A stretch of DNA of 64,000 bases, taken from NCBI GenBank assembly GCA_036674765.1, contig JARVKI010000039.1:310001-374000 (forward strand), written 5' to 3'. This document shows, one piece after another, positions 1 through 64,000 of this stretch. The position numbers and the translations under genes were made by a program. The notes below the pieces were generated by a model. The model made no database searches. It was not told where the DNA came from and was given only the letters and a program-made list of their open reading frames with translations. Position 1 is the first letter of the stretch. Every line of letters starts with the position of its first letter. This stretch comes from Seiridium cupressi. Its lineage: Eukaryota > Ascomycota > Sordariomycetes > Amphisphaeriales > Sporocadaceae.

Positions 1-3000
1 CTCTAACCAGCCAACCAGTGCTCCCAGTCTGACCTGATCTGCCTCTCGCTGGTCTGCGGACAATTCCACGAGCTGGCCGCCTCGCAACTCTACCGCAATT
101 TCCACATCGTATTCCCCGACGAAGATGACCCGACCTTTGATTCTCCCATCGATGGCCTGGCCAGCGGCCTGGACACATTCGCCACGAGCAACTACAACTA
201 TGCGCAGCATCTACGCGACCTTTCCCTCGATACGCTGAGTGCCGGCGGCAGGGCAGAGCAGGCATACAAGCCCTACCTGTTCAAAGTCAGTTGCGGCAAG
301 TTTATGAACACCCTACTTCTCCTCACTTTGCGGAAGGCCTCAGCACTTGAAACATTCAAGTGGAATATTCGTGTCGAGCTCAGTAGGTCTGTCTATAAGG
401 CTCTACATAATATCCCATCCTTGAAGCATTTCCACGTGCGCATGCAAAGCGGCCACTCGCTATACGAGACACCCCCACCTCTGCCATGGACCAGCCATTT
501 CCCTGTCACGACTGCCTCGCCGAGTGCCGCTGCTTTAGCTTTGTCTGCAGATACTACCTGGACATATCCCGGCGGAACGAGCGCGCTGTACGGCACTGGT
601 GCCAATGCACCTCTAACAAATGTGTTCAGCACCGCCCCCGGCCCGTTCGGATTCGGCGTTTCTCCGCAATATACGACTTATGCGCCACCGCCCGTCGTGC
701 CGCCTCCGACCTTCGGGTCCCACGCCGTCCCGCCTACACCTTCTCTGAAACCTGCTTTTAAGAGTAAGGGCCCGAAGAGGCAGACCAGTGCAAAGGAACC
801 GCTTACCATAGCGGGTTTCAAGAGGTTGCAGACGTTATGCGTATTAGATATCGATAACCTTGATGTCATTCCCGAAATACAAACGTGTATCCAAAGCTCG
901 TCCTCTCAATTGCGCAAATTAAAGCTCTCCTTCTCAGACACTCTCGCATCTCAGGCAAGGAAACCGAAAGTCGAGGTCGATCCTAATGAGTCCGACGACG
1001 ACGACGAGTTCCAAGTTGTGCCCATGACTACCAATTACGATGATGGGTCAGGTCCTGCTAAAGCTTTCCGGGCTCAGGAGGAACGTAAAGCTCAGGAGTC
1101 GGTACTCGGCCGCCTATTCCAAGTAGAATCCTTTGCTGCCAGGACGGTGAACTTGTCTAAGAAACACAAAAGAGAGGCGAAAGCGAAGGAGCCCAAGGAA
1201 AAGCAATTGGGAGATCGTCAGAGAATGTTTCTTGTTGCAATCGAAGAAGTCTCGAAACGTCTATCTGAAAACACGACACATCTCGCCTCGGATGCACCCA
1301 AGCAGAAGGAGATCTTAGACCTGATCACGGCGGCATCCAAATTGTATATTGATGAGGTCGAAAAAGACCATGCGAGGACTGCGAGGACGACAGCCCAGGG
1401 CATATACATTCCACCCGGTTGGTTAACTGAGGCGGGACCGAACTCGGTCACGGACGTCGGGCCTGAAGATGGAACAAAAGGCGAAGAGGAGGCTCAGACG
1501 GAGGAAGAGACTGTTAAGGCCTCTTCGAAGACAAATTTGCATTTGCGGGAGAACGCGGATGACACTGAACCGGAGGACATCGACATCGCCAAACCGGAGG
1601 AGCATCTCAGCGAGGACTCTTTGGAAGATATCTGTGACAATCCAACGCCCAAGAACGAGCCCTCTATTTCGAGTACAGCTATTCCGACTCCTACTGCCAC
1701 AAACTCAAGCCATGGAACGCCTTCTCAAGCTGGTTCGGCCGCCCCCACCGTATCCGCTGCGAAGGCGAGTTTGGGACTTTCCACTACATCGCAGCAGCCA
1801 TGGTACTCATCAATCGAACAGGGAACCGTCGATCAAGGTGAAAGTGATGGACTGGTCTTTGATTTCGTGGAAAATGGCGGTGAGCATACTAGGGCAACGG
1901 ATATGCCTTTGCACAACTACGAGGACGTTCAGCACGAAATCAACATCATGGAGGCTGAACTTGAAGACGCTGGAGAACCCGCTCTACAGATCACAAACGA
2001 TGATGAGGAACTACAACATCGAATTGGCCAATACACACGCGAAACAAGAGGTATCGCATTGAGATCTTTAAGTATCCATCTTATTCCCGTGAAGGCATCT
2101 GTCCTTGGCAGAGCTATAGACCTGCGGAGGTTGACCAGGATCACTCTGCTCAATGTTGGAAACCAGGCACCGATTTGGTCCTTGATGGCCAAGGAGAATA
2201 AGGTGCAGAATCTTCCGCTACGCAAGATATTCACCGATAATGTTTCATCGCCGTTCTTACACTTAGCTTCGCAGCTGGAGTCGATCGAGGAGTTATTCTT
2301 ACTCGAGCGCGGGCCCAAATACAAACCAGAGAGCTTTGCTCCCAAAACTGATATCACCCTGGACCAGATTCGTCGCGCGATCTTGAAAAAACACATGCCA
2401 AGCATCAAGCGACTGATGATCAAAAGCCAAAAGGAAGGAGATAGCTCATGGGACATGGACGAGAAGACTATGCAGCTCATCTGCAAGCGCGGAAAGCGAC
2501 TTGAGGAACTAGCCGTCGCTACGGGCATACGTGCTATCCACGCCTTCTTGCAACACCTCACGGGTCTAGCGAACCTCAGGGCTCTACACGTTATATCCTT
2601 CAGGGTCGATGATACATGTCTCTCTGTCATGCGAGAAACCAGGCGGTTCATTGTTGACACCGTATCGCACCATCCGGAGATGCAGCTTGAATGGATCGCC
2701 ATGGGTGACGACAATCGCGCTGATCGTATCATTCGGAGGACTGACAATCCCAGAAAGTCGAAAAAGAAGCAGACCAAGGGCAAGGGGAAGGAAATTATCC
2801 CCCTCACAGGCCCTTCGCTCGCTGCGCCCGTTTTGTTTCCGATATTGCCTACCGATGTCTGGGATGACAGTTCTAGTGAAAGCGAGGTTGATGACGAGGA
2901 AAATGGCGCACATCCATACCTCAAGCTTGATCTCATTGAGGCTATCTGCTTCTACGATATCTGGGGCGTGAGAATCTTCAAAAAGGAAGTCGTTGCAGCG

Positions 3001-3009
3001 AGGTTATGA
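1..3009 (+). CDS. F-box/LRR-like protein, 5' partial
   Basis: The frame is open from about base 7, well upstream of the first ATG at 304, so the gene enters from the left. The first bases hold a branch-site-like CTAAC and two candidate acceptors (after 18 and after 27), so this is probably the last exon. The encoded start (SDLICLSLVCGQFHELA, then an LYRNF block) is the second half of an F-box. After it come an N-terminal leucine-rich segment, a long low-complexity acidic middle with Pro/Ser/Thr stretches, and a C-terminal part with LRR-like blocks (e.g. LEELAVATGI, LANLRALHV). F-box proteins usually select substrates for SCF ubiquitin ligases, but no substrate can be inferred here. Stop TGA is at 3007-3009. 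The basic run KKKQTKGKGK near the C-terminus could be a nuclear signal. The F-box assignment rests on a partial motif. Confidence 0.75.
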
Positions 3010-6000
3010 GGTTATTTTTGCACGAGATCTGAAAGCGCGTTTACCGCTCATCGCATGGTGTTGGGTGTACTGTACTTTTAAGACTATACGCACGCGTTTG
3101 CGGCCTGGATCCCCTTTTATTTCGGAGTCTACTATACCCTCGATTTTGCTAAAAAGGATTCATCATAGCGTTTTAACTTAGCGGTTTGGGAGAGAAACCG
3201 AAGGATGATCACTTTATTCCTGATCAAAGACGATGCTGGAACGGGTTGTTTTCGTCGCCTAAAATAAATGATCATCTGAATGAAAGAGCAGCGTGTTGTG
3301 CCTTACCATTTTTTATGTGCTTGGCCTGCTTTCCCGAGAGACAATCTGCTGTCCTGGAAAATGATTGCTGCTCAACCACGTTTCTTGAACTGGAAAACGG
3401 AACCACCAACCCTTCCGAGATATCCCTGTATGATTACCATTAGAAGGAAAATCGTTGACCCCCACCGCGTTAGCCATGAAACAGCCATCCAGTAAGAACA
3501 ACGGTTTCGGTTTGAAACAATCATGAGGATGCGATGTGATCCTTCTTCCTGTTTTCTATGCAGCCTAAAAATATATTTGCCAGTTGATTTAGACACGCCA
3601 GATCATGATTGAGTCTAAGAGGCCATAATCAAACCAGAAATTACTCATCGTTCTAAAGATGGAACATAAAACGTTACACAACCGGATATGGTATATATGA
3701 CCCTCGTTGTGTCAACTTCGAGTTGGTTGGGTGATAAATCAGTCCTTTGAAACCCCGCCGACCACTTTGAGTCGGTAATGACGAGTTACTACGTTGAGCC
3801 TCATAACTTCACCGCTAGTAAGGAGCTTTTGGTGGAACAAGGGGTCTCGTCGTCCCCTCTGCGGGGTTTACATTTGCTGCAATACGCGAAGATTGTACTT
3901 ACCCGTGGCCATTTAGAGCGGACGCGGGATCAACGGTTGTGGCTGCGGCATGATCCATAACATGGAAAGCCCGTTGTATAACCCGCCACAAAAACATACA
4001 GTGATGCTTCCATGACAGGATTTTGGTGCTAGATTGCCACTGCTTCTCTGTTCCTCTGGGGAACTTTGTTGGCTGGACTGGGCTTGCTGTCAATGTAGCA
4101 ATCGTTAGTACGGTATCCTTCGGTAAGACGTTTGTACTAGGTGAGCAAAGATCAGACATTTTATGCCAATAATATGTGCAGTGAGGTGAGATTCGTTACA
4201 TCGGAGGGTCGTTTGCGCAAGTGTCGTCCTCCACATGGGGAGTGTCTCATTGGTGCGCGGAATGGGGAGTACATGCGCTTTTGGCAGGCTCTTCGCTCCC
4301 TTGTACTGCTTCATAACTCCACAGCGGACAGGGGAGGGCGGCGGGGAAGTGGCCATTCATTTCACCCGAACCATGAGGAATTGTGATACGTCTATTGCGA
4401 AGAACGTGGTTCATCCCAGGAGTTTTCCCTGGGAACAACGTGGCGTTAAGGAATTCGAAGGTCATCTCCCAGACACTGTGGCGGCTATGGCCCAGCTGAG
4501 ATGAGGATCGTAAACAGGGTCAAAGGTTTAATGATGTCGTCGTAGAGAGATGTTGGCGGGTTCGCGTTGTTTGGGTCAAAAAGGAGCCCCTGACCCATCT
4601 TCCAAACCCTGCCCCGCTCGAGCCGATGCCGATACAGGCTCTATCCCGTTGTCAGGTGATCACCAATGCTGATCATCACTGACAGCCTTTGTTCTGTCCC
4701 ATCGCTCTCTGTATGGGCTCATTACATGTCATGGGCAGGATCGCTGCTGCCAAGATGTACGGACGAGGTCTATAATGTCGAGGCTCTCGGCATTGCTGTA
4801 TGAAAGAACCATGCATATATGTATAAAAGGACCATACAGAGGCAGAGATGGTGTGGCTCAGGGCAGGGGGTGGAGAAGATAGTTGACGTCGAATGTGGCC
4901 ACTGTGCAACCCTACCAAGACAATCTGCAAAAGAGCGGTGGACACAAGCCTCTCTCGCCCACGATGACTTATGGAATTTATCGTAGCCGTCGGAGGATTG
5001 TCTTTTGCCCCTAAAACATGGACCTTTTCTAGACATGGCAAGGGCAAGTACCGACAACCTCCTCGGAGTCGAAGCCGACTCACTGATATCCCCCAGCCAG
5101 AGTCATTGGAAAAGGGAACTCGATTGGTTTTGGTTGACTCGACGCTGCATGTATCAGGCATGACTAAATAAAGTCGGGCCAGAAATAGAAGAAATTACTA
5201 GCATTATATTAGCATCAGAATCCAGAAGATGCAGCCACAGACGATCAGGTAGAGTCGGGTACTTAGGGGCGAACGCTATAGCGCTTTGAATGATCTGTTC
5301 ATTTCATGAGGCTTGGGTGAAAAGTAAGCGGCGATATGGCAGGCGGTGCAACTCAATACTCGGGCATGGCTGTGCCCTCGATGTTTCGGTCCCGGGCCGC
5401 CGGGAGCAGCAAGGACAAAGATAGCGACGGAGAAGCGGCTGAAAACTGCAGAACGGGAAACGAGCAAACAAAAAAATCATACTCTGACAGTTGCCAAAAG
5501 TCGTAGAATTACCAAATCCATCCAAACGCCCGGGGCTGCAGCTGAGGATGAACACGCTATTACTAGCGGGCGGGATTCTGCGTGGCTCGTAAGTCCCCAG
5601 TACGTATGGCAGACATGCCATGCAACTAGGTGCTCAATCGCACAACTAGTTATTACATAGCAGGCCAGAACTAGCTCCATTACAGGCAACTACCTGGTAT
5701 GTATGTCCTCTGAACGGGCGGGACTGCTTTTGATTATAATTCAATCGAGAGTTGGATACTCGTAGACGGAAAAGCCAAGTTGGACAGTCGGGACTATGCC
5801 GGCTCCGGTATAGCGCGGCACCTCGAGCCCACATGGACGTGGCTCGGGGACCAGGCGCGGCGTTCGGTCCCGAAACAGAGGCTTGATTGCGAGCATCGGG
5901 TCAGGGAAGGGAAGTGTACGCCAGGCTTATCACACCTACCAATGCCCACCCACCCCTTGGGCAACCTGGTCGTGGTGTCACCATACTCGCAGCTGGTCAG

Positions 6001-6463
6001 CACCTTGTTACCAGCCCGTTCGATCCTTCGCCTCCCTCGAAGGAGCAAGGTTCTCCGCCTCGCATGGGCTCTGCTCAAGATAACTCTCTGTGTGTTTCAG
6101 ACGCGGGTGAGCACACAAGGTCCCGCTATTTGGGGTTCATGTGAACTATCTAGGCCGTGTTTTCGCCGGCCTCGAAAGCCGTCTTCTCTATAACTTGTGT
6201 ATACCTCCATCTCGGGGTGCATAGTGTTTGCGTGTTTAGTCCGTCCCCAAGCCTGCCTTGCTTTCTCGTCTATCATTGGTGTCGCACCGAGACCTCAGGC
6301 ATTCGGTCCCGAAATCGTCCCCAGCTTTACCCGCTACCAACTCGCATGACGTGCAGATTGGCCTGTCGCGCGCCCGGAGAACCAAGCCGGCAACCCCATC
6401 TCACGTTGCTTGTGCCGTGCGCACGCGTGGTGAGAGCTTCGGGACCGATAGACGAGTTTCATC
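3010..6463. other. Intergenic, 3.4 kb, no gene recognised
   Basis: This holds the 3' end of the F-box gene and the long upstream region of the Zn2Cys6 gene. Short open frames occur on both strands, but none has protein-like composition, conserved motifs or credible splice partners. No tRNA is visible. Confidence 0.6.
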
Positions 6464-8933
6464 ATGTCGGATACCGCAGAGTCTAGCATCCACACCGATG
6501 GTGATCCATACAGGCAAAGCGTCTCTCCCGGCTCCTCGGCTCCACAACCATATCCGCAGAGCGCACAGGACTTGGTCAAGGTAACGCGCGGCACCTCCTG
6601 CGTCTTGTGCCAGCAGCGGAAGGTCCGCTGCGACAAGAACAAGCCGTGCTCCAATTGCGTCAAGGCTGGCGTCGAGTGCCGGGTCATACCTCCCCAGCCG
6701 CCAAGGCGGCGGAAGAAGCGCATCTCCGAGAGGGACCTGGTCGCCCGCCTGAGGAAGTATGAGGCTCTGCTGGTCCAGCACGGCGTCGAGTTCGAGAGCC
6801 TCGGTCCGGATATCAAGGTCACAGACCCGGGCACTGTCCACGAGGGCGACGAGCTGGACACGGATTTCAGGAGGGTCCGGGATTCCGTGGCTGGTTCGCT
6901 GAACCCAGAGTTGATATCATCACCCGGCGAGAATCCTCACATGCCCAAGTAGGTCCTGTCCTCGCTCTCATCTCTGATCCTGCGCTGACCGGCCTGATCG
7001 CAGGACATTCAAGTGGTTCCCATTTCAGAAGGAGGTTTGTCATTCCCAAGATCCTGTAGTATCGCGCATCTGATCGCGAGTTCTCTAGTTTCGGGCGCTG
7101 GAACAACCCCTTCAAGACTCATCCGATGAGGATGATGTAGGCTCCGGAATTAATCATGCATACGACAAGATGTTCGAAAACTCTGACGGCTTTCCGTTCC
7201 TCGTTGGAGGGGGGGCCGAGAGTGTCGCTGACCAGCACCCGCCTGCCCTGCACATTATCCAGCTGTGGCAGGTATACCTCAACAACGTGAACCCTCTGCT
7301 CAAATTGACCCACACGCCGACCTTACAGGAGCGCATCGTTGATGCTACAGCCAACATTGGCAAGGTCTCCAAAAGCTTGGAGGCACTGATGTTTGCTATT
7401 TACTTCATGGCCGTGACGTCTATGACCGACCAGGAAGTGCAGCTTACGTTTGAGGAAGACAAGGGGCAGTTACAGCAACGCTACTATACTGCATGTCAAC
7501 AAGCCTTGATCAATGGTGGGTTTATGCGGAATCCAGACTTGACCCTTCTGCAGGCATTTTTGTTGTATCTGGTGAGCTCCACGGTGGCCGAATGTTAACA
7601 ATAGTTCACTGACACATCCTAGATGGGAATACGGCATTACATGGACCCGCGTTCGCTCTTCTGTCTCATTGGGATTGCCGTCCGACTGGCTTATCGCATG
7701 GGCATACACCGAGACGGTGCCGACTTTCACCTCGCCCCTTTCGAAGTGGAAGAGAGACGGAGGCTGTGGTGGACACTGGTCAGCTTTGATCGACGGATCG
7801 GTGAAATGACCGGCTCAACGATAACAGCGATATCTAACGGGGGAGACTGTAGACTGCCTCTCAACATCAACGACGCCGATCTTCATCTTCACGCCAAAGA
7901 CCCGCCAAATCCACATGTCGGTGCTACTGAGATGGTGTTCGCGCTCACGAGGCTGGAATTTGCAAGAGCCCCAGGAAGCGACAAGATGAAATCTGTGCTG
8001 TCGGACGCTAGCCCGCAAGTGCCCAACGTCGCTGACCATCGGATGATCAACTATATTGAGCGCATGGTCACGCACCTGGAGGACACATACCTCAAACATT
8101 GTGACCCCAAAATCCCGCTCCAGTATTTCGCTCTCACCATGACGAGAGCGAGTGTCTGTAAACTCAGGGTGATTTCGGGGTTCTACAAGATTGCGACAAC
8201 GGCCCCTCAAGCCCTCAGCCTCGTGGAAAACGAGGCCCTTTTTATCGAATCTATCAAGATGATCGAGTACGACAGCATGATTCAGGCCAACGAAAGCCTC
8301 CGAGGGTTCCGCTGGTACACACTAATGCACTTTCCGTTCCCCGCGTACGTCGCTCTTGCCAAAGAGTTGCGTACTCGGACATCAGGAGAACTGTGCGAGC
8401 GAGCCTGGCAAGCAATGATCGAAAACCATGAGTGTAGGGGCATCACCAAGAAGATGCGAAGTCCCATGCATCTCGCTTTTACCCCCCTATTCCTCAAGGC
8501 ATGGGCTGCCCGCGAGGCCCACGAAGCCTCTCAGGGGAGAACTCTGGCGCCACCACAGATGATCATCGGGATGAGGCAACTGGCAGCCCGGCTAGGCTTG
8601 AAAGAGAACAGCAAGTCCCCGGAAGCCAGAACACCACTCATGACTCCCAGGAGTTTTTCCAGTCCGGAGGCCGAACTCAATCCCGAAACCCCAAATATGC
8701 AACCATATCAACCAACAAACACTGCGTGGACTAGCGCACCACCCATGGATCTGAATGGAGGCCAATATGCTGGTGCTTTTGCCGATGTTAATTTTGGTGG
8801 TGAAGTCGACTGGAATTTCCTCTTTCAACAATACAGCGGGATCCAGCCGATGCAACCGGCCCCACCGACTCAACCGCCACCACCACCCCAGATGCCTGTA
8901 CACCCAAATGGGGTTTACTCGGTCTGGCAATGA
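6464..8933 (+). CDS. Zn2Cys6 fungal transcription factor
   Basis: Model: join(6464..6948, 7004..7034, 7089..7571, 7623..8933), 769 aa. The three introns are GT-AG, 51-55 nt, and restore one frame through a 31-nt exon. The N-terminus has a Zn2Cys6 binuclear cluster at about residues 46-72 (CVLCQQRKVRC, then CSNC and VEC) followed by a basic PRRRKKR linker and a short coiled segment. The middle is a fungal-specific transcription factor domain (YRMGIHRDGADF, then EERRRLWWTLVSFDR). The C-terminus is Pro/Gln-rich (PPTQPPPPPQ) and could be an activation domain. It is presumably a nuclear sequence-specific regulator. Its targets are unknown and no biosynthetic genes flank it closely, so I assign no pathway. 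The first ATG after the long leader is used and begins MSDTAESSIHTDG. Confidence 0.92.
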
Positions 8934-9541
8934 TCGACCCGCCATGCCTAACAACTTGGTACATATGTATATATGTCATATGTGTATACGGCCCGAATGC
9001 CATTCGTTTATACCTACAACTTCGTTGTAACGTCGCAGGCGCGAGGTGGTTCGCGAGTCTATATATTCGAAGTTCATGTTCAGTAATGAGTCCACGACAA
9101 TCGCGCGCCACGCGGATAACAAAACCGAACTTCGTCGAACGGCGATTTGGAGTCCGGAAGTATAGCGGAGACTTGGTAAGCCAATAGTAGATGACGACGG
9201 TATTTGAAAATGGCAGTAATGATAAACTTATGACCCTCCCCTCTGGCCGCACGGACACCCCAACTTAGAGAGACTATTACTTGTACAACAAGCATAATGA
9301 TATACGAGGAAATTTATATACCTGACTCCACAGGTGTTACCAAACACGTCTCCGCGTATCTATCGTTGTGACAGAAACATGAAATGCAGTCTTCCGTTCC
9401 TTGTTTACCAACCCCTCCTCTGGACCCTCTACATAACCAAACAATCACAAGACGATAGTTCTGCCATGAATCGTAATTCAACGTGATCCGATTCTCGCCA
9501 ATAAAATACAGAAGCACAAGAACACCACCACAACAACAAAG
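8934..9541. other. Intergenic
   Basis: 3' flank of the Zn2Cys6 gene, including an alternating GTATATATG-type stretch near 8960-8985, and upstream flank of the small membrane-protein candidate. No gene is visible. Confidence 0.5.
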
Positions 9542-10007
9542 ATGAGTTCGCGATCGTTCTCACGGACCAGGATGCCCAAGGCCGAAGGCGCGGATCCAGA
9601 CGTGTCCATCAAGTCCAAGGTAGATTCCGAAACCGACGACAACCAGATTCGTATCTCCACTGCGGCATTGCGGCCCATGAAGATCAGGGTCATGTAAGCC
9701 TCGGGTTGACTGACGGAGAAGAAAGCAAACTCTACCACAATACGAACCTAATCTGGCCCCCCTCTGCCGCGATCCTCGAAACGCGCTCCACCAGTACCAA
9801 ACCTTCGAGAACCTCGAGGCGCCGTACGTCATCTCGTCGAACATGTCTTCGGACCCCGACGACGAGGAGCGCTGGTCGCAGCATGATCGCTCCGAGCCCG
9901 TCTTGACTGTCGTCGTGTGCTCCGTCATGCTGTGTAGTATCTTTTACTTGATCAGCAGCAGTGTGTATTCTTACTGGGCATGTGGGCGGCTTGTGAGTGG
10001 ATGTTAG
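9542..10007 (+). CDS. Possible small single-span membrane protein
   Basis: ATG at 9542 lies in a good context (ACAAAG before ATG) and opens a polar stretch starting MSSRSFSRTRMPK. A second segment from 9795 (YQTFENLEAPYVISSN) leads into an acidic stretch and a hydrophobic segment (LTVVVCSVMLCSIFYLISS), ending at TAG 10005-10007. Joining them needs one intron ending at 9794. A donor at 9620 (after SIKSK) keeps phase. The strongest consensus donor (GTAAGC at about 9690) does not keep phase with the membrane segment and would give a short basic tail ending near 9906. The exon boundary is therefore unresolved. The architecture resembles a tail-anchored protein. I do not recognise a family. Confidence 0.35.
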
Positions 10008-10574
10008 ACCGTGCTGGTGTTGATGGTATGGATGGGGAAGTGCGATAGAGTTGTGAATGATATACGTCTTTTAGCAGATCGTTCTTCTTGACCATAGATC
10101 CCTTGCGATCTTTGGGTGCTATTGTAATGTTAATCATATTGCATTCAAAAAGGATAATACCGCACCGACGGCCCAGCAGCCACACCATCAAAACATCAAA
10201 TGTGTTGAGATAGAACGAAGATTATGAGGTAAATTGAGTGATTGATTGAGTATCAGAAGGGTGCCAGAGGCAGGAGGAGGGAGCTGGTCTATATGTAGTG
10301 GCTGAGAAGCCCGATAATCTAGGTGGCTGGAGCCCTATTCTGACAAAATGAACATGGGTTCAGAAGCTTTCAGAAAGGTTCACAATTTGGATGTTCAAAC
10401 ACGAATCGCACCAATTCTTCCTGCCTAGGACAGCGACGCTGGGTCCTTGGGTATCGTCACTTGCCCGCCGTAAAACATCCAGTACACCATGGCAATCCAC
10501 ATGGATACAGACATGCACATGGTCAAGAGTTGGAGAAGGAGCCATATAAGTCCTGTATGGTTATGCCCTGGCTG
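10008..10574. other. Intergenic, convergent 3' flanks
   Basis: Lies between two genes that end towards each other. Nothing is recognised beyond A/T-rich 3' flank sequence. Confidence 0.5.
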
Positions 10575-11615
10575 TCAAGATTTTGGCTGTTCTGGTGCTA
10601 CTTTCTCGCCCTTTATGAATAACGGCACCATGACACCCTCTCCTAAACGAAATTTCGCTGCTCCTATAACCGCTAAAAGCGCTGAAAACGCATAAGAATG
10701 TGTTGTGAGCGAAATAAATGGATTATCATCATGTGAGAAGATGTCCTCTAGAAGCTTCTGCTTTCGAGCGATATGGTCTTCCTCAGACTCGGTCCGGTCG
10801 GCCTTCCATAGGAGATCCTCTTCTGTGAAGTCGGGGTCGAAAATAGCTCTGTCATAATGCTCAACGATCCATGACTTGTTACTGCGCTTGTCACACGGGT
10901 GGTTCGTTAAACGCTCTCTCAGGAGCTCCTTGACGATGGGTTCGAACCATTCTCCGTAGTAAGATTCATAGACCACCTTTGTGGTCTCGAGACACCGAGC
11001 CAATGGACTGGTGTACAGCGATTGTGGAACCGGTATTTTGTCTTTAGTCATGCCAGTGAACCAACTCTGGCGAAGATCCTCAGCCTGGCGGTAGCCGGCA
11101 GGAGCAAGGTGAGCATCAGCCCATACACGAACACCATCGCCGTCGCGAAGAGACCATTCGGCCTATCGTGCTTTTAGTTTTCCTCTGGCGCTGAACTTCG
11201 AGCTGATACTTACTCTCCAAGCTTCGCGCCCGACCTCTTCCATCACCTGGTTGTGTATACCGAATCCATGCCGGATCACATATAGAATCTTATAAGACTC
11301 ACCATCCTTGCTCGCTGCATTTAGTCTCTTAATGTACTTGGCAAGCCGTTTCCATTGTCGCGCATGTGGAACAACAGGGTCTTCTCCATCGTAGTCTCTT
11401 GTCAATATTCCCAGGCGCGGTTGTGTTTGAACCTTGCCTTCGGGATAGTGTTGTGCTGCTTCAACGTAGTCGATAAAGAAACCCGGCATGAAAGAAAACT
11501 TGTAATTACAAGTGGTCTCGGCTACGAAAAGAATGGTCAGTGACGATAGTGCTGTTAATTGATGGAAGCCACTTTGATTAGACGCCGCATCGTGCTTACT
11601 GGGGAGGTCGGCCAT
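10575..11615 (-). CDS. Histidine phosphatase (phosphoglycerate mutase) family protein
   Basis: Model: complement(join(10575..11162, 11214..11521, 11600..11615)), 303 aa. The first exon is only 16 nt (MADLP plus one base). Its 78-nt intron has a clean GTAAGC donor and a CACTGAC branch site. The second intron is 51 nt. The product has the family's RHG motif (LYVIRHGFGIHN), the YTSPLARCLETTKVVYE block around the second catalytic site, and a late TTHS motif carrying the second catalytic His. These residues form the phospho-histidine pocket of the superfamily. Fungal members of this branch are annotated as phosphoglycerate mutases, but many act on other phosphate esters, so the substrate is open. 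No signal peptide is visible. The reading frame without the first intron is also open, but it would insert about 26 residues of non-conserved sequence. Confidence 0.88.
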
Positions 11616-12765
11616 ATTTTTGGCGTTATTAGGTTGTAGTTATACCCAAACCGAAGAATGAGCTGGTGTCTTACTTCTGTTCTTGTAGAGGTGGAGCTAT
11701 TTTGGAACTCTGCTTGTCCGTGTTTCTTGATCGTAAATTTGCTGGAAGACGCAGTGCTTTTTATAGTCACAGGGGGCTGTGATGCACAATAGCCTCAGTG
11801 GTCCGTGATGCACAATGGGCCCTTGTTTTTCGTGGGAGTGATACGACGCCTACATATTACGCCGCAAATGGTAAGGCTTCCATTTTCCGGATTCGCCCGA
11901 GCTGGCCCCACCAAAAACCGTCCGCTCCTTCAATTGGGGCGCGCTCCCAAGGTTGACTGTTTATCATGTATACAATGTACTTCTCTATACCTCACCGCTG
12001 TCTTGTCGCTCGCATTACGGAATCCCTTTCCTTTCATTTCCTGCGGCCGTCCTAGTTCAATCGATTGTTATGGCAATCTTGGATACATGGCGGATTCGTG
12101 TCGCTGACCTGGAACTGCTGCACGAACACTCAGAGGAAAGACACGCTGGACTCGTTTCGAAAGACTCTTTCGAATCGCCTCAGATCCGCGTTGTGGCACC
12201 CTCACATCTGCGGCACCGGATAAGAAGTTGAACAATTGCATGATTATTCTCCGGTCTCAGTACGGAAGTGATAGCATTTGAGTGACGACCGGAAGTGGTA
12301 ATTGTGGAATATATTACAACAATTAGAATGTTGCGCGTAGTCGGGAATCAGTCAAACTCAAATTCAGTGAATCGAGCAGGTCATGTAATCTTAAATACTC
12401 TCTCTTGCCGACTTACATATAATATCAATGGCATCGCCAACCGCACTGACTATTGTCCGACAGACGTGGGTGTCCAGGAGATCTCGTGAAAGGCATGCAC
12501 CTCAATCTTCAGTTTCACACCAGCTGGTCTCAAGCAGGCTGGCGTAAAGTGCCAGTCGCCTCCTATTCGACTACTCATTTCCTGTTTTCTGAATTCAAAT
12601 CGCAGGTTTGAGCTGCCCTATACTCAAAGAAAAGTGAATCTAGATTGCTGCGGTACCCATTTTCATGATATCAGGGGTGTGCTGATGTCTGAAACAATAA
12701 CTTTGGCAACATATGACTCATTTCACCAACAAAGTGGGTTAAAAAAAAAGATAAATGAGATGTTC
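11616..12765. other. Intergenic
   Basis: Upstream region of the phosphatase-family gene and the flank of the tRNA. Short open frames only. A nine-A run lies at about 12741-12749 beside the tRNA 3' end, consistent with a T-tract pol III terminator on the minus strand. Confidence 0.5.
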
Positions 12766-12836
12766 TCCGATGCAGGGAATCGAACCCTGGGCTACGGAGT
12801 GAGAATTTGTAATGTTAGCCACTACACCACATCGGA
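12766..12836 (-). tRNA. tRNA-Glu (anticodon CTC)
   Basis: The reverse complement folds as a 71-nt cloverleaf. The acceptor stem is TCCGATG/CATCGGA, the D stem GTGT/ACAT, the T stem CAGGG/CCCTG with loop TTCGATT, and the anticodon loop TTCTCAC, giving CTC for Glu. The oddity is the anticodon stem ACAAA/TCCGT, which has two adjacent A-C mismatches, so the gene may be poorly functional or a decayed copy. There is no intron. An A-run on the plus strand (T-run on the gene strand) lies about 17 bases past the 3' end as a likely pol III terminator. Confidence 0.85.
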
Positions 12837-13207
12837 TATTGTGTTTATTGATTGTTGATGAGGTTCCCGTTGTTGAGGAATAAGTGACACGCAAACGACG
12901 TTTGGGAAGCTGCAGACCTGTTGTATGCCCACGCAAAGAATACCTAGAGAGTTGGAGTACGGAAGCAACAACCCGCTCTGTTTGTCACCTTACTAAATCC
13001 GGGCTGCTCATAGGGTGTTGAAACTGGGACAGAGAAATGTCAGATTCGGTTCCTCGCATCTGCGAGCTTCAACCCAGCGCAGAGCAGTTTCTCTTCTCAT
13101 GGACTATAATACGCGATCTATCTAAACTGGACCCCGTCATTGAACTTCGTAGTTGCTATGGTACGAAGATCCCCACAACCTCCCATGATATCGATCGTCT
13201 ACTACCA
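12837..13207. other. Intergenic
   Basis: Between the tRNA and the 3' end of the methyltransferase gene. Nothing is recognised. Confidence 0.5.
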
Positions 13208-14222
13208 CTAATAGTATTTGATGTCTCTATCTCGCAAGATGCCCACATGGATGGCAAATCCGGCATTTGATTTTAGATCATCCGTGAGAGCTGACTCGGG
13301 AACACGCCATGTCCTAAAAGACTGATGAAACTCCTTGATCCACCCCTCGAATATTTCAGGGTCGCGGAGCTGCTGGGCCACAATGCAGATAGCCGGACCA
13401 CGGTTGGCACAGGCTACTTCATCCGCATCTCTAAGCCTACAGACATCCACGCAAGTCTGCACGAGAGGCCGAATCAGGGCGTCGTTATAAATGCAGTCGC
13501 AGGCAATAACGACATCAAAGCTCTTTAGAGTATCGTCAGATCCTGTCAAGTCTGTCGTGACTTCGTCTAACTCCCAATCTAGTGGAGTGAAGCCCAGACT
13601 AGTTTTCGAGATGGCAGAGGAAGTTTTCCCCTTTCGACGAGAACCAGAACTGCTCGTAGTTGTAGTGCCAATATTCTCTGCCAGATTACTCTCGACAAAC
13701 TTGGACACATAAGATTGATCACTAAGAACATATCTTGATATGGATGGAGCGAGAGCCAGACCGGTGAGGCCAGAGATGCCACAGCCTAGTTCGATCACAG
13801 TCGAGGATGCATTGAGAACACCAGACTTCCACAGAGGATTGTTGGGAGTAACGATCCAATTCGCGAACATGGGTGTTATCTTCCAAAGCACTGTGCGAGA
13901 ATCAGCAAACAGGGTTATTGTGGCGGGACATCACTTTTGCAAGCATACCGGCACCCGTGGTCCCTCCTGCGCGGTTCGACGAGAGAACCGTGGGTGACTG
14001 GTGAATGACATAGTCTTTGCCAGCAACAGTCAACTCCAGCTTGGATGCTCGCGAATCGACGAAACCCAAGTTTTGAGAGGGGATTTCTTGGCTAAATAGA
14101 AGAAACGTCTCTGGCGAGAGGGTGAGCTAGTTGTACTCTATAATCGAACTACGTGCTTCCAGCAACTTACCCTCATCTGGATCATCCACTTCAGACCCAA
14201 GTATATGCAACAGACCGTCCAT
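13208..14222 (-). CDS. rkm5: Rkm5-like protein lysine methyltransferase
   Basis: Model: complement(join(13208..13890, 13949..14110, 14171..14222)), 298 aa. Both introns (about 58-60 nt) have good donors (GTATGC, GTAAGT) and restore one frame. The N-terminal block LFSQEIPSQNLGFVDSRA and the AVLWKITPMFANWI block are typical of fungal proteins assigned to ribosomal lysine N-methyltransferase 5. Rkm5 methylates ribosomal protein uL1 in yeast. The SAM-binding motif I, VIELGCGISGL, is at residues 103-113, and an acidic post-motif FDVVIACDCIYN follows. It belongs to the METTL21-like seven-beta-strand family. Cytosolic location is expected because there is no targeting signal. The yeast substrate is only an analogy. 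Confidence 0.85.
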
Positions 14223-15535
14223 ACTGGTTTATAAGAGGGATATTCGGTGGCTTCAATATAGATTCCGCGCTATTAGTTGACTTGGCAACTCAAATAGCCA
14301 ACTCTAGACCGACTTGGCTGGGGTCGTGTGACAGGATGGCAGACATTGTGACAGAAAGGTCATATGCCAGGTTTCGGCTTGGAGGCTGGTCTGAGTATTG
14401 TTCATAACTAGGCTGAATTTTGGGCTTGGGTGATAATGAGTGAGCCGCTAGCAGCCGTCACAACTAGTTAGTGCTAGCGTCTTATTCGAAGGCAGCTTGG
14501 CTAGATGCAGTGCCTAGTAGCCAAAAAGCAGATCCTAGCCGGTCTTTCGAAATGTTCTGTTGGCAATGGATTGCTGCCAAGCTGGCATCAGTAAAATAGA
14601 ACGAGCACAGAATGTTCAAGTCAGGGGTTCATGTACGTAAGACAGTAACTGCTGCAGTCAGATTTCTATCGTGGCGCGCTAACCCTACGAAGCTACATGC
14701 AATGGACGCTGGTCTGGCGGCAGTGGCTGTCAGAGCTTGGATCTTTAGTAGCTCTCGTCGACCTAATGGCTAGTGTAGGCCTTACCCGAGAGCTCGAGCA
14801 TCTCGATCATGAGCGCGCAGTCTATATTACAGCGACGCGTGGGAGAAGCTGATGAGGATCAAGCGAAGTGGGCGAAACTCGCAACTCAGACCATGCAGGG
14901 ACAGGGTTGCATGGTCGCAGGATATCTCGGAGCGAATTGGCTTGTAAGTGACGGAAGCATCACTTGTCGGGACTCTGCATACCTTACCGTAGTTGATCCC
15001 TTTGTGACCCCTGCAGGTGCGAGCTTGGACGTTGGGGAGCAACTGGGGTTAGGTTGCCCGGGCTAAGCTGCAGCTGGCATGGCCGTTGCTCGATTGGCTC
15101 TCGGCATGTCTTGGACTGGCCGGGGTCCGTCGCTTTGGCAATTGTTTTCGTCATTTTGCCTTTGGAGCTTAGGCCAGGCGAGCAGGACAAGAGGCACCAG
15201 GCGAATTCAAGCTCAAGCGCACACCCAGAAGCCATTTCGAGGCAGTCACTAGCAACCTTCGACGGCTTGACCAATACCGCGGTGATCCCCTCACTCACAG
15301 TCACGTAGTCCGTCTTCCTGCTCTGAGGCTTCTTCCCGTCGCTGCCGTTTCCGAACTTTGGCCTGGCTACCCTTGAGCTCCCGCACCTTATCTCTCGTCC
15401 TTCCTTCGTAATTTCCATAATCTCCGAGCCTATATTATTCGGTTCCTCGCAATACTGAGTTGAGCCGGCACAACTCCCAAGCTGCATCTCCTCATCACCA
15501 GAACCTTTCTCCTCGCTGCCCTCCTCGTACTTGTC
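14223..15535. other. Intergenic with acyl-CoA synthetase leader
   Basis: Upstream regions of two divergently transcribed genes. Nothing coding is recognised. The segment at about 15420-15535 is pyrimidine-rich, as expected for a leader. Confidence 0.5.
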
Positions 15536-17638
15536 ATGTCGTGGGCAGATGCAAAGCTCAGGCACCTGACCCTTCAGCCGAAGATGTCGGCGAAGGGTCC
15601 CTTCTCCGTCGAAGTCCCTGGCGCGGAGCCAGTCGAAGGCGAGACCATCCCTCGCAGACTCCCTGTGTCAAAGGATGGCCTCATCTCCAAACCCGTGGAC
15701 AACATCTCCACTGTCTACGAGCTTGTGCGCGTGAGCGCCGAGAAATTCGGCAACGCCAAGGCAATGGGCTCGCGACGCCTCGTACGAACACACCAGGAAA
15801 CCAAGAAAGTGAAGAAAATTATCGATGGCCAGGAGCAACAAGTGGACAAGAACTGGACCTTTTTCGAGCTGAGTCCCTACGAATACATCACCTACCACGA
15901 GTACGAGAAGCTGGTCCTGAACATCGGCTCGGGTTTGCGGAAGCTGGGAATGGAGAAGGGTGATCGTGTTCACATCTTCGCGGCTACGAGTCAAAATTGG
16001 CTGGCAACCTCGCATGCCGCCGCTTCGCAATCCATGCCCATTGTCACCGCGTACGACACGCTTGGAGAGGAGGGCTTGAGACACTCCATGGTCGCAACCG
16101 GTGCCAAGGCCATCTTCCTGGATCCCCATCTGCTGCCTACCCTGGGCAACGTACTCAAGGCGGCTACCGAGGTGCGCTATGTCATTTGGAACAGCCAGAA
16201 TCAAGTCAAGGACGATCACATCAACGCCCTGAAGAGTAACTTCCCCCATATCACGGCCATCAGCTTCAAGGACCTCGAGAAGCTAGGCAAAGAGAACCCC
16301 GCCGACCCTGTGCCTCCCGCCCCCGAGGATCTCTGCTGCATCATGTACACATCCGGCTCAACCGGCACGCCCAAAGGTGTCCCGTTGAAGCACAGAAATG
16401 TGATTGCGGCCGTCGCCGGTGTCAGCGTTGTCGTACAGCCATTCATTGGACCGGGCGACGGTCTCTTGACTTATCTTCCTTTGGCCCATATTCTCGAGTT
16501 TGTCTTCGAAAACGCCTCGCTTTACTGGGGAACAACCATGGGCTACGGCAACCCCAAGACTTTATCGGATCAGTCCGTCCGCAACTGTGCTGGAGACATC
16601 CGCGAATTCAAGCCTTCGGTCCTTGTTGGCGTGCCGGCGGTCTGGGAAAACGTCAAGAAAGGCATCAGTGCCAAGGTGTCCGCCGGCTCAGCCATCGTCC
16701 AGAATATGTTTTGGGGAGCTCTGTGGGCCAAGCAGGCACTCTTGTCGGCCGGACTCCCCGGTTCCGGAATCCTTGACGCGATAGTGTTCAAGAAGATCAA
16801 GGAAGCCACAGGCGGAAGACTGAAGCTGTGCATGAATGGAGGCGGCCCTATTGCGAAGGACACGCAAAAGTTCATCTCCATGGCTATCGCGCCGATGATC
16901 AGTGGTTATGGTCTCACAGAAACTACTGCCATGGGTTGCTTGATGAACCCCCAGGAGTGGACATCGGAATCGCTGGGTGCTATGCCTGCCTGTATTGATG
17001 TCAAGCTAGTTGACTTCCCTGATGCCGGGTACTTCGCCACGAACAAGCCCAACCCACAGGGTGAGGTTTGGATCCGTGGACCTTCGGTAATGGAGGAATA
17101 CTACAAGAACGAAAAGGAGACCGCCGAAGCCATCGCAGAAGGCGGATGGTTCAAGACTGGCGATGTGGGCGAGTGGGATGAACATGGCCATCTGAAGTTG
17201 ATCGACCGCAAGAAGAACCTGGTCAAGACGTTGAACGGCGAGTATATCGCCCTAGAGAAACTCGAGTCCATCTACCGGTCAGCCTCTGTCGTTGGAAACA
17301 TCTGTGTTTACGCCGATGATTCCAAGGCCAAGCCAATCGCCATCATTGTGCCTATGGAGCCGGCCCTGAAGAAGATCGCGGCTTCGGTCAACGTTCCTGA
17401 GACGAGTTTGGAGGAGATGGTCCATAGCAAGAAGCTGCAGAGTGCTGTGCTCAAGGAGCTCCAGAATGCTGGACGCCAAGGAGGCCTATCGGGCATCGAG
17501 ATCATTGATGGTGTGGTGGTCTCGGACGAGGAGTGGACGCCGCAAAACGGTCTTGTGACCGCTGCGCAAAAGCTCAATCGCAAGGGCATATTGGCCAAGT
17601 ACCAGAAGGAAGTGGCCGAGGCTTACGGATCGTCGTAA
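15536..17638 (+). CDS. Long-chain acyl-CoA synthetase (Faa1/Faa4 type)
   Basis: A single exon of 700 codons, no introns. It activates long-chain fatty acids to acyl-CoA with ATP, feeding lipid synthesis and beta-oxidation. The ANL-superfamily signature YTSGSTGTPKG is at residues 271-281. The adenine-binding block ISGYGLTETTA is near 451-461, and the hinge/C-terminal motifs GWFKTGDVGEWDEHGHLKLIDRKK and LNGEYIALEKLE follow. N-terminal GETIPRR is typical of the fungal Faa branch. The length matches Faa1/Faa4 (about 700 aa). Two starts are possible: 15536 (MSWADAKLR) and an in-frame ATG at 15584 (MSAKGPFSVEV). The second fits the family N-terminus better. Confidence 0.95.
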   Translation: MSWADAKLRHLTLQPKMSAKGPFSVEVPGAEPVEGETIPRRLPVSKDGLISKPVDNISTVYELVRVSAEKFGNAKAMGSRRLVRTHQETKKVKKIIDGQEQQVDKNWTFFELSPYEYITYHEYEKLVLNIGSGLRKLGMEKGDRVHIFAATSQNWLATSHAAASQSMPIVTAYDTLGEEGLRHSMVATGAKAIFLDPHLLPTLGNVLKAATEVRYVIWNSQNQVKDDHINALKSNFPHITAISFKDLEKLGKENPADPVPPAPEDLCCIMYTSGSTGTPKGVPLKHRNVIAAVAGVSVVVQPFIGPGDGLLTYLPLAHILEFVFENASLYWGTTMGYGNPKTLSDQSVRNCAGDIREFKPSVLVGVPAVWENVKKGISAKVSAGSAIVQNMFWGALWAKQALLSAGLPGSGILDAIVFKKIKEATGGRLKLCMNGGGPIAKDTQKFISMAIAPMISGYGLTETTAMGCLMNPQEWTSESLGAMPACIDVKLVDFPDAGYFATNKPNPQGEVWIRGPSVMEEYYKNEKETAEAIAEGGWFKTGDVGEWDEHGHLKLIDRKKNLVKTLNGEYIALEKLESIYRSASVVGNICVYADDSKAKPIAIIVPMEPALKKIAASVNVPETSLEEMVHSKKLQSAVLKELQNAGRQGGLSGIEIIDGVVVSDEEWTPQNGLVTAAQKLNRKGILAKYQKEVAEAYGSS

Positions 17639-18324
17639 GCGGAAAAGATGGCCTCGTATAATTGGTGAGGGATGTAGTAATGTCACTTGTTGCGCAGGTT
17701 TGTTGACTGCTTTTTGAGGGGATCACAAAATTGTTGGTCGCGTTATTTCCTTTTAGCCAGGGCGAAGACTTCAGGATTGCGCGGAAGGGCCTGTTTTGTA
17801 TATATAATATACCTTATGTAGTAACTCCTACTCCCTCTACTGATGTGGTGTATTATTCGAGTTCACAAGGCTTTCAATAAGGTGCAAGTTGCGCTGCGTC
17901 GATAGCTACATGTAACCGCATATTCCATGTGCAAGAATCGCCTCGTTCTCACCGTCGATTAGTTGTGTCCACTGAGTTAGATGCGATTCGAAATGTTGGA
18001 GGTATTGCAGTCTTGGAAAAGAAATGCTGCAAGCGACGGTCAAAGGAGATCTAATTGTGTCTTCAATGCGTTTTAATTTCAAAGTAGGAACAAAACAGGA
18101 GAAGCCGCCCAAGGAAAGGGATCAGCTAGCACCATCCATCTGCCCGATCATACTTCCTTCCGCAGCTCCAGGCCATTCCTTCTTTTTTTTTGCCACGCAA
18201 AAGCTCCAATACGTCGCACATGCATACCGGAGCAGCATGACCTTAATCATCGACCGTCTTCAATGGCATCATTTGTGCCCGCTGTGTACTGTCCTGATCT
18301 CCTCCCGGTGGCTGTAGGGTCCGA
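17639..18324. other. Intergenic, convergent 3' flanks
   Basis: Between the acyl-CoA synthetase and NCS-1 genes, which end towards each other. It has TATATAATATA-type 3' flank sequence near 17800 and a short T-run near 18184. No gene is seen. Confidence 0.5.
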
Positions 18325-19201
18325 TTATACCAATCCATCGTACAGAGACAGGGCAGAGACAATGGTCTCGTCGCGCTTACTTCCCTCCTTGAACTCTTCC
18401 ATATCTAAGCTCCCGTTCTCGTCCTTGTCCATCATGCGGAAAATCTTCTTGACGCGCTTCTCCGGTGTATCCTCATCCTCTGGCAGTTTAACCATTGAGC
18501 CGACCTGCGGGTATTATTAATAATTCATTTCTCGAGAACCAGCACTCGGAAAGGCTTACCATCTTGTAGATAGCCTCCACAATCTTGAGCATCTCATCGT
18601 AGCTGATCTTGCCATCCCCGTCGATATCGTACAGCTGGAAAGCCCAGTCGAGCTTGTCCTCCATCTTCCCGCGGCTCGTAACGCTTAGCGCGCAGATGAA
18701 TTCTTTAAAATCGATCGATCCGGATTTGTCGCTATCAAACACGTTGAAAACATAATCTGCAAACGATGACGGGTCACCGAAGGGGAAGAACTGGCGGTAG
18801 ATTTTTTGAAATTCCTCCTTGGTAAGCATGCCTGAGGGGCAGTCTTTCAGGAAACCTGGGAGGGGATGTCAGCGACGAACGCGAGTGTCGCTCTACAACG
18901 GACTGTCCCTTCTCACCCTTGTACCATTGCTGCAATTCCTTCTTATCGAAATGTGTCGACTTCTGTAATTCGGCAAGCTGCTCTTGCGACAGCTTGGACT
19001 GTCTGGATGGAACATGTCAGACACAGTGATTCTATCGGCGGGGTTCGTGGATGTGCAAATGGGGAAGTGTGCCGGTGTTCGCATGCCGCCGCCGCAAGTA
19101 CCAGCTTGGTTACCTATCATGGCACGTACAAGCCGCAATGCAAAGCGCGCAGGGAGTCGACGCAAAGGAAAAGGCGATCAGTGTACTCACGATTTACCCA
19201 T
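18325..19201 (-). CDS. ncs1: Neuronal calcium sensor 1 / frequenin
   Basis: Model: complement(join(18325..18504, 18560..18855, 18917..19002, 19191..19201)), 190 aa, exactly the usual NCS-1 length. The first exon is 11 nt. MGKSQSKLS is an N-myristoylation signal. Four EF-hand regions are present. The first is degenerate (KDCPSG), as in all NCS-1 proteins. The next three carry full loops: [24 protein letters not shown] and [12 protein letters not shown]. In fungi NCS-1 binds calcium, associates with membranes and regulates phosphatidylinositol 4-kinase Pik1 and calcium tolerance. The sequence is highly conserved and the call is secure. The only unusual detail is the tiny first coding exon followed by a 188-nt intron. 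Confidence 0.97.
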
Positions 19202-20823
19202 GCTGCTCTGAGCGGGTTGTGCCGGTGCGCAGTGGTGTGCGGTCTAGATCGGCGAATATATCAGTCGCCTAAGTTATGGTGGTTTCGTATGTACCGGAAG
19301 GAGAGGGAGAGGTCGTTTGCACCCTTGACGTCGCAGTTGAGGGTGCCTCGGCGCAGCGTGAGAGCGACACTTCCGGTAGTGACCCACGTTTCGCCCTGCA
19401 ATCGGATTCCCGGTCAGAAGCCTAGGTAAAGAGTCTGATGCTTCGCGGTTGATGTGGATTTCCCCGTATGATGAGCGGACGAAGTGCAGTGGGCGCCGAA
19501 TGTCTAGTCAACAGTCCGAGCAGGGCACAAACAAGCGAGGCCTTGCGCTGTTAGTTGTGGTGCAAGCCCCGAAATTGGCGCTTGATTGTAAATCACGAGC
19601 GGGGATGGAGATCAGTCCCACGTAGTTCGGTGCTCTCTTTGGGATCGTTGCAAGTCGGTGTTTGGGGAGAGTAGACTGGTAGAGGGGAAGCCGGGAATGT
19701 GTTGCACGATGTTTCCTTGATTCAAGTTCTGGAGGGGCAGAGGTAGCGTAGCAGGTGGTGGAGGCGGCGAAACGCTTGCGGCTGATGATGTAGTGGTGGT
19801 ACGTAGCGAAAGCGACGGTCCAGCGGTGTCTTGTTATTTAGTGTAGGTAGAGCATAACTCTCAATGTAGGAACCCGCACGGGGGGTTATGGTTTTTCCTA
19901 TGGCAACCTAAAACCGCAGCACATTACCCGGGGAGTCGATGGTAGTTAGTGGGAATACCGCAAGCGAAATGCAGCTGGGTTCATGGAGGGAGCCTGAGCC
20001 CTGTCCGAGCTTTCATTCAATGTCGAATCCGTCTGATACCTGCGAGGCCATCAAACCCAAGTCACACACTGACTGAACCATTGGAGGGGTTTCGCGACCC
20101 CTCGTTGATGACAGTGCAAAGCGGCTCGACCACCAATCAACGCGCTCGCGCCGCTGACATAATGGGGGGCGGTGCAAGATCCCGCCATCACCCATTCTGC
20201 TTAGCGGCACTGTTAGTGTCATAGCAACATGGACGTTTCGGCCAAAGTCCAGCTCTTGGCTACCATTCACTTGCCTTTTCAGTATGGATAATTCGACAAC
20301 CTTGCGCGGCCTTTCGTCCGAGATCGATAAGCTTCACCAAGCTTCTCTACTGTCCTCTACCAAGCTGCTTGGCCACGCGCAGCTGGGAACTTTGTGCTTA
20401 GTGATCTTGTGATGTATCATGCATGCATGTCCTTATTCTTGCATTGTATTGTCTGTCGGTCTTCTCGGATCATGCTTGACTAGTAGCCAATACGACGTCA
20501 TATCTTGAGCTTATATTGATACCGTCCAGTGCATAGAAGCTTTGTTGGGAAGAACAGCTCAACGCCTCATTGCCAATGCAGCGAAGGGCATTTTAACCTC
20601 AGATGCAACAACCTTCCTAACGCTCTAGACGACTTGACCAGTGTCGCGGGCCTGTAGGCCGCTGTTTGCACGCCGTCCTTGTATATCATTGGAAAAGAGG
20701 GACTATACGTCATATTCGGTCCATTCTAGTGTAGACGATTTTAACTACATTCCATATACTTGGTCCACCAAGTTCAACCCCTGCCGTTACGAAATTACGA
20801 AAACCGATCCCCGGTCAACCGTA
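19202..20823. other. Intergenic, 1.6 kb, no gene recognised
   Basis: Upstream region of ncs1 and 3' flank of the hemerythrin-like gene. Open frames are short and unsupported. No RNA gene is seen. Confidence 0.5.
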
Positions 20824-21775
20824 TTATCCTTCATTAAGACCCCAAGGTAGCCATCGCCCCCTTCTATACTCAGTAGCAGATCTTCTGGTAACTTGCACTC
20901 GTGCAAATGGCAATTCTTGGGGTGTGCCATTCACATCTATCGGACCGAATCTCCGCCAGTTCTTGTGCTGTGGGACGAAGTAGTACCTGAACAGCATCTT
21001 CGCAATACAAGGCATCGCGGGCCACGACACTACGCCTTCTTCAAAATTCGGGTCGTGGCAGGACAGGCAGAAAGGCATCATGATGGCCTAGAAAAGCGTC
21101 AGTCCCGGCACCCACTTTGCACGCCGGATCTCCGACTCACCTTCGCTTGCGGGTCCGATGAAGCCATTTTGATGATCTCGGCAGACTTCTTCTGCCAATA
21201 GCCTGCCCAGTCCGCCTGCTCCGAGTATTGCTTCAAGCTGAGTAGAGTTGGGATCTCCTCGACTAGGTGCTGATGCAAAGTCGGCCCAAATGATTCTATG
21301 ATCCCCCTGAATTTGTGTCCGTCATACTGAGTCCTTCCAGACTTGACTTCCTCTACATACGCCTCGTACTGCTTGACTCCCTCGTGGAAAGCATCATGTT
21401 GCGCAGTATTGCCGGCCATCAGCCCCGTCACTCCAGTCTTTTGCTCAATATCGGGGAAAACACTGTCCTCTTCTCCCTTGTGGTGTTCGTGCACGAACTT
21501 TCCCCAGACAGAGCAGTATCCCAGGAAATCGGGGATATCCTGGGGGGATTTCGCGATGTTGATGCATTGCAGGTAGGTGGCGTTGATACTGCGTATCAGA
21601 CAGTTGTGGATGACGATCATCTCGTCCACCATTGGCTGGATGCTGGTTTTTGATTCCTCCTTAACCCTGTTAGGCGGAAATATTTCTAGTATATTGGAGG
21701 ATCGCTCACCTTGGCTCCATTTTCTAGGAAGCTAATCAGTGGCCACGGGCCCATCTTCAAAGACTGCTCGCTCAT
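20824..21775 (-). CDS. Hemerythrin-like HHE domain protein
   Basis: Model: complement(join(20824..21087, 21141..21659, 21710..21775)), 282 aa. The 50-nt first intron ends CCTAACAGGGTTAAG. The nearer AG would put a stop in frame, so the second AG is used. Conserved metal-ligand regions are visible: HNCLIRSINA, FVHEHHKGEEDSVFP (HxxE-type), NTAQHDAFHEG and LHQHLVEEIPTL. These match the four-helix HHE cation-binding fold that holds a di-iron centre. Fungal relatives are soluble proteins of unknown physiological role, possibly oxygen, NO or iron handling. The C-terminal exon adds a CLSCHDP segment and FRYYFVPQHKNWRRFGP, as in many fungal homologues. No signal peptide is visible. A second Met (MGPWPLISF) could be the real start. 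Confidence 0.85.
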
Positions 21776-22681
21776 GTTCACAAATCAAATGCACTTCTCT
21801 TGGCGACCGGCTGATACAACGGCCAAAGTTTATCGAGGGGGGAAAAATAAAAATAAAAATAAAAAGACTCAACAGGAACCAGAGCCTCATATACCATTTC
21901 TCCCAAATCCATGTGCTGACTGACAACCAATGTGTGGGCCCTCTAGCTGCCGGCACCCCTGAGAGCTGAACTTGGGCTGACAGGTCTCCTGCCAATCAGA
22001 TTGGCTTCCAAAATACTCTTGTCAGCACTATCTTTGAACAACTATATACGACAAGGGGCATGATAAGCGATATCACAGCCTTGCATGCTTTGTTAATAAT
22101 AGACGGAAATAGAACGGCGATTCTGTTCCTTTTTCTGGTTGGGTGCTAGCTATAGTAGAATCAAAAACTTTCAGAGATAAAAAGCATTAGAAGCCACTGA
22201 GTCTCATGCTGGAAATACACCAAACGTGTTATGTGATCTTTGAATCCCAAACCACCTGTCGTAAACTATTCTACATTCGCGTAACGCCTTATGGTCAGTA
22301 TACTGCTTCCCTCAACAACTCATAGTTACACTCAGGCTATTGGCACAAAGACATTTCTGGAGACGTATATATTCTCAAACAAAATGATATCTAACATGGA
22401 AACAATCCACAATGCTGCCAACAACGCTCATCAAATGTTGCTTGTCCACAGATGGGAGAGTGTGCCCATAATCACATTCCGATGCCTGAACCAACGCCTT
22501 CAAAAACAAAGCCGTTTCGTCAAATGCGTCATGAGCTCCCTGTGCAGTGCCATGTCCCGTCATCACTCCACCCAGACCCTTTCCAACCATTAGAGCCAGA
22601 GCCGAAGCTTATAGTTAGACAGGCAGCTAGCTATTACTCCAATAAACCAGACTTTCGATCCCTGTTTCTGTCGAGACAGGC
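21776..22681. other. Intergenic
   Basis: Upstream region of the hemerythrin gene and 3' flank of CDC45. It contains an A5T microsatellite (separate entry). Nothing else is recognised. Confidence 0.5.
21843..21865 (+). repeat. (A5T)n microsatellite
   Basis: Three and a half copies of AAAAAT in the upstream region of the hemerythrin-like gene. Confidence 0.8.
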
Positions 22682-25305
22682 CTAACCAACAACAGCCTTT
22701 GCGCTCAAGCTCTCCAAGAAACCCTGGAGATCATCCTTCCGCACTTCGACAACGCAGTGTTCGAAGCTGTCGATACGGACTCTCGCATTCGTCTCGGACA
22801 CGACGCCTTGGAATGCGTTGCCAAATTTGTTGAGACCATAGCCCTTCTTCTTGCGCTCTTCCAATTCCTCGTCCCCGTCTTCGGAGTCAGAGTCAGAGTC
22901 ACTTCCCTCAGATTCTGTTTCGTCGTCGTCCTCATCCTCGTCGTCTTCACCGCGTTGCGCACGCTTCGCTGTCTTCTTCTGTTCCTTTATCTTCCGTCGG
23001 GCTTCACGCTCTTTCTTCTTTTCCTCCCGCCTCGCAGCTTTCTCTTTGGCATCCTCTCGATCCAGGAAAGCCAGATCAGGGCCGCCGCCTCCTCCAGTGC
23101 CCACCACTACGTAGACACCCCTTTTTTCATTCAAGCTAGCGACTACTAGGGGAGTGCCGCGACCGCCGTGACCTAGTTTGCCCTTGTCATCCCGTTCTTG
23201 CTCTGAGAGCGCCTCACCAATCCATAGCGCTAGTTTCGTAAGCGCAGCTGGATGCGTAAATAGCGGCACATCAGGTCCATCCTTGATGACGCACATGCGG
23301 AAGGCGTTGAGGTGTTTAATCTGCCTCTTGCCGATAAGACTTGTGCCCGTGCGGAAGATGGCTCGATGCAGATACTGCGCAGTTGGGAGACCGGCTTTCA
23401 GCGCATCGATGTTTTCGAGAGCGTCATAGGCTTCCCAGAATCGAGAGACCCATTCTTGCGTTTCTTCCTGGCCGTCGTCATCTATTGGGTCGAGGATTTG
23501 AGAGGAAAAGGAGCGATTGGATTCGCCATGGACCGAGGGTGCATTACGCCCGACCTCGAGAAGGGCACCGATCACGACCCCCACGTCTTGCGCAGACAGT
23601 GTAGCGCGCCAGCCCCAGCTTCTTACAAACCCCCAGCCGTCCTTGGCACCGCCGCGATCACGACCATCGGTCTCGGCGCCAGGGACCATGTCGTCCAAGT
23701 TGTAGAGCGAGGCGTACTTGAGGAGTTTAGTCCGGAGTTCTTTCTTGAGCATCATGTCCATGTGGGTATAGCTCTGCTTGCACTGCACAAGACTGACACC
23801 CATCTTCGCCAGAAGCTTGTGTAAACGCTTGAGGCCAGTTTCGCTCCAGATACGGAGCTTCGCAAATAGGTAGGGCGAGTGCAACATGCTATCATACAGG
23901 GACCAATGTCTGATCAGAAGAAACCTCGGCTCGGGCGATAGCCTGATAGAGGTATCTTCTGGACTCCGCGCAGTCGTAGGTATTATACCCGAGTTCTCCG
24001 CTTGGACAACCCGGCCATTCTGAGGTTGAAGTTCTGGTGGATTAAGTCGCCGTACCTCGTCGCGTAATAGTTGCCGTATCCTTGCACCGCGAACGCCCAT
24101 CCATCCTTTTGCTGGTGTCGCGTCAGAACCCCTAACGGACACTGCCAGACCTCCAGACGAGCGACCGTAAAGTTCCATAGATGTGACGCCAACAATAGTT
24201 AGCCATAGAAGATCATTGTCTTCCCGGCCAAGTTCTGAGGCTAATGAGTAGATCATTGCAGAAACAGGCTCTGAGTATGAAGCGCCCAGTCGATAGTAGT
24301 CCCGTAGAGTATTCTCATGTTGCTGCTTCATTCGTAACAGCTTCCTCCGCAAGGTACGAGTCGAAGGGCCTTTCGGAGGCTGCGCGGCCGAAGGGGGATC
24401 TTCTGCATCGTCTGAGGTGATTATCTCTGGGACTCGTAGCGACATTAACCCTCGTGGTGCTGGTCGTGGGGAGTCGGGGATGGGTGTTGACTGTGACAGC
24501 TATTAGGGCATTTCTCGCCATGAACCACCACCACATAACTTACTGAGTTGCTCCGCCGTCTCTGCCTCGGCCGATCGTCATCCTCATCACTACTCTCATC
24601 TCGGTCTGACCAAGATTTTCTCTTCTGCCCAGGTCTTGGGCGCGCGTCTTCTTCACCTTCCGACTCCGAATCGCTGTCGCCGTAGAGGTCGCCATCTTCC
24701 TCGTCAATGTCTGGCATGTCCACCAGGGCGAGATACGCGTTCTGTTCAGCCACAAGACCTTCTGCGACATCGCCGTCATCGAAGACTATGATACCACCCT
24801 TCCCGGGCTTATATGCTCGGCCAATGCGTCCTGATGTCACGCCCTCCGGAGATCGCGCCTGATAGCTCGACAGGCCGTCCCTCTCGGGCTCCAACGGGTA
24901 TCCTCCAAAGACATTGCTCAGATTCCAAGGCCGATGAGCATCAAACACCCAGACTTCCACACCACCAAAGCTTGATTCCTCGCCTTCAACCTCAAGGCCT
25001 AGGATTGTCCCCATGTCCACCATACCACCAACGCCCAGACAAATAACAACGCCTCCGCTGCCACCACGCGTCTCCATCATGGGAGCGACAAGCTCCTGCC
25101 CGGCGCGTTCAAGATCGCCATATCCGGAGACGGGGTGGATCTTGTGTGGTATGTAGTCGTGCTTGAGCAGGCGGGTGAGGATGCGACAGGCGCAAAGAGC
25201 ATCGGGTTCGAGGGCGGCAAGAATAAGCACAGGCGGTGATAGAGGATGGCGGGTGTTCTGGAGATGGACGTAGAGTTTCGATATCAACTCGCGTGGAAGA
25301 TACAT
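22682..25305 (-). CDS. cdc45: Cdc45 DNA replication initiation factor
   Basis: Model: complement(join(22682..24490, 24544..25305)), 856 aa, with one 53-nt intron. Cdc45 is part of the CMG helicase with Mcm2-7 and GINS and acts at replication forks. The N-terminus MYLPRELISKLYVHLQ, the RILTRLLKHDYIPHKIHPVSGYGDLE block (DHH-like fold) and VWVFDAHRPWNLSNVF are diagnostic. An acidic linker and a basic stretch (GQKRKSWSD, PRQRRRSNS) follow as a probable nuclear signal. The C-terminal half has LAKMGVSLVQCKQSYTHMD and the QYLHRAIFRTGTSLI block. Near the C-terminus is a second charged insert (Lys/Arg/Glu then Asp/Glu-rich), larger than in yeast. The promoter carries ACGCG elements (separate entry). 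Confidence 0.97.
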
Positions 25306-26363
25306 CTTTCAAGTTGTATCTGGACGCGTCGTCGAAGACTACAGCAAACGATACATGGGATCTGCGAGTTTGAGGATTCGATATGCGGGTACTCTGTCGA
25401 GGTAATTAAGATGGCAACACGCGTTTGCTTTGGCTCGCAGAGGATACGATGGTGGGAGACGGCAGTAATAAGCGTGATGAGTCTGAAGCAAGACCAATTG
25501 ATACAAGAGACTGACGATATAGATGCTTCGCTATGCCGAGGGCGTGGTATGTTCTGTTAGTGCACGTCCAGGTGTGGTGGCAGGAAATACTTGGGTGCGG
25601 GTGTAAGTGGGTGTTTATGGCGAGACGCGCTTTCCACCGCATCGACGCGACTTGGAAGTACTCAGTACTGGTACCTGCCGCCAAAAAATTGCTGGTACCC
25701 AATTAGACCGTTTGGTACCGTGTGTCGGGTCTTCCCGTGGCCCAAGCCACACCTGCAGTTAGCAGTGCTGACGTCTGCCACATTTAGCGGGGTAGCCACT
25801 GAGAAAGCGCGTTGAAAGCGGAGCTGCAGCATGGAGCTCGTGCTAATGCTATGGGCTATTGCCTGGGCTGAATTTCGTCTACGAATATGATCAAACTACA
25901 GCGCCTTTTTGTTGACGTTGTCTTAACTTGGAATATCCGGGCTTCTTAGAATCATGTCTACATGCCGATTTTCAAACACGACTTAATATAGCCATCAAGT
26001 TGCGATCTAATGTTCCACCACAACAGGCTTCCATGGAATGAGTGTGCTTAATATAAAATGCTGAACCACTCGTGTTCACAGTCAACGGATGACAGATGCT
26101 CTTGGTGTGCAAGTTCGATCATATCATGCTTTGACGCACCGCCTTAGATGAGGAACTATCAGTCTCGTTTCAGAAGAAATCAAATCAAACAGACAGTAAC
26201 TAGACATGAACATGAACATTAAATATTAGTCTCACTCCAGCTTGAATATAGTGTTGATGATGGTCGAACTTTCGATGAAAGCTAGGTGCCATGGGCATCT
26301 CTATCTCCACGAGCCAAGCACCTGATACTGGAAATTCATCATTTGTTCGCTTTTTGACTGCGC
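25306..26363. other. Intergenic
   Basis: cdc45 promoter on the left and 3' flank of the tyrosinase-like gene on the right. No coding sequence is recognised. Confidence 0.5.
25324..25650 (-). promoter_or_regulatory. Four ACGCG (MCB-like) boxes upstream of cdc45
   Basis: Two perfect ACGCGT sites (25324-25329 and 25419-25424) and two ACGCG cores (25625-25630 and 25645-25650) lie within 350 bp upstream of the cdc45 ATG. ACGCGT is the MluI cell-cycle box bound by MBF (Mbp1/Swi6), which drives G1/S genes including CDC45 in yeast. Conservation of the regulation in this fungus is inferred. Confidence 0.65.
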
Positions 26364-27748
26364 TTAGTACCTGTAACACAGTTCTCCTGCTTCAGTATCC
26401 ATAACGTCCAATACCTTGACATCGCTAGCTAATACCCCCAAGGCTATAGTATCCATTACGCTTGATCCTATGTTCCCAGTTACAGCTTCCCCAGAATACT
26501 CAGTCAGTCTTCTATCCGGGTTATCCTGTTGCCATCTCCACCAGATGCGATCCAGCTGACTGCGAGGAGAGTATCGTTAGTAAGGTACTGTATTACATGA
26601 TGATATTGGGGTAGAGGCGTAATCTACCTGTGGTGCAAGAAGAAAAGAGGATCATTTGGCGCAGTGAATTCTATAAAATCTCCGGCAATCCCATTGGGGA
26701 TACTAATCCGGGGCCCGGTCTGTAGCTGGGCGAGAAACCCGTCATATGTCTCCTGGGCCAACAAAGTTTCGACCATCGATGGACTCATCTGGTCGATTGA
26801 CAGGACTTCCTGGTTGGGCTGGTGGGCGTTTTCTGGCGTAGGTAGCGCACGCCATATGCAATTAGGGTGCTCTTTTCCATAGTAAGGCAAGTGCAGGTTA
26901 GCCAGAGGGCCGTCAGTAACGCAGGGGTTGTTTCTAATGCCGTCAATGCCACCGAAGCCACTTGTATTAGAGAATACAGGGGAAGCTGGCAGGTCTTCCC
27001 TGTGCATGTTTTAGTGCATGAACATGAGTCCTCATCTAGATAAATTGGCACACACCAGTCCAAAGTCCAATCCCAGTACCTTGAGAATGTATTAGCCAAA
27101 GTCGAGAACTTGCAAGCAAAGAGAAGGAAAACTCACGGCAAAGTATCGCTGTAACCACAGCTGGCTTTCAGCTCCCTTTCATATGCATGTAGAAGGTAGC
27201 GGTGATATGGTAGAAATAAAGGCGAATTGTATGCTAATGCTTCTGTCAACACTGCACAAGACGTTGGAGCATGTGACCAGTAACTTACACGTTTCACCCG
27301 TATCTATGTGAACATACGCGAAATCATCATATAGGGAATCATCCGGAATCTGTTTCGAAGGCGCTGATGCGAGGCAAGTCACCGCATCAATGAAGTCACT
27401 CTTCTCCTGCCTACTCAAAGTCCGCCACTCCCTTCGCGTCGCTATGCTTTCGCACTTTCGCGCGCGAACTGCGGGCTGACTGTGGCTGCGCTTGAACTGT
27501 CCTCCGAGGTAGCCCAAGAAGAAGAACGAAAAGCTTAGAAGTACAAGAAGTGTTGTAGTCCTACGCCATGGCAATGGCCGCGCAGTGACATCGGGCGCTC
27601 CTTCATCGACTTCTTCATCATAGCCCACATGTTGTGCTTCTATGGTACCGCTACTTAGCTTCTCAACAAGAATGCGACCTTCGCCATCCTCTAAACTTGA
27701 TCCGATCAAAGGCACATAACGACTCTGCAAATAACCCAAGAGATGCAT
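26364..27748 (-). CDS. Membrane-anchored tyrosinase homologue with altered copper sites
   Basis: Model: complement(join(26364..26559, 26628..26999, 27056..27079, 27137..27239, 27289..27748)), 384 aa, including a 24-nt exon encoding YWDWTLD. One hydrophobic segment at about residues 65-82 anchors it. Tyrosinase-family blocks are clear: DDFAYVHIDTG, FLPYHRYLLHAYE, PYWDWTLDWEDLP, APNDPLFFLHHSQLDRIWWRWQQ and the C-terminal VMDTEAGELCYRY. Copper ligands look incomplete. CuA keeps H147 and H166, but the middle position is Y157. In CuB the HxxxH pair is R293 and P297, and only the late HH (318-319) remains. Relatives sit in dikaritin clusters (UstQ in the ustiloxin pathway), which fits its neighbours. 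A normal type-3 dicopper centre seems unlikely. The intron-1 acceptor (after 27240) is a judgement call, but all in-phase choices give Tyr at position 157. Confidence 0.85.
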
Positions 27749-28463
27749 CTTCTAGAACTCGCGAGGGTTGAATTCTGGTGTTCATAAGCCGAGGAGGAGC
27801 GAGCGCCCATGAAGTCTCACGCAGAAAAAGAAAAATTGGAAGTCGATAACAATGTAATTATTGCCTCCCCCCTTTACACCAATGCAGTACCATACAATTT
27901 GTAAGATCTTTTAGTCCGGATCAAGGCTCCAAACTCAATCAGTTATCGTTATTTGGGTAAGCCTCTGATTGGTATAGCAGCCCACGTCAGCCGGTACACG
28001 TAAACGACTATAACCCTCGGTGTGGGTCTCGCTGCATGTCATAACACTTATGATTTCGCGATAGCCTAAGCCGGCGAGAAAAGGTGGAATGGGCTTGACG
28101 CTACTGCGCGGGCCTTGCATCCTTTGCCACCGTTCTATTGACGCATGGGAAAGCAGTCCGGAGCACCATTACCCAACAAAGACATGTCAGACGATAGTGC
28201 AGTCTGGCATGACTTCTGAGTATGAGGCAAGTCCATGTTTCCATAGAGGCAGTGTCAGACGCTAAGCATGGACCCAGTAGTGCGTGGCTGCATGTAAGAT
28301 GTATGAATACGAAGCTGGGAAGGTCAATTGAGCTCGTCTACTTTCAGTCGTGCTACACCACTTGAATGAGGTGTCTGTCTATCAGGCACTAGTCTACTGT
28401 AGTCATTGTAACTTGTTACATTGCCCGTTATCGTATTTGAAGCGTTGTGTTACTTTTTATGAT
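27749..28463. other. Intergenic
   Basis: Upstream region of the tyrosinase-like gene and 3' flank of the M3 peptidase. No gene is seen. Confidence 0.5.
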
Positions 28464-30715
28464 CTACCTTAAACCCATTTCTTGATAGAATGGGTCTACT
28501 TTCGGTTCCCGGCCGAGGTACTCTGTCAGTGTCTGCAATTCTCCTTGAACACCACCCTTTTCCAGCACAGCCCGCCTATATCTCAAGCTTTCCTTGGTGT
28601 TCATGGGATCTTCTGCGAAAACAGTGTAGAATATATCAGCTGCAAAGACCTTGGAACTGTTGCTTCTCGTTAGTCTGGCTATACCGCTGATCATAAGGTG
28701 GGAGTGTTTGTCTCACAATAAATAACTGTAGAATCCAGCGTCGTAATCATCCATAAGATGTGGGTATATTGCAAAACCGTGACCCCAATCGCTCTTCTCG
28801 CCGAGGTCAGTTGGATCGTTGAGTTGACACACATCTCGTCGAATTGAATTGTAGATACTTGAAACATTCATAGAGTCGAGGTCTTCGGAAGTCAATGGTG
28901 CATGAACAGCCATGTCAAACAAGGATATTGTCAGCTGTCGCAGATTGATCAAAACCGCGCTCGTGTTTTTGCTTGCCACCAGATTCTCGATCATTGTCTC
29001 TGGCAATGCCTTTGGAGGTTGTTCCTGGTCTTTTCCAGCTTTTTCTTTCCATGTTTGAAGGTATTCCGGGTTCAAGTACGAGTAATGTTGTCCGATCGCC
29101 CGCAGTACTGAAGGTGTCCAAAACCAGTATTCTAGCAACTGACTTGGCGCCTCGCTGAAATCTACAGCAGTTCCCTCGGGACCATGAAACCGGGCATACA
29201 TCGCCTTGGAAGCGAGGTCATGAATACAATGACCAAGCTCGTGGAAGAACAAGACTACCTCGTCGTGCCTTAGTAGCGTTGGCTGTTGGCTGACAGGCTT
29301 GGAGAAGCTTAGTAGCAACGCTGTCGCAGGGTATTGCCCGGGTATACCCTAGAATTCCATACATCAATGCATGCTTCGTTGAGAAATCTGATTTTGTTGC
29401 TCCAACTTACTGGTACTAAGTTGAAAGAACAGCCATGACCTGGTTTATCCTCGCGGACAAACAAATCGAGCTAGAGATAGCCAACAAATTGACCACCCAT
29501 TTCGTCAGTGTCCCATACACCATACAGTTCTGCATCTTCGTGCCATATCTTGCCCGCTCTCTCACTGCCAATGATCTCAACAAAGCGGAAGCCGAAGAGT
29601 GACTGCATCATTTCGAGCATAACAGGCTTGATGACATCAAGTGCGAAATATTCGGACAAGAGCTGCTGGTCCGCGGAATGTCGCTTTTTCAGAGCCAAAT
29701 TATTATAAAAGCTATCGTCCCACAAGAAATAACGGTCATCTTTGGCGCCTCCACGAGTTTCAACATCTTGCCGTTTCAGATCTTTCTTCTGTTGGAGTTC
29801 GTCGCTGGCTAGGCTCCTAATGCCAGTCCTAAGGTCTGCAAGGAATGTGTTTACTGTCTCAGGGTCCTTGGCCATTTTGTCCCGAGTTTTGAATGCTGCA
29901 TGGTTCGGGTATCCCAGAAGCCGGGCAGCCTCGTCCCGGAGTAGAACGGCTTCTTTGAATATAGGCACACTCGCGGCACATATGCTCTCACCCGCAACGA
30001 ACATGCGTCTCCGTGTTTCCGCGTCTTCAGCGTATCGCAAAATCGGGAAGAAGTCAGCGTTGTTGAAGCTAACCCGCAAAGTATCATCCCCTTGGCCAGG
30101 TCCCGATTTCTCTAGCCTGGCTAGGAAATTTTCAGGCATGCCAGCCAATTGCTCTCTCGTGAAACATATACCACCATCGTTGGACTTAGACTCGGCCAAA
30201 GTTTTCAAGAATTTTGACTCGAGCTCGCTTATCTGCTTCTTGATGGCCTTGAAGCGTTCACGCTCTGCTGATCCAGCTGGCAACGATAGACCGTTTGCCG
30301 TGTGATCATGATGTACCTTTTCCAAGAACCGACGCGACTCAGGGTCTAGGTCAACGAGGCCTTCCTGGTTTTGCTTTACAATGTCCACAAGCTTGAAGAG
30401 CGGCTCATCCATGGACATCTCTAGCTTGAAGGCGTCAATCAGGCTCTTTGCCTGAGCCGATGCCTCACGTACGCGCGCATCAGTTGAGATGGACTTGTAA
30501 AACACCAACAGGCGATACGACGTAACCAATGCATTCTCAGCATTTCCTAGAGGCACCATGACATTTTCAAATGTGGCAGAGCTGGGCTCGACACTTTGAA
30601 CAAGAGAGCTATGCAGCTCCTGTATCTTCGCTATGATTTCTTCAGCGTCCAAAATAATCGACCGTGACGTGGCCACGAAGTCGGGAGGAGGCTGGGGTGG
30701 TGTGAAGATGGCCAT
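28464..30715 (-). pseudogene. M3-family oligopeptidase (thimet/saccharolysin type), disrupted or newly spliced
   Basis: The frame opens at ATG 30715 (MAIFTPPQPPPDF) and reads through an M3 peptidase to TAG at 29471-29473. The catalytic zinc motif FFHELGHCIHDL is downstream (about 29200-29235), followed by DFSEAPSQLLEYW and HGFAIYPHLMDDYDAG, all typical of thimet oligopeptidases. Two further introns (donor after NLVP with acceptor before 29349; 28715 to about 28655) splice cleanly, and the gene ends at 28464. Around 29460-29473 the conserved GYLYLDLF-type strand carries both a stop and a local frame change. Alternatively, a 50-nt GT-AG intron (29520..29471, with a CACTGAC branch site) removes the stop and restores frame, at the cost of about 20 conserved residues. 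So it is either a decaying gene or one with a gained intron. M3 enzymes trim short peptides, which would suit the adjacent peptide precursor. Confidence 0.7.
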
Positions 30716-31388
30716 GGTGGTGTTTGTAGTGTTTGTTTGCGCATGAGATACTCCCGGGTGAATGGTGGTGGGAAGGAGGCAACTGCTCCGGGGCGGGCAC
30801 CAAATTCTTGTACGACGATGCCAGAGTTGAATAGCCTATCACCCTGCATAAGCACGAATTTCCCTCACCACAAGTCGAGCTCAAAATCCAAAAGTACACA
30901 TGAGCCGCATAAAGTATCATATGATATACTCGTTTAAAAGAGAAGGTAGATGTTGCATGGTGCAGGTGATTTAGACCTACTGCACTGCGCCCACTAACTA
31001 CATGTACATTGTAGTGGAGCCAAGCCAGGATCTCGGTGGGTATAGTTGGTGGTTATACAAATACGACGTTGCCCTTGTAGGTTATCCTACAGAGGGGGGA
31101 AACGACTAGACGCGGCACAGCTTAGGCTTTATTGGTCGGATTAACGATAGCTCCTCCTCTCTGCAGCAAGTTGGTGATGACCTCAGCTGCTTAGTTGCCC
31201 GCAAGGCTGGGTACGATCGGTCTATCTGCGGAGTTCCACGCATTAAGGCACTAGCAAGAGGCAAAAACGCTCGTGGGATGATTCCGTAATTGATAAACCA
31301 GCGGCACAGTCATGGATGATCGGGTCGTATGTAAGCCCCATGGATCCGGGTTTGCGATACACGTAAATTTTTGTCAGTATGGGTCACG
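30716..31388. promoter_or_regulatory. Divergent promoter region, M3 peptidase / ankyrin regulator
   Basis: A 673-bp spacer between two genes transcribed away from each other within the peptide cluster. No motif is defined with confidence. Confidence 0.45.
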
Positions 31389-32209
31389 ATGAGTAGCATC
31401 GCTGCGAAGTTCAGTCATGATGTCCACGAGCTTGACAGAAGGGAGCGCAAGCGGCTCCAAAACCGCATGGCCCAACGGATCTATCGTAAGGCAACTATCT
31501 TTGGTACGCGGAGTATCTTGTGATACCCCATGGCTAATCACCTTCCTACTTGTCAGGCCGTAACCAAAAGCAGCGACTGCAGGCCCTGGAAGCGGCTGTT
31601 GCCAATGCTGCTGCTTTAAGCCAAATCACGCCGAGCGACGGCAGTGAAGAGAGTCTAAAGCAAGATCTGAGCATTATTTTTGGAGACGAAGACTCCCAGC
31701 ATGTGTCCGATGATCATGATCCCTCTCAAAATCAACTGCCGAATCCTATTCGGTGGATTGATGGGCTCGATGATGCACATAACGAACCAACCAAATCAGG
31801 GTCTCATAGAACATTGCGAGCTGCACTTCATCGAGCCATATGCAACGGGAATGACGCCTTGATCGTGCTGCTTCTTGAACGTGGTGCAGACATCATGAAA
31901 GTGGACGAGAGCGGGAACACTGTTCTGCACCTGGCCGCTGAGTGTGCAAGTGAGGAGACCATACAGCTTCTGCTCCTTAAAGGGGCAGATCCCAATCGTA
32001 CAAACTACATTGGCCGCACAGCCTTGTTTATAGCCGTGCAGACTGGCAACGAGGCAGCAGCCAAAGCGCTTCTGACTTTCCCAACGCCTAGAGTTGACGT
32101 GGATTGCAGGGATAGCACTGGAATGGTTGCCTTGCACCTGGCCGTAGATTGTGGTCTCGAGTCTATGACAAGACTGTTGCTAGATCACGGGGCTGATGTG
32201 AACGCGTGA
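31389..32209 (+). CDS. bZIP-basic/ankyrin (ToxE-like, bANK) transcription factor
   Basis: Model: join(31389..31485, 31557..32209), 249 aa. The 71-nt intron falls inside the basic region and the join gives RRERKRLQNRMAQRIYRRNQ, a bZIP DNA-binding consensus (N-x2-A-Q-R) at about residues 17-36. No heptad leucine zipper follows. The next residues are Ala-rich and then acidic. The C-terminal half holds about four ankyrin repeats (TLRAALHRAICNGND, NTVLHLAAECASEE, GRTALFIAVQTGNE, ALHLAVDCGLES), ending at GADVNA. This basic-plus-ankyrin layout without a zipper is that of ToxE, the regulator of HC-toxin genes, and of related factors in fungal metabolite clusters. Its place between peptidase and oxidase genes suggests it is the cluster regulator. 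That role is inference. Confidence 0.88.
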
Positions 32210-32456
32210 TGCGATAACGGATAAAAGAAAATGTAAACAAATTAAAGCAGAGTAATAGTACATAAGTCAATCACAGCATCCCTACTTTTATCCCTTGTTA
32301 CCCTGGAGGAGACTCAACACTTGGTATGTATGTAACTAGGTATATCTATCACGGAAAGACTGTGCCAAGATGTATGTACATTCACATAAAAGAGCCTATT
32401 ATTCGCCCATTAATCGCCCTTACTAATATACTACATATTATAGATACGATATAATC

Positions 32457-33690
32457 TCAAGAGAATGGAGGCAAACCAGTCTTGGCCCGAAGTCTAGCAG
32501 CATTTTCGCGATATTTCTCGTCGTCCACCGAATCTCGTTGGGTCGCCCATTCTTTCAATGCACCATAGTCACGACAAGTATCTACATCAAACTAGGGTTA
32601 GCAATTGCTCTTACGGATAAAGTGTTTGTGAATACCAGGACGGGCGTTTTGAGTGTTTGACTCCCAAGATGTTGTATTCCCTCTCAACATAACTCCAAAG
32701 AGGTAAATTGTGACCCAGAAAGGTACTTACGTGTGGTCTCAAACTTTGGCATAATTCGATTGCCTTCATTAGACCACTCAACTGGTATAAGTGTTGTGTC
32801 TGCATCACACATCAACGTGAGTCTTAGACTGTCAAGGCAGTGATCTATTATTGTATGAGCATGGGTCTTCGAGCGTTTGCAGAGCCCTGGGGTCTGTCAT
32901 ACCGAGATGTGCTTCAAAGCCTTCCTTCTTCCGCATTTCTGGGTAGTAGTCTGGATACAATGCCTTGCGGAGCATATTCTACACTCACCCGTTAGCATAA
33001 CACCCCTTCAGAAATTCTTCACTGACTTACCAAACAATGGAGATCATGAAATGCCGTCACTCTGAGAAATCAGTAAGGTGAATGTGGAGTACTTATTGGA
33101 GCCGGACTCACATTGCCATGGGCATGCCAGTATCTTCGTCCAAATATATTTCACCATCCAAGGTCCTCGCCTCCTCGGGTGTGAGGAATATTTGTATCAC
33201 TGTCCGCTATATTAGCTTTTGGTTTGAGCTGGAGGGTCTGACCAATGGTCTTACCTCCAAGTATTCCGGCCCAAGCAGTATCGATTTCGGGACTGGGCTT
33301 CCCTACATATGAAGGCGTACTCTGTGGTCGAAATAGCTGGTGGCTCTCATTGTATTTGAGCTTTGCATCAAACCGAACTTGTTGGGTTGTCCTCGGAAAT
33401 CCGTTCCAGACAGAGCCTGCTCATTCTCAGTCGTTTCCTACATACTCTTAGGAAGAAAAGTACTTACTTGACTCGCTTTCTTTCCAGTAACACAATTCAT
33501 GAACATAAGGTCCATAACTCAGCCGTAGTATGGAAAGTGCTAGACTGACCGATAGGACTAGGACACAGATCCATGGAAACACACTCGCCCAGTGCAGTCG
33601 TCGGTGCTTCTTAATAGAAGCAGCATATTTTTCCTCGTGATCCTCAAAATCTCCAAGAAGCGCTTCTTTCGATTCATGCGTAGACTCCAT
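32457..33690 (-). CDS. UstYa-family (DUF3328) oxidase
   Basis: Model: complement(join(32457..32581, 32731..32844, 32903..32978, 33031..33061, 33112..33199, 33255..33416, 33468..33690)), 272 aa, seven exons, all GT-AG and in phase. The N-terminus is cytosolic, with a transmembrane segment (about 38-57, PWICVLVLSVSLALSIL). The conserved block YNESHQLFRPQSTPSYVGKP and then PEIDTAWAGILGG follow. The two signature motifs are HDLHC (163-167) and HLDHC (192-196), followed by LRLTLMC, and the CRDYGALKEWA tail is typical. UstYa/UstYb-type proteins carry out oxidative macrocyclisation, often at Tyr, in ustiloxin, asperipin-2a and phomopsin biosynthesis. All signature residues are intact, so the gene looks functional. 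It is divergently transcribed from the next HxxHC gene across 438 bp, which suggests joint control. Confidence 0.95.
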
Positions 33691-34128
33691 ACTTTCTTGT
33701 GAATCCCTTACACACGGATGACATATTAGAGTGAGAGGAAATCAAAGCACGTAACTCGACTTGAACTATTTTCAAACGCGATTAATGAGAGCATTCCTAG
33801 TGGACTCTCGGTAGCGACCTGCAGCCTTACACCGCTCAATTCCGTGTCGTAATATGATATGGATTATGGATTGCATACATTGGTGCATTATGCAGCCAAC
33901 GTGGTGTGCTGACCGGGCTAAGAAGTGGGTTCCCCCTGGAGTCAGCAAGTATGCCACCACGTAAGTGTCAAGTGAACACATGCATGCATGAAAGGCTTCA
34001 TGACATGCGAAGGCGTTTATACTCGCAGGCAAAGCCTTTGAAGGACATTGAGGGACTCGTTACATTCGAATTTTGCTAAATCTAACCCTTCTTTGTATAC
34101 ACGTCCGCTACGAGTTTGCGCCTCCAAA
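33691..34128. promoter_or_regulatory. Divergent promoter of the two HxxHC genes
   Basis: A 438-bp spacer between the canonical DUF3328 gene (minus) and the UstYa-related gene (plus). Shared regulation is likely from the arrangement. No operator is identified. Confidence 0.5.
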
Positions 34129-34833
34129 ATGCCATCCTTTTGGAAAGGGATGTACGATAAAGTCAAAGATGAGAAACACGATGCCGACACAGAAGACGAA
34201 CTGGCATCTTTGACAAGTGGCGATCACCATGGCAGACATCCACAATTCCTGGGCAGCAGGAGAGTCGTCGGCATCCTCGCATCCGCCCTGGGACTTGTCA
34301 TCATACTTTCTGCAGCCAATCTATGGTACAGCATCGGCCACTCGTACTCTGTCCCCAGAGCTCAGAAATATCAAGAACAGCATCAGAAGACCAAACCCCA
34401 AAGGGTCTGCGGCAACACAGCAGCAGAAGCACTCTCCCTTGGCTGCACACTGGACCAAATGACTTGGTCATGGCTCTCGCCCTCTTGTCCGCGGTATGCG
34501 AGCTCCGACTTCGAATCGGCGGAGACCGAACCCTTTAGATACTATGTCGACCCGCATAACGCAGTTCTGGCAGAAGGTAGTAACTGGACACTGGCGTTGG
34601 ACAACCAGGTGCGGCTGTACACCGAGCGCCGCGAGCATGTCACACATTGCATGTACACATTCCTCAGTCTGGCGCAGATAATCCGTGATGGAACGGAGAC
34701 GCACCCAAGGCTCAGCTCGTACGAGCACATTCACCATTGCGTCAAGGTCGTTTTAGAATCGGTGAGGAGGGATAAGGATTGGTTCACTATAGATGCCGAT
34801 ATGGGAGAAGTCTCATTCGACGAGGGTTGCTAA
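34129..34833 (+). CDS. UstYa-related protein with two HxxHC motifs
   Basis: A single exon of 234 aa from ATG 34129 (MPSFWKGMYDKV). The frame is open upstream to 34048 but only from a TTG. One transmembrane segment lies at about 46-68 (VVGILASALGLVIILSAANLW). The lumenal part starts VCGNTAAEALSLGCTLDQMTWSWLSPSC, a block I know from a fungal family distinct from classical DUF3328 but sharing its paired histidine motifs. Here these are HVTHC (170-174) and HIHHC (200-204), 30 residues apart. The two HxxHC motifs are the presumed metal ligands in UstYa enzymes. Its place between a canonical UstYa gene and a Kex2-repeat precursor suggests a second tailoring oxidase. NWT at 152-154 is a possible glycosylation site. 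Function is inferred from motif and context only. Confidence 0.8.
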   Translation: MPSFWKGMYDKVKDEKHDADTEDELASLTSGDHHGRHPQFLGSRRVVGILASALGLVIILSAANLWYSIGHSYSVPRAQKYQEQHQKTKPQRVCGNTAAEALSLGCTLDQMTWSWLSPSCPRYASSDFESAETEPFRYYVDPHNAVLAEGSNWTLALDNQVRLYTERREHVTHCMYTFLSLAQIIRDGTETHPRLSSYEHIHHCVKVVLESVRRDKDWFTIDADMGEVSFDEGC

Positions 34834-35552
34834 TTCTGTCATCCATCATACCCCGTCAGCCTGAAAGGTCAAATGACTCAAACGACTAAGTCATGATTCA
34901 CTTTGTACTAAGATTACATATCATGTCATCTCAGATTTATCAGATCCACTACACCCGGACACACATGTTAAAAGCAATGATTACAAGCAAGAGAAAATCC
35001 AAGCAGCCTTTCGCCTCAGAGCCTTTCGCGTTTCTTGAAGTTTGAGTGTATAAACAGCCGTTTTAAACATATGTGAAGAGTAACCAAATATATAGTGAAG
35101 GTTGTTGTGATGTATAATACCCGAAACACTGCGGCTAATTGCACTCGATCTCGATATTTCATATTACGATTTGGCTCGAGGAACATCATGCAGATACCAG
35201 ATTCAAGGTAAACCCATCCTCTTGTTGCTGACCAGGAACTTTGGGCACATGGGCAGGCTAATGCACGGTAAGCCTACCTGAAGGATCTCTGATATGATTA
35301 TCACATCATGCAACGTCTTTGTCACGACCCACCTAGCGTATTATAGAGCCATCGTAAGCCTTTATACTGCAAGAGGATTGACATAAGATTATTAGTCAAT
35401 ACCATCCACGTGAGACCATGCTAGGCATTCAGTAGGACAGCCGGAATTTCTGGTATAACTGATGGCAAGTCTCCCATCTCAACACAATTATAGGATTCGA
35501 CACACTTTTTCCTGAATACCTCAATTTTCTGCCTCCATATCTCTCGCCCATC
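34834..35552. other. Intergenic upstream of the peptide precursor
   Basis: 3' flank of the HxxHC gene and promoter of the precursor gene. Just before the precursor ATG, 35539-35548 reads ATCTCTCGCC, close to the ToxE tox-box consensus as I remember it. No gene is seen. Confidence 0.45.
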
Positions 35553-37109
35553 ATGCGTCTCTCTTACATGATCCTTGGTGCTTTAGCGACCGTGGCTCTC
35601 GCCGCTCCACACAACCTCAAGGGTCAGTCATCAAAGTCCCCCAACAATGATTCACCACCGCTAATTTCAATGATAGAGCGTGAGGCATTGGCTCAACCTG
35701 AGCCTGTGGCCACGGCCGACGCGGTTGCCAAGCGTTGCCCCGATCGAAATGGTAAGCACCTTTCAGATTTACTTTTGTGATTGTCTTTAGAGGGATCTCA
35801 ACCCTGTCTTTCTCATGTGTGAAAAATTCCTATCAACATCTGACTCTTCTCTAGGTACCGTAAGTCTGAGAATAAGTCATTCACTATCTTCTCGAGCAAC
35901 GCCCACGGAATGAAGCGCAGTATAGGACTGATGTGTTACTGAAAATCAGGAGTACGGAAAGCGTGACCGAAATGGAACTGTGAGTAACTGCAAGGATCTC
36001 TTTTTGTTATTCTGCCCCATCTACAGTATTCAATGATTTATACACTCCTGTACCACATCATGATATGGATCGCCCACTTTCTATATACAGTTCAGAGAAA
36101 GCTTTAGTCTTTGCATAGATATGCAGACGCTGATTTGTATTGATAATAGGAGTATGGCAAGAGAGGCCGCAATGGAACTGTAAGCTAGCCCCAAATACAC
36201 CAAACTCTCTTCCTCCACCTTGAGCAATTTTTCTCAATCTAGCTTTACCACTTCATCCCAACTACAAGAGGACAGTATAATCAAACATTATTTCCCCGCT
36301 GGAAGTTGTCTTTCGTTAGAGTTCAGTGAGAAACTAATTATCTTCCCAAAATTAGGAGTATAACAAGCGAGACCGAAACGGAACTGTGAGCCAGCCCCAA
36401 ATACTCTTGACTCTCCTCCTCCGCTTTCAGCAGTTTTTCTCAACGTGGCTTTCCACCTCGTCTTGTTTAGGAGAGGAAAGGATAGGCGAATATTGTTCTT
36501 ACCGCTGGAAGGTTTCCTTTTTTTGGGGGGTGAAGTGAAACACTAACACGTTTTCGAAATCTAGGAGTACGGCAAGCGAGATCGTAATGGAACTGTAAGC
36601 CCAGCCTTGACCAGCTTTGACTTATTGATATAAAGGATTTTTCTTATTGCTTTCGGTTTGGGCATGAATGTGGGATGTTAGAGCGGTTGATTGCCGCACA
36701 AGAAAAAAGAAAAAAAAATCTAACTTGGCTTGATTTCTAGGAATACGACAAGCGAGATCGAAATGGCACGGAATATGGCAAGCGAGACCGTAATGGCACG
36801 GTAAGTTCTGCAACTAAGTTATCTATCATTCCACTCTACCGCTTCAACAAACTTCAGCTCTGTCACAGTCTGTTCTGGACAGATGTGTGATGCGTCACGG
36901 CGATACGACCATCAACAAATTTCCTGGTTTTACGAGTGAACAGAAAAGCTGACTGGTATTGGTTGATCAGGAGTATGGAAAGCGAGATATGAACGGAACC
37001 GTAAGTCCCCTAAGAGATTGACTCGTATTTCTTCTTTTAATAGTCAGAGCTAAAATGTGTTCAATGCTAGGAATACAGCAAACGTGAGCCTGTCGAAGAG
37101 TCTGCTTAA
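35553..37109 (+). CDS. Kex2-processed repeat peptide precursor with micro-exons
   Basis: Model: join(35553..35622, 35677..35751, 35855..35859, 35950..35979, 36150..36179, 36356..36385, 36565..36594, 36741..36800, 36971..37000, 37071..37109), 132 aa. A signal peptide (MRLSYMILGALATVALA) and a spacer with EREALAQPEP lead to nine KR sites at exact ten-residue spacing after the first. Kexin cleavage would release one CPDRNGTEYG, four DRNGTEYG, and single GRNGTEYN, DRNGTEYD and DMNGTEYS, plus an acidic tail. Each repeat lies on its own 30-nt exon in phase 0, except one 60-nt exon carrying two, and introns split each core between Thr and Glu. A 5-nt exon (35855-35859) is needed to hold frame. Tyr-containing Kex2 repeats beside UstYa-family genes define dikaritin-like RiPP precursors, so this is the probable substrate of the cluster. 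The first intron (35623-35676) is 54 nt and in frame either way, so it may be retained. Confidence 0.88.
35855..35859 (+). other. 5-nt micro-exon in the precursor gene
   Basis: GTACC is bounded by CTAG before and GTAAGT after. With the G left by the previous exon it encodes Gly-Thr, completing the first DRNGT. Skipping it shifts the frame to a quick stop. No other in-phase splice was found. Confidence 0.7.
35950..37070 (+). repeat. Tandem exon-intron units of the precursor
   Basis: Six exons share a 30-nt cassette (GAG-TAY-x-AAG-CGN-GAY-CGN-AAY-GGA-ACT type) spaced 176-230 bp apart. The introns after 36179 and 36385 are themselves homologous (shared AGCCCCAAATAC, TTTTTCTCAA, CCGCTGGAAG), so whole exon-intron units were duplicated in tandem. 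The exon at 36741-36800 holds two cassettes with no intron between them and uses GGC-ACG rather than GGA-ACT. Confidence 0.85.
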
Positions 37110-37358
37110 GCAGATCACAAATACGCATGACTTAGTGAACCAGCGGCGGGAGCTGGGCCTTGCAAACCTATTGGAAATCTTGCAGAAATTCAGGACAAAA
37201 GCGTCGTTTAGAAAATATTACCGTTATTGAGTCTTGCCATACTAAATAATATCTGAAGGTAGTGATGCCACCGTAACTATATTTTTATCATTCTCTTGCG
37301 TCGTAATATTCGTGACCACATCACTCTCCAGTATTCAGCATTGGGTGGGTGCGGTTTT

Positions 37359-37758
37359 CTATTTCCCAACTGAGATGATTTCGCAGATAGGACCTCGGTC
37401 GTCTCGATAGCAGCATTCGCCTGAGCCGGCGCCTTTCTGGCAAACGGTGTTATGACCCCAGCAACCGTAGCATCCCAGTCCTGATGAACATTGACCTTTG
37501 CCAGCTGTGTACGATTCACCGACGCCCCTTTTGCGTTTCTCTAGGGGTGACTGTGACAGATCGTTAATGACATTTCCAAGCGGCAATATCTAGCCGTCGC
37601 AATGATGCAAAGTTTAGTGGCGCGCTTACAATACTGTCACCAGTCCACTGAGCAGATAGGGATTCACGAGCCAGGAGGTTTGTGGGCTCGGGTGCAGGTG
37701 CGGCTGATATGCTGGAGGCTACCGCAAATAGGCAGAAAAGAGTCTGGGTGGGTTTCAT
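37359..37758 (-). CDS. Small secreted cysteine-rich peptide with Kex2 site
   Basis: Model: complement(join(37359..37550, 37630..37758)), 106 aa, with one 79-nt intron (GTAAGC donor, CTGTCACAG acceptor). It has a signal peptide (MKPTQTLFCLFAVASSISA) and a pro-region, then KRKR at residues 48-51, predicting a mature peptide of 55 aa starting GVGESYTAG. Seven cysteines (64, 70, 73, 80, 89, 90, 99) sit in a Gly-rich frame with a CC pair. The odd number leaves one free or paired between chains. It converges with the repeat precursor, 250 bp from its 3' end, so the two may share a kexin-dependent secretory route. It resembles small secreted effectors or antimicrobial peptides in form, but I do not recognise a family and assign no activity. 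Confidence 0.82.
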
Positions 37759-39260
37759 TTCGACTGGAAGTTGGCTTGAAACAAATAGGAAAACAATTAA
37801 CGATTTAATTAGGTTGAAGTTGAGAGAGTATGATGTGGATGATGATAGACAAGATGACAAGACATGCATCTGAACTCATATATTTATATATCATCCCTTC
37901 ATTAATACATTTGCCAGTATCTGATTGCGGTAGCTTCGGCGGGTATACCATTCATCGCCCTACTAGATTCCTATTTTGGGATTTGAGGGCAGGGTCATAC
38001 CCAGTCAACTTAATGGGCGATGGGTCCCCAGGGCGCAGCGCACCGTAACATGCTATTCTCCGCCAGACGAAGCCACAAAGCTGTCCGACTGGCCATAGGC
38101 AGCCTCGAACCCCAGCAAACCGTTTGGGAGCCCCAGTTGGCATCCGGACAACTCACAGCTGTTATGCCTGTCACTTATGATCTAGCGATCCTTCGCTAGC
38201 TCCATAATTGGAAGCTTCACCGCTTCAGCTTCGTTGTTGGGCTGCGAAGGAAGAAATGAATATCACAAGCCCTACATCAGCCTCAATATTTGGGATTCTA
38301 GTGACCGCTTTCCCACTTCGCCAGGTATATCCGCTCTTGGTGCGGTTTACCGGCCATGGTGCCATTGCTTTATATCATTCGGTTTGCAAGGCGCGGTCCA
38401 TCCTTCCCGTGAAGAGATTATACTACTATGCGTGAACCGGAATACATACCCCACAAAGTAAGCGGATTGCTAGTCGTGGAGCTTTGCTATTTCAGCCCGA
38501 AGATTCCAAGCTCAGTAAATTCCATATCAGAAAAGGGGGAGCGTGCGCCGTCCGGCAGGCCGGATGATTGGTCTCTGATCCCAGCATTGTCGCAGCCGGC
38601 ATACAACACCTCTCAGAACTTCTTGTACCGCTGTTCAATGTGTTTCCTCGCCTACATGGAAATCCGCTCAGAGCACCAAAATGATCGAGGTCTATCATAG
38701 GTTCCCGGTGGATGGTGCCGCCCCCTCACAAGGAACTGTGTATGAGGGCGCTGTCCCTGACGTACAATACAAAAAAACATATCACTGCAATCCCGAAATA
38801 TGGAATATTCCGTGTCGACTGGAAATCTTCCGACTCTTGGCTGGTAGAACAGTATCCCGCAAAGAACGCCCCTGTCGACGAGCTGATAGTTTTGGTCAAA
38901 GAGGAACGAAGTTTAGATAGGATCATGTTGGTTGCCAAGACACAAAAATTTACGGGCCGGGCTGTTAACAAGGTGGGGCGCTCTATTAACCACTCTCAGT
39001 CACCTACTTAAAGACATATTTATGAATCAATTGAAGCTTATTGGTGTACCTGGCGATGATGTCACGTCTACGTTCATGTCCGAGTCTGAACGTTTTCAAG
39101 GTTGGATCTCACGCAGAGATCGTTCGGTTGATTCGCGGACGCAAGCTCCGGTCCGAGGGTGATCACGTCGCTTCCTCGCCTTCGAAGGCTTGCCCGGTAG
39201 ATCGTGAGATTATGCACAACCTGACATTTTTTTAGCTCAACCCATTGATGGTACGCGACC
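37759..39260. other. Intergenic, 1.5 kb, no gene recognised
   Basis: Upstream of the cysteine-rich peptide gene and of the phospholipase gene. Short open frames only. No transporter or further tailoring enzyme of the cluster is visible here, so this probably marks the cluster's right edge. Confidence 0.5.
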
Positions 39261-41762
39261 ATGAGCTTCACCCAGCTGAGTCGCGCGAGGCGGCGGATGC
39301 AGCTCGCGCGCAGGAGCTTGCGATTGGCGCCGATCTCAAACTGGGCATCGAAGCTGCATCTTCCCCAGCGATCAGCAACCCTATCACGCGGGAGTCGGCC
39401 GCTTACCCCGGACCAGAAAGGCCAGCAATTCTCGCGTACCTTCTTTACGTTTCGGGAACAACAGCAGCAGCAAAATTCTGGTAAAGGTATATTAGTCAAA
39501 GCCGCGCCGGCAGTTCTGGTTCTTGGTGGCTTACTCGTATCCACGGTTTATCCAGGCGACGAACTACACCAAGCTCGTCTTTCACGCCAGACCAAGGAGC
39601 GCGTCCAGGATGCGAGAGAGCAGGAGGACGCCGCAGCGGCCACTGCATGGTCCGCTTTCACCAGCAAGTTCAAGGATCTGTCAACCGTCACCTCTATCGA
39701 ATGGTCATCCTTGTCGGATCGTATGGTGGAGATGATCCTGCCCGAATGGTCCAAGTCGTTTCCAGCTTATTTTTCCAAGCTGCAACGTGAGCTTTCCATG
39801 GCACCCGGATCTTTGGCCGACGAGATCTGGAACGAGGCTCATGACCCTTTCGTTCATCCCGAGATCAGGTACAAGGCCAAAGTACGGGTTTCGGATGAGC
39901 TCTGTGACGAAGAAAAGGAGTTTTTGGCTCGCCGAAAGAAAGTTGCAACAATGGCTCTGGTGCGCTACTTGGATTTGAATGAGGAAGACGTGCATCCCGA
40001 GGATGTGCCAACCATTGCCATGTGTGGTTCCGGCGGTGGTCTGCGAGCACTGGTTGCCGGAACTGGCTCGCTTCTCGCGACCCAGGATGATGGTCTCTTC
40101 GACTGTGTCACTTATACTTCTGGCGTAAGCGGATCTTGCTGGCTACAGACGCTTTATCATTCGTCGTTTTCCGATCGTAGGCTGGAGAACGTCATCGAAC
40201 ACTTAAAGGCTCGTTTAGGCGTGCATATCGCATATCCACCTGCGGCCTTTTCCTCTGTCCTCAGCGCGCCCACGAACAAACTCTTACTTAGCAGCATGGT
40301 GGAAAAGCTGAAGGGGGACCCCGACGCGGACTTCGGCCTGGTTGATGTATATGGCATCTTGTTAGCTGCCAGGCTTCTCGTACCCAAGGGCGAATTGGGA
40401 GTTAACGAACGCGACTTTAAACTGTCGAATCAGCGAGACTATATCAAATACGGGCAGAATCCACTACCAATATACACTGCCGTCCGACATGAGATTCCCG
40501 ACATCGCTGGTGTCGCCTCGAAATCGGGTGATTCCCCGTCGGAGGAGGCCAAGGAGATTGCCAGACAAGAAGCTTGGTTCCAATGGTTTGAGATGACACC
40601 ATATGAATTCTTCTGCGAGGAGTTTAATGCTGGGATTCCTACATGGGCCATGGGGCGTAACTTCAAGGACGGAATCGATGTTCCGCCAGAAAGCGGTTTC
40701 CATCTACCCGAGTTGCGAGTGCCAATACTCATGGGTATCTATGGCTCGGCATTCTGTGCAACACTGAGTCACTACTACCGTGAGATCCGTCCCCTGGTCA
40801 AGAGTCTTACTGGCTTTAGTACCATTGATGAGATGATACATGGCCGCAACGGTGATCTCTCGAAGGTCCACCCCATTGACCCAGCTCAGATTCCCAACTT
40901 TGTCTATGGTATGGACGATCAGCTGCGGTATACCACTCCGACTGCCATTACCAAGACGCCTCACATCCAACTCATGGACGCCGGCATGTCGAATAATTTA
41001 CCGATCTATCCTTTACTGCGCCCAGGTCGTGATGTCGACATCATTGTCGCCTTTGATGCCTCTGCTGATATCAAGACGGATAATTGGCTCTCTGTGACTG
41101 ATGGCTATGCTCGTCAGCGTGGTATAAGGGGTTGGCCGGTTGGTGTGGGCTGGCCTAAGGCTGGTGAGGCGCCTGTGCAGACTGAGCAAGAACTTGAAGC
41201 CGCGCAGGCCAAGACAGCAGCTGAAGCTAAATCAAAACTGAGCGAAGCAAAGCGGGCTCAGACTATCGGTGCTCATACCGACCCTGCCGACCAAAAGGAC
41301 AAAGCTCAGCATGACCAGTCTCATCCGGAGGATTCTGATCTTGGCTACTGCACAATATGGGTCGGATCGACACAAGAACGCTCTTCGGAACCGCTACCGC
41401 CTAGTAAGGCCATCGACGAAACTAGTAAGTGGCAGCTCATGGAGGCCGATGCCGGTATCGCCGTGGTCTACTTGCCGTTCATGGCTAATCCCAAGGTCGA
41501 CGGAGTGGATCCGGCAAAGAGCGATTACATGAGCACATGGAACTTTGTCTATACGCCCGAGCAGGTAGATAAGGTCGTTGAACTAGCACGAGCGAACTAT
41601 GACGAGGGCAAGGAGCAAATCCGAGGCTGTGTACGGGCCGTGTATGAGAGACGGAAGAGGATGAGAGAGGCGAGGGAAGCAGGCTTGAAGCATGAGAGAC
41701 AGAGGAAGCTTAGAAGGCTGGGAATCGAGGGAAAGCTGGGGGAAGGAGACCATTTCAGCTAG
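39261..41762 (+). CDS. Cytosolic phospholipase A2-like lipase, mitochondrial-type N-terminus
   Basis: A single exon of 833 aa. The N-terminus is Arg/Ser-rich with few acidic residues (SRARRRMQLARRSLRLAP), like a mitochondrial presequence, followed by a hydrophobic segment at about 80-97. The cPLA2/phospholipase-B catalytic core is present: oxyanion-hole SGGG at 257-260 (MCGSGGGLRAL), nucleophile Ser290 in GVSGS, and catalytic Asp573 in MDAGMSNNLP. Filamentous-fungal cPLA2 proteins (PlaA of Aspergillus) share this layout and have been placed at mitochondria. The enzyme would hydrolyse glycerophospholipid acyl esters. The C-terminus is Arg/Lys/Glu-rich and probably helical. An Ala/Lys/Glu-rich insert (EAAQAKTAAEAKSKLSEAKR) separates the catalytic core from the end. 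The start is the first ATG after an upstream stop. Confidence 0.92.
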   Translation: MSFTQLSRARRRMQLARRSLRLAPISNWASKLHLPQRSATLSRGSRPLTPDQKGQQFSRTFFTFREQQQQQNSGKGILVKAAPAVLVLGGLLVSTVYPGDELHQARLSRQTKERVQDAREQEDAAAATAWSAFTSKFKDLSTVTSIEWSSLSDRMVEMILPEWSKSFPAYFSKLQRELSMAPGSLADEIWNEAHDPFVHPEIRYKAKVRVSDELCDEEKEFLARRKKVATMALVRYLDLNEEDVHPEDVPTIAMCGSGGGLRALVAGTGSLLATQDDGLFDCVTYTSGVSGSCWLQTLYHSSFSDRRLENVIEHLKARLGVHIAYPPAAFSSVLSAPTNKLLLSSMVEKLKGDPDADFGLVDVYGILLAARLLVPKGELGVNERDFKLSNQRDYIKYGQNPLPIYTAVRHEIPDIAGVASKSGDSPSEEAKEIARQEAWFQWFEMTPYEFFCEEFNAGIPTWAMGRNFKDGIDVPPESGFHLPELRVPILMGIYGSAFCATLSHYYREIRPLVKSLTGFSTIDEMIHGRNGDLSKVHPIDPAQIPNFVYGMDDQLRYTTPTAITKTPHIQLMDAGMSNNLPIYPLLRPGRDVDIIVAFDASADIKTDNWLSVTDGYARQRGIRGWPVGVGWPKAGEAPVQTEQELEAAQAKTAAEAKSKLSEAKRAQTIGAHTDPADQKDKAQHDQSHPEDSDLGYCTIWVGSTQERSSEPLPPSKAIDETSKWQLMEADAGIAVVYLPFMANPKVDGVDPAKSDYMSTWNFVYTPEQVDKVVELARANYDEGKEQIRGCVRAVYERRKRMREAREAGLKHERQRKLRRLGIEGKLGEGDHFS

Positions 41763-42592
41763 TTTTCACCCATAGGCCAAAAGTAAGCTGGGGAAAGACC
41801 TGGAGGCCTTGCATGAGTACAAGCCACTTTGTACGCCCCATCGGTAACTAGATAGATCTCCATATTGGTGGTCTATTTCGCTCCAGTATCCAGTGAGAGC
41901 ATAAGACTTTGATACCCACTGTGCAGTAAGAGATACATGAGACACATTGCCAAACTTGCGCCTTCACTTTAGTGGTTCATGTCTTATTACCCACGATAGC
42001 TTACTAGCGAGAATGAAAGTTGGTACAGTGAGGTGTATATTGCTTAACAGATTTTTGGGCCAGACACAAAAACTTCTCTACTAAGATTAGTCCTCATGGC
42101 TTCCAAGCGGATACTGGGCCAGCAAGCTTTTTCGACCTGAGTAGTTTTAGCCTTGAAAGGAAGGTGTAAACCTTGGGATGTATAGTTCTTACGCTGTAAT
42201 TGCGCCGCTGTGACCGAATCATTGAAGGATCACTCTCACAATCGCTGATGCCCAGTCCTGGTCTGATAGACGTCTTAAGTTGCGCAAAAGGAATTATGCG
42301 CTACCAATAAATATCGCAAATGCAGATCCTTGGTGAACTGAGGACCTTGAGCTGCTCAGGAGGAAATATGCGCTGCCTTGTGAAATATTCGCACGAATTT
42401 GCCTCATTATTTGCAACATAAACTAAAATCAAATCGTGTCGGTAAAGGCAAAAGTCAAATCGGCTCAATCAAACCATACACATATATATGCGGTAGGTCC
42501 GCCTGGTTACCTTTCTTCCTCGTTATTCCTTCCTCATCACTCTTCTTCATCTTGGCCCTTCAGCTTCCCAATCATTCATCAACTGTCCTACA
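41763..42592. other. Intergenic
   Basis: 3' flank of the phospholipase and promoter of the secreted-protein gene. Nothing is recognised. Confidence 0.5.
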
Positions 42593-43629
42593 ATGTTGAT
42601 ACAATTGGTTATACTCGTGACCGGCATGGTGGCCGGGGCCTTGGCCCTTGGCAATGACAATGTCACTAGGACCCATCCAACTGTGGCAACTACAACACCT
42701 CCCAACACCAAGACGAGGGAGCTTGATATATTGCTTACTACCAGCACTACCTCGGCGGCATCCATTGCCACAAAGGCTCCTTCCCCTGAGTAAGTATATT
42801 TCGGTATTATTGGATGCTGTTGGAGAACGGTACCTGCCAAACGTATTCGTAGAAGATATTGCTAATTCCAAGTTGTAGATATCTCGAACTTCAGGCCATT
42901 CAAGGTCTTAAAGTTCCTGACACGCATGAACACTGGTATCAGTATTTTGCAAACTCTACGTTGGGCATGAAAGACGAGGCCACCGATAAATACCTGGACT
43001 GGCTGTTGAACGACAACTTCGTCGTCTATGACGTTTCGGTATACGGAGACAATGAGATCCTTCCTGGCACCTGCGAAGCCAAGGTTAGGGAACTGGACGA
43101 TCGGTTGATGGATGCCGCAAGACTTCGAGAGGAGCGGGTCGCTGCGATGAGGGTGGCCATCCAGGGCCAGACGCTCGACAAGGAGGGCAGAGAGCACAAC
43201 TTCAGGTTGAGCCTCGAAAGGGTGCAGGAAGACCAGCTCTGGCTGCTGCGGTCATATATCCGCTGCTGCACAAGTCGCTCAGGGCGATATACCTTGTTCT
43301 CGGACGGCACGGCTTCTGACAATATGGTGTACGAGCACGAGAAGAACTTTGACCGCGGGACAGCCTGCCCCGATCAGAAGAAGTACTATGAAAAATGGTT
43401 GAGGAAGTACTTGTCCGAAGCCGAAGGAGCAGGCCATTACGTCGAGGAGAACAAGGAGAAATTTCCCGCGCAAAACGACGACATAACCATGCGATATGAG
43501 CTCGCAAGACGGGATCGCATCATAGCAGGGTACACGAGATGCTGTAGAGATATCCAGCCACCTGGCCCTGCTCCGATGGTGGGCGTGCCCTTCCCCAGTG
43601 TCCCCAAGACACCACCCTTCCGCCGGTGA
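42593..43629 (+). CDS. Secreted protein of unknown function
   Basis: Model: join(42593..42789, 42879..43629), 315 aa, with an 89-nt intron (GTAAGT donor, TTGTAG acceptor). The N-terminus MLIQLVILVTGMVAGALA is a signal peptide, followed by a Thr/Pro-rich linker with an NVT sequon. The mature part is polar and largely helical, with an NST sequon and two CC pairs in similar surroundings (YIRCCTSRSGRY and YTRCCRDIQPP). The C-terminus is Pro-rich. I do not recognise a domain. The paired RCC motifs and codon use like its neighbours argue for a real gene. It sits just outside the peptide cluster, and nothing ties it to that pathway. Confidence 0.75.
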
Positions 43630-44253
43630 GAAGGGTGCAAAAAGAGCACTTGGTAGCCTTTCTGGCACGGAGTTAAGCGGGGGACTTAGTTGGGATTACG
43701 TTCTTTTGTTGTTTGGGCTTTTCTTTATTGTCGAAAGTATATTTGTGTGTGTTTTTTTTTTCTTTTCTGTCTCGGGATAACTCTGGTGATCTTGCTTATG
43801 CAATCACAGCTGGGCTTTGATCACTTTTATTTCGCGCATGGCGCAAAGTTGCAATAGATACCATAACGGGTTTCTTCCCAAATTTCCGCTCGCGCTTCTC
43901 CTCAGTTGAGTTTGTAGTGCCGTGAGCAGTAATTCCTGAAATATGCCCGACTTCGTTCGGCGGCTTGGTTTATTGCGTTGTCTAGACTACTCGCTGAACA
44001 CAGCTCCCGATTCGCGCTGAATATTCTTGTGTATTAGTCCTTGGATATCAAAGTGTGACTTCCAGTCTGTGACCAAGGCCATAGTCTGGTGTGTGAGTAG
44101 AAGAAGACTGCCACACGCATGACAAGACTCAATCTAACAGGAACACCTGGTGGGCGGTGATGGCTCGTAAGATGGCAATTGACTGCTCAAGTTTCTATTC
44201 CGTACCCCGATTGATATGTACAAAGCGGTTTCCCAGATCCTAATTCTTACTCA
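43630..44253. other. Intergenic, convergent 3' flanks
   Basis: Between two genes ending towards each other. A short T-run lies near 43751. No gene is seen. Confidence 0.5.
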
Positions 44254-44685
44254 TTACGAATCGCTCTTCTTTCCCGCTTGTGCTTGCTCGTGCTCGACAA
44301 TCTGCTTGCTCCAACTACAAATATTGTTAGTGTTCTCAAATGCTGAGATCTAGTATTATGTGCGCGTACTATCTGCTAGGGAAGAATCGACCCGGTTCGG
44401 GCATCTTGTGTCTGTATTCTCGGTTGGCGCTGAGCCTCCAGGCCAAAGCTGTGATTCCGACGATGACGACGGAAAAAACGGCTGTATTGGCCTTCCAGTT
44501 AGACGGCTGAGCGTACCAACCACCCGATGGCGACCAGACGTGCTTGGGGTATCTAGAGCCATGTCAGGTTCGAAGTTCGAGGGCGAGAAGGTTATCGTTG
44601 GTTGCTTACGGGACTCTTGGACCACCACCCTGCGGACCGTTCGTTAGCTTGAGTTGGCAAAGGACCGAAATGAACAACTTACCAT
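44254..44685 (-). CDS. Small mitochondrial inner-membrane protein, possible complex I accessory subunit
   Basis: Model: complement(join(44254..44314, 44370..44552, 44610..44629, 44683..44685)), 88 aa. The coding part of exon 1 is only the ATG, and exon 2 is 20 nt. All junctions are GT-AG and in phase. The protein begins MGGGPRVPYPKHVWSPSGGWY, has one hydrophobic span (TAVFSVVIVGITALAWRLSA) and ends with SRYWSKQIVEHEQ. This is a conserved small fungal mitochondrial protein that I associate with accessory subunits of NADH:ubiquinone oxidoreductase, but I cannot confirm the subunit name from sequence alone. It is divergently transcribed from mL44, another mitochondrial protein gene, across about 400 bp. 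Confidence 0.8.
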
Positions 44686-45082
44686 CTTGACTTTTGTGTG
44701 ATGAATGGAGTCGTGGACTGTTCAATTGACGCGATCGCAATGTTCTTATTAGAGCTCGCTGGAGGTCGTCACCAATTGCGTCTAAGCGATTGGGAAGCTC
44801 GAGGCCGGATCAATCCGCGGTAGTTGTTCCGGCACGGCAGGGCAGAATTGAGCAATTCGGTCAGTGAACATGGGTGCACAGACCATGCAGCTGCGAGATC
44901 CCTGAAGCTTTGGACGGCGCCAGCTTCAACCCTCAGAAACTTTTTCTCGGACCTGGACACCAGACGCATCACAAGCCCGAACAATTCGCCCTCTCCGAGA
45001 CACGGCAATCAATTCCTGCGTCTCGACAACAGCCGGTTGGAGGGAAGGATCAGGCAATACCATATTTGTCTTACAGTCCAAG
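44686..45082. promoter_or_regulatory. Divergent promoter of two mitochondrial-protein genes
   Basis: A 397-bp spacer between the small inner-membrane protein (minus) and mL44 (plus). The arrangement suggests shared control. No motif is assigned. Confidence 0.45.
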
Positions 45083-46336
45083 ATGAAGAGGGTAAGGATA
45101 GCAAGCCGATTGCTCGCTTCCGCCCCTAGGGCTGTACGGATACCGCGATCGACCCATCAGTTACCACTATGCAGCAGGAGGCATGCCAGCACGATACCCG
45201 AGCAGAATGGAGTCGATCCAATGAGCGAGATCAACCGGCAGCTATCTGAGGACGTGTTCGAGGAGCTGCCTGCAGATAAAGACCCCCAGAGGTCCATGCC
45301 ATTACCATCACCACCTCCCCAGAAAGCCAGAAACTCGGCAAAACTAGCAGCTTTGCATGCACGACTCTCACTCTCCCCCAAGATACCAGTCGAAACCCTT
45401 GCGCGAGCTTTGATTGACCCTTCAGCCGATGCTCATCCCAAATACAACAATACCAACCTGGCTTTTATCGGCTCTGCCCTCCTTCAGCATCATGCCTCCG
45501 AGTATCTGATAACGAAGTTCCCGCGCCTGCCCATGGCCATCCTGTTCGCAGCAATGAAGGGATATGTCGGGTCGCCAGTATTACACCAAGTTGCGCGCGC
45601 TTGGGGTGTCGAGTCGGCTGCGGCTCCTGGCGAGGAGGTCGACCCTGGTCTGCTGCAATTCGACATCGAGAAAGCCACTTTCAGGATGACAAGATGGGGC
45701 TATGTCCGTGCTGAGAGCGCTGAAATCCAGCGCTTCAAGTGGCGGAGAGGCATGAGCAGTAGAGTCATGTATGACGATGCGTTTGGTGAAATGGTCCCGG
45801 GTCAAAAGTCCGTTTCAGACAATACTGGGCAATTTGTGATCGACAACGAGCGAAACAATAAGGAAATGTTCATAAAGGACTTCCCCCAAAATGCACATGC
45901 CAACTTTGTGAGGGCGCTTGTTGGTGCCGTGTATCTACATTGTGGCCGGGAAACTGCTAAGAGCTTTATCAAGTCGCATTTCCTGTCGAGAAGACTGGAT
46001 CTGGAAAACCTTTTCGAATTCAAACTTCCGACCCGAGAATTGGCACGTCTATGCGCGAGAGAGGATTTCGAGCCGCCAGTGGCTAGACTAGAGAGTGAGA
46101 CCGGCAGACTGAGTAGGACGCCCGTCTACGTCGTCGGTATCTACAGTGGAAGGGATAAGCTGGGTGAGGGTACAGGATCGGATTTGGACTCTGGCAGAGT
46201 AGCAGCTGCCATCAATGCCTTGAAGGCATGGTACCTGTACAGTCCTGGTGAGGTCGGCGTGCCGAGCGACACACTTGCGGATGACGCCGAGCCGTGGAAG
46301 CCGGCATATGTGGACATTGGAGAGATTATCTCATAG
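45083..46336 (+). CDS. mrpl3: Mitochondrial large-subunit ribosomal protein mL44 (MRPL3)
   Basis: A single exon of 417 aa. The N-terminus MKRVRIASRLLASAPRAVRIP is a mitochondrial presequence. The body is the catalytically inactive RNase III-like fold of mL44: LAFIGSALLQHHASEYLITKFPRLPMAILFAAM corresponds to the RNase III helix bundle, and ANFVRALVGAVYLHCG corresponds to the second signature helix. The acidic catalytic residues of true RNase III are not preserved. A C-terminal dsRBD-like segment follows (PVYVVGIYSGRDKLGEG, then AAAINALKAWYLY). It is a structural protein of the 54S mitoribosome subunit. Length and layout fit the fungal family. Confidence 0.93.
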   Translation: MKRVRIASRLLASAPRAVRIPRSTHQLPLCSRRHASTIPEQNGVDPMSEINRQLSEDVFEELPADKDPQRSMPLPSPPPQKARNSAKLAALHARLSLSPKIPVETLARALIDPSADAHPKYNNTNLAFIGSALLQHHASEYLITKFPRLPMAILFAAMKGYVGSPVLHQVARAWGVESAAAPGEEVDPGLLQFDIEKATFRMTRWGYVRAESAEIQRFKWRRGMSSRVMYDDAFGEMVPGQKSVSDNTGQFVIDNERNNKEMFIKDFPQNAHANFVRALVGAVYLHCGRETAKSFIKSHFLSRRLDLENLFEFKLPTRELARLCAREDFEPPVARLESETGRLSRTPVYVVGIYSGRDKLGEGTGSDLDSGRVAAAINALKAWYLYSPGEVGVPSDTLADDAEPWKPAYVDIGEIIS

Positions 46337-47509
46337 GCTGCGAATGGTCTAAACAGGGTGACAGAACAAGCTGGGGCGAGGTGGTTCTGTTTGATGAGAC
46401 AGTTGGCCCGCCTGGAGATGGCTCCCAGCCGTCCGTGTAAAAAACTACAATTGTATCATCTGGGCGCGACAGCGAGCATCACCAGAGGGTAGAGGTCGAC
46501 CTGATTGTACTGGCCTCGTGTCAAAAATAATGTACCATAACATCATATCTCGCCAATATCTATCAAGGCACGAACTCAACTAGATGTAAATACAAGACTT
46601 CTTTGCCAACTCTAAATAGTATGAGTTGCTGACGGTCCCTTATCTATCCACTCCAAGTCAGACGTTAGAAGTGTGCACGCGTAGGCATCACTTTTGAGCT
46701 TGGATGATGCATTTGAAAACATGAAAGTGATCGACACAATTGACGATGAGGAGACCGGAAGACGAATATCAGCCGCCATTTTGCCAAACGAACGACAATT
46801 TGCTGCCCTTACCCTTGACAAGGCTCTGGTGTCTTCGCTCTCGGAAGAGACTGATCACCAGATGCATAGTACTGAATCCGAAGCGCCAACCCGAAGAAGT
46901 TCGATTAAAAACCTCATTAAGCCAATCACTTCGCAAGCAAGATGCATTTTGCTATTGGCTCCCGAGATAAATACGTCAATAGTGGTATGGGTTGGTTTAT
47001 ACCGCTTGGTTCAAGGACGACGCTGGCCCAGGGTGGTTCCACTTGTGTTCAACTACTAGACTAAGTAGCAACAAACAGACCTCAACTTATCCAAATGAGA
47101 AGAGTGCCTGATTTTCAAAGACACTATCAGAAATCTACCACCCGTGCGCCAACTCATTCCCAAGTTGTAAGTCGGAAATATAGCAACGTCGGCCTATTCT
47201 AATCCTGTGTAGGGCACCGTAGTGGATGGACCACTTCTCATTTTCAGGTCGAGAGTGACGAATAGAGAGAGAAACCAATCTTTGCTATCGGAGGCAATGG
47301 AGACGGAAGAGTTAACTAAGCGATTCAAGCACAGATACAATAAGATCCAGGATAGGAAAGCGAGTGGGAGAAAGGGAGGATACAGGAAACAAATGCAAAA
47401 AGGTATAAAGTGTATATAGTAATGGATATTCAGTCACGCGGTCACGAAGTGAGAAGATATACTTGAGCTAGCATCACGTAATTTGTCGAATTACAAATAT
47501 CATTCTGTT
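46337..47509. other. Intergenic, 1.2 kb, no gene recognised
   Basis: 3' flanks of mL44 and of the GST remnant. A 121-codon open frame at 46694-47059 looks partly protein-like but has no recognisable motif and no splice partners, so I leave it out. Confidence 0.45.
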
Positions 47510-48213
47510 CTAGAAACAACTCTTGAGTCCTTCCACCTCTAGAACCTTTCGCACAGCCTCTAATCCTTCGATTCTTTTCGCAATTCTTGTATACTCCTTG
47601 TACTTCTCTCCCATCTCGATTTGGATTTGTCTTCCCCAGCGATAAAACACGTACACATTGAGATCCACCACTGTCATTTCTTCGCCAACCATATATTGCT
47701 TTCCTCCAAGTCCCTGCTCGATTCTCGCAAAGGCCGTCTCAATCACCACTCGGCCTTTCTTCTGCACGGCCCCGTACGACTCTTCATGGTCGTCCACGAA
47801 TCGATACGGCTTCCACCAAGCCGCGAAGCCCAGCGAGTGGAACGTACCCGATAGGTACGCCAACCACTGGACGACCTGCGCCTTTTTCTAGCGCTGTTCT
47901 CCCAGGAGTCCTGCCGTTTCCTCCTCTTTCTTGGCACGGGTGGCAGAACCGGACTCCATACTGAGGTTGACGATGTACGATAATACGGCTGGCATCTCGG
48001 CGATGACGACTCCGTCCCCGAGTTTTTCAGAGCGGGAACATATCCCGTGGGGTTGACCTTTACGTAGTCTGCATGCGTGAACGAGCCGTCTGCTGCGGCG
48101 TATTTACCATTGGCGTCTGTGGCCATTGGGATGGCGCGAAAGGGGACGCCAAGGTGGTACAGTAAGATATGTGGGACTATAGAGCCGGAACCTTTCATCT
48201 AGTAGAATGTCAT
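47510..48213 (-). pseudogene. Glutathione S-transferase pseudogene
   Basis: Two halves of a fungal GST are clear. The N-terminal thioredoxin-fold part (GSGSIVPHILLYHLGVPFRA, then VNPTGYVPAL) and the C-terminal helical part (VVQWLAYLSGTFHS, AAWWKPYRF, KQYMVGEEMTVVDLNVYVF) align to one protein but not in one frame. Lesions on the gene strand are a TAG at 48201-48199 four codons after the likely ATG (48213), a +1 shift at a five-A run (48027-48023), and a TAG at 47890-47888. No GT-AG intron bypasses them, so the gene is dead unless the assembly is wrong. Fungal GSTs conjugate glutathione to electrophiles and often sit near metabolite clusters, but this copy is 10 kb from the peptide cluster. Confidence 0.8.
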
Positions 48214-49385
48214 GGTTGGTGCTGGAGTAGCCATCGTGGACTTGGCTGGAAGGAATTTGTACAAGGCCGGGATCGAGAGTGTAGAAGCGACCGGTATCTT
48301 GTTGTTGCTAACGTACAATTTGGTAGTTTTCCATAGCTACAAAAGCAATATATCCTGCTTATATAGGAATACATTACTTGATCTGAATGATTTTCTATAC
48401 CCCTACAATCGCAGGATTTTGGCATCGTCGTCATGCTTGCTGCCTGGTTCAGTTTTATGCTAGCATATCCCGAAATATGCAAGCCTAGTAGCAAAATTTA
48501 TATAGAAGTTATGTATCCTTTCCGATATTTTGTACCAGACAACTGCTGGAGCCTTGATTTGTTAGGACTAGATGACAACAGGGCTCGTCTAAGTGTTTAC
48601 ATAAGCATCGCGACGTCTGATAGACCCGGGGTAAATTACATTCGGTCTCACTTGCATTGCCTCCGCGGAGTTGTATTGATTTAAATGCTTGTATTACAAG
48701 TTGTATCTACTGACTTTCTGTTTGGGGAGACATCAACATATGTGGCATAGCTGTCTAAAAAGCTAGGATCCACTTGACCGCTTTGCTACCATTGAGTCAT
48801 CAGATTCGGTTTGAGTCCGGTTGCATATCATGTCACATGACTGTTGTTCGTATCAATGTGAGGGTGCTCCAATATAATCACCACCCAGACCGGTAAGCCT
48901 TACAGCTTTTCACAGCAAAGTCTTGATCTTTACAGTTGGCCTGAAACGACTCGTTAGCTAAAGGTGGAATATTATACCACCAAACCAATATAGCCACTTA
49001 GCCTCTCTGTAGTCTCGAACGTCACCTGCTCTTAGCCCTTTCTAAACAACGCTTAGATTGGACGCGCGAAAATTGAGCGTTCCAGTCGCTTGAATAAGTC
49101 TTCCTGGTGAAGGTTGTCAAACACGGAGAGCAGATCGTTGATCCGGAACTGTGGATTGTTTTTTGGAAATACAGCCAGCCAATTACAGCATCGGGACGAC
49201 TTGGTTTCGCTAGCATCTTGGATTTCTATTCAAGCTGCTGGCCGCTCATACTAGGATACCCACACACCCACGAGACAGCCTTGGGCAACCTCCCGCTCGT
49301 GCATACGGAAGCGGCGGTTAGTCCGCCATAGGCTCAAGATCATAGGCATGATTCTTGCCTTACATCCAGCCCTGGAACGCCGAGG

Positions 49386-50260
49386 GTGAGCTCAGATCGG
49401 GGTAGCTTCAGACTGTGCGGCACGTTTTCCACCCATTGCAATATGCACATGTTTCTTGTTGAAAAACAGAAACAGTTCGAGATGAGAGACCCGGTGGAAC
49501 CGCCCAGGCTGATGGAGGTTTGGCCGCGGCACGTGGGTTTCAACCCTGAAGCACAATACGACTTCTATTGGACAGCTGCACGTCAGCAATGAACTGAGGG
49601 GCAAGGTCCCTTAAGGCTTTCATGGAGAGAATGAATGCTCTGAATGGCTTACATTAATAAGCTACTACCCCCCCCTCGTGGTTGCATCGGGACGGGTTGC
49701 GAGCTGTATGTACACCAGTGTTTCGACCTTGCTTGAGTGGTCAGAACGATTCATGCAGTCTAGCAATTGACAAGATCGACTGCTGTCCGGACGAGATTTC
49801 TAAAATGGAAGAGTCTTACCGCCGTGCGTGTAAGGAAGCAGGATACCACCCACCAAAATGTGGATCAAGTATTGAAGACAATAATGCGGGGTTGCTCTGC
49901 AGAAGGGGCTTTCACATCCAAGGGCCACGGCTGACAATTCCAGATAATATTTCTGGATCATGGTTTCCAAAAGTTGTGAGGACGTGGACCGGACCCCCAA
50001 GCCATCTCGAACCTATTGTATCGAAACCATTATAGCTGAAAAGCTAGATGACGGAGATACCACCTAGCAAATGCGTGGACTTAAAGCATAATGTTACCAC
50101 TACTGAAACCATTGAATCCCTGTGTCGCTCCGGACGGCTGGGGTGTATGAGGAGAAAAGAGCCTCAGGAGGTTGAGTGGATTACTGATGAGCTTATGGCA
50201 CCGACCATTCATTGCATTAAGGCAATTCCAAAGTCGATATCGAAGCATAAGGACGAGTAA
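49386..50260 (+). other. Possible degraded or unrecognised coding region
   Basis: Three open frames in a row have protein-like, Cys- and Glu-containing composition: 49386-49592 (PRHVGFNPEAQYDFYWTAAR), 49682-50035 (DKIDCCPDEISKMEESYRRA) and 50048-50260 (EWITDELMAPTIHCIKAIPK). They lack a common start, and I could not join them with convincing introns. They may be exons of one unknown gene or remnants of one. No family is recognised. Confidence 0.2.
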
Positions 50261-50602
50261 GCAAGTTGCTGTGGTTGGGCCCCATGGAGGGCCATGCGCC
50301 CGTGGAAACAGTGGCGTGTTCATGCAGATACCGGTAGTTGTCGACTCGCATTGGCGTATTGAGATATGTAGACACGAAGCGTTGAAATTGACCCATTCAG
50401 CACGGCTATTGTTGGTGTGAGGTGGCTTGGAAACTCAACGTTTAGTAATAAGTCGAAACTTTCTCGATGATCATCGAAAGCTTGGCTTTTCTGGCCTGAT
50501 ATGAGCGAGAAGCTCATCACTCTCATGACATTTCATAGTTGCTGAATATACGCAATATATTCAAAAACAATCCGGGATCATTCCCGAGACAGTGATAATA
50601 AT

Positions 50603-50619
50603 AAAAAAAAAAAAAAAAA
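50603..50619 (+). repeat. Poly-A run (17 nt)
   Basis: A homopolymer preceded by AATAATAAT-type sequence, in a gene-poor region. No target-site duplication or retroelement body is recognised beside it. Confidence 0.8.
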
Positions 50620-52935
50620 TTTCAAGCGCGCAAACAAACAGGTCGGATTATGGGCAACAGTTGTTTCTGACAGTATATGCCAGGAATACTAGGGGAAGCG
50701 TGTCACGTGTCACTTTCCTCATTGATATCTAAGGTACAACCTAGCGCTCAGCATTACAATCCATTTCGATTCGAGGTGACTCAGTCAGTAAGCCCCCAGG
50801 ATCTGGCGATCGTCAATAATATGCTAAAATCTGATGGTAATGACTGCTCTTTGGTGTCGCGTGCTAAAGACTTTGCTGCGGCGTCTGTGTTATCAATATG
50901 AATCCATATAATGGTTTCTGCATTTCTCAGGTAGGAACCGTGAATACAAGAAGTTCGGCTTCCCTCCCGTACAATAGACAGAACGGGCCCAAGAATAGCT
51001 TGCGCCGTTTTGGGATCCTGTATGTGAGGGTGGTATGGATGCTATCATCGCAATCATGAGGATATTATACCACTAGCGCTAGTGACATTTACACCGAAAA
51101 ATATGAACATTGCGATCGCATTCCGTAGGTAATTACTTGCGAAATAAATGCATTTGGCGGCAAGAAAAGATTCGTAAGAGACGATGTTTGGATGACGGGA
51201 TTATAATTGCTTCTCGATGTCGTCGGATGATAAAAATCGTCTGGTAAATCCGAGTAGTATAAATAAATCGAGGCCAAAGCACAGCGGACGCGAATCATTC
51301 CTGGCTCTTCTCCTTTCGATGGAGCCCATCATCATCTTACCACATTGACTTTAAACCGGGTCGCGGCCGATCCCCCAGTAGCCAGGGGTGTTTTGAGGCA
51401 AGGTTTACCAGGATCCCTTGCCGCGTCAGAAATCCCCGTCTGGTCCTGAATTGGAGGTGCGCGCTGGGAACCAATGAGCGTGCAATCGCACCATCTGAGA
51501 CAATCCAATCTCTGAGGTTTTGCATGTGTCCTAGAACGTACTAGCGGGAGCATGTATGTCGAATTTATTTCCAGATGTTGTGAGGCCTCAGGAGTGATGT
51601 TGCTGCGCTGTTTGATGGTCACAATTCGATCGAGTTGTTCCCGTACCACTGAGAGGATAAATAAAGTCATCTTATAAAGTACAAAGATATATAGGGCATA
51701 CTACCACTGAGAAAGGCGAAAGCACATCCACGAACGACAAAAATGAAAGCAAAGCCAGCGCCCATACCTATGCAAAAAGGCTTATTCGATCCTGCCATCA
51801 GCCTTCTCTCAAGCCCTGCCTCTGGCCATTTTCAAAATAGGGCAAACTGCCGTGAATGGATCCTGGAATTCGAAATTCATCCACGAACAGAAGGATGCGA
51901 TTGGTAGCTCTCTGGAGGTGAGCAACAAGACTGACGGATCAGTGGTTGCAACAGCCCGACGACCAGGATGGTTGCTGCTTCAATTTAAAAACTGGAAGCG
52001 CGTTACCCAAGCCGGGCAAGCCCCGGTCGTGAGATCCCTGCTGGCTGCAACGCTAAACCGCCAGGGCAATGGGTCCCTCGAGGCCCTTCGCAGCTGTTTC
52101 ATGCCTCGATATACCAGCGGCTACATTGCCCAGCTGTCAATGAGAGGGCATGGGACGAGGGCATACCGCTCAATGCAGTGGCTCCAAGCATTGCGAGTTG
52201 AAATGATGTTAATACCGACGGCCAAACTGGCGTGAAAAGCATAATCGAGAGTGGGCGCGGCACAGCCCTGGCTGTCAGGTACAACAGCTGCAGCGGCCAC
52301 GATAGCTGGGCGGGTCTGATGCAAGCTGCAGGCCGCCTCCAGCGCCAGCGCCAGCAGGGACCACAAAGCGTAAAGTCCAGCGCCCAGCCATTCCACGTTG
52401 CCGACGACTGGCGCGCAGACCACTCCCAAACGACTCAGCACCTCCCACGTTCCAGTCCCGATTTTCCTCCTCCGTTTGTCCACCTACCTTCTGGTCGGCC
52501 AACATCACACACCACACCGCTGGGTGTGCACCACCGTTCCTTGGTCGTTTCCTCGCGTGTTCTAATTCTTCTCATTCGTTATTCACAGTTACTCCCTCGA
52601 GGGCTCGCCTGCTTACTCACGATAATACCCGTGTTGTAATACCGTCGCTGCCCGTGGCGACGCTAATTGAGATACCGCCGTTTATTTACTACTTATTCGA
52701 CGACATAATACTGTGAAATCGACAATGGAATGAACTTGCCGACTCGTCCTTAGACCATCCGAGAACGCTCTTTCCCATCAACCTGTCGCCATCCCGCTGT
52801 CTTGGTCTTGGAACAGCCAGTCCCAGCTGCGGTAAAGGTCAACAAGCGACAACGACGACACTCGATGTCACAACCCTAAGGTCCTACAACTCTTCCCCCC
52901 AACTACGCATCCCGAGGAAAGACGGCTGGGCGGCA

Positions 52936-54609
52936 ATGGCTTGCATCCCATTGTCCGGCTCTACGACCTGCCCGGCCTTCCAGTCGGCGTCGATATCAAC
53001 AAACACCACCCTCGTCCAAATCTACCCCTTCCTCCAGTACGTATCGGATAGGGCTTCGTTCGATTCACAGTTGGAATCTTATGTTCAGACGAGCTATGTT
53101 CAACAGAAATATCAGCAACTCCTAGGATGTGATGATGTGAATCTCACCAACACGTCTGAATTGTATGCGCGCTTTACGACTTCGGTTATTTGCAACGGCA
53201 TCGTCCAGAACTCCGTTAGCGATTGCGATCTGACCGGGACCGCGGCACGACCTCTGTGTGCCGATTCCTGTGCTCAGTTTGCCGAAAGTGAGGCCTATGT
53301 CATTTCGGACACTGATCTGTGCCGCAACCCCAACAGCGACACTGCCACCCAGATCCGTGCGGATTTCACCAACTGTGCTTTACCGGCAGACTCACTTTCT
53401 AGCTCTCAGTGTGTAACAGGCAGCTCCAACGAGCCAGATAACTGTGGATATGGCAACAGCACCCTTGGATTGTGCTCATATTGCTCGTCAGGAGGCATCA
53501 ATTCGACAGATACCTGCTGCTACAGCTCAAACGCCGAGAGCCTCTGCGCAAATGTCGCACTCCCTCAAATAACATCAACCATTACGCTCAGCGTTCCAAC
53601 GTCTACAGCTACTTCCGGCGCTTCTACCTCAGCTGGGAACGGGAATGGGCTCTCGGGAGGAGCTATTGCTGGTGTCGTTATTGGTTCGATAGCGGGACTT
53701 GCCCTACTCCTGCTGCTTGCTTTCCTGTGCATTAGACTTGCAGCAAAACGAAAACGGTCTAGCAGTCAAAAGGGCAGCATATTTAATCAGCCAGCGCCAT
53801 CGAGAAATGGACAGCCTCCCGTTGCGCAAATTCCGGCACCAGCCGCTGCTGCTGCTGCTCCCAAAGGCTACGAGGTTCTTCCAGGGGGGCGTATAGCCCG
53901 CATGTCAGCGTTGGAAGGACATTCCGGCGATTCACCGCCAAGACACGGCGGGTCCGGCGCAGCCGCCACCGCTGCTGGTGCTGCAGCAGGATATATGGCA
54001 AGTCACAGAAGGCGCGACAACCACTCATCTTCCGACGAGTTTGGCGATAGTCCGTCTTCAGACACCCCACGAGCTGGTATCTTACGACCACCTCCAACGA
54101 TGCGTCGGCATGGCTCTTTGTCCAGTGGCTCGATGTTGGCAGGCGACGATGCGCAGTCACCTACTAGTGCTGGGATGTCCTCGCCTCAGGGTATGGCCAG
54201 CCAACAATCGGAACAATTACCCTTCTTCAAAGACTACTACTCGCAGGATGATATACATCCAGGAGATCGTGTTGCCGTGCTCTGGGCTTACCAGCCTCGG
54301 GCTGCCGATGAATTTGCCTTGGATCGTGGCGACATGCTCAAGGTGGTAGGCATATGGGACGACGGTTGGGCGACTGGTATTCTGACGGATGAGCGTGCTG
54401 ACGAATGGGAAGCCCGGCGGCAAAACCAGAGAGATAGTGGCGTCTCCAACACATCAGGCCGAGGGCGAGATATTTCACCTCCCGTCAGTGGGGATATCAA
54501 AGCCTTCCCACTCGTGTGTGTCTGTCTCCCCGAGCATTGGAGGAAAACAATCGAAGGAGATGGGTCAACAGAGAGCGGATCGAGTGCTCATCAAGGCCAT
54601 CACGTTTGA
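52936..54609 (+). CDS. SH3-domain membrane protein with Cys-rich ectodomain
   Basis: A single exon of 557 aa. The first about 210 residues are Cys-rich with many NxT/S sequons (e.g. NTT, NLT, NST), ending in a Ser/Thr linker, so they are probably extracellular or lumenal, although no classical cleaved signal is obvious. A transmembrane segment lies at about 243-268 (AIAGVVIGSIAGLALLLLLAFLCIRL), followed by a KRKR stop-transfer. The cytosolic part is Pro/Ala/Ser-rich, with an Ala tract from GCT/GCA repeats, and an SH3 domain at about 446-525 (VAVLWAYQPRAADEFALDRGDMLKVVGIWDDGWATG). The layout recalls yeast Fus1 and other fungal SH3 membrane proteins that organise polarity or signalling. Orthology to Fus1 is not claimed. 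Confidence 0.88.
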   Translation: MACIPLSGSTTCPAFQSASISTNTTLVQIYPFLQYVSDRASFDSQLESYVQTSYVQQKYQQLLGCDDVNLTNTSELYARFTTSVICNGIVQNSVSDCDLTGTAARPLCADSCAQFAESEAYVISDTDLCRNPNSDTATQIRADFTNCALPADSLSSSQCVTGSSNEPDNCGYGNSTLGLCSYCSSGGINSTDTCCYSSNAESLCANVALPQITSTITLSVPTSTATSGASTSAGNGNGLSGGAIAGVVIGSIAGLALLLLLAFLCIRLAAKRKRSSSQKGSIFNQPAPSRNGQPPVAQIPAPAAAAAAPKGYEVLPGGRIARMSALEGHSGDSPPRHGGSGAAATAAGAAAGYMASHRRRDNHSSSDEFGDSPSSDTPRAGILRPPPTMRRHGSLSSGSMLAGDDAQSPTSAGMSSPQGMASQQSEQLPFFKDYYSQDDIHPGDRVAVLWAYQPRAADEFALDRGDMLKVVGIWDDGWATGILTDERADEWEARRQNQRDSGVSNTSGRGRDISPPVSGDIKAFPLVCVCLPEHWRKTIEGDGSTESGSSAHQGHHV

Positions 54610-56023
54610 GTATCTGAGCGGCCACCTGCGTAGATCCTACAACTGGTGGAAAAGACAGAAACTCAGCGAGGATGTTTATGCTGTCGTCAGCGCAACGTCT
54701 TGCAGTCACCCCGGATCCCAGTATCTTCCTTCGTAAACTCTCCTGTTTCGCATTGTTCTGGAGTTCCATGGTTTCTGGATAATATTGAGCGCATTCACGA
54801 GACGATCGGACCGGGTATTTCGCCTGAGCAAAATCAGCCACAAAATGCACTCCGCCTCCTCCCCTGTCCATACATCTCGGCCCAATGTGCCATATTTCAA
54901 AACCCCCCTTGCGCATAGATACAACTTTTTGCATTACCGCAACAACAAGCCTAATGCCTTCTTTTCTACCACGACTAATTCATGGACTTCTCACGACATC
55001 GCCTCGGATCAGGTTTTCGACCGCGAGCTTTTTCGACGCCCACCATGGTGGTGCTCATCTGCTGTCACGCGGCAATTTACACGAGATGAAGAGATGCGAC
55101 CAGACCGTACTAATACCACGATCACACTTTGCGCCCTCCCATTTTGAATTTTGTTGTTTTCTATATACCCAGGAGGCGTTTCAAGAAGGCGGATTGTGCA
55201 GGGGAGGGCCAATGTCGTGCAATTCAATTCGGATAGGGGAGATCAGATGAGAGTAGCAGGGAAGCTCAGCTACGGTGCTGTATGTTAGATGAATGGAAAC
55301 ACCAAGACTGAAGATGTTTACTATCTTCAGCCACTACAAACACTCTTACGCATCTGGTTTTGTGATTTGTCTACACACTGTGACCAGGTCTTCGCACCAC
55401 TTAAACTCCTTCAGCAATACGACACCATGCAATGTCAAATGCATCCATCTTCTGAACTACCCCAGCTTGAACCCTTTGGAAAGCTGACCGTGCTGCTTGT
55501 TTGTTCAAATTATCCCTATCTACCGAATCCTTTACTTACCTACTAGCGACCTGAGTAAACATCAAAGAGTGAAATGAGGAGTATTTCGTCAACAGGTCCA
55601 GTACTAGGTCGGTCTACTAGGTCGGTCTCCCATGCATTCAAAGTGAGTCTTTACCTTCGTGTAAGTCCCATGAGCCTAGATGTATCATTTAGGAGGGGGA
55701 GATTTAGAGCGGGTGCCTCTTTTAGCGTCCAGGCGTTGGAGAGCCCCACATATCCCCAGAGCGCGTGAGTTACGTCAGGGGACTAAATAGGCGGCCACGG
55801 GGAATGGGCGATCGTCGACTCGCATTTACTCTCCAGCCTTGCGCCTCGGCCTTGTTTACTTCGAATCAACAACGAATGATCTCCTTTTGGACTATACTGT
55901 TTCCTTTTCCTGGAGTGAGAAGTTCGACGGATATGAGCTTGCTTTCACTTCAAAGATGAACTCGAGCTGCCGCAATCGACTCCCTCATCGGTAGCTCTGC
56001 CGGTGTGAAGCTCCTCGCCCGCC
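54610..56023. other. Intergenic, 1.4 kb
   Basis: 3' flank of the SH3 gene and promoter of VPS15. It contains a 13-bp tandem duplication (separate entry). No gene is recognised. Confidence 0.5.
55603..55628 (+). repeat. 13-bp tandem duplication
   Basis: ACTAGGTCGGTCT occurs twice head to tail upstream of VPS15. Confidence 0.85.
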
Positions 56024-59000
56024 ATGGGTCAAGCCTACTCCCTCACGACGCCCTACGCGGGGTCTGCCGGCATCGATGTGCCCGAGCTCTCGGATTTGGT
56101 CCACGAACGGTCTCTGGGCGATGCCCGCTTTATGAAATCGATCCGCGCCCGTAGTTATGATGGACTTGTTCTGGCCAAAGTGACGGTCAAACCACACACG
56201 CCCATGTCCTTGAAGTCATATGGCGTCAAGATTCTGAAGGAACGAGACAAGCTACGAGATGTGCCGAATGCCATGGGCTTCGAGCGCGCCTTCGAGACCG
56301 ATACGAATGCCTATCTCATTCGCCAGTACATGTACAGCTCCCTCTACGACCGCCTATCCACAAGGCCGTTTCTGGAAGATATCGAGAAGAGATGGATCGC
56401 GTTCCAGTTACTATGTGCCTTACGGGATTGCCATGCGCGGGACATATACCATGGCGACATCAAGACGGAGAACATCTTAGTTACCTCGTGGAACTGGGTG
56501 TACCTAACCGACTTCACTGGCTCGTTCAAGCCCACCAGGCTGCCCGACAACAACCCGGCGCTCTATTCGTACTTCTTCGACTTATCAGGACGGAGAACAT
56601 GTTATATTGCACCTGAGAGATTTCTTGCTCCCGGGGAAGAGGTCAAGGACGACAGGATCACGTGGGCCATGGACATTTTCAGCGCTGGATGCGCTATAGC
56701 CGAGTTGGTTCTTGAAACGCCAATATTCAGTCTTAGCCAGCTGTTTAGGTTCCGGCGCGGCGAATTTGACCCTGTAATCTCTCATTTGAGCCGGATACCA
56801 GACCAAAATCTGAGGGAAATGCTCTCCAGCATGCTTGCCTTGGATCCAGAAAAGCGATATTCCGCCGAGCAGTATCTCGATATTTTCAAGGGAAAGGTCT
56901 TCCCAGAATACTTCTATACATTTCTCCACCAGTACATGGAGCTACTCACCGATACATCATCAGGCCAAGCGCCTGTTTCCGGAGCTACCCGAAACCTGGG
57001 AGAGGCCGATGATAGGATAGATCGGGTCTTCTACGACTTTGATAAGATATCCTACTTTCTGGGTTATCAAGATGCGAAAGGTCTGCCAGAGGTGACCCCA
57101 TTCACTCCCCGATTGGGTCTTGGCCTCTTTCCAGTCAGGCTGAACATCCCAAACAACGAGCACTACGTTTCTGTCACAGCCCAGCCAGCTGCTGATGATG
57201 GCACTTTAATATTCCTGACCACGGTCGCTGCGTCCCTTCGAAACACTGCGCGGGCTGCGTCAAAGGTCCGCGCATGTGACGTGCTGTTAGCTTTTTCCGA
57301 GAGACTAACAGACGAGGCGAAACTAGATCGTGTTCTCCCTTATTTGATGACATTGCTCAACGATGATGTTGATGTGGTAGCAATTGCTGCTCTCCGCTCA
57401 GTAACCCAGCTCTTGGCGATGGTCTCTGCCGTCACTCCTGTCAACGCCCACGTATTCCCTGAATACATCATGCCCAGGATGCAGGTGTTCTTGGCCGGCG
57501 CTTCACGACAACTAGTCATGGGGAAAGAGCGGCGAGAGCCAACGCCACTGGTGAGAGCCACCTATGCATCCTGTTTGGGCAGCTTAGCAAGTACGGCAAG
57601 TCGATTCCTAGAGATGGCCGCTATACTGCGAGCCGAGGGATCCATAGCTACAGCAGATCCTGAACTCGAGGCTGGAAGCGATGCAGAGGCAGCTTTCGAT
57701 ACATTGTTTGATAACGCGCAGAGGGAGCTGGTTGAACTATTCGAATGGCATGCCAAAGCCATGGTGGAAGACGTGGATGCGGCTGTACGACGAGCTTTCC
57801 TCAGCTCTGTCCCGGAGCTCTGCATGTTCTTTGGAAGTGCAGAGTCAAATGACATCCTCCTAACACATCTAAACACATATCTCAACGATCGAGATTGGAT
57901 GTTAAAGTGTGCCTTCTTCGACACCGTTGTCGGCATTGCCACTTTTCTTGGTAGCACCAGTCTGGAAGAATTTAATCTTCCTCTCATGGTGCAGGCCCTG
58001 ATGGATCCAGAAGAGCATGTAGTGCAAGCCGCGCTCCATTCCCTAGCTGAACTTGCCAGTCTCGGCCTTCTTTCCAAAGCCAAGACTTGGGAGCTCATTG
58101 ATGTTGTGGCTCGATTTACCATGCACCCTAATTTATGGATCCGCGAATCAGCGGCCGAGTATCTCTCGAGCGCTACGAAACTGCATTCCTCTGCAGATAT
58201 CAGATGCATCATTCTACCTCAAGTGCAGCCATTCCTCAAGGACGCTGTGATTCCTGACTTCACCGAGCTGGATCTTCTCGATGCTCTTAAGAAGCCACTC
58301 ACACGGACAGCATTCGACCAAGCCTTGGTGTGGGCGCAAAAGGCGGAAAAGAGTTTGTTCTGGAAAGCGGTACAGAAGCAGAAACAGTCGACCTTCACTA
58401 TAACATCTATGGGAATGGCCAAGCCTTCGCGGGAGCCCCAGCCATTAAATTTGGGCAAGACATCGAAAAGCGAGGAAGACGAACAGTGGCTCTCTCGGCT
58501 ACGGAATTACGGATTAACGCAAGCAGACGAGTTCAAGTTGCTGGTGTTAAGGGAGTTCATATGGCGATTAAGCCGGATGAAAGACCGAGAACCAGTTCTA
58601 CCAGAGGGCGGAACTGGCTTGGCTCCAATTTTACTTCTTCGAAACACCATGGATAAGTTTCAGGTGCAAACTATAATGTTTGATGAGACCGCGTCGCCCC
58701 TCAACCCCAAGGATGCCAGTCTACTCTCGGATGCGGACAAAGGTCCTTATACCATTGCTGACGCTCTACTTGACGCATCGATGACAATTGATGAACCAGT
58801 CGCTCGTAGGCGGATGGCTGCTTTCAACACCCATCGATCAAGACTCAGCCAGGGCGAGGCCGTCTCACCTCGTACGTCTGTTTCTCCAGCAGCTACACAG
58901 CCTTCCTCCCCAAGCGATGCAACAGGACTTGCGGACTTCAGGCGATCTTCATCCACTGCTAGAGGACGGCAAACTACTAGAGATGAGGATTCGACACCGT

Positions 59001-60739
59001 CAGAGAGACCGTACTCTTCTAGACGGCCTGTTCGAAACCAGTCGAGTGCCCTCGATTTGTTGAGAAAAGATAGCAACAGGTCCATCGCAGAGACTGGCAC
59101 AACCGAAGCTAATGCCTTTGGCCAAGTCGAAGGACCCTTTGTGCAAATTCCTAAGATCGCCCTGCCTGGTACAGCTGACGAAAACGTGGATCTGATCGCA
59201 CAACAAGATAAGAGCTACAGACACAAAGCTTCACATACCTATGAGGGCAATGACCCGAACATTCTCAGAATGCTCGATGGCATGTTCACCGACAACTACC
59301 CACATGACATTGCTGAATTCGGCCCTCTGGTGGCACCCATTTCAAGGAAACCTAACAAGAATGCTGCCCAGGCACCGACAGATGCATGGAGACCGAGCGG
59401 CAGACTCGTGGCAACGTTTGCCGAACATACTGGGGCCATCAATCGGATTGTGCCTTCCCCTGATCATATGTTCTTCGTCACAGGAGGTGATGATGGCGCA
59501 GTCAAGGTGTGGGACTCGGGTAGGCTTGAACGAAACGTCTCTCACCGCGCTCGTCAAACCCACAAACACGCATCTGGGGCCAGAGTAGTTGCTTTGTGCT
59601 TCATTGAGAACACACACTGCTTCATTAGCTGTGCAACCGATGGCTCGGTACACATCGTCAAGGTGGATACCATCGTATCAAGCAATGGGCCACCAAAATA
59701 CGTCCGACTGCGGCTGCTCCGAGAATATCAGCTACCAGATGGTGAATATGCCATATGGTCTACACATTTCAAACTAGACCTACCATCCGTTTTGCTCCTA
59801 GCAACGAATCGCTCCCGTATCCTAGGCATCGATCTAAGGACGATGACGCTATTGTACACCCTTGAGAATCCAGTACACCATGGTTCCCCTACCTGCTTTA
59901 TTGTCGATCGTAAGCGTTATTGGCTCTTGCTTGGTACGTCACATGGTATCCTCGATTTGTGGGATCTGCGATTTAAGCTGCGGCTCAAGAGCTGGGGCAT
60001 TCCTGGAAAATCTCCCATCCACCGCCTAGTTCTGCACCCAAGCAAAGGACGGGGGAAATGGGTGTGTGTAGCGGGCGGCACTGGCCTCCCAGAAATCACA
60101 GTTTGGGATCTTGAGAAGATACAATGCCGGGAAGTCTATCGCGCGGCTGGGACATCGTCCAAGGACGGACCAAAGGAGTACAAGGCGTGGGATGTCGACG
60201 AAGACAAACCCGAAGGCATGCTCAGCCGGTTTGCCACTAATATTGAGCCTTCTTCGCAGAGTGCTGTGGACCGGTGTGTGAAAGCCATGGCTGTGGGAGC
60301 CAGCACAACGGGTGACCATGATCGTGATGTTAGAAATAGTTACATCATCACTGGAGGCGCAGATAAGAAATTGCGCTTCTGGGATCTTAATAGGATCGAC
60401 CAGAGCAGCATCTTCAGCGGCTTACTGCCAAACGATGAAGCGGGAGCAGCCAAACCTGTTTTCGTGGCACATACGTCACCCGGCAACCCAAATCTGATAC
60501 TCAACTTGGAACGACTGCCCAAATCTTCAACTAGCGCGGAACAGACAAGTGGCAAAAACGGCGAGCCATCGTCGGCGAAGAAGAGAGACAAGCCACCCAG
60601 GCACACGGTTATATCAGCAGAACAGGGCAAACTGCTTCGAAGTCATCTGGGCACGATCCTTGATGTCGCGGTGCTAGAGCATCCATATACAATGACGGTC
60701 TCGGTAGATGACTCGGGTGTAATTTTCGTGTTCCAGTAG
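56024..60739 (+). CDS. vps15: Vps15 protein kinase, regulatory subunit of the class III PI3-kinase
   Basis: A single uninterrupted exon of 1571 aa. The N-terminus MGQAYS is the conserved myristoylation signal. A divergent kinase domain spans about 25-300, with catalytic loop YHGDIKTENILV (HGDIKTEN at 143-150) and DFTG at 163-166 in place of DFG. HEAT repeats follow (about 390-760, e.g. DDVDVVAIAALRSV, DPEEHVVQAALHSLAELA), then a Ser-rich disordered linker (about 940-1030). The C-terminal WD40 propeller covers about 1120-1571 (GGDDGAVKVWDSGR, GTSHGILDLWDLR, GGADKKLRFWDLNR). Vps15 anchors and activates Vps34 with Vps30/Beclin and Atg14 or Vps38, making PI3P for autophagy and endosomal sorting. 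The length matches filamentous-fungal orthologues. Confidence 0.97.
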   Translation: MGQAYSLTTPYAGSAGIDVPELSDLVHERSLGDARFMKSIRARSYDGLVLAKVTVKPHTPMSLKSYGVKILKERDKLRDVPNAMGFERAFETDTNAYLIRQYMYSSLYDRLSTRPFLEDIEKRWIAFQLLCALRDCHARDIYHGDIKTENILVTSWNWVYLTDFTGSFKPTRLPDNNPALYSYFFDLSGRRTCYIAPERFLAPGEEVKDDRITWAMDIFSAGCAIAELVLETPIFSLSQLFRFRRGEFDPVISHLSRIPDQNLREMLSSMLALDPEKRYSAEQYLDIFKGKVFPEYFYTFLHQYMELLTDTSSGQAPVSGATRNLGEADDRIDRVFYDFDKISYFLGYQDAKGLPEVTPFTPRLGLGLFPVRLNIPNNEHYVSVTAQPAADDGTLIFLTTVAASLRNTARAASKVRACDVLLAFSERLTDEAKLDRVLPYLMTLLNDDVDVVAIAALRSVTQLLAMVSAVTPVNAHVFPEYIMPRMQVFLAGASRQLVMGKERREPTPLVRATYASCLGSLASTASRFLEMAAILRAEGSIATADPELEAGSDAEAAFDTLFDNAQRELVELFEWHAKAMVEDVDAAVRRAFLSSVPELCMFFGSAESNDILLTHLNTYLNDRDWMLKCAFFDTVVGIATFLGSTSLEEFNLPLMVQALMDPEEHVVQAALHSLAELASLGLLSKAKTWELIDVVARFTMHPNLWIRESAAEYLSSATKLHSSADIRCIILPQVQPFLKDAVIPDFTELDLLDALKKPLTRTAFDQALVWAQKAEKSLFWKAVQKQKQSTFTITSMGMAKPSREPQPLNLGKTSKSEEDEQWLSRLRNYGLTQADEFKLLVLREFIWRLSRMKDREPVLPEGGTGLAPILLLRNTMDKFQVQTIMFDETASPLNPKDASLLSDADKGPYTIADALLDASMTIDEPVARRRMAAFNTHRSRLSQGEAVSPRTSVSPAATQPSSPSDATGLADFRRSSSTARGRQTTRDEDSTPSERPYSSRRPVRNQSSALDLLRKDSNRSIAETGTTEANAFGQVEGPFVQIPKIALPGTADENVDLIAQQDKSYRHKASHTYEGNDPNILRMLDGMFTDNYPHDIAEFGPLVAPISRKPNKNAAQAPTDAWRPSGRLVATFAEHTGAINRIVPSPDHMFFVTGGDDGAVKVWDSGRLERNVSHRARQTHKHASGARVVALCFIENTHCFISCATDGSVHIVKVDTIVSSNGPPKYVRLRLLREYQLPDGEYAIWSTHFKLDLPSVLLLATNRSRILGIDLRTMTLLYTLENPVHHGSPTCFIVDRKRYWLLLGTSHGILDLWDLRFKLRLKSWGIPGKSPIHRLVLHPSKGRGKWVCVAGGTGLPEITVWDLEKIQCREVYRAAGTSSKDGPKEYKAWDVDEDKPEGMLSRFATNIEPSSQSAVDRCVKAMAVGASTTGDHDRDVRNSYIITGGADKKLRFWDLNRIDQSSIFSGLLPNDEAGAAKPVFVAHTSPGNPNLILNLERLPKSSTSAEQTSGKNGEPSSAKKRDKPPRHTVISAEQGKLLRSHLGTILDVAVLEHPYTMTVSVDDSGVIFVFQ

Positions 60740-61363
60740 GATTGGGAATAGAAGTCATCGAGGCAACTAAGAAGGAAGCAAGTAGGGGAGCAGGCGAAGA
60801 CGGAGTCATTGCTATGACTGGGAGACTTTAGACAAGCCAATGGCTAAGATGACAGCGGAGTGCCCAAGCAGCTGGGCATCTCGAGAAAGTCAAGGTACGG
60901 AGTCCATCAAAGCTTTTGGGGGATAGCCATGGCATTATAAACCTGAATTATACCAGACAACACCGCGTTGCACATTACCCTGTCTCAAAGATTTCAACAG
61001 TTGAGACTCATCGGTGATGACTAGTGTATGCCTACTGTGAAGAGCCAAATTAGAAAATGTGGAAACCCATGTAATTAGTTATTCTGGAATTACTTTACTA
61101 CTTGAAGAACCACGTTTGGGAATTCTGAAATTATAGGGGCAACTGTGGTAAGTTCAATTTGGAAGCCAGCGACTATGTAAAAACTATCCCTAGCTACATG
61201 CATCTCAACAAAAACTAGAAGCGTGACGAGTACGTCTAGTAGTACATTAAGCTTCTAGTTTCACCTTTTGCCTTACTCAGCGACTGTCTGTTGCCTCGTG
61301 TCAACTGTTGTATTCACAAATCATGCTTTGAGCGTCAGGAATCAAATGCCATCCATGACTTGT
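60740..61363. other. Intergenic, convergent 3' flanks
   Basis: Between the 3' ends of VPS15 and the membrane-protein gene. Nothing is recognised. Confidence 0.5.
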
Positions 61364-62194
61364 TTATGGCGCGGTATATGGATCATACACAGTGGAATAG
61401 TTCTTTCGATCCCTGTCGCGGCTCGAGTTCCTCGCGGGCGGCATATCTCCCATCGCGATATCGTCGGGGTACTCATGCGAGAAGTCGTCTCCTTCTACCG
61501 CCGCGACGAGACCCTGGTGATCTTCATCCGGTCCAACCGTCCGGCGGTGGATGATCACGGCCTGTTCGCCAAACTGCGTGTACTCGTGGCGGTTCCAGGT
61601 CGTCACCCGCCTCATAAAGCCTGGTTTCACAAAAGCTGTTTCATGAGGTCCTTTCGCGGCGTCAGCTCCCCTGCTGGGGTCCTGCAAGTTGGAACCGCGG
61701 CCGAGGATTCGCTGCGGCTTTCTGCTTTTAGAACGTGCTGACTGCACGGCTAGTGCGATGGCTGCGAGCAGCGACTCGGCAAAGCCAATGAAGCTGAGGA
61801 TGTAAACTCGTAGGCCTAGAGTCACTTGCAGACCCGTGCTTCCTAGGTTGGAACTGAAGGTGTCTCGCAGCTGACCGAACTTGACGACGGATACGATGGA
61901 TGCGGTGAAGAGCCATATCGTGGCAATACACGCAAAGACCTCGCTCCACAACACCGTGCTTGGAAAGCACCCGGACACCAAGTTGAGCGCGATGCAGAGA
62001 AACAAACTACATTCAGCCGCTAGGTATGCGACGGCGATGTAGTATGAGGCTTTCTTGTATGATTCTATCTGGCCCGTGTATTCGGGTGACTGGATGCCGG
62101 ACGCTGTGATGCTTTCGAGTTTCAGGTCCTTACCCGGGTTGGTTGAACCAGTATCCTGCTTTTGGGCTTGTGCAGCCTGACGGTCCGTCGCCAT
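61364..62194 (-). CDS. Multispan membrane protein of unknown function
   Basis: The ATG at 62194 gives 276 aa (MATDRQAAQAQKQDTG). The frame is open further upstream to 62329 but without an ATG. Three hydrophobic spans are clear: ASYYIAVAYLAAECSLFLCIAL, VFACIATIWLFTASIVSVV and VYILSFIGFAESLLAAIALAV, with a fourth, weaker one possible in the N-terminal part of the first. A basic cytosolic tail follows (SARSKSRKPQRI), then a polar C-terminus with YTQFGEQAVIIHRRTVG and an acidic end. The spacing resembles MARVEL-like or other small fungal tetraspan proteins, but I recognise no family. It is divergent to the cupredoxin gene. Confidence 0.65.
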   Translation of the reverse strand: MATDRQAAQAQKQDTGSTNPGKDLKLESITASGIQSPEYTGQIESYKKASYYIAVAYLAAECSLFLCIALNLVSGCFPSTVLWSEVFACIATIWLFTASIVSVVKFGQLRDTFSSNLGSTGLQVTLGLRVYILSFIGFAESLLAAIALAVQSARSKSRKPQRILGRGSNLQDPSRGADAAKGPHETAFVKPGFMRRVTTWNRHEYTQFGEQAVIIHRRTVGPDEDHQGLVAAVEGDDFSHEYPDDIAMGDMPPARNSSRDRDRKNYSTVYDPYTAP

Positions 62195-62552
62195 TGTGGT
62201 AACAGGCCGTGATGAGGTACACGGTGTAAGTCCTGGCCAAACCGAGGCTTTCTGGAGTTGAGTCTGAGCCGACGAAGTCGGTGCCTGCGCTGACAAATTA
62301 ACCGGGATCGTCGAACCGGAGGGGCCCAAAATAGCAATCAGCCTATCAACTTACACCCTTCTGCGAGGTGGTCAAGATGGGAGCATGAATAGGCCTCCCT
62401 TGCGTCGGCGTCGTATCGTATGTTCACAGGACTGGGAAGATATATTCGAGTTGCTTGATAAGTTGACACCCTCCTCCCGGATCTCTTGCTATTGTGCCGT
62501 ATTGGAAGATCATAGTGGCTCGCATCTGGTTGGCAATCAGCGTTTCCACACA
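62195..62552. promoter_or_regulatory. Divergent promoter, membrane protein / cupredoxin
   Basis: A 358-bp spacer between divergent genes. No motif is assigned. Confidence 0.4.
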
Positions 62553-64000
62553 ATGGGACCGTTACGATCACCACACAATGTTTTATTGTCGGCGTTGCCA
62601 CTCTGTTCACTCGTATGGGCAGTTCAGTACGACGTCAAAGTTGGCGCTGGCGGACAGCTGAAGTTTGACCCCAAGACGTTAAATGCCCAAGTCGATGATC
62701 AAACCACCTCCCACTTTTTTGCAAAGGTGCGTCATCGTGAACACATAACACGGGAGCAATGGCACAGCTAAACCCCATTAGAAACCTCTCGGTAGTTCAA
62801 CCAACGTTTACAGAACCGTGTCAACCTCGGGTGCAAGGCTTCTTCTCCGGATTCGTTGCTACTTCGGCCCAGGATGTCTAAGCGCCGACGACGTTTACGA
62901 TCAATGTGAATGACACAAAACCAGTTTGGGTGTACTGTGGTCGTGAGTCAAGTACGATCAACCAGAGGTCCTGTGTGCTGATACTCGTTAGGAACAAATA
63001 ATGACCATTGCCAGAGCGGAATGGTACACGCCGTCAATGCGTGAGTACTCCTTCCCTGACTCAGAATCCATCACCATCAGTGCTCGTCATACTCGTTGTC
63101 ATGTGGATATTGCTGATCATAATACATCAGCCCCGCGGAAGGCCCAAACACGTTTGCCAATTTCAAGTCATTGGCAACAAAAGCCCAGAAACCAAGCCAG
63201 ACACCAGCTGATGGACTACCAGTCGGTGGTCTTCGAAAACTGCATGTCGACGTTGGCTTCGATGGTGACTTGGTCTTCAACCCTATCAATGTAGGAGAGC
63301 TGCCACGAACCATTGTGGAGTTCAGTTTCGACCCAGCGAACCACTCAATTGTTCAATCCTCTTTCGATGCCCCGTGCCAATCCCTCGATGCTGGGTTTAG
63401 TGCTCCTTTTGTCCCTACTCAACAAACACCCTCCGGCGTCACCTTCGAGGTCGAGATTCAAGATACAAAGCCGATATGGTTCTATTGTGCACAGACTGCG
63501 AAGACGCATTGCCAAGCGGGCATGGTCGGAAACATCAATGCTGCGACGACTGGTGACGAGACCTTTGCGGCTTTCCAGGCATTGGCAGCGAAATCTCCAG
63601 CTTTGAATATTCAGCCACACCAACCCAATGTTGGTATTCTGACGGTGAATGGTACGCCAATCTACGACATCGGTAGTGCAGTGTTTGATTCCGCGAAGAC
63701 CGGATGGGATCCTTCGATCGTGACTGGGGTGCCGAAACCTGGATACACATATCCACCGTACATGGTGTCAATGGCCGGCAGCGCCGTCCCAGAGAATTAC
63801 GGCTGGACTGATGGTATATCGTCCAACGCTACCGAATATCTGCAAATCATGCAATTCTCGGATAATTTGCTGGTCGACATTCTGTATGCTGGGTACCAGA
63901 GGCTCCGTGAAGGCGATTGGAAGGGATTATATCCCGAATCCATTACACGTACTATCGGTTCGATACTCGCGCAAGCTTTGGTGCAGCGGTCGACTTACAT
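62553..64000 (+). pseudogene. Secreted double-cupredoxin protein, interrupted, runs off right edge
   Basis: Segments are 62553..62726, about 62782..62942, 62992..63040 and 63131..>64000. The first encodes a signal peptide (LLSALPLCSLVWA) and the first strand of a cupredoxin. The second continues it (SVVQPTFTEPCQP, VNDTKPVWVYC) but has an in-frame TAA at 62879-62881. Its 5' junction also fits phase poorly: the obvious acceptor is one base off, and a 41-nt intron to 62768 is the only in-phase option. The third adds the HCQSGMVHAVNA copper-site block. The last, open to the window end, holds a second cupredoxin (ANHSIVQSSFDAPCQ, DTKPIWFYCAQ, HCQAGM) and a further region with DNLLVDILYAGYQRL. Such proteins are extracellular or cell-surface blue-copper-like proteins in fungi. 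Downstream integrity suggests recent damage or a base error. Confidence 0.6.

Follow-up and report, generated by a model that had tools for sequence, protein, structure and literature searches.

The window analysed here, a stretch of 64,000 nucleotides of the Seiridium cupressi genome, carries a gene that we regard as probably encoding the precursor of a dikaritin-type (UstYa-associated) ribosomal peptide, constitutively spliced and with its repeats laid out as exon-intron cassettes (Table 1). The first-pass annotation had proposed a Kex2-type repeat precursor at this place, and the 132-residue frame obtained by joining the ten modelled exons bears this out, with nine KR sites and eight NGTEY cores, most of them of eight residues (DRNGTEYG and variants). 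The precursor follows the layout MRLSYMILGALATVALAAPHNLKEREALAQPEPVATADAVAKR-CPDRNGT-(EYxKRDxNGT)7-EYSKREPVEESA and starts with the hydrophobic segment MRLSYMILGALATVALAAP, judged by eye to be a signal peptide. As a secreted-type protein with KEX2-flanked repeats, its secretion and Kex2 cleavage being predicted, it fits the definition of KEX2-processed repeat proteins (KEPs). Cleavage after KR would release, before trimming of the KR, the cores CPDRNGTEYG, DRNGTEYG, GRNGTEYN, DRNGTEYG, DRNGTEYD, DRNGTEYG, DRNGTEYG and DMNGTEYS. A repeat search found seven cassette copies; across the whole genome (45.4 Mb in 228 contigs) the cassette pattern gave six forward matches, 6 of 6 inside the precursor gene, no match on the reverse and none with the reversed pattern used as a control.

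Table 1. Features of the precursor locus (positions in the window) and of the other Kex2 precursor genes recognised in the genome (positions in the scanned stretches, with the contig).
Feature	Position	Strand	Description
UstYa-family gene	32457..33690	-	7 exons, 272 aa, HDLHC and HLDHC motifs
HxxHC membrane-protein gene	34129..34833	+	Single exon; HVTHC and HIHHC motifs and one apparent membrane helix in 234 aa
Precursor gene (model)	35553-37109	+	10 exons, 132-aa open frame after joining
Exon 1	35553..35622	+	Start codon and apparent signal peptide MRLSYMILGALATVALAAP
Exon 2	35677..35751	+	Pro-region EALAQPEPVATADAVAKR with X-Ala/X-Pro pairs, then CPDRNG; matches P0001
Exon 3	35855..35859	+	GTACC, a micro-exon of 5 nt that restores the frame and supplies the end of NGT
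Exon 4	35950..35979	+	EYGKRDRNGT, 30 nt, phase 0
Exon 5	36150..36179	+	EYGKRGRNGT, 30 nt, phase 0
Exon 6	36356..36385	+	EYNKRDRNGT, 30 nt, phase 0
Exon 7	36565..36594	+	EYGKRDRNGT, 30 nt, phase 0
Exon 8	36741..36800	+	EYDKRDRNGT EYGKRDRNGT, 60-nt doublet without intron
Exon 9	36971..37000	+	EYGKRDMNGT, 30 nt, phase 0
Exon 10	37071..37109	+	EYSKREPVEESA and stop; matches P0001 and P0002
Duplicated exon-intron unit	36180..36564	+	Introns 5 and 6 with exon 6; repeat search and intron alignment
L018, split Kex2-repeat gene	7452-8459 (C34, about 160651-161658)	+	GRGKNAGAKRDIEGEEHLEARHHK type; about 2.3 kb from UstYa match
L020, Kex2 precursor	6619-6987 (C19)	+	First three repeats share an exon; a phase-0 intron (KRDE|YADLAKD) precedes the fourth
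L016, Kex2 precursor	6809-7040 (C111)	+	AIPFYP cores; intron before the array only
L022, Kex2 precursor	about 2313-1877 (C41)	-	LYWASTLLTD cores; single exon

In the joined model the exons measure 70, 75, 5, 30, 30, 30, 30, 60, 30 and 39 nt. They are separated by introns of 54 and 103 nt (introns 1 and 2) and of 90, 170, 176, 179, 146, 170 and 70 nt (introns 3 to 9), the median of the latter seven being 170 nt against 50-58 nt for five of the six introns of the neighbouring UstYa gene (149 nt for the sixth). From intron 3 on, all introns are in phase 0 and interrupt the core at one fixed point, between Thr and Glu, which suggests that the array lengthens and shortens by whole cassettes, exon together with intron, and not by coding repeats on their own. 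This refines the earlier description, in which each repeat lay on its own symmetric phase-0 exon of 30 nt and every core was cut at Thr|Glu by introns of 70-179 nt: five of the seven full units have an exon of their own, the other two sharing exon 8 with no intron between them, and the 5-nt exon 3, absent from that description, is not symmetric. The range of lengths and the cutting point are correct for introns 3 to 9, introns 1 and 2 having gone unmentioned. All splice sites from intron 2 onward are of canonical type. Intron 1, a multiple of three free of stop codons, could be retained in frame; any of introns 2 to 9, if kept, would introduce one or more stop codons.

The first NGT unit is split, exon 2 stopping at AATG and GTACC supplying the remainder, as the 5-nt exon would do in the spliced transcript. 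When exon 2 is joined computationally straight to exon 4, the protein ends with CPDRNGVRKA and a stop ahead of the repeats; the micro-exon therefore appears to be needed, since skipping it truncates the product before the array. By arithmetic made after the fact and assuming equal base frequencies, the chance of meeting there, between AG and GTRAG, a 5-base exon with the sense required is about 1 in 10,000 trials.

A protein search with the precursor identified two proteins among 10 candidates, P0001 (SUNI508_00522, S. unicorne) and P0002 (SCUP515_03849, S. cupressi), both of them automated gene models. In P0001, the segment EGFQPCLSH corresponds to translated intron 2 of the window (8 of 9 residues) and KLQLCHSLFWTD to translated intron 8 (36801..36970, + strand; 12 of 12 residues). 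In P0002, which reads exon 2 in a different frame, RDLNPVFLLCEKFLSTSDSSLGT corresponds to intron 2 read into GTACC (22 of 23 residues) and ends exactly at the donor of exon 3. These translated pieces indicate that the intron DNA is conserved and that the automated models go astray there. Ahead of the doublet exon the window gene has four cassettes, P0002 three and P0001 two, the latter counts being those of predicted proteins and not of DNA. Such smaller numbers and the phase-0 exons of 30 nt agree with the initial proposal that units can be lost or gained without a change of frame, a proposal that does not extend to the 5-nt exon, whose skipping would truncate the product ahead of the array.

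It seems distinctly improbable that GTACC is not a real exon and that another small exon lies between exons 2 and 4, for which the model of S. unicorne offers an example of 26 nt. This model reads VPDRN-EGFQPCLSH-EYGKR, the window has an open frame over the corresponding stretch, and the 5-nt exon is absent from both public protein models. The 26-nt route would however drop the NGT that recurs in all seven full units and, on the window sequence, would need a GTGTGA donor, whereas GTACC is served by a branch-like CTGAC at -15, a TAG acceptor and a GTAAGT donor. Moreover, the two public models contradict each other precisely where the 5-nt exon is required, and a second gene of the same genome, presented below, likewise requires a 5-nt exon.

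Among the seven units, 15 of the 30 columns are variable, and third codon positions account for nine of these (p 0.003 by the hypergeometric test). E, Y, the KR pair, N, G and T, seven of the ten residues, are invariant, with silent changes in all but K. A silent or decaying gene, with micro-exons as a neutral by-product of intron gain, would be compatible with the finding of the gene in two species only among public proteins, but it is hard to reconcile with this silent-site bias, the frame open across ten exons, the intact splice sites and the conservation in three genomes, and we consider it highly improbable. Homology is clear between introns 5 and 6, which agree at 118 of 165 aligned positions (z 13.7), and this implies that an exon and an intron were copied as a unit at least once. 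The other pairs among the 21 pairs of introns 3 to 9 were not clear, introns 4 and 8 reaching z 3.1 and introns 6 and 8 z 2.5, neither of them above z 3.5 in a second test. Cassette duplication is seen once, in introns 5 and 6, and is presumed for the other cassettes.

The UstYa-family gene, assigned by Pfam to PF11807 (DUF3328) with 151.9 bits, lies 1.9 kb from the precursor gene, and the HxxHC gene sits between the two. The same three genes bear consecutive tags in S. unicorne: SUNI508_00522 for the precursor, 00523 for the HxxHC protein (96% identical) and 00524 for the UstYa protein (94%). The search for relatives of the HxxHC protein gave 16 proteins, from other ascomycetes and from metagenomes (14 proteins in the alignment). 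The protein itself has no Pfam family and no UstYa match up to E 10, and its profile aligned with that of UstYa at an hhalign probability of 3%, over 19 columns around one HxxHC. That it could be a UstYa is thus not borne out by Pfam or hhalign, the HxxHC motifs being the only common trait; its relative P0023 is labelled DUF3328 by its source. Three of the five other matches to this protein in the genome lie 1.8-2.1 kb from a UstYa match, and the family is perhaps an undescribed partner of UstYa clusters. With the UstYa profile, no solved structure was matched.

The dikaritin-type reading rests on the adjoining UstYa and HxxHC genes and on the location of HxxHC paralogues near UstYa matches. 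The proximity of a UstYa gene gives weak support by itself, since the 42 UstYa matches of the genome merge into 30 loci. In favour of the reading, the regions no more than 10 kb from such a match make up 1.4% of the genome. The 30 loci represent a large potential for UstYa-type peptides in a single fungus. In the mechanism we propose, Kex2 would cleave after KR, a carboxypeptidase would trim the KR and a UstYa-type enzyme would modify the Tyr-bearing cores.

The precursor could also give a secreted Kex2 signalling peptide, pheromone-like or glycosylated at NGT, with no need of a UstYa enzyme. Ascomycete alpha-pheromone precursors have a core of the WC...CW type, a pattern absent from the cores described here. 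An alpha-pheromone precursor was rejected on composition, as the window precursor has no Trp and a single Cys, located in the first core. The pheromone core ends with PCW (PMC6339444, in part), and the genome-wide search for the pheromone pattern gave 0 matches and is therefore silent on the location of the true pheromone gene. The signalling reading draws on the X-Ala/X-Pro pro-region, which resembles Ste13 sites (PMC6339444, in part), on eight NGT sequons in the precursor and on the fact that a UstYa neighbour may occur by chance in a genome with so many of these loci. We nevertheless deem it unlikely, given the lack of the pheromone pattern and the three-gene neighbourhood kept in S. unicorne.

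In the dikaritin-type reading, the nine introns would be removed constitutively by intron definition, including both that flank the 5-nt exon. Regulated splicing would instead adjust how many peptides are made, and which, through the choice of cassettes, as the first-pass annotation had suggested, or let the 5-nt exon switch the array on and off. The phase-0 cassettes, five of 30 nt and a doublet of 60 nt, can be skipped in frame, the skipping of GTACC ends the protein before the repeats, and Xlr2 of Trichoderma has a 20-nt micro-exon under the control of glucose (PMC11121469, in part). Nonetheless, intron retention makes up 61% of alternative-splicing events in 23 informative fungi and skipped exons 3% (PMC3925392, in part), which leaves exon skipping with a low prior; the canonical-type splice sites and the folding of introns 1 to 9, without signal (z -0.4 to 1.4), do not point to regulation either, and the cores differ so little that mixing them would bring little variety. 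Regulation of this kind is therefore quite unlikely in our view, and constitutive splicing by intron definition is favoured over regulated skipping. The 5-nt exon would be the better candidate for a switch, because its omission removes all repeats. Structured introns were rejected, as RNA folding of 13 introns of both split genes of this genome gave no signal (z -0.5 to 1.7).

The search for other Kex2 precursors covered 24 UstYa loci in 25 stretches of 6-10 kb, in addition to that of the window, hence 25 of the 30 loci. Scanning for repeated dibasic contexts gave six sets in the 25 stretches, four of which were accepted as Kex2 precursors, and 0 sets in 104 shuffled stretches; as a positive control, 7 of the 7 full units of the window were recovered. 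A low-complexity CVRR run (L030) and an Arg/Glu-rich run (L037) were dropped, as was one weak set at L041, a neighbour of the closest HxxHC paralogue. Five Kex2-repeat genes are accordingly recognised beside UstYa matches (25 loci): two arrays have no intron, one has a single intron and two are split, including that of the window. The contrast drawn by the first-pass annotation with precursors of continuous coding sequence thus applies in part. L020 possibly represents an intermediate architecture.

The second split gene, L018, is modelled with 157 aa and exons of 233, 72, 64, 5 and 100 nt, and three of its four introns fall at an identical point of the repeat (CAC CAC AA|G). Its 5-nt exon, CACAA (8187-8191), is required for the frame. 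Its sequence is unrelated to that of the window gene, and the comparison of the introns of the two genes gave nothing above z 3.5. CACAA and its donor lie in a 21-nt segment similar to the last part of exon 1, 507 away, and a 76-nt exon repeat has a spacing of 508; these matching spacings suggest that CACAA may be the edge of a duplicated block. Compared as wholes, the L018 introns showed no likeness above z 3.5.

Both 5-nt exons (window 35855-35859; L018 8187-8191) sit just upstream of a donor, in unrelated genes. The presence of exons of exactly 5 nt in two such genes may be a coincidence or may reflect a common way of gaining introns. A broader generalisation, which we hold to be rather unlikely, would see here a recurrent fungal split-repeat architecture made of exon-intron cassettes, in which a 5-nt exon keeps the frame and decides on the production of the array and cassette splicing tunes the dose, which arose at least twice in one genome and went unnoticed because gene finders are unable to model it.

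Schistosome micro-exon genes encode a secreted protein by means of several short exons in multiples of three. The window gene, whose product is predicted to be secreted, shares these two traits with them and differs in that its exons are copies of one peptide cassette; it does not qualify as a gene with most of its coding sequence in short symmetric exons, the five 30-nt exons amounting to 150 of 399 nt. To our knowledge, the core DRNGTEYG is unlike the known dikaritin cores. The precursors of dikaritins (ustiloxin, phomopsin and asperipin; Cin3 of Venturia) have a signal peptide (apparent in that of the window), KR-separated repeats and an adjoining UstYa/DUF3328 gene (PMC9632046, in part; PMC12048977, in part), as here, and the window gene departs from them in that exons of 30 nt and one of 5 nt divide its repeats. 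KEPs likewise have KR-separated repeats behind a signal peptide, and the main text of two KEP surveys (PMC6339444, PMC7329392) is free of the terms “intron”, “exon” and “splic-”, so that the surveys do not take up split arrays. The gene structures described for mycorrhizal repeat effectors are of another kind (PMC8786786, in part; PMC11333574, in part).

Trichoderma Xlr2 also has a tiny, frame-essential exon missed by gene models, but this exon has 20 nt, belongs to a transcription factor and has its regulation seen in RNA, whereas that of the window has 5 nt, belongs to a peptide precursor and is modelled from DNA; according to a 2024 paper, no functional micro-exon had been described in filamentous fungi before that of 20 nt (PMC11121469, in part). 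Introns 2 and 3 recall the stwintrons of Xylariales, a related order, in that two introns are tightly packed (PMC12403724, in part). They were rejected as a stwintron, as the [D1,2] arrangement fails, 5 coding nt lie in between and removal of the whole stretch breaks the frame. No description of split Kex2 arrays was found in the literature searched, in which subscription papers are thinly covered. Kex2-repeat precursors beside UstYa genes being already known, the new part, to the extent of these searches, is their partition among exons of 30 nt and 5 nt.

The mining of RiPPs and KEPs relies on repeats in predicted proteins. If repeats are split into 30-nt exons and an obligatory 5-nt exon, these proteins are mispredicted, which is the case in both Seiridium species, or may be absent altogether, and counts of fungal peptides may fall short; such a build of peptide genes may have been overlooked because ordinary gene finders mis-model the gene. 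Exon-intron cassettes would also constitute a second route for repeat expansion, and the locus offers a compact natural experiment on the recognition of a 5-nt exon under intron definition.

The patterns matched 8 stretches in prokaryote genomes and 112 in viral contigs, and none was a relative, as expected for a fungal gene. Just downstream of the precursor gene and convergent with it, the window encodes at 37359-37758 (- strand) a small secreted Cys-rich protein (MKPTQTLFCLFAVASSISA...), with one intron and KRKR before the Cys-rich part.
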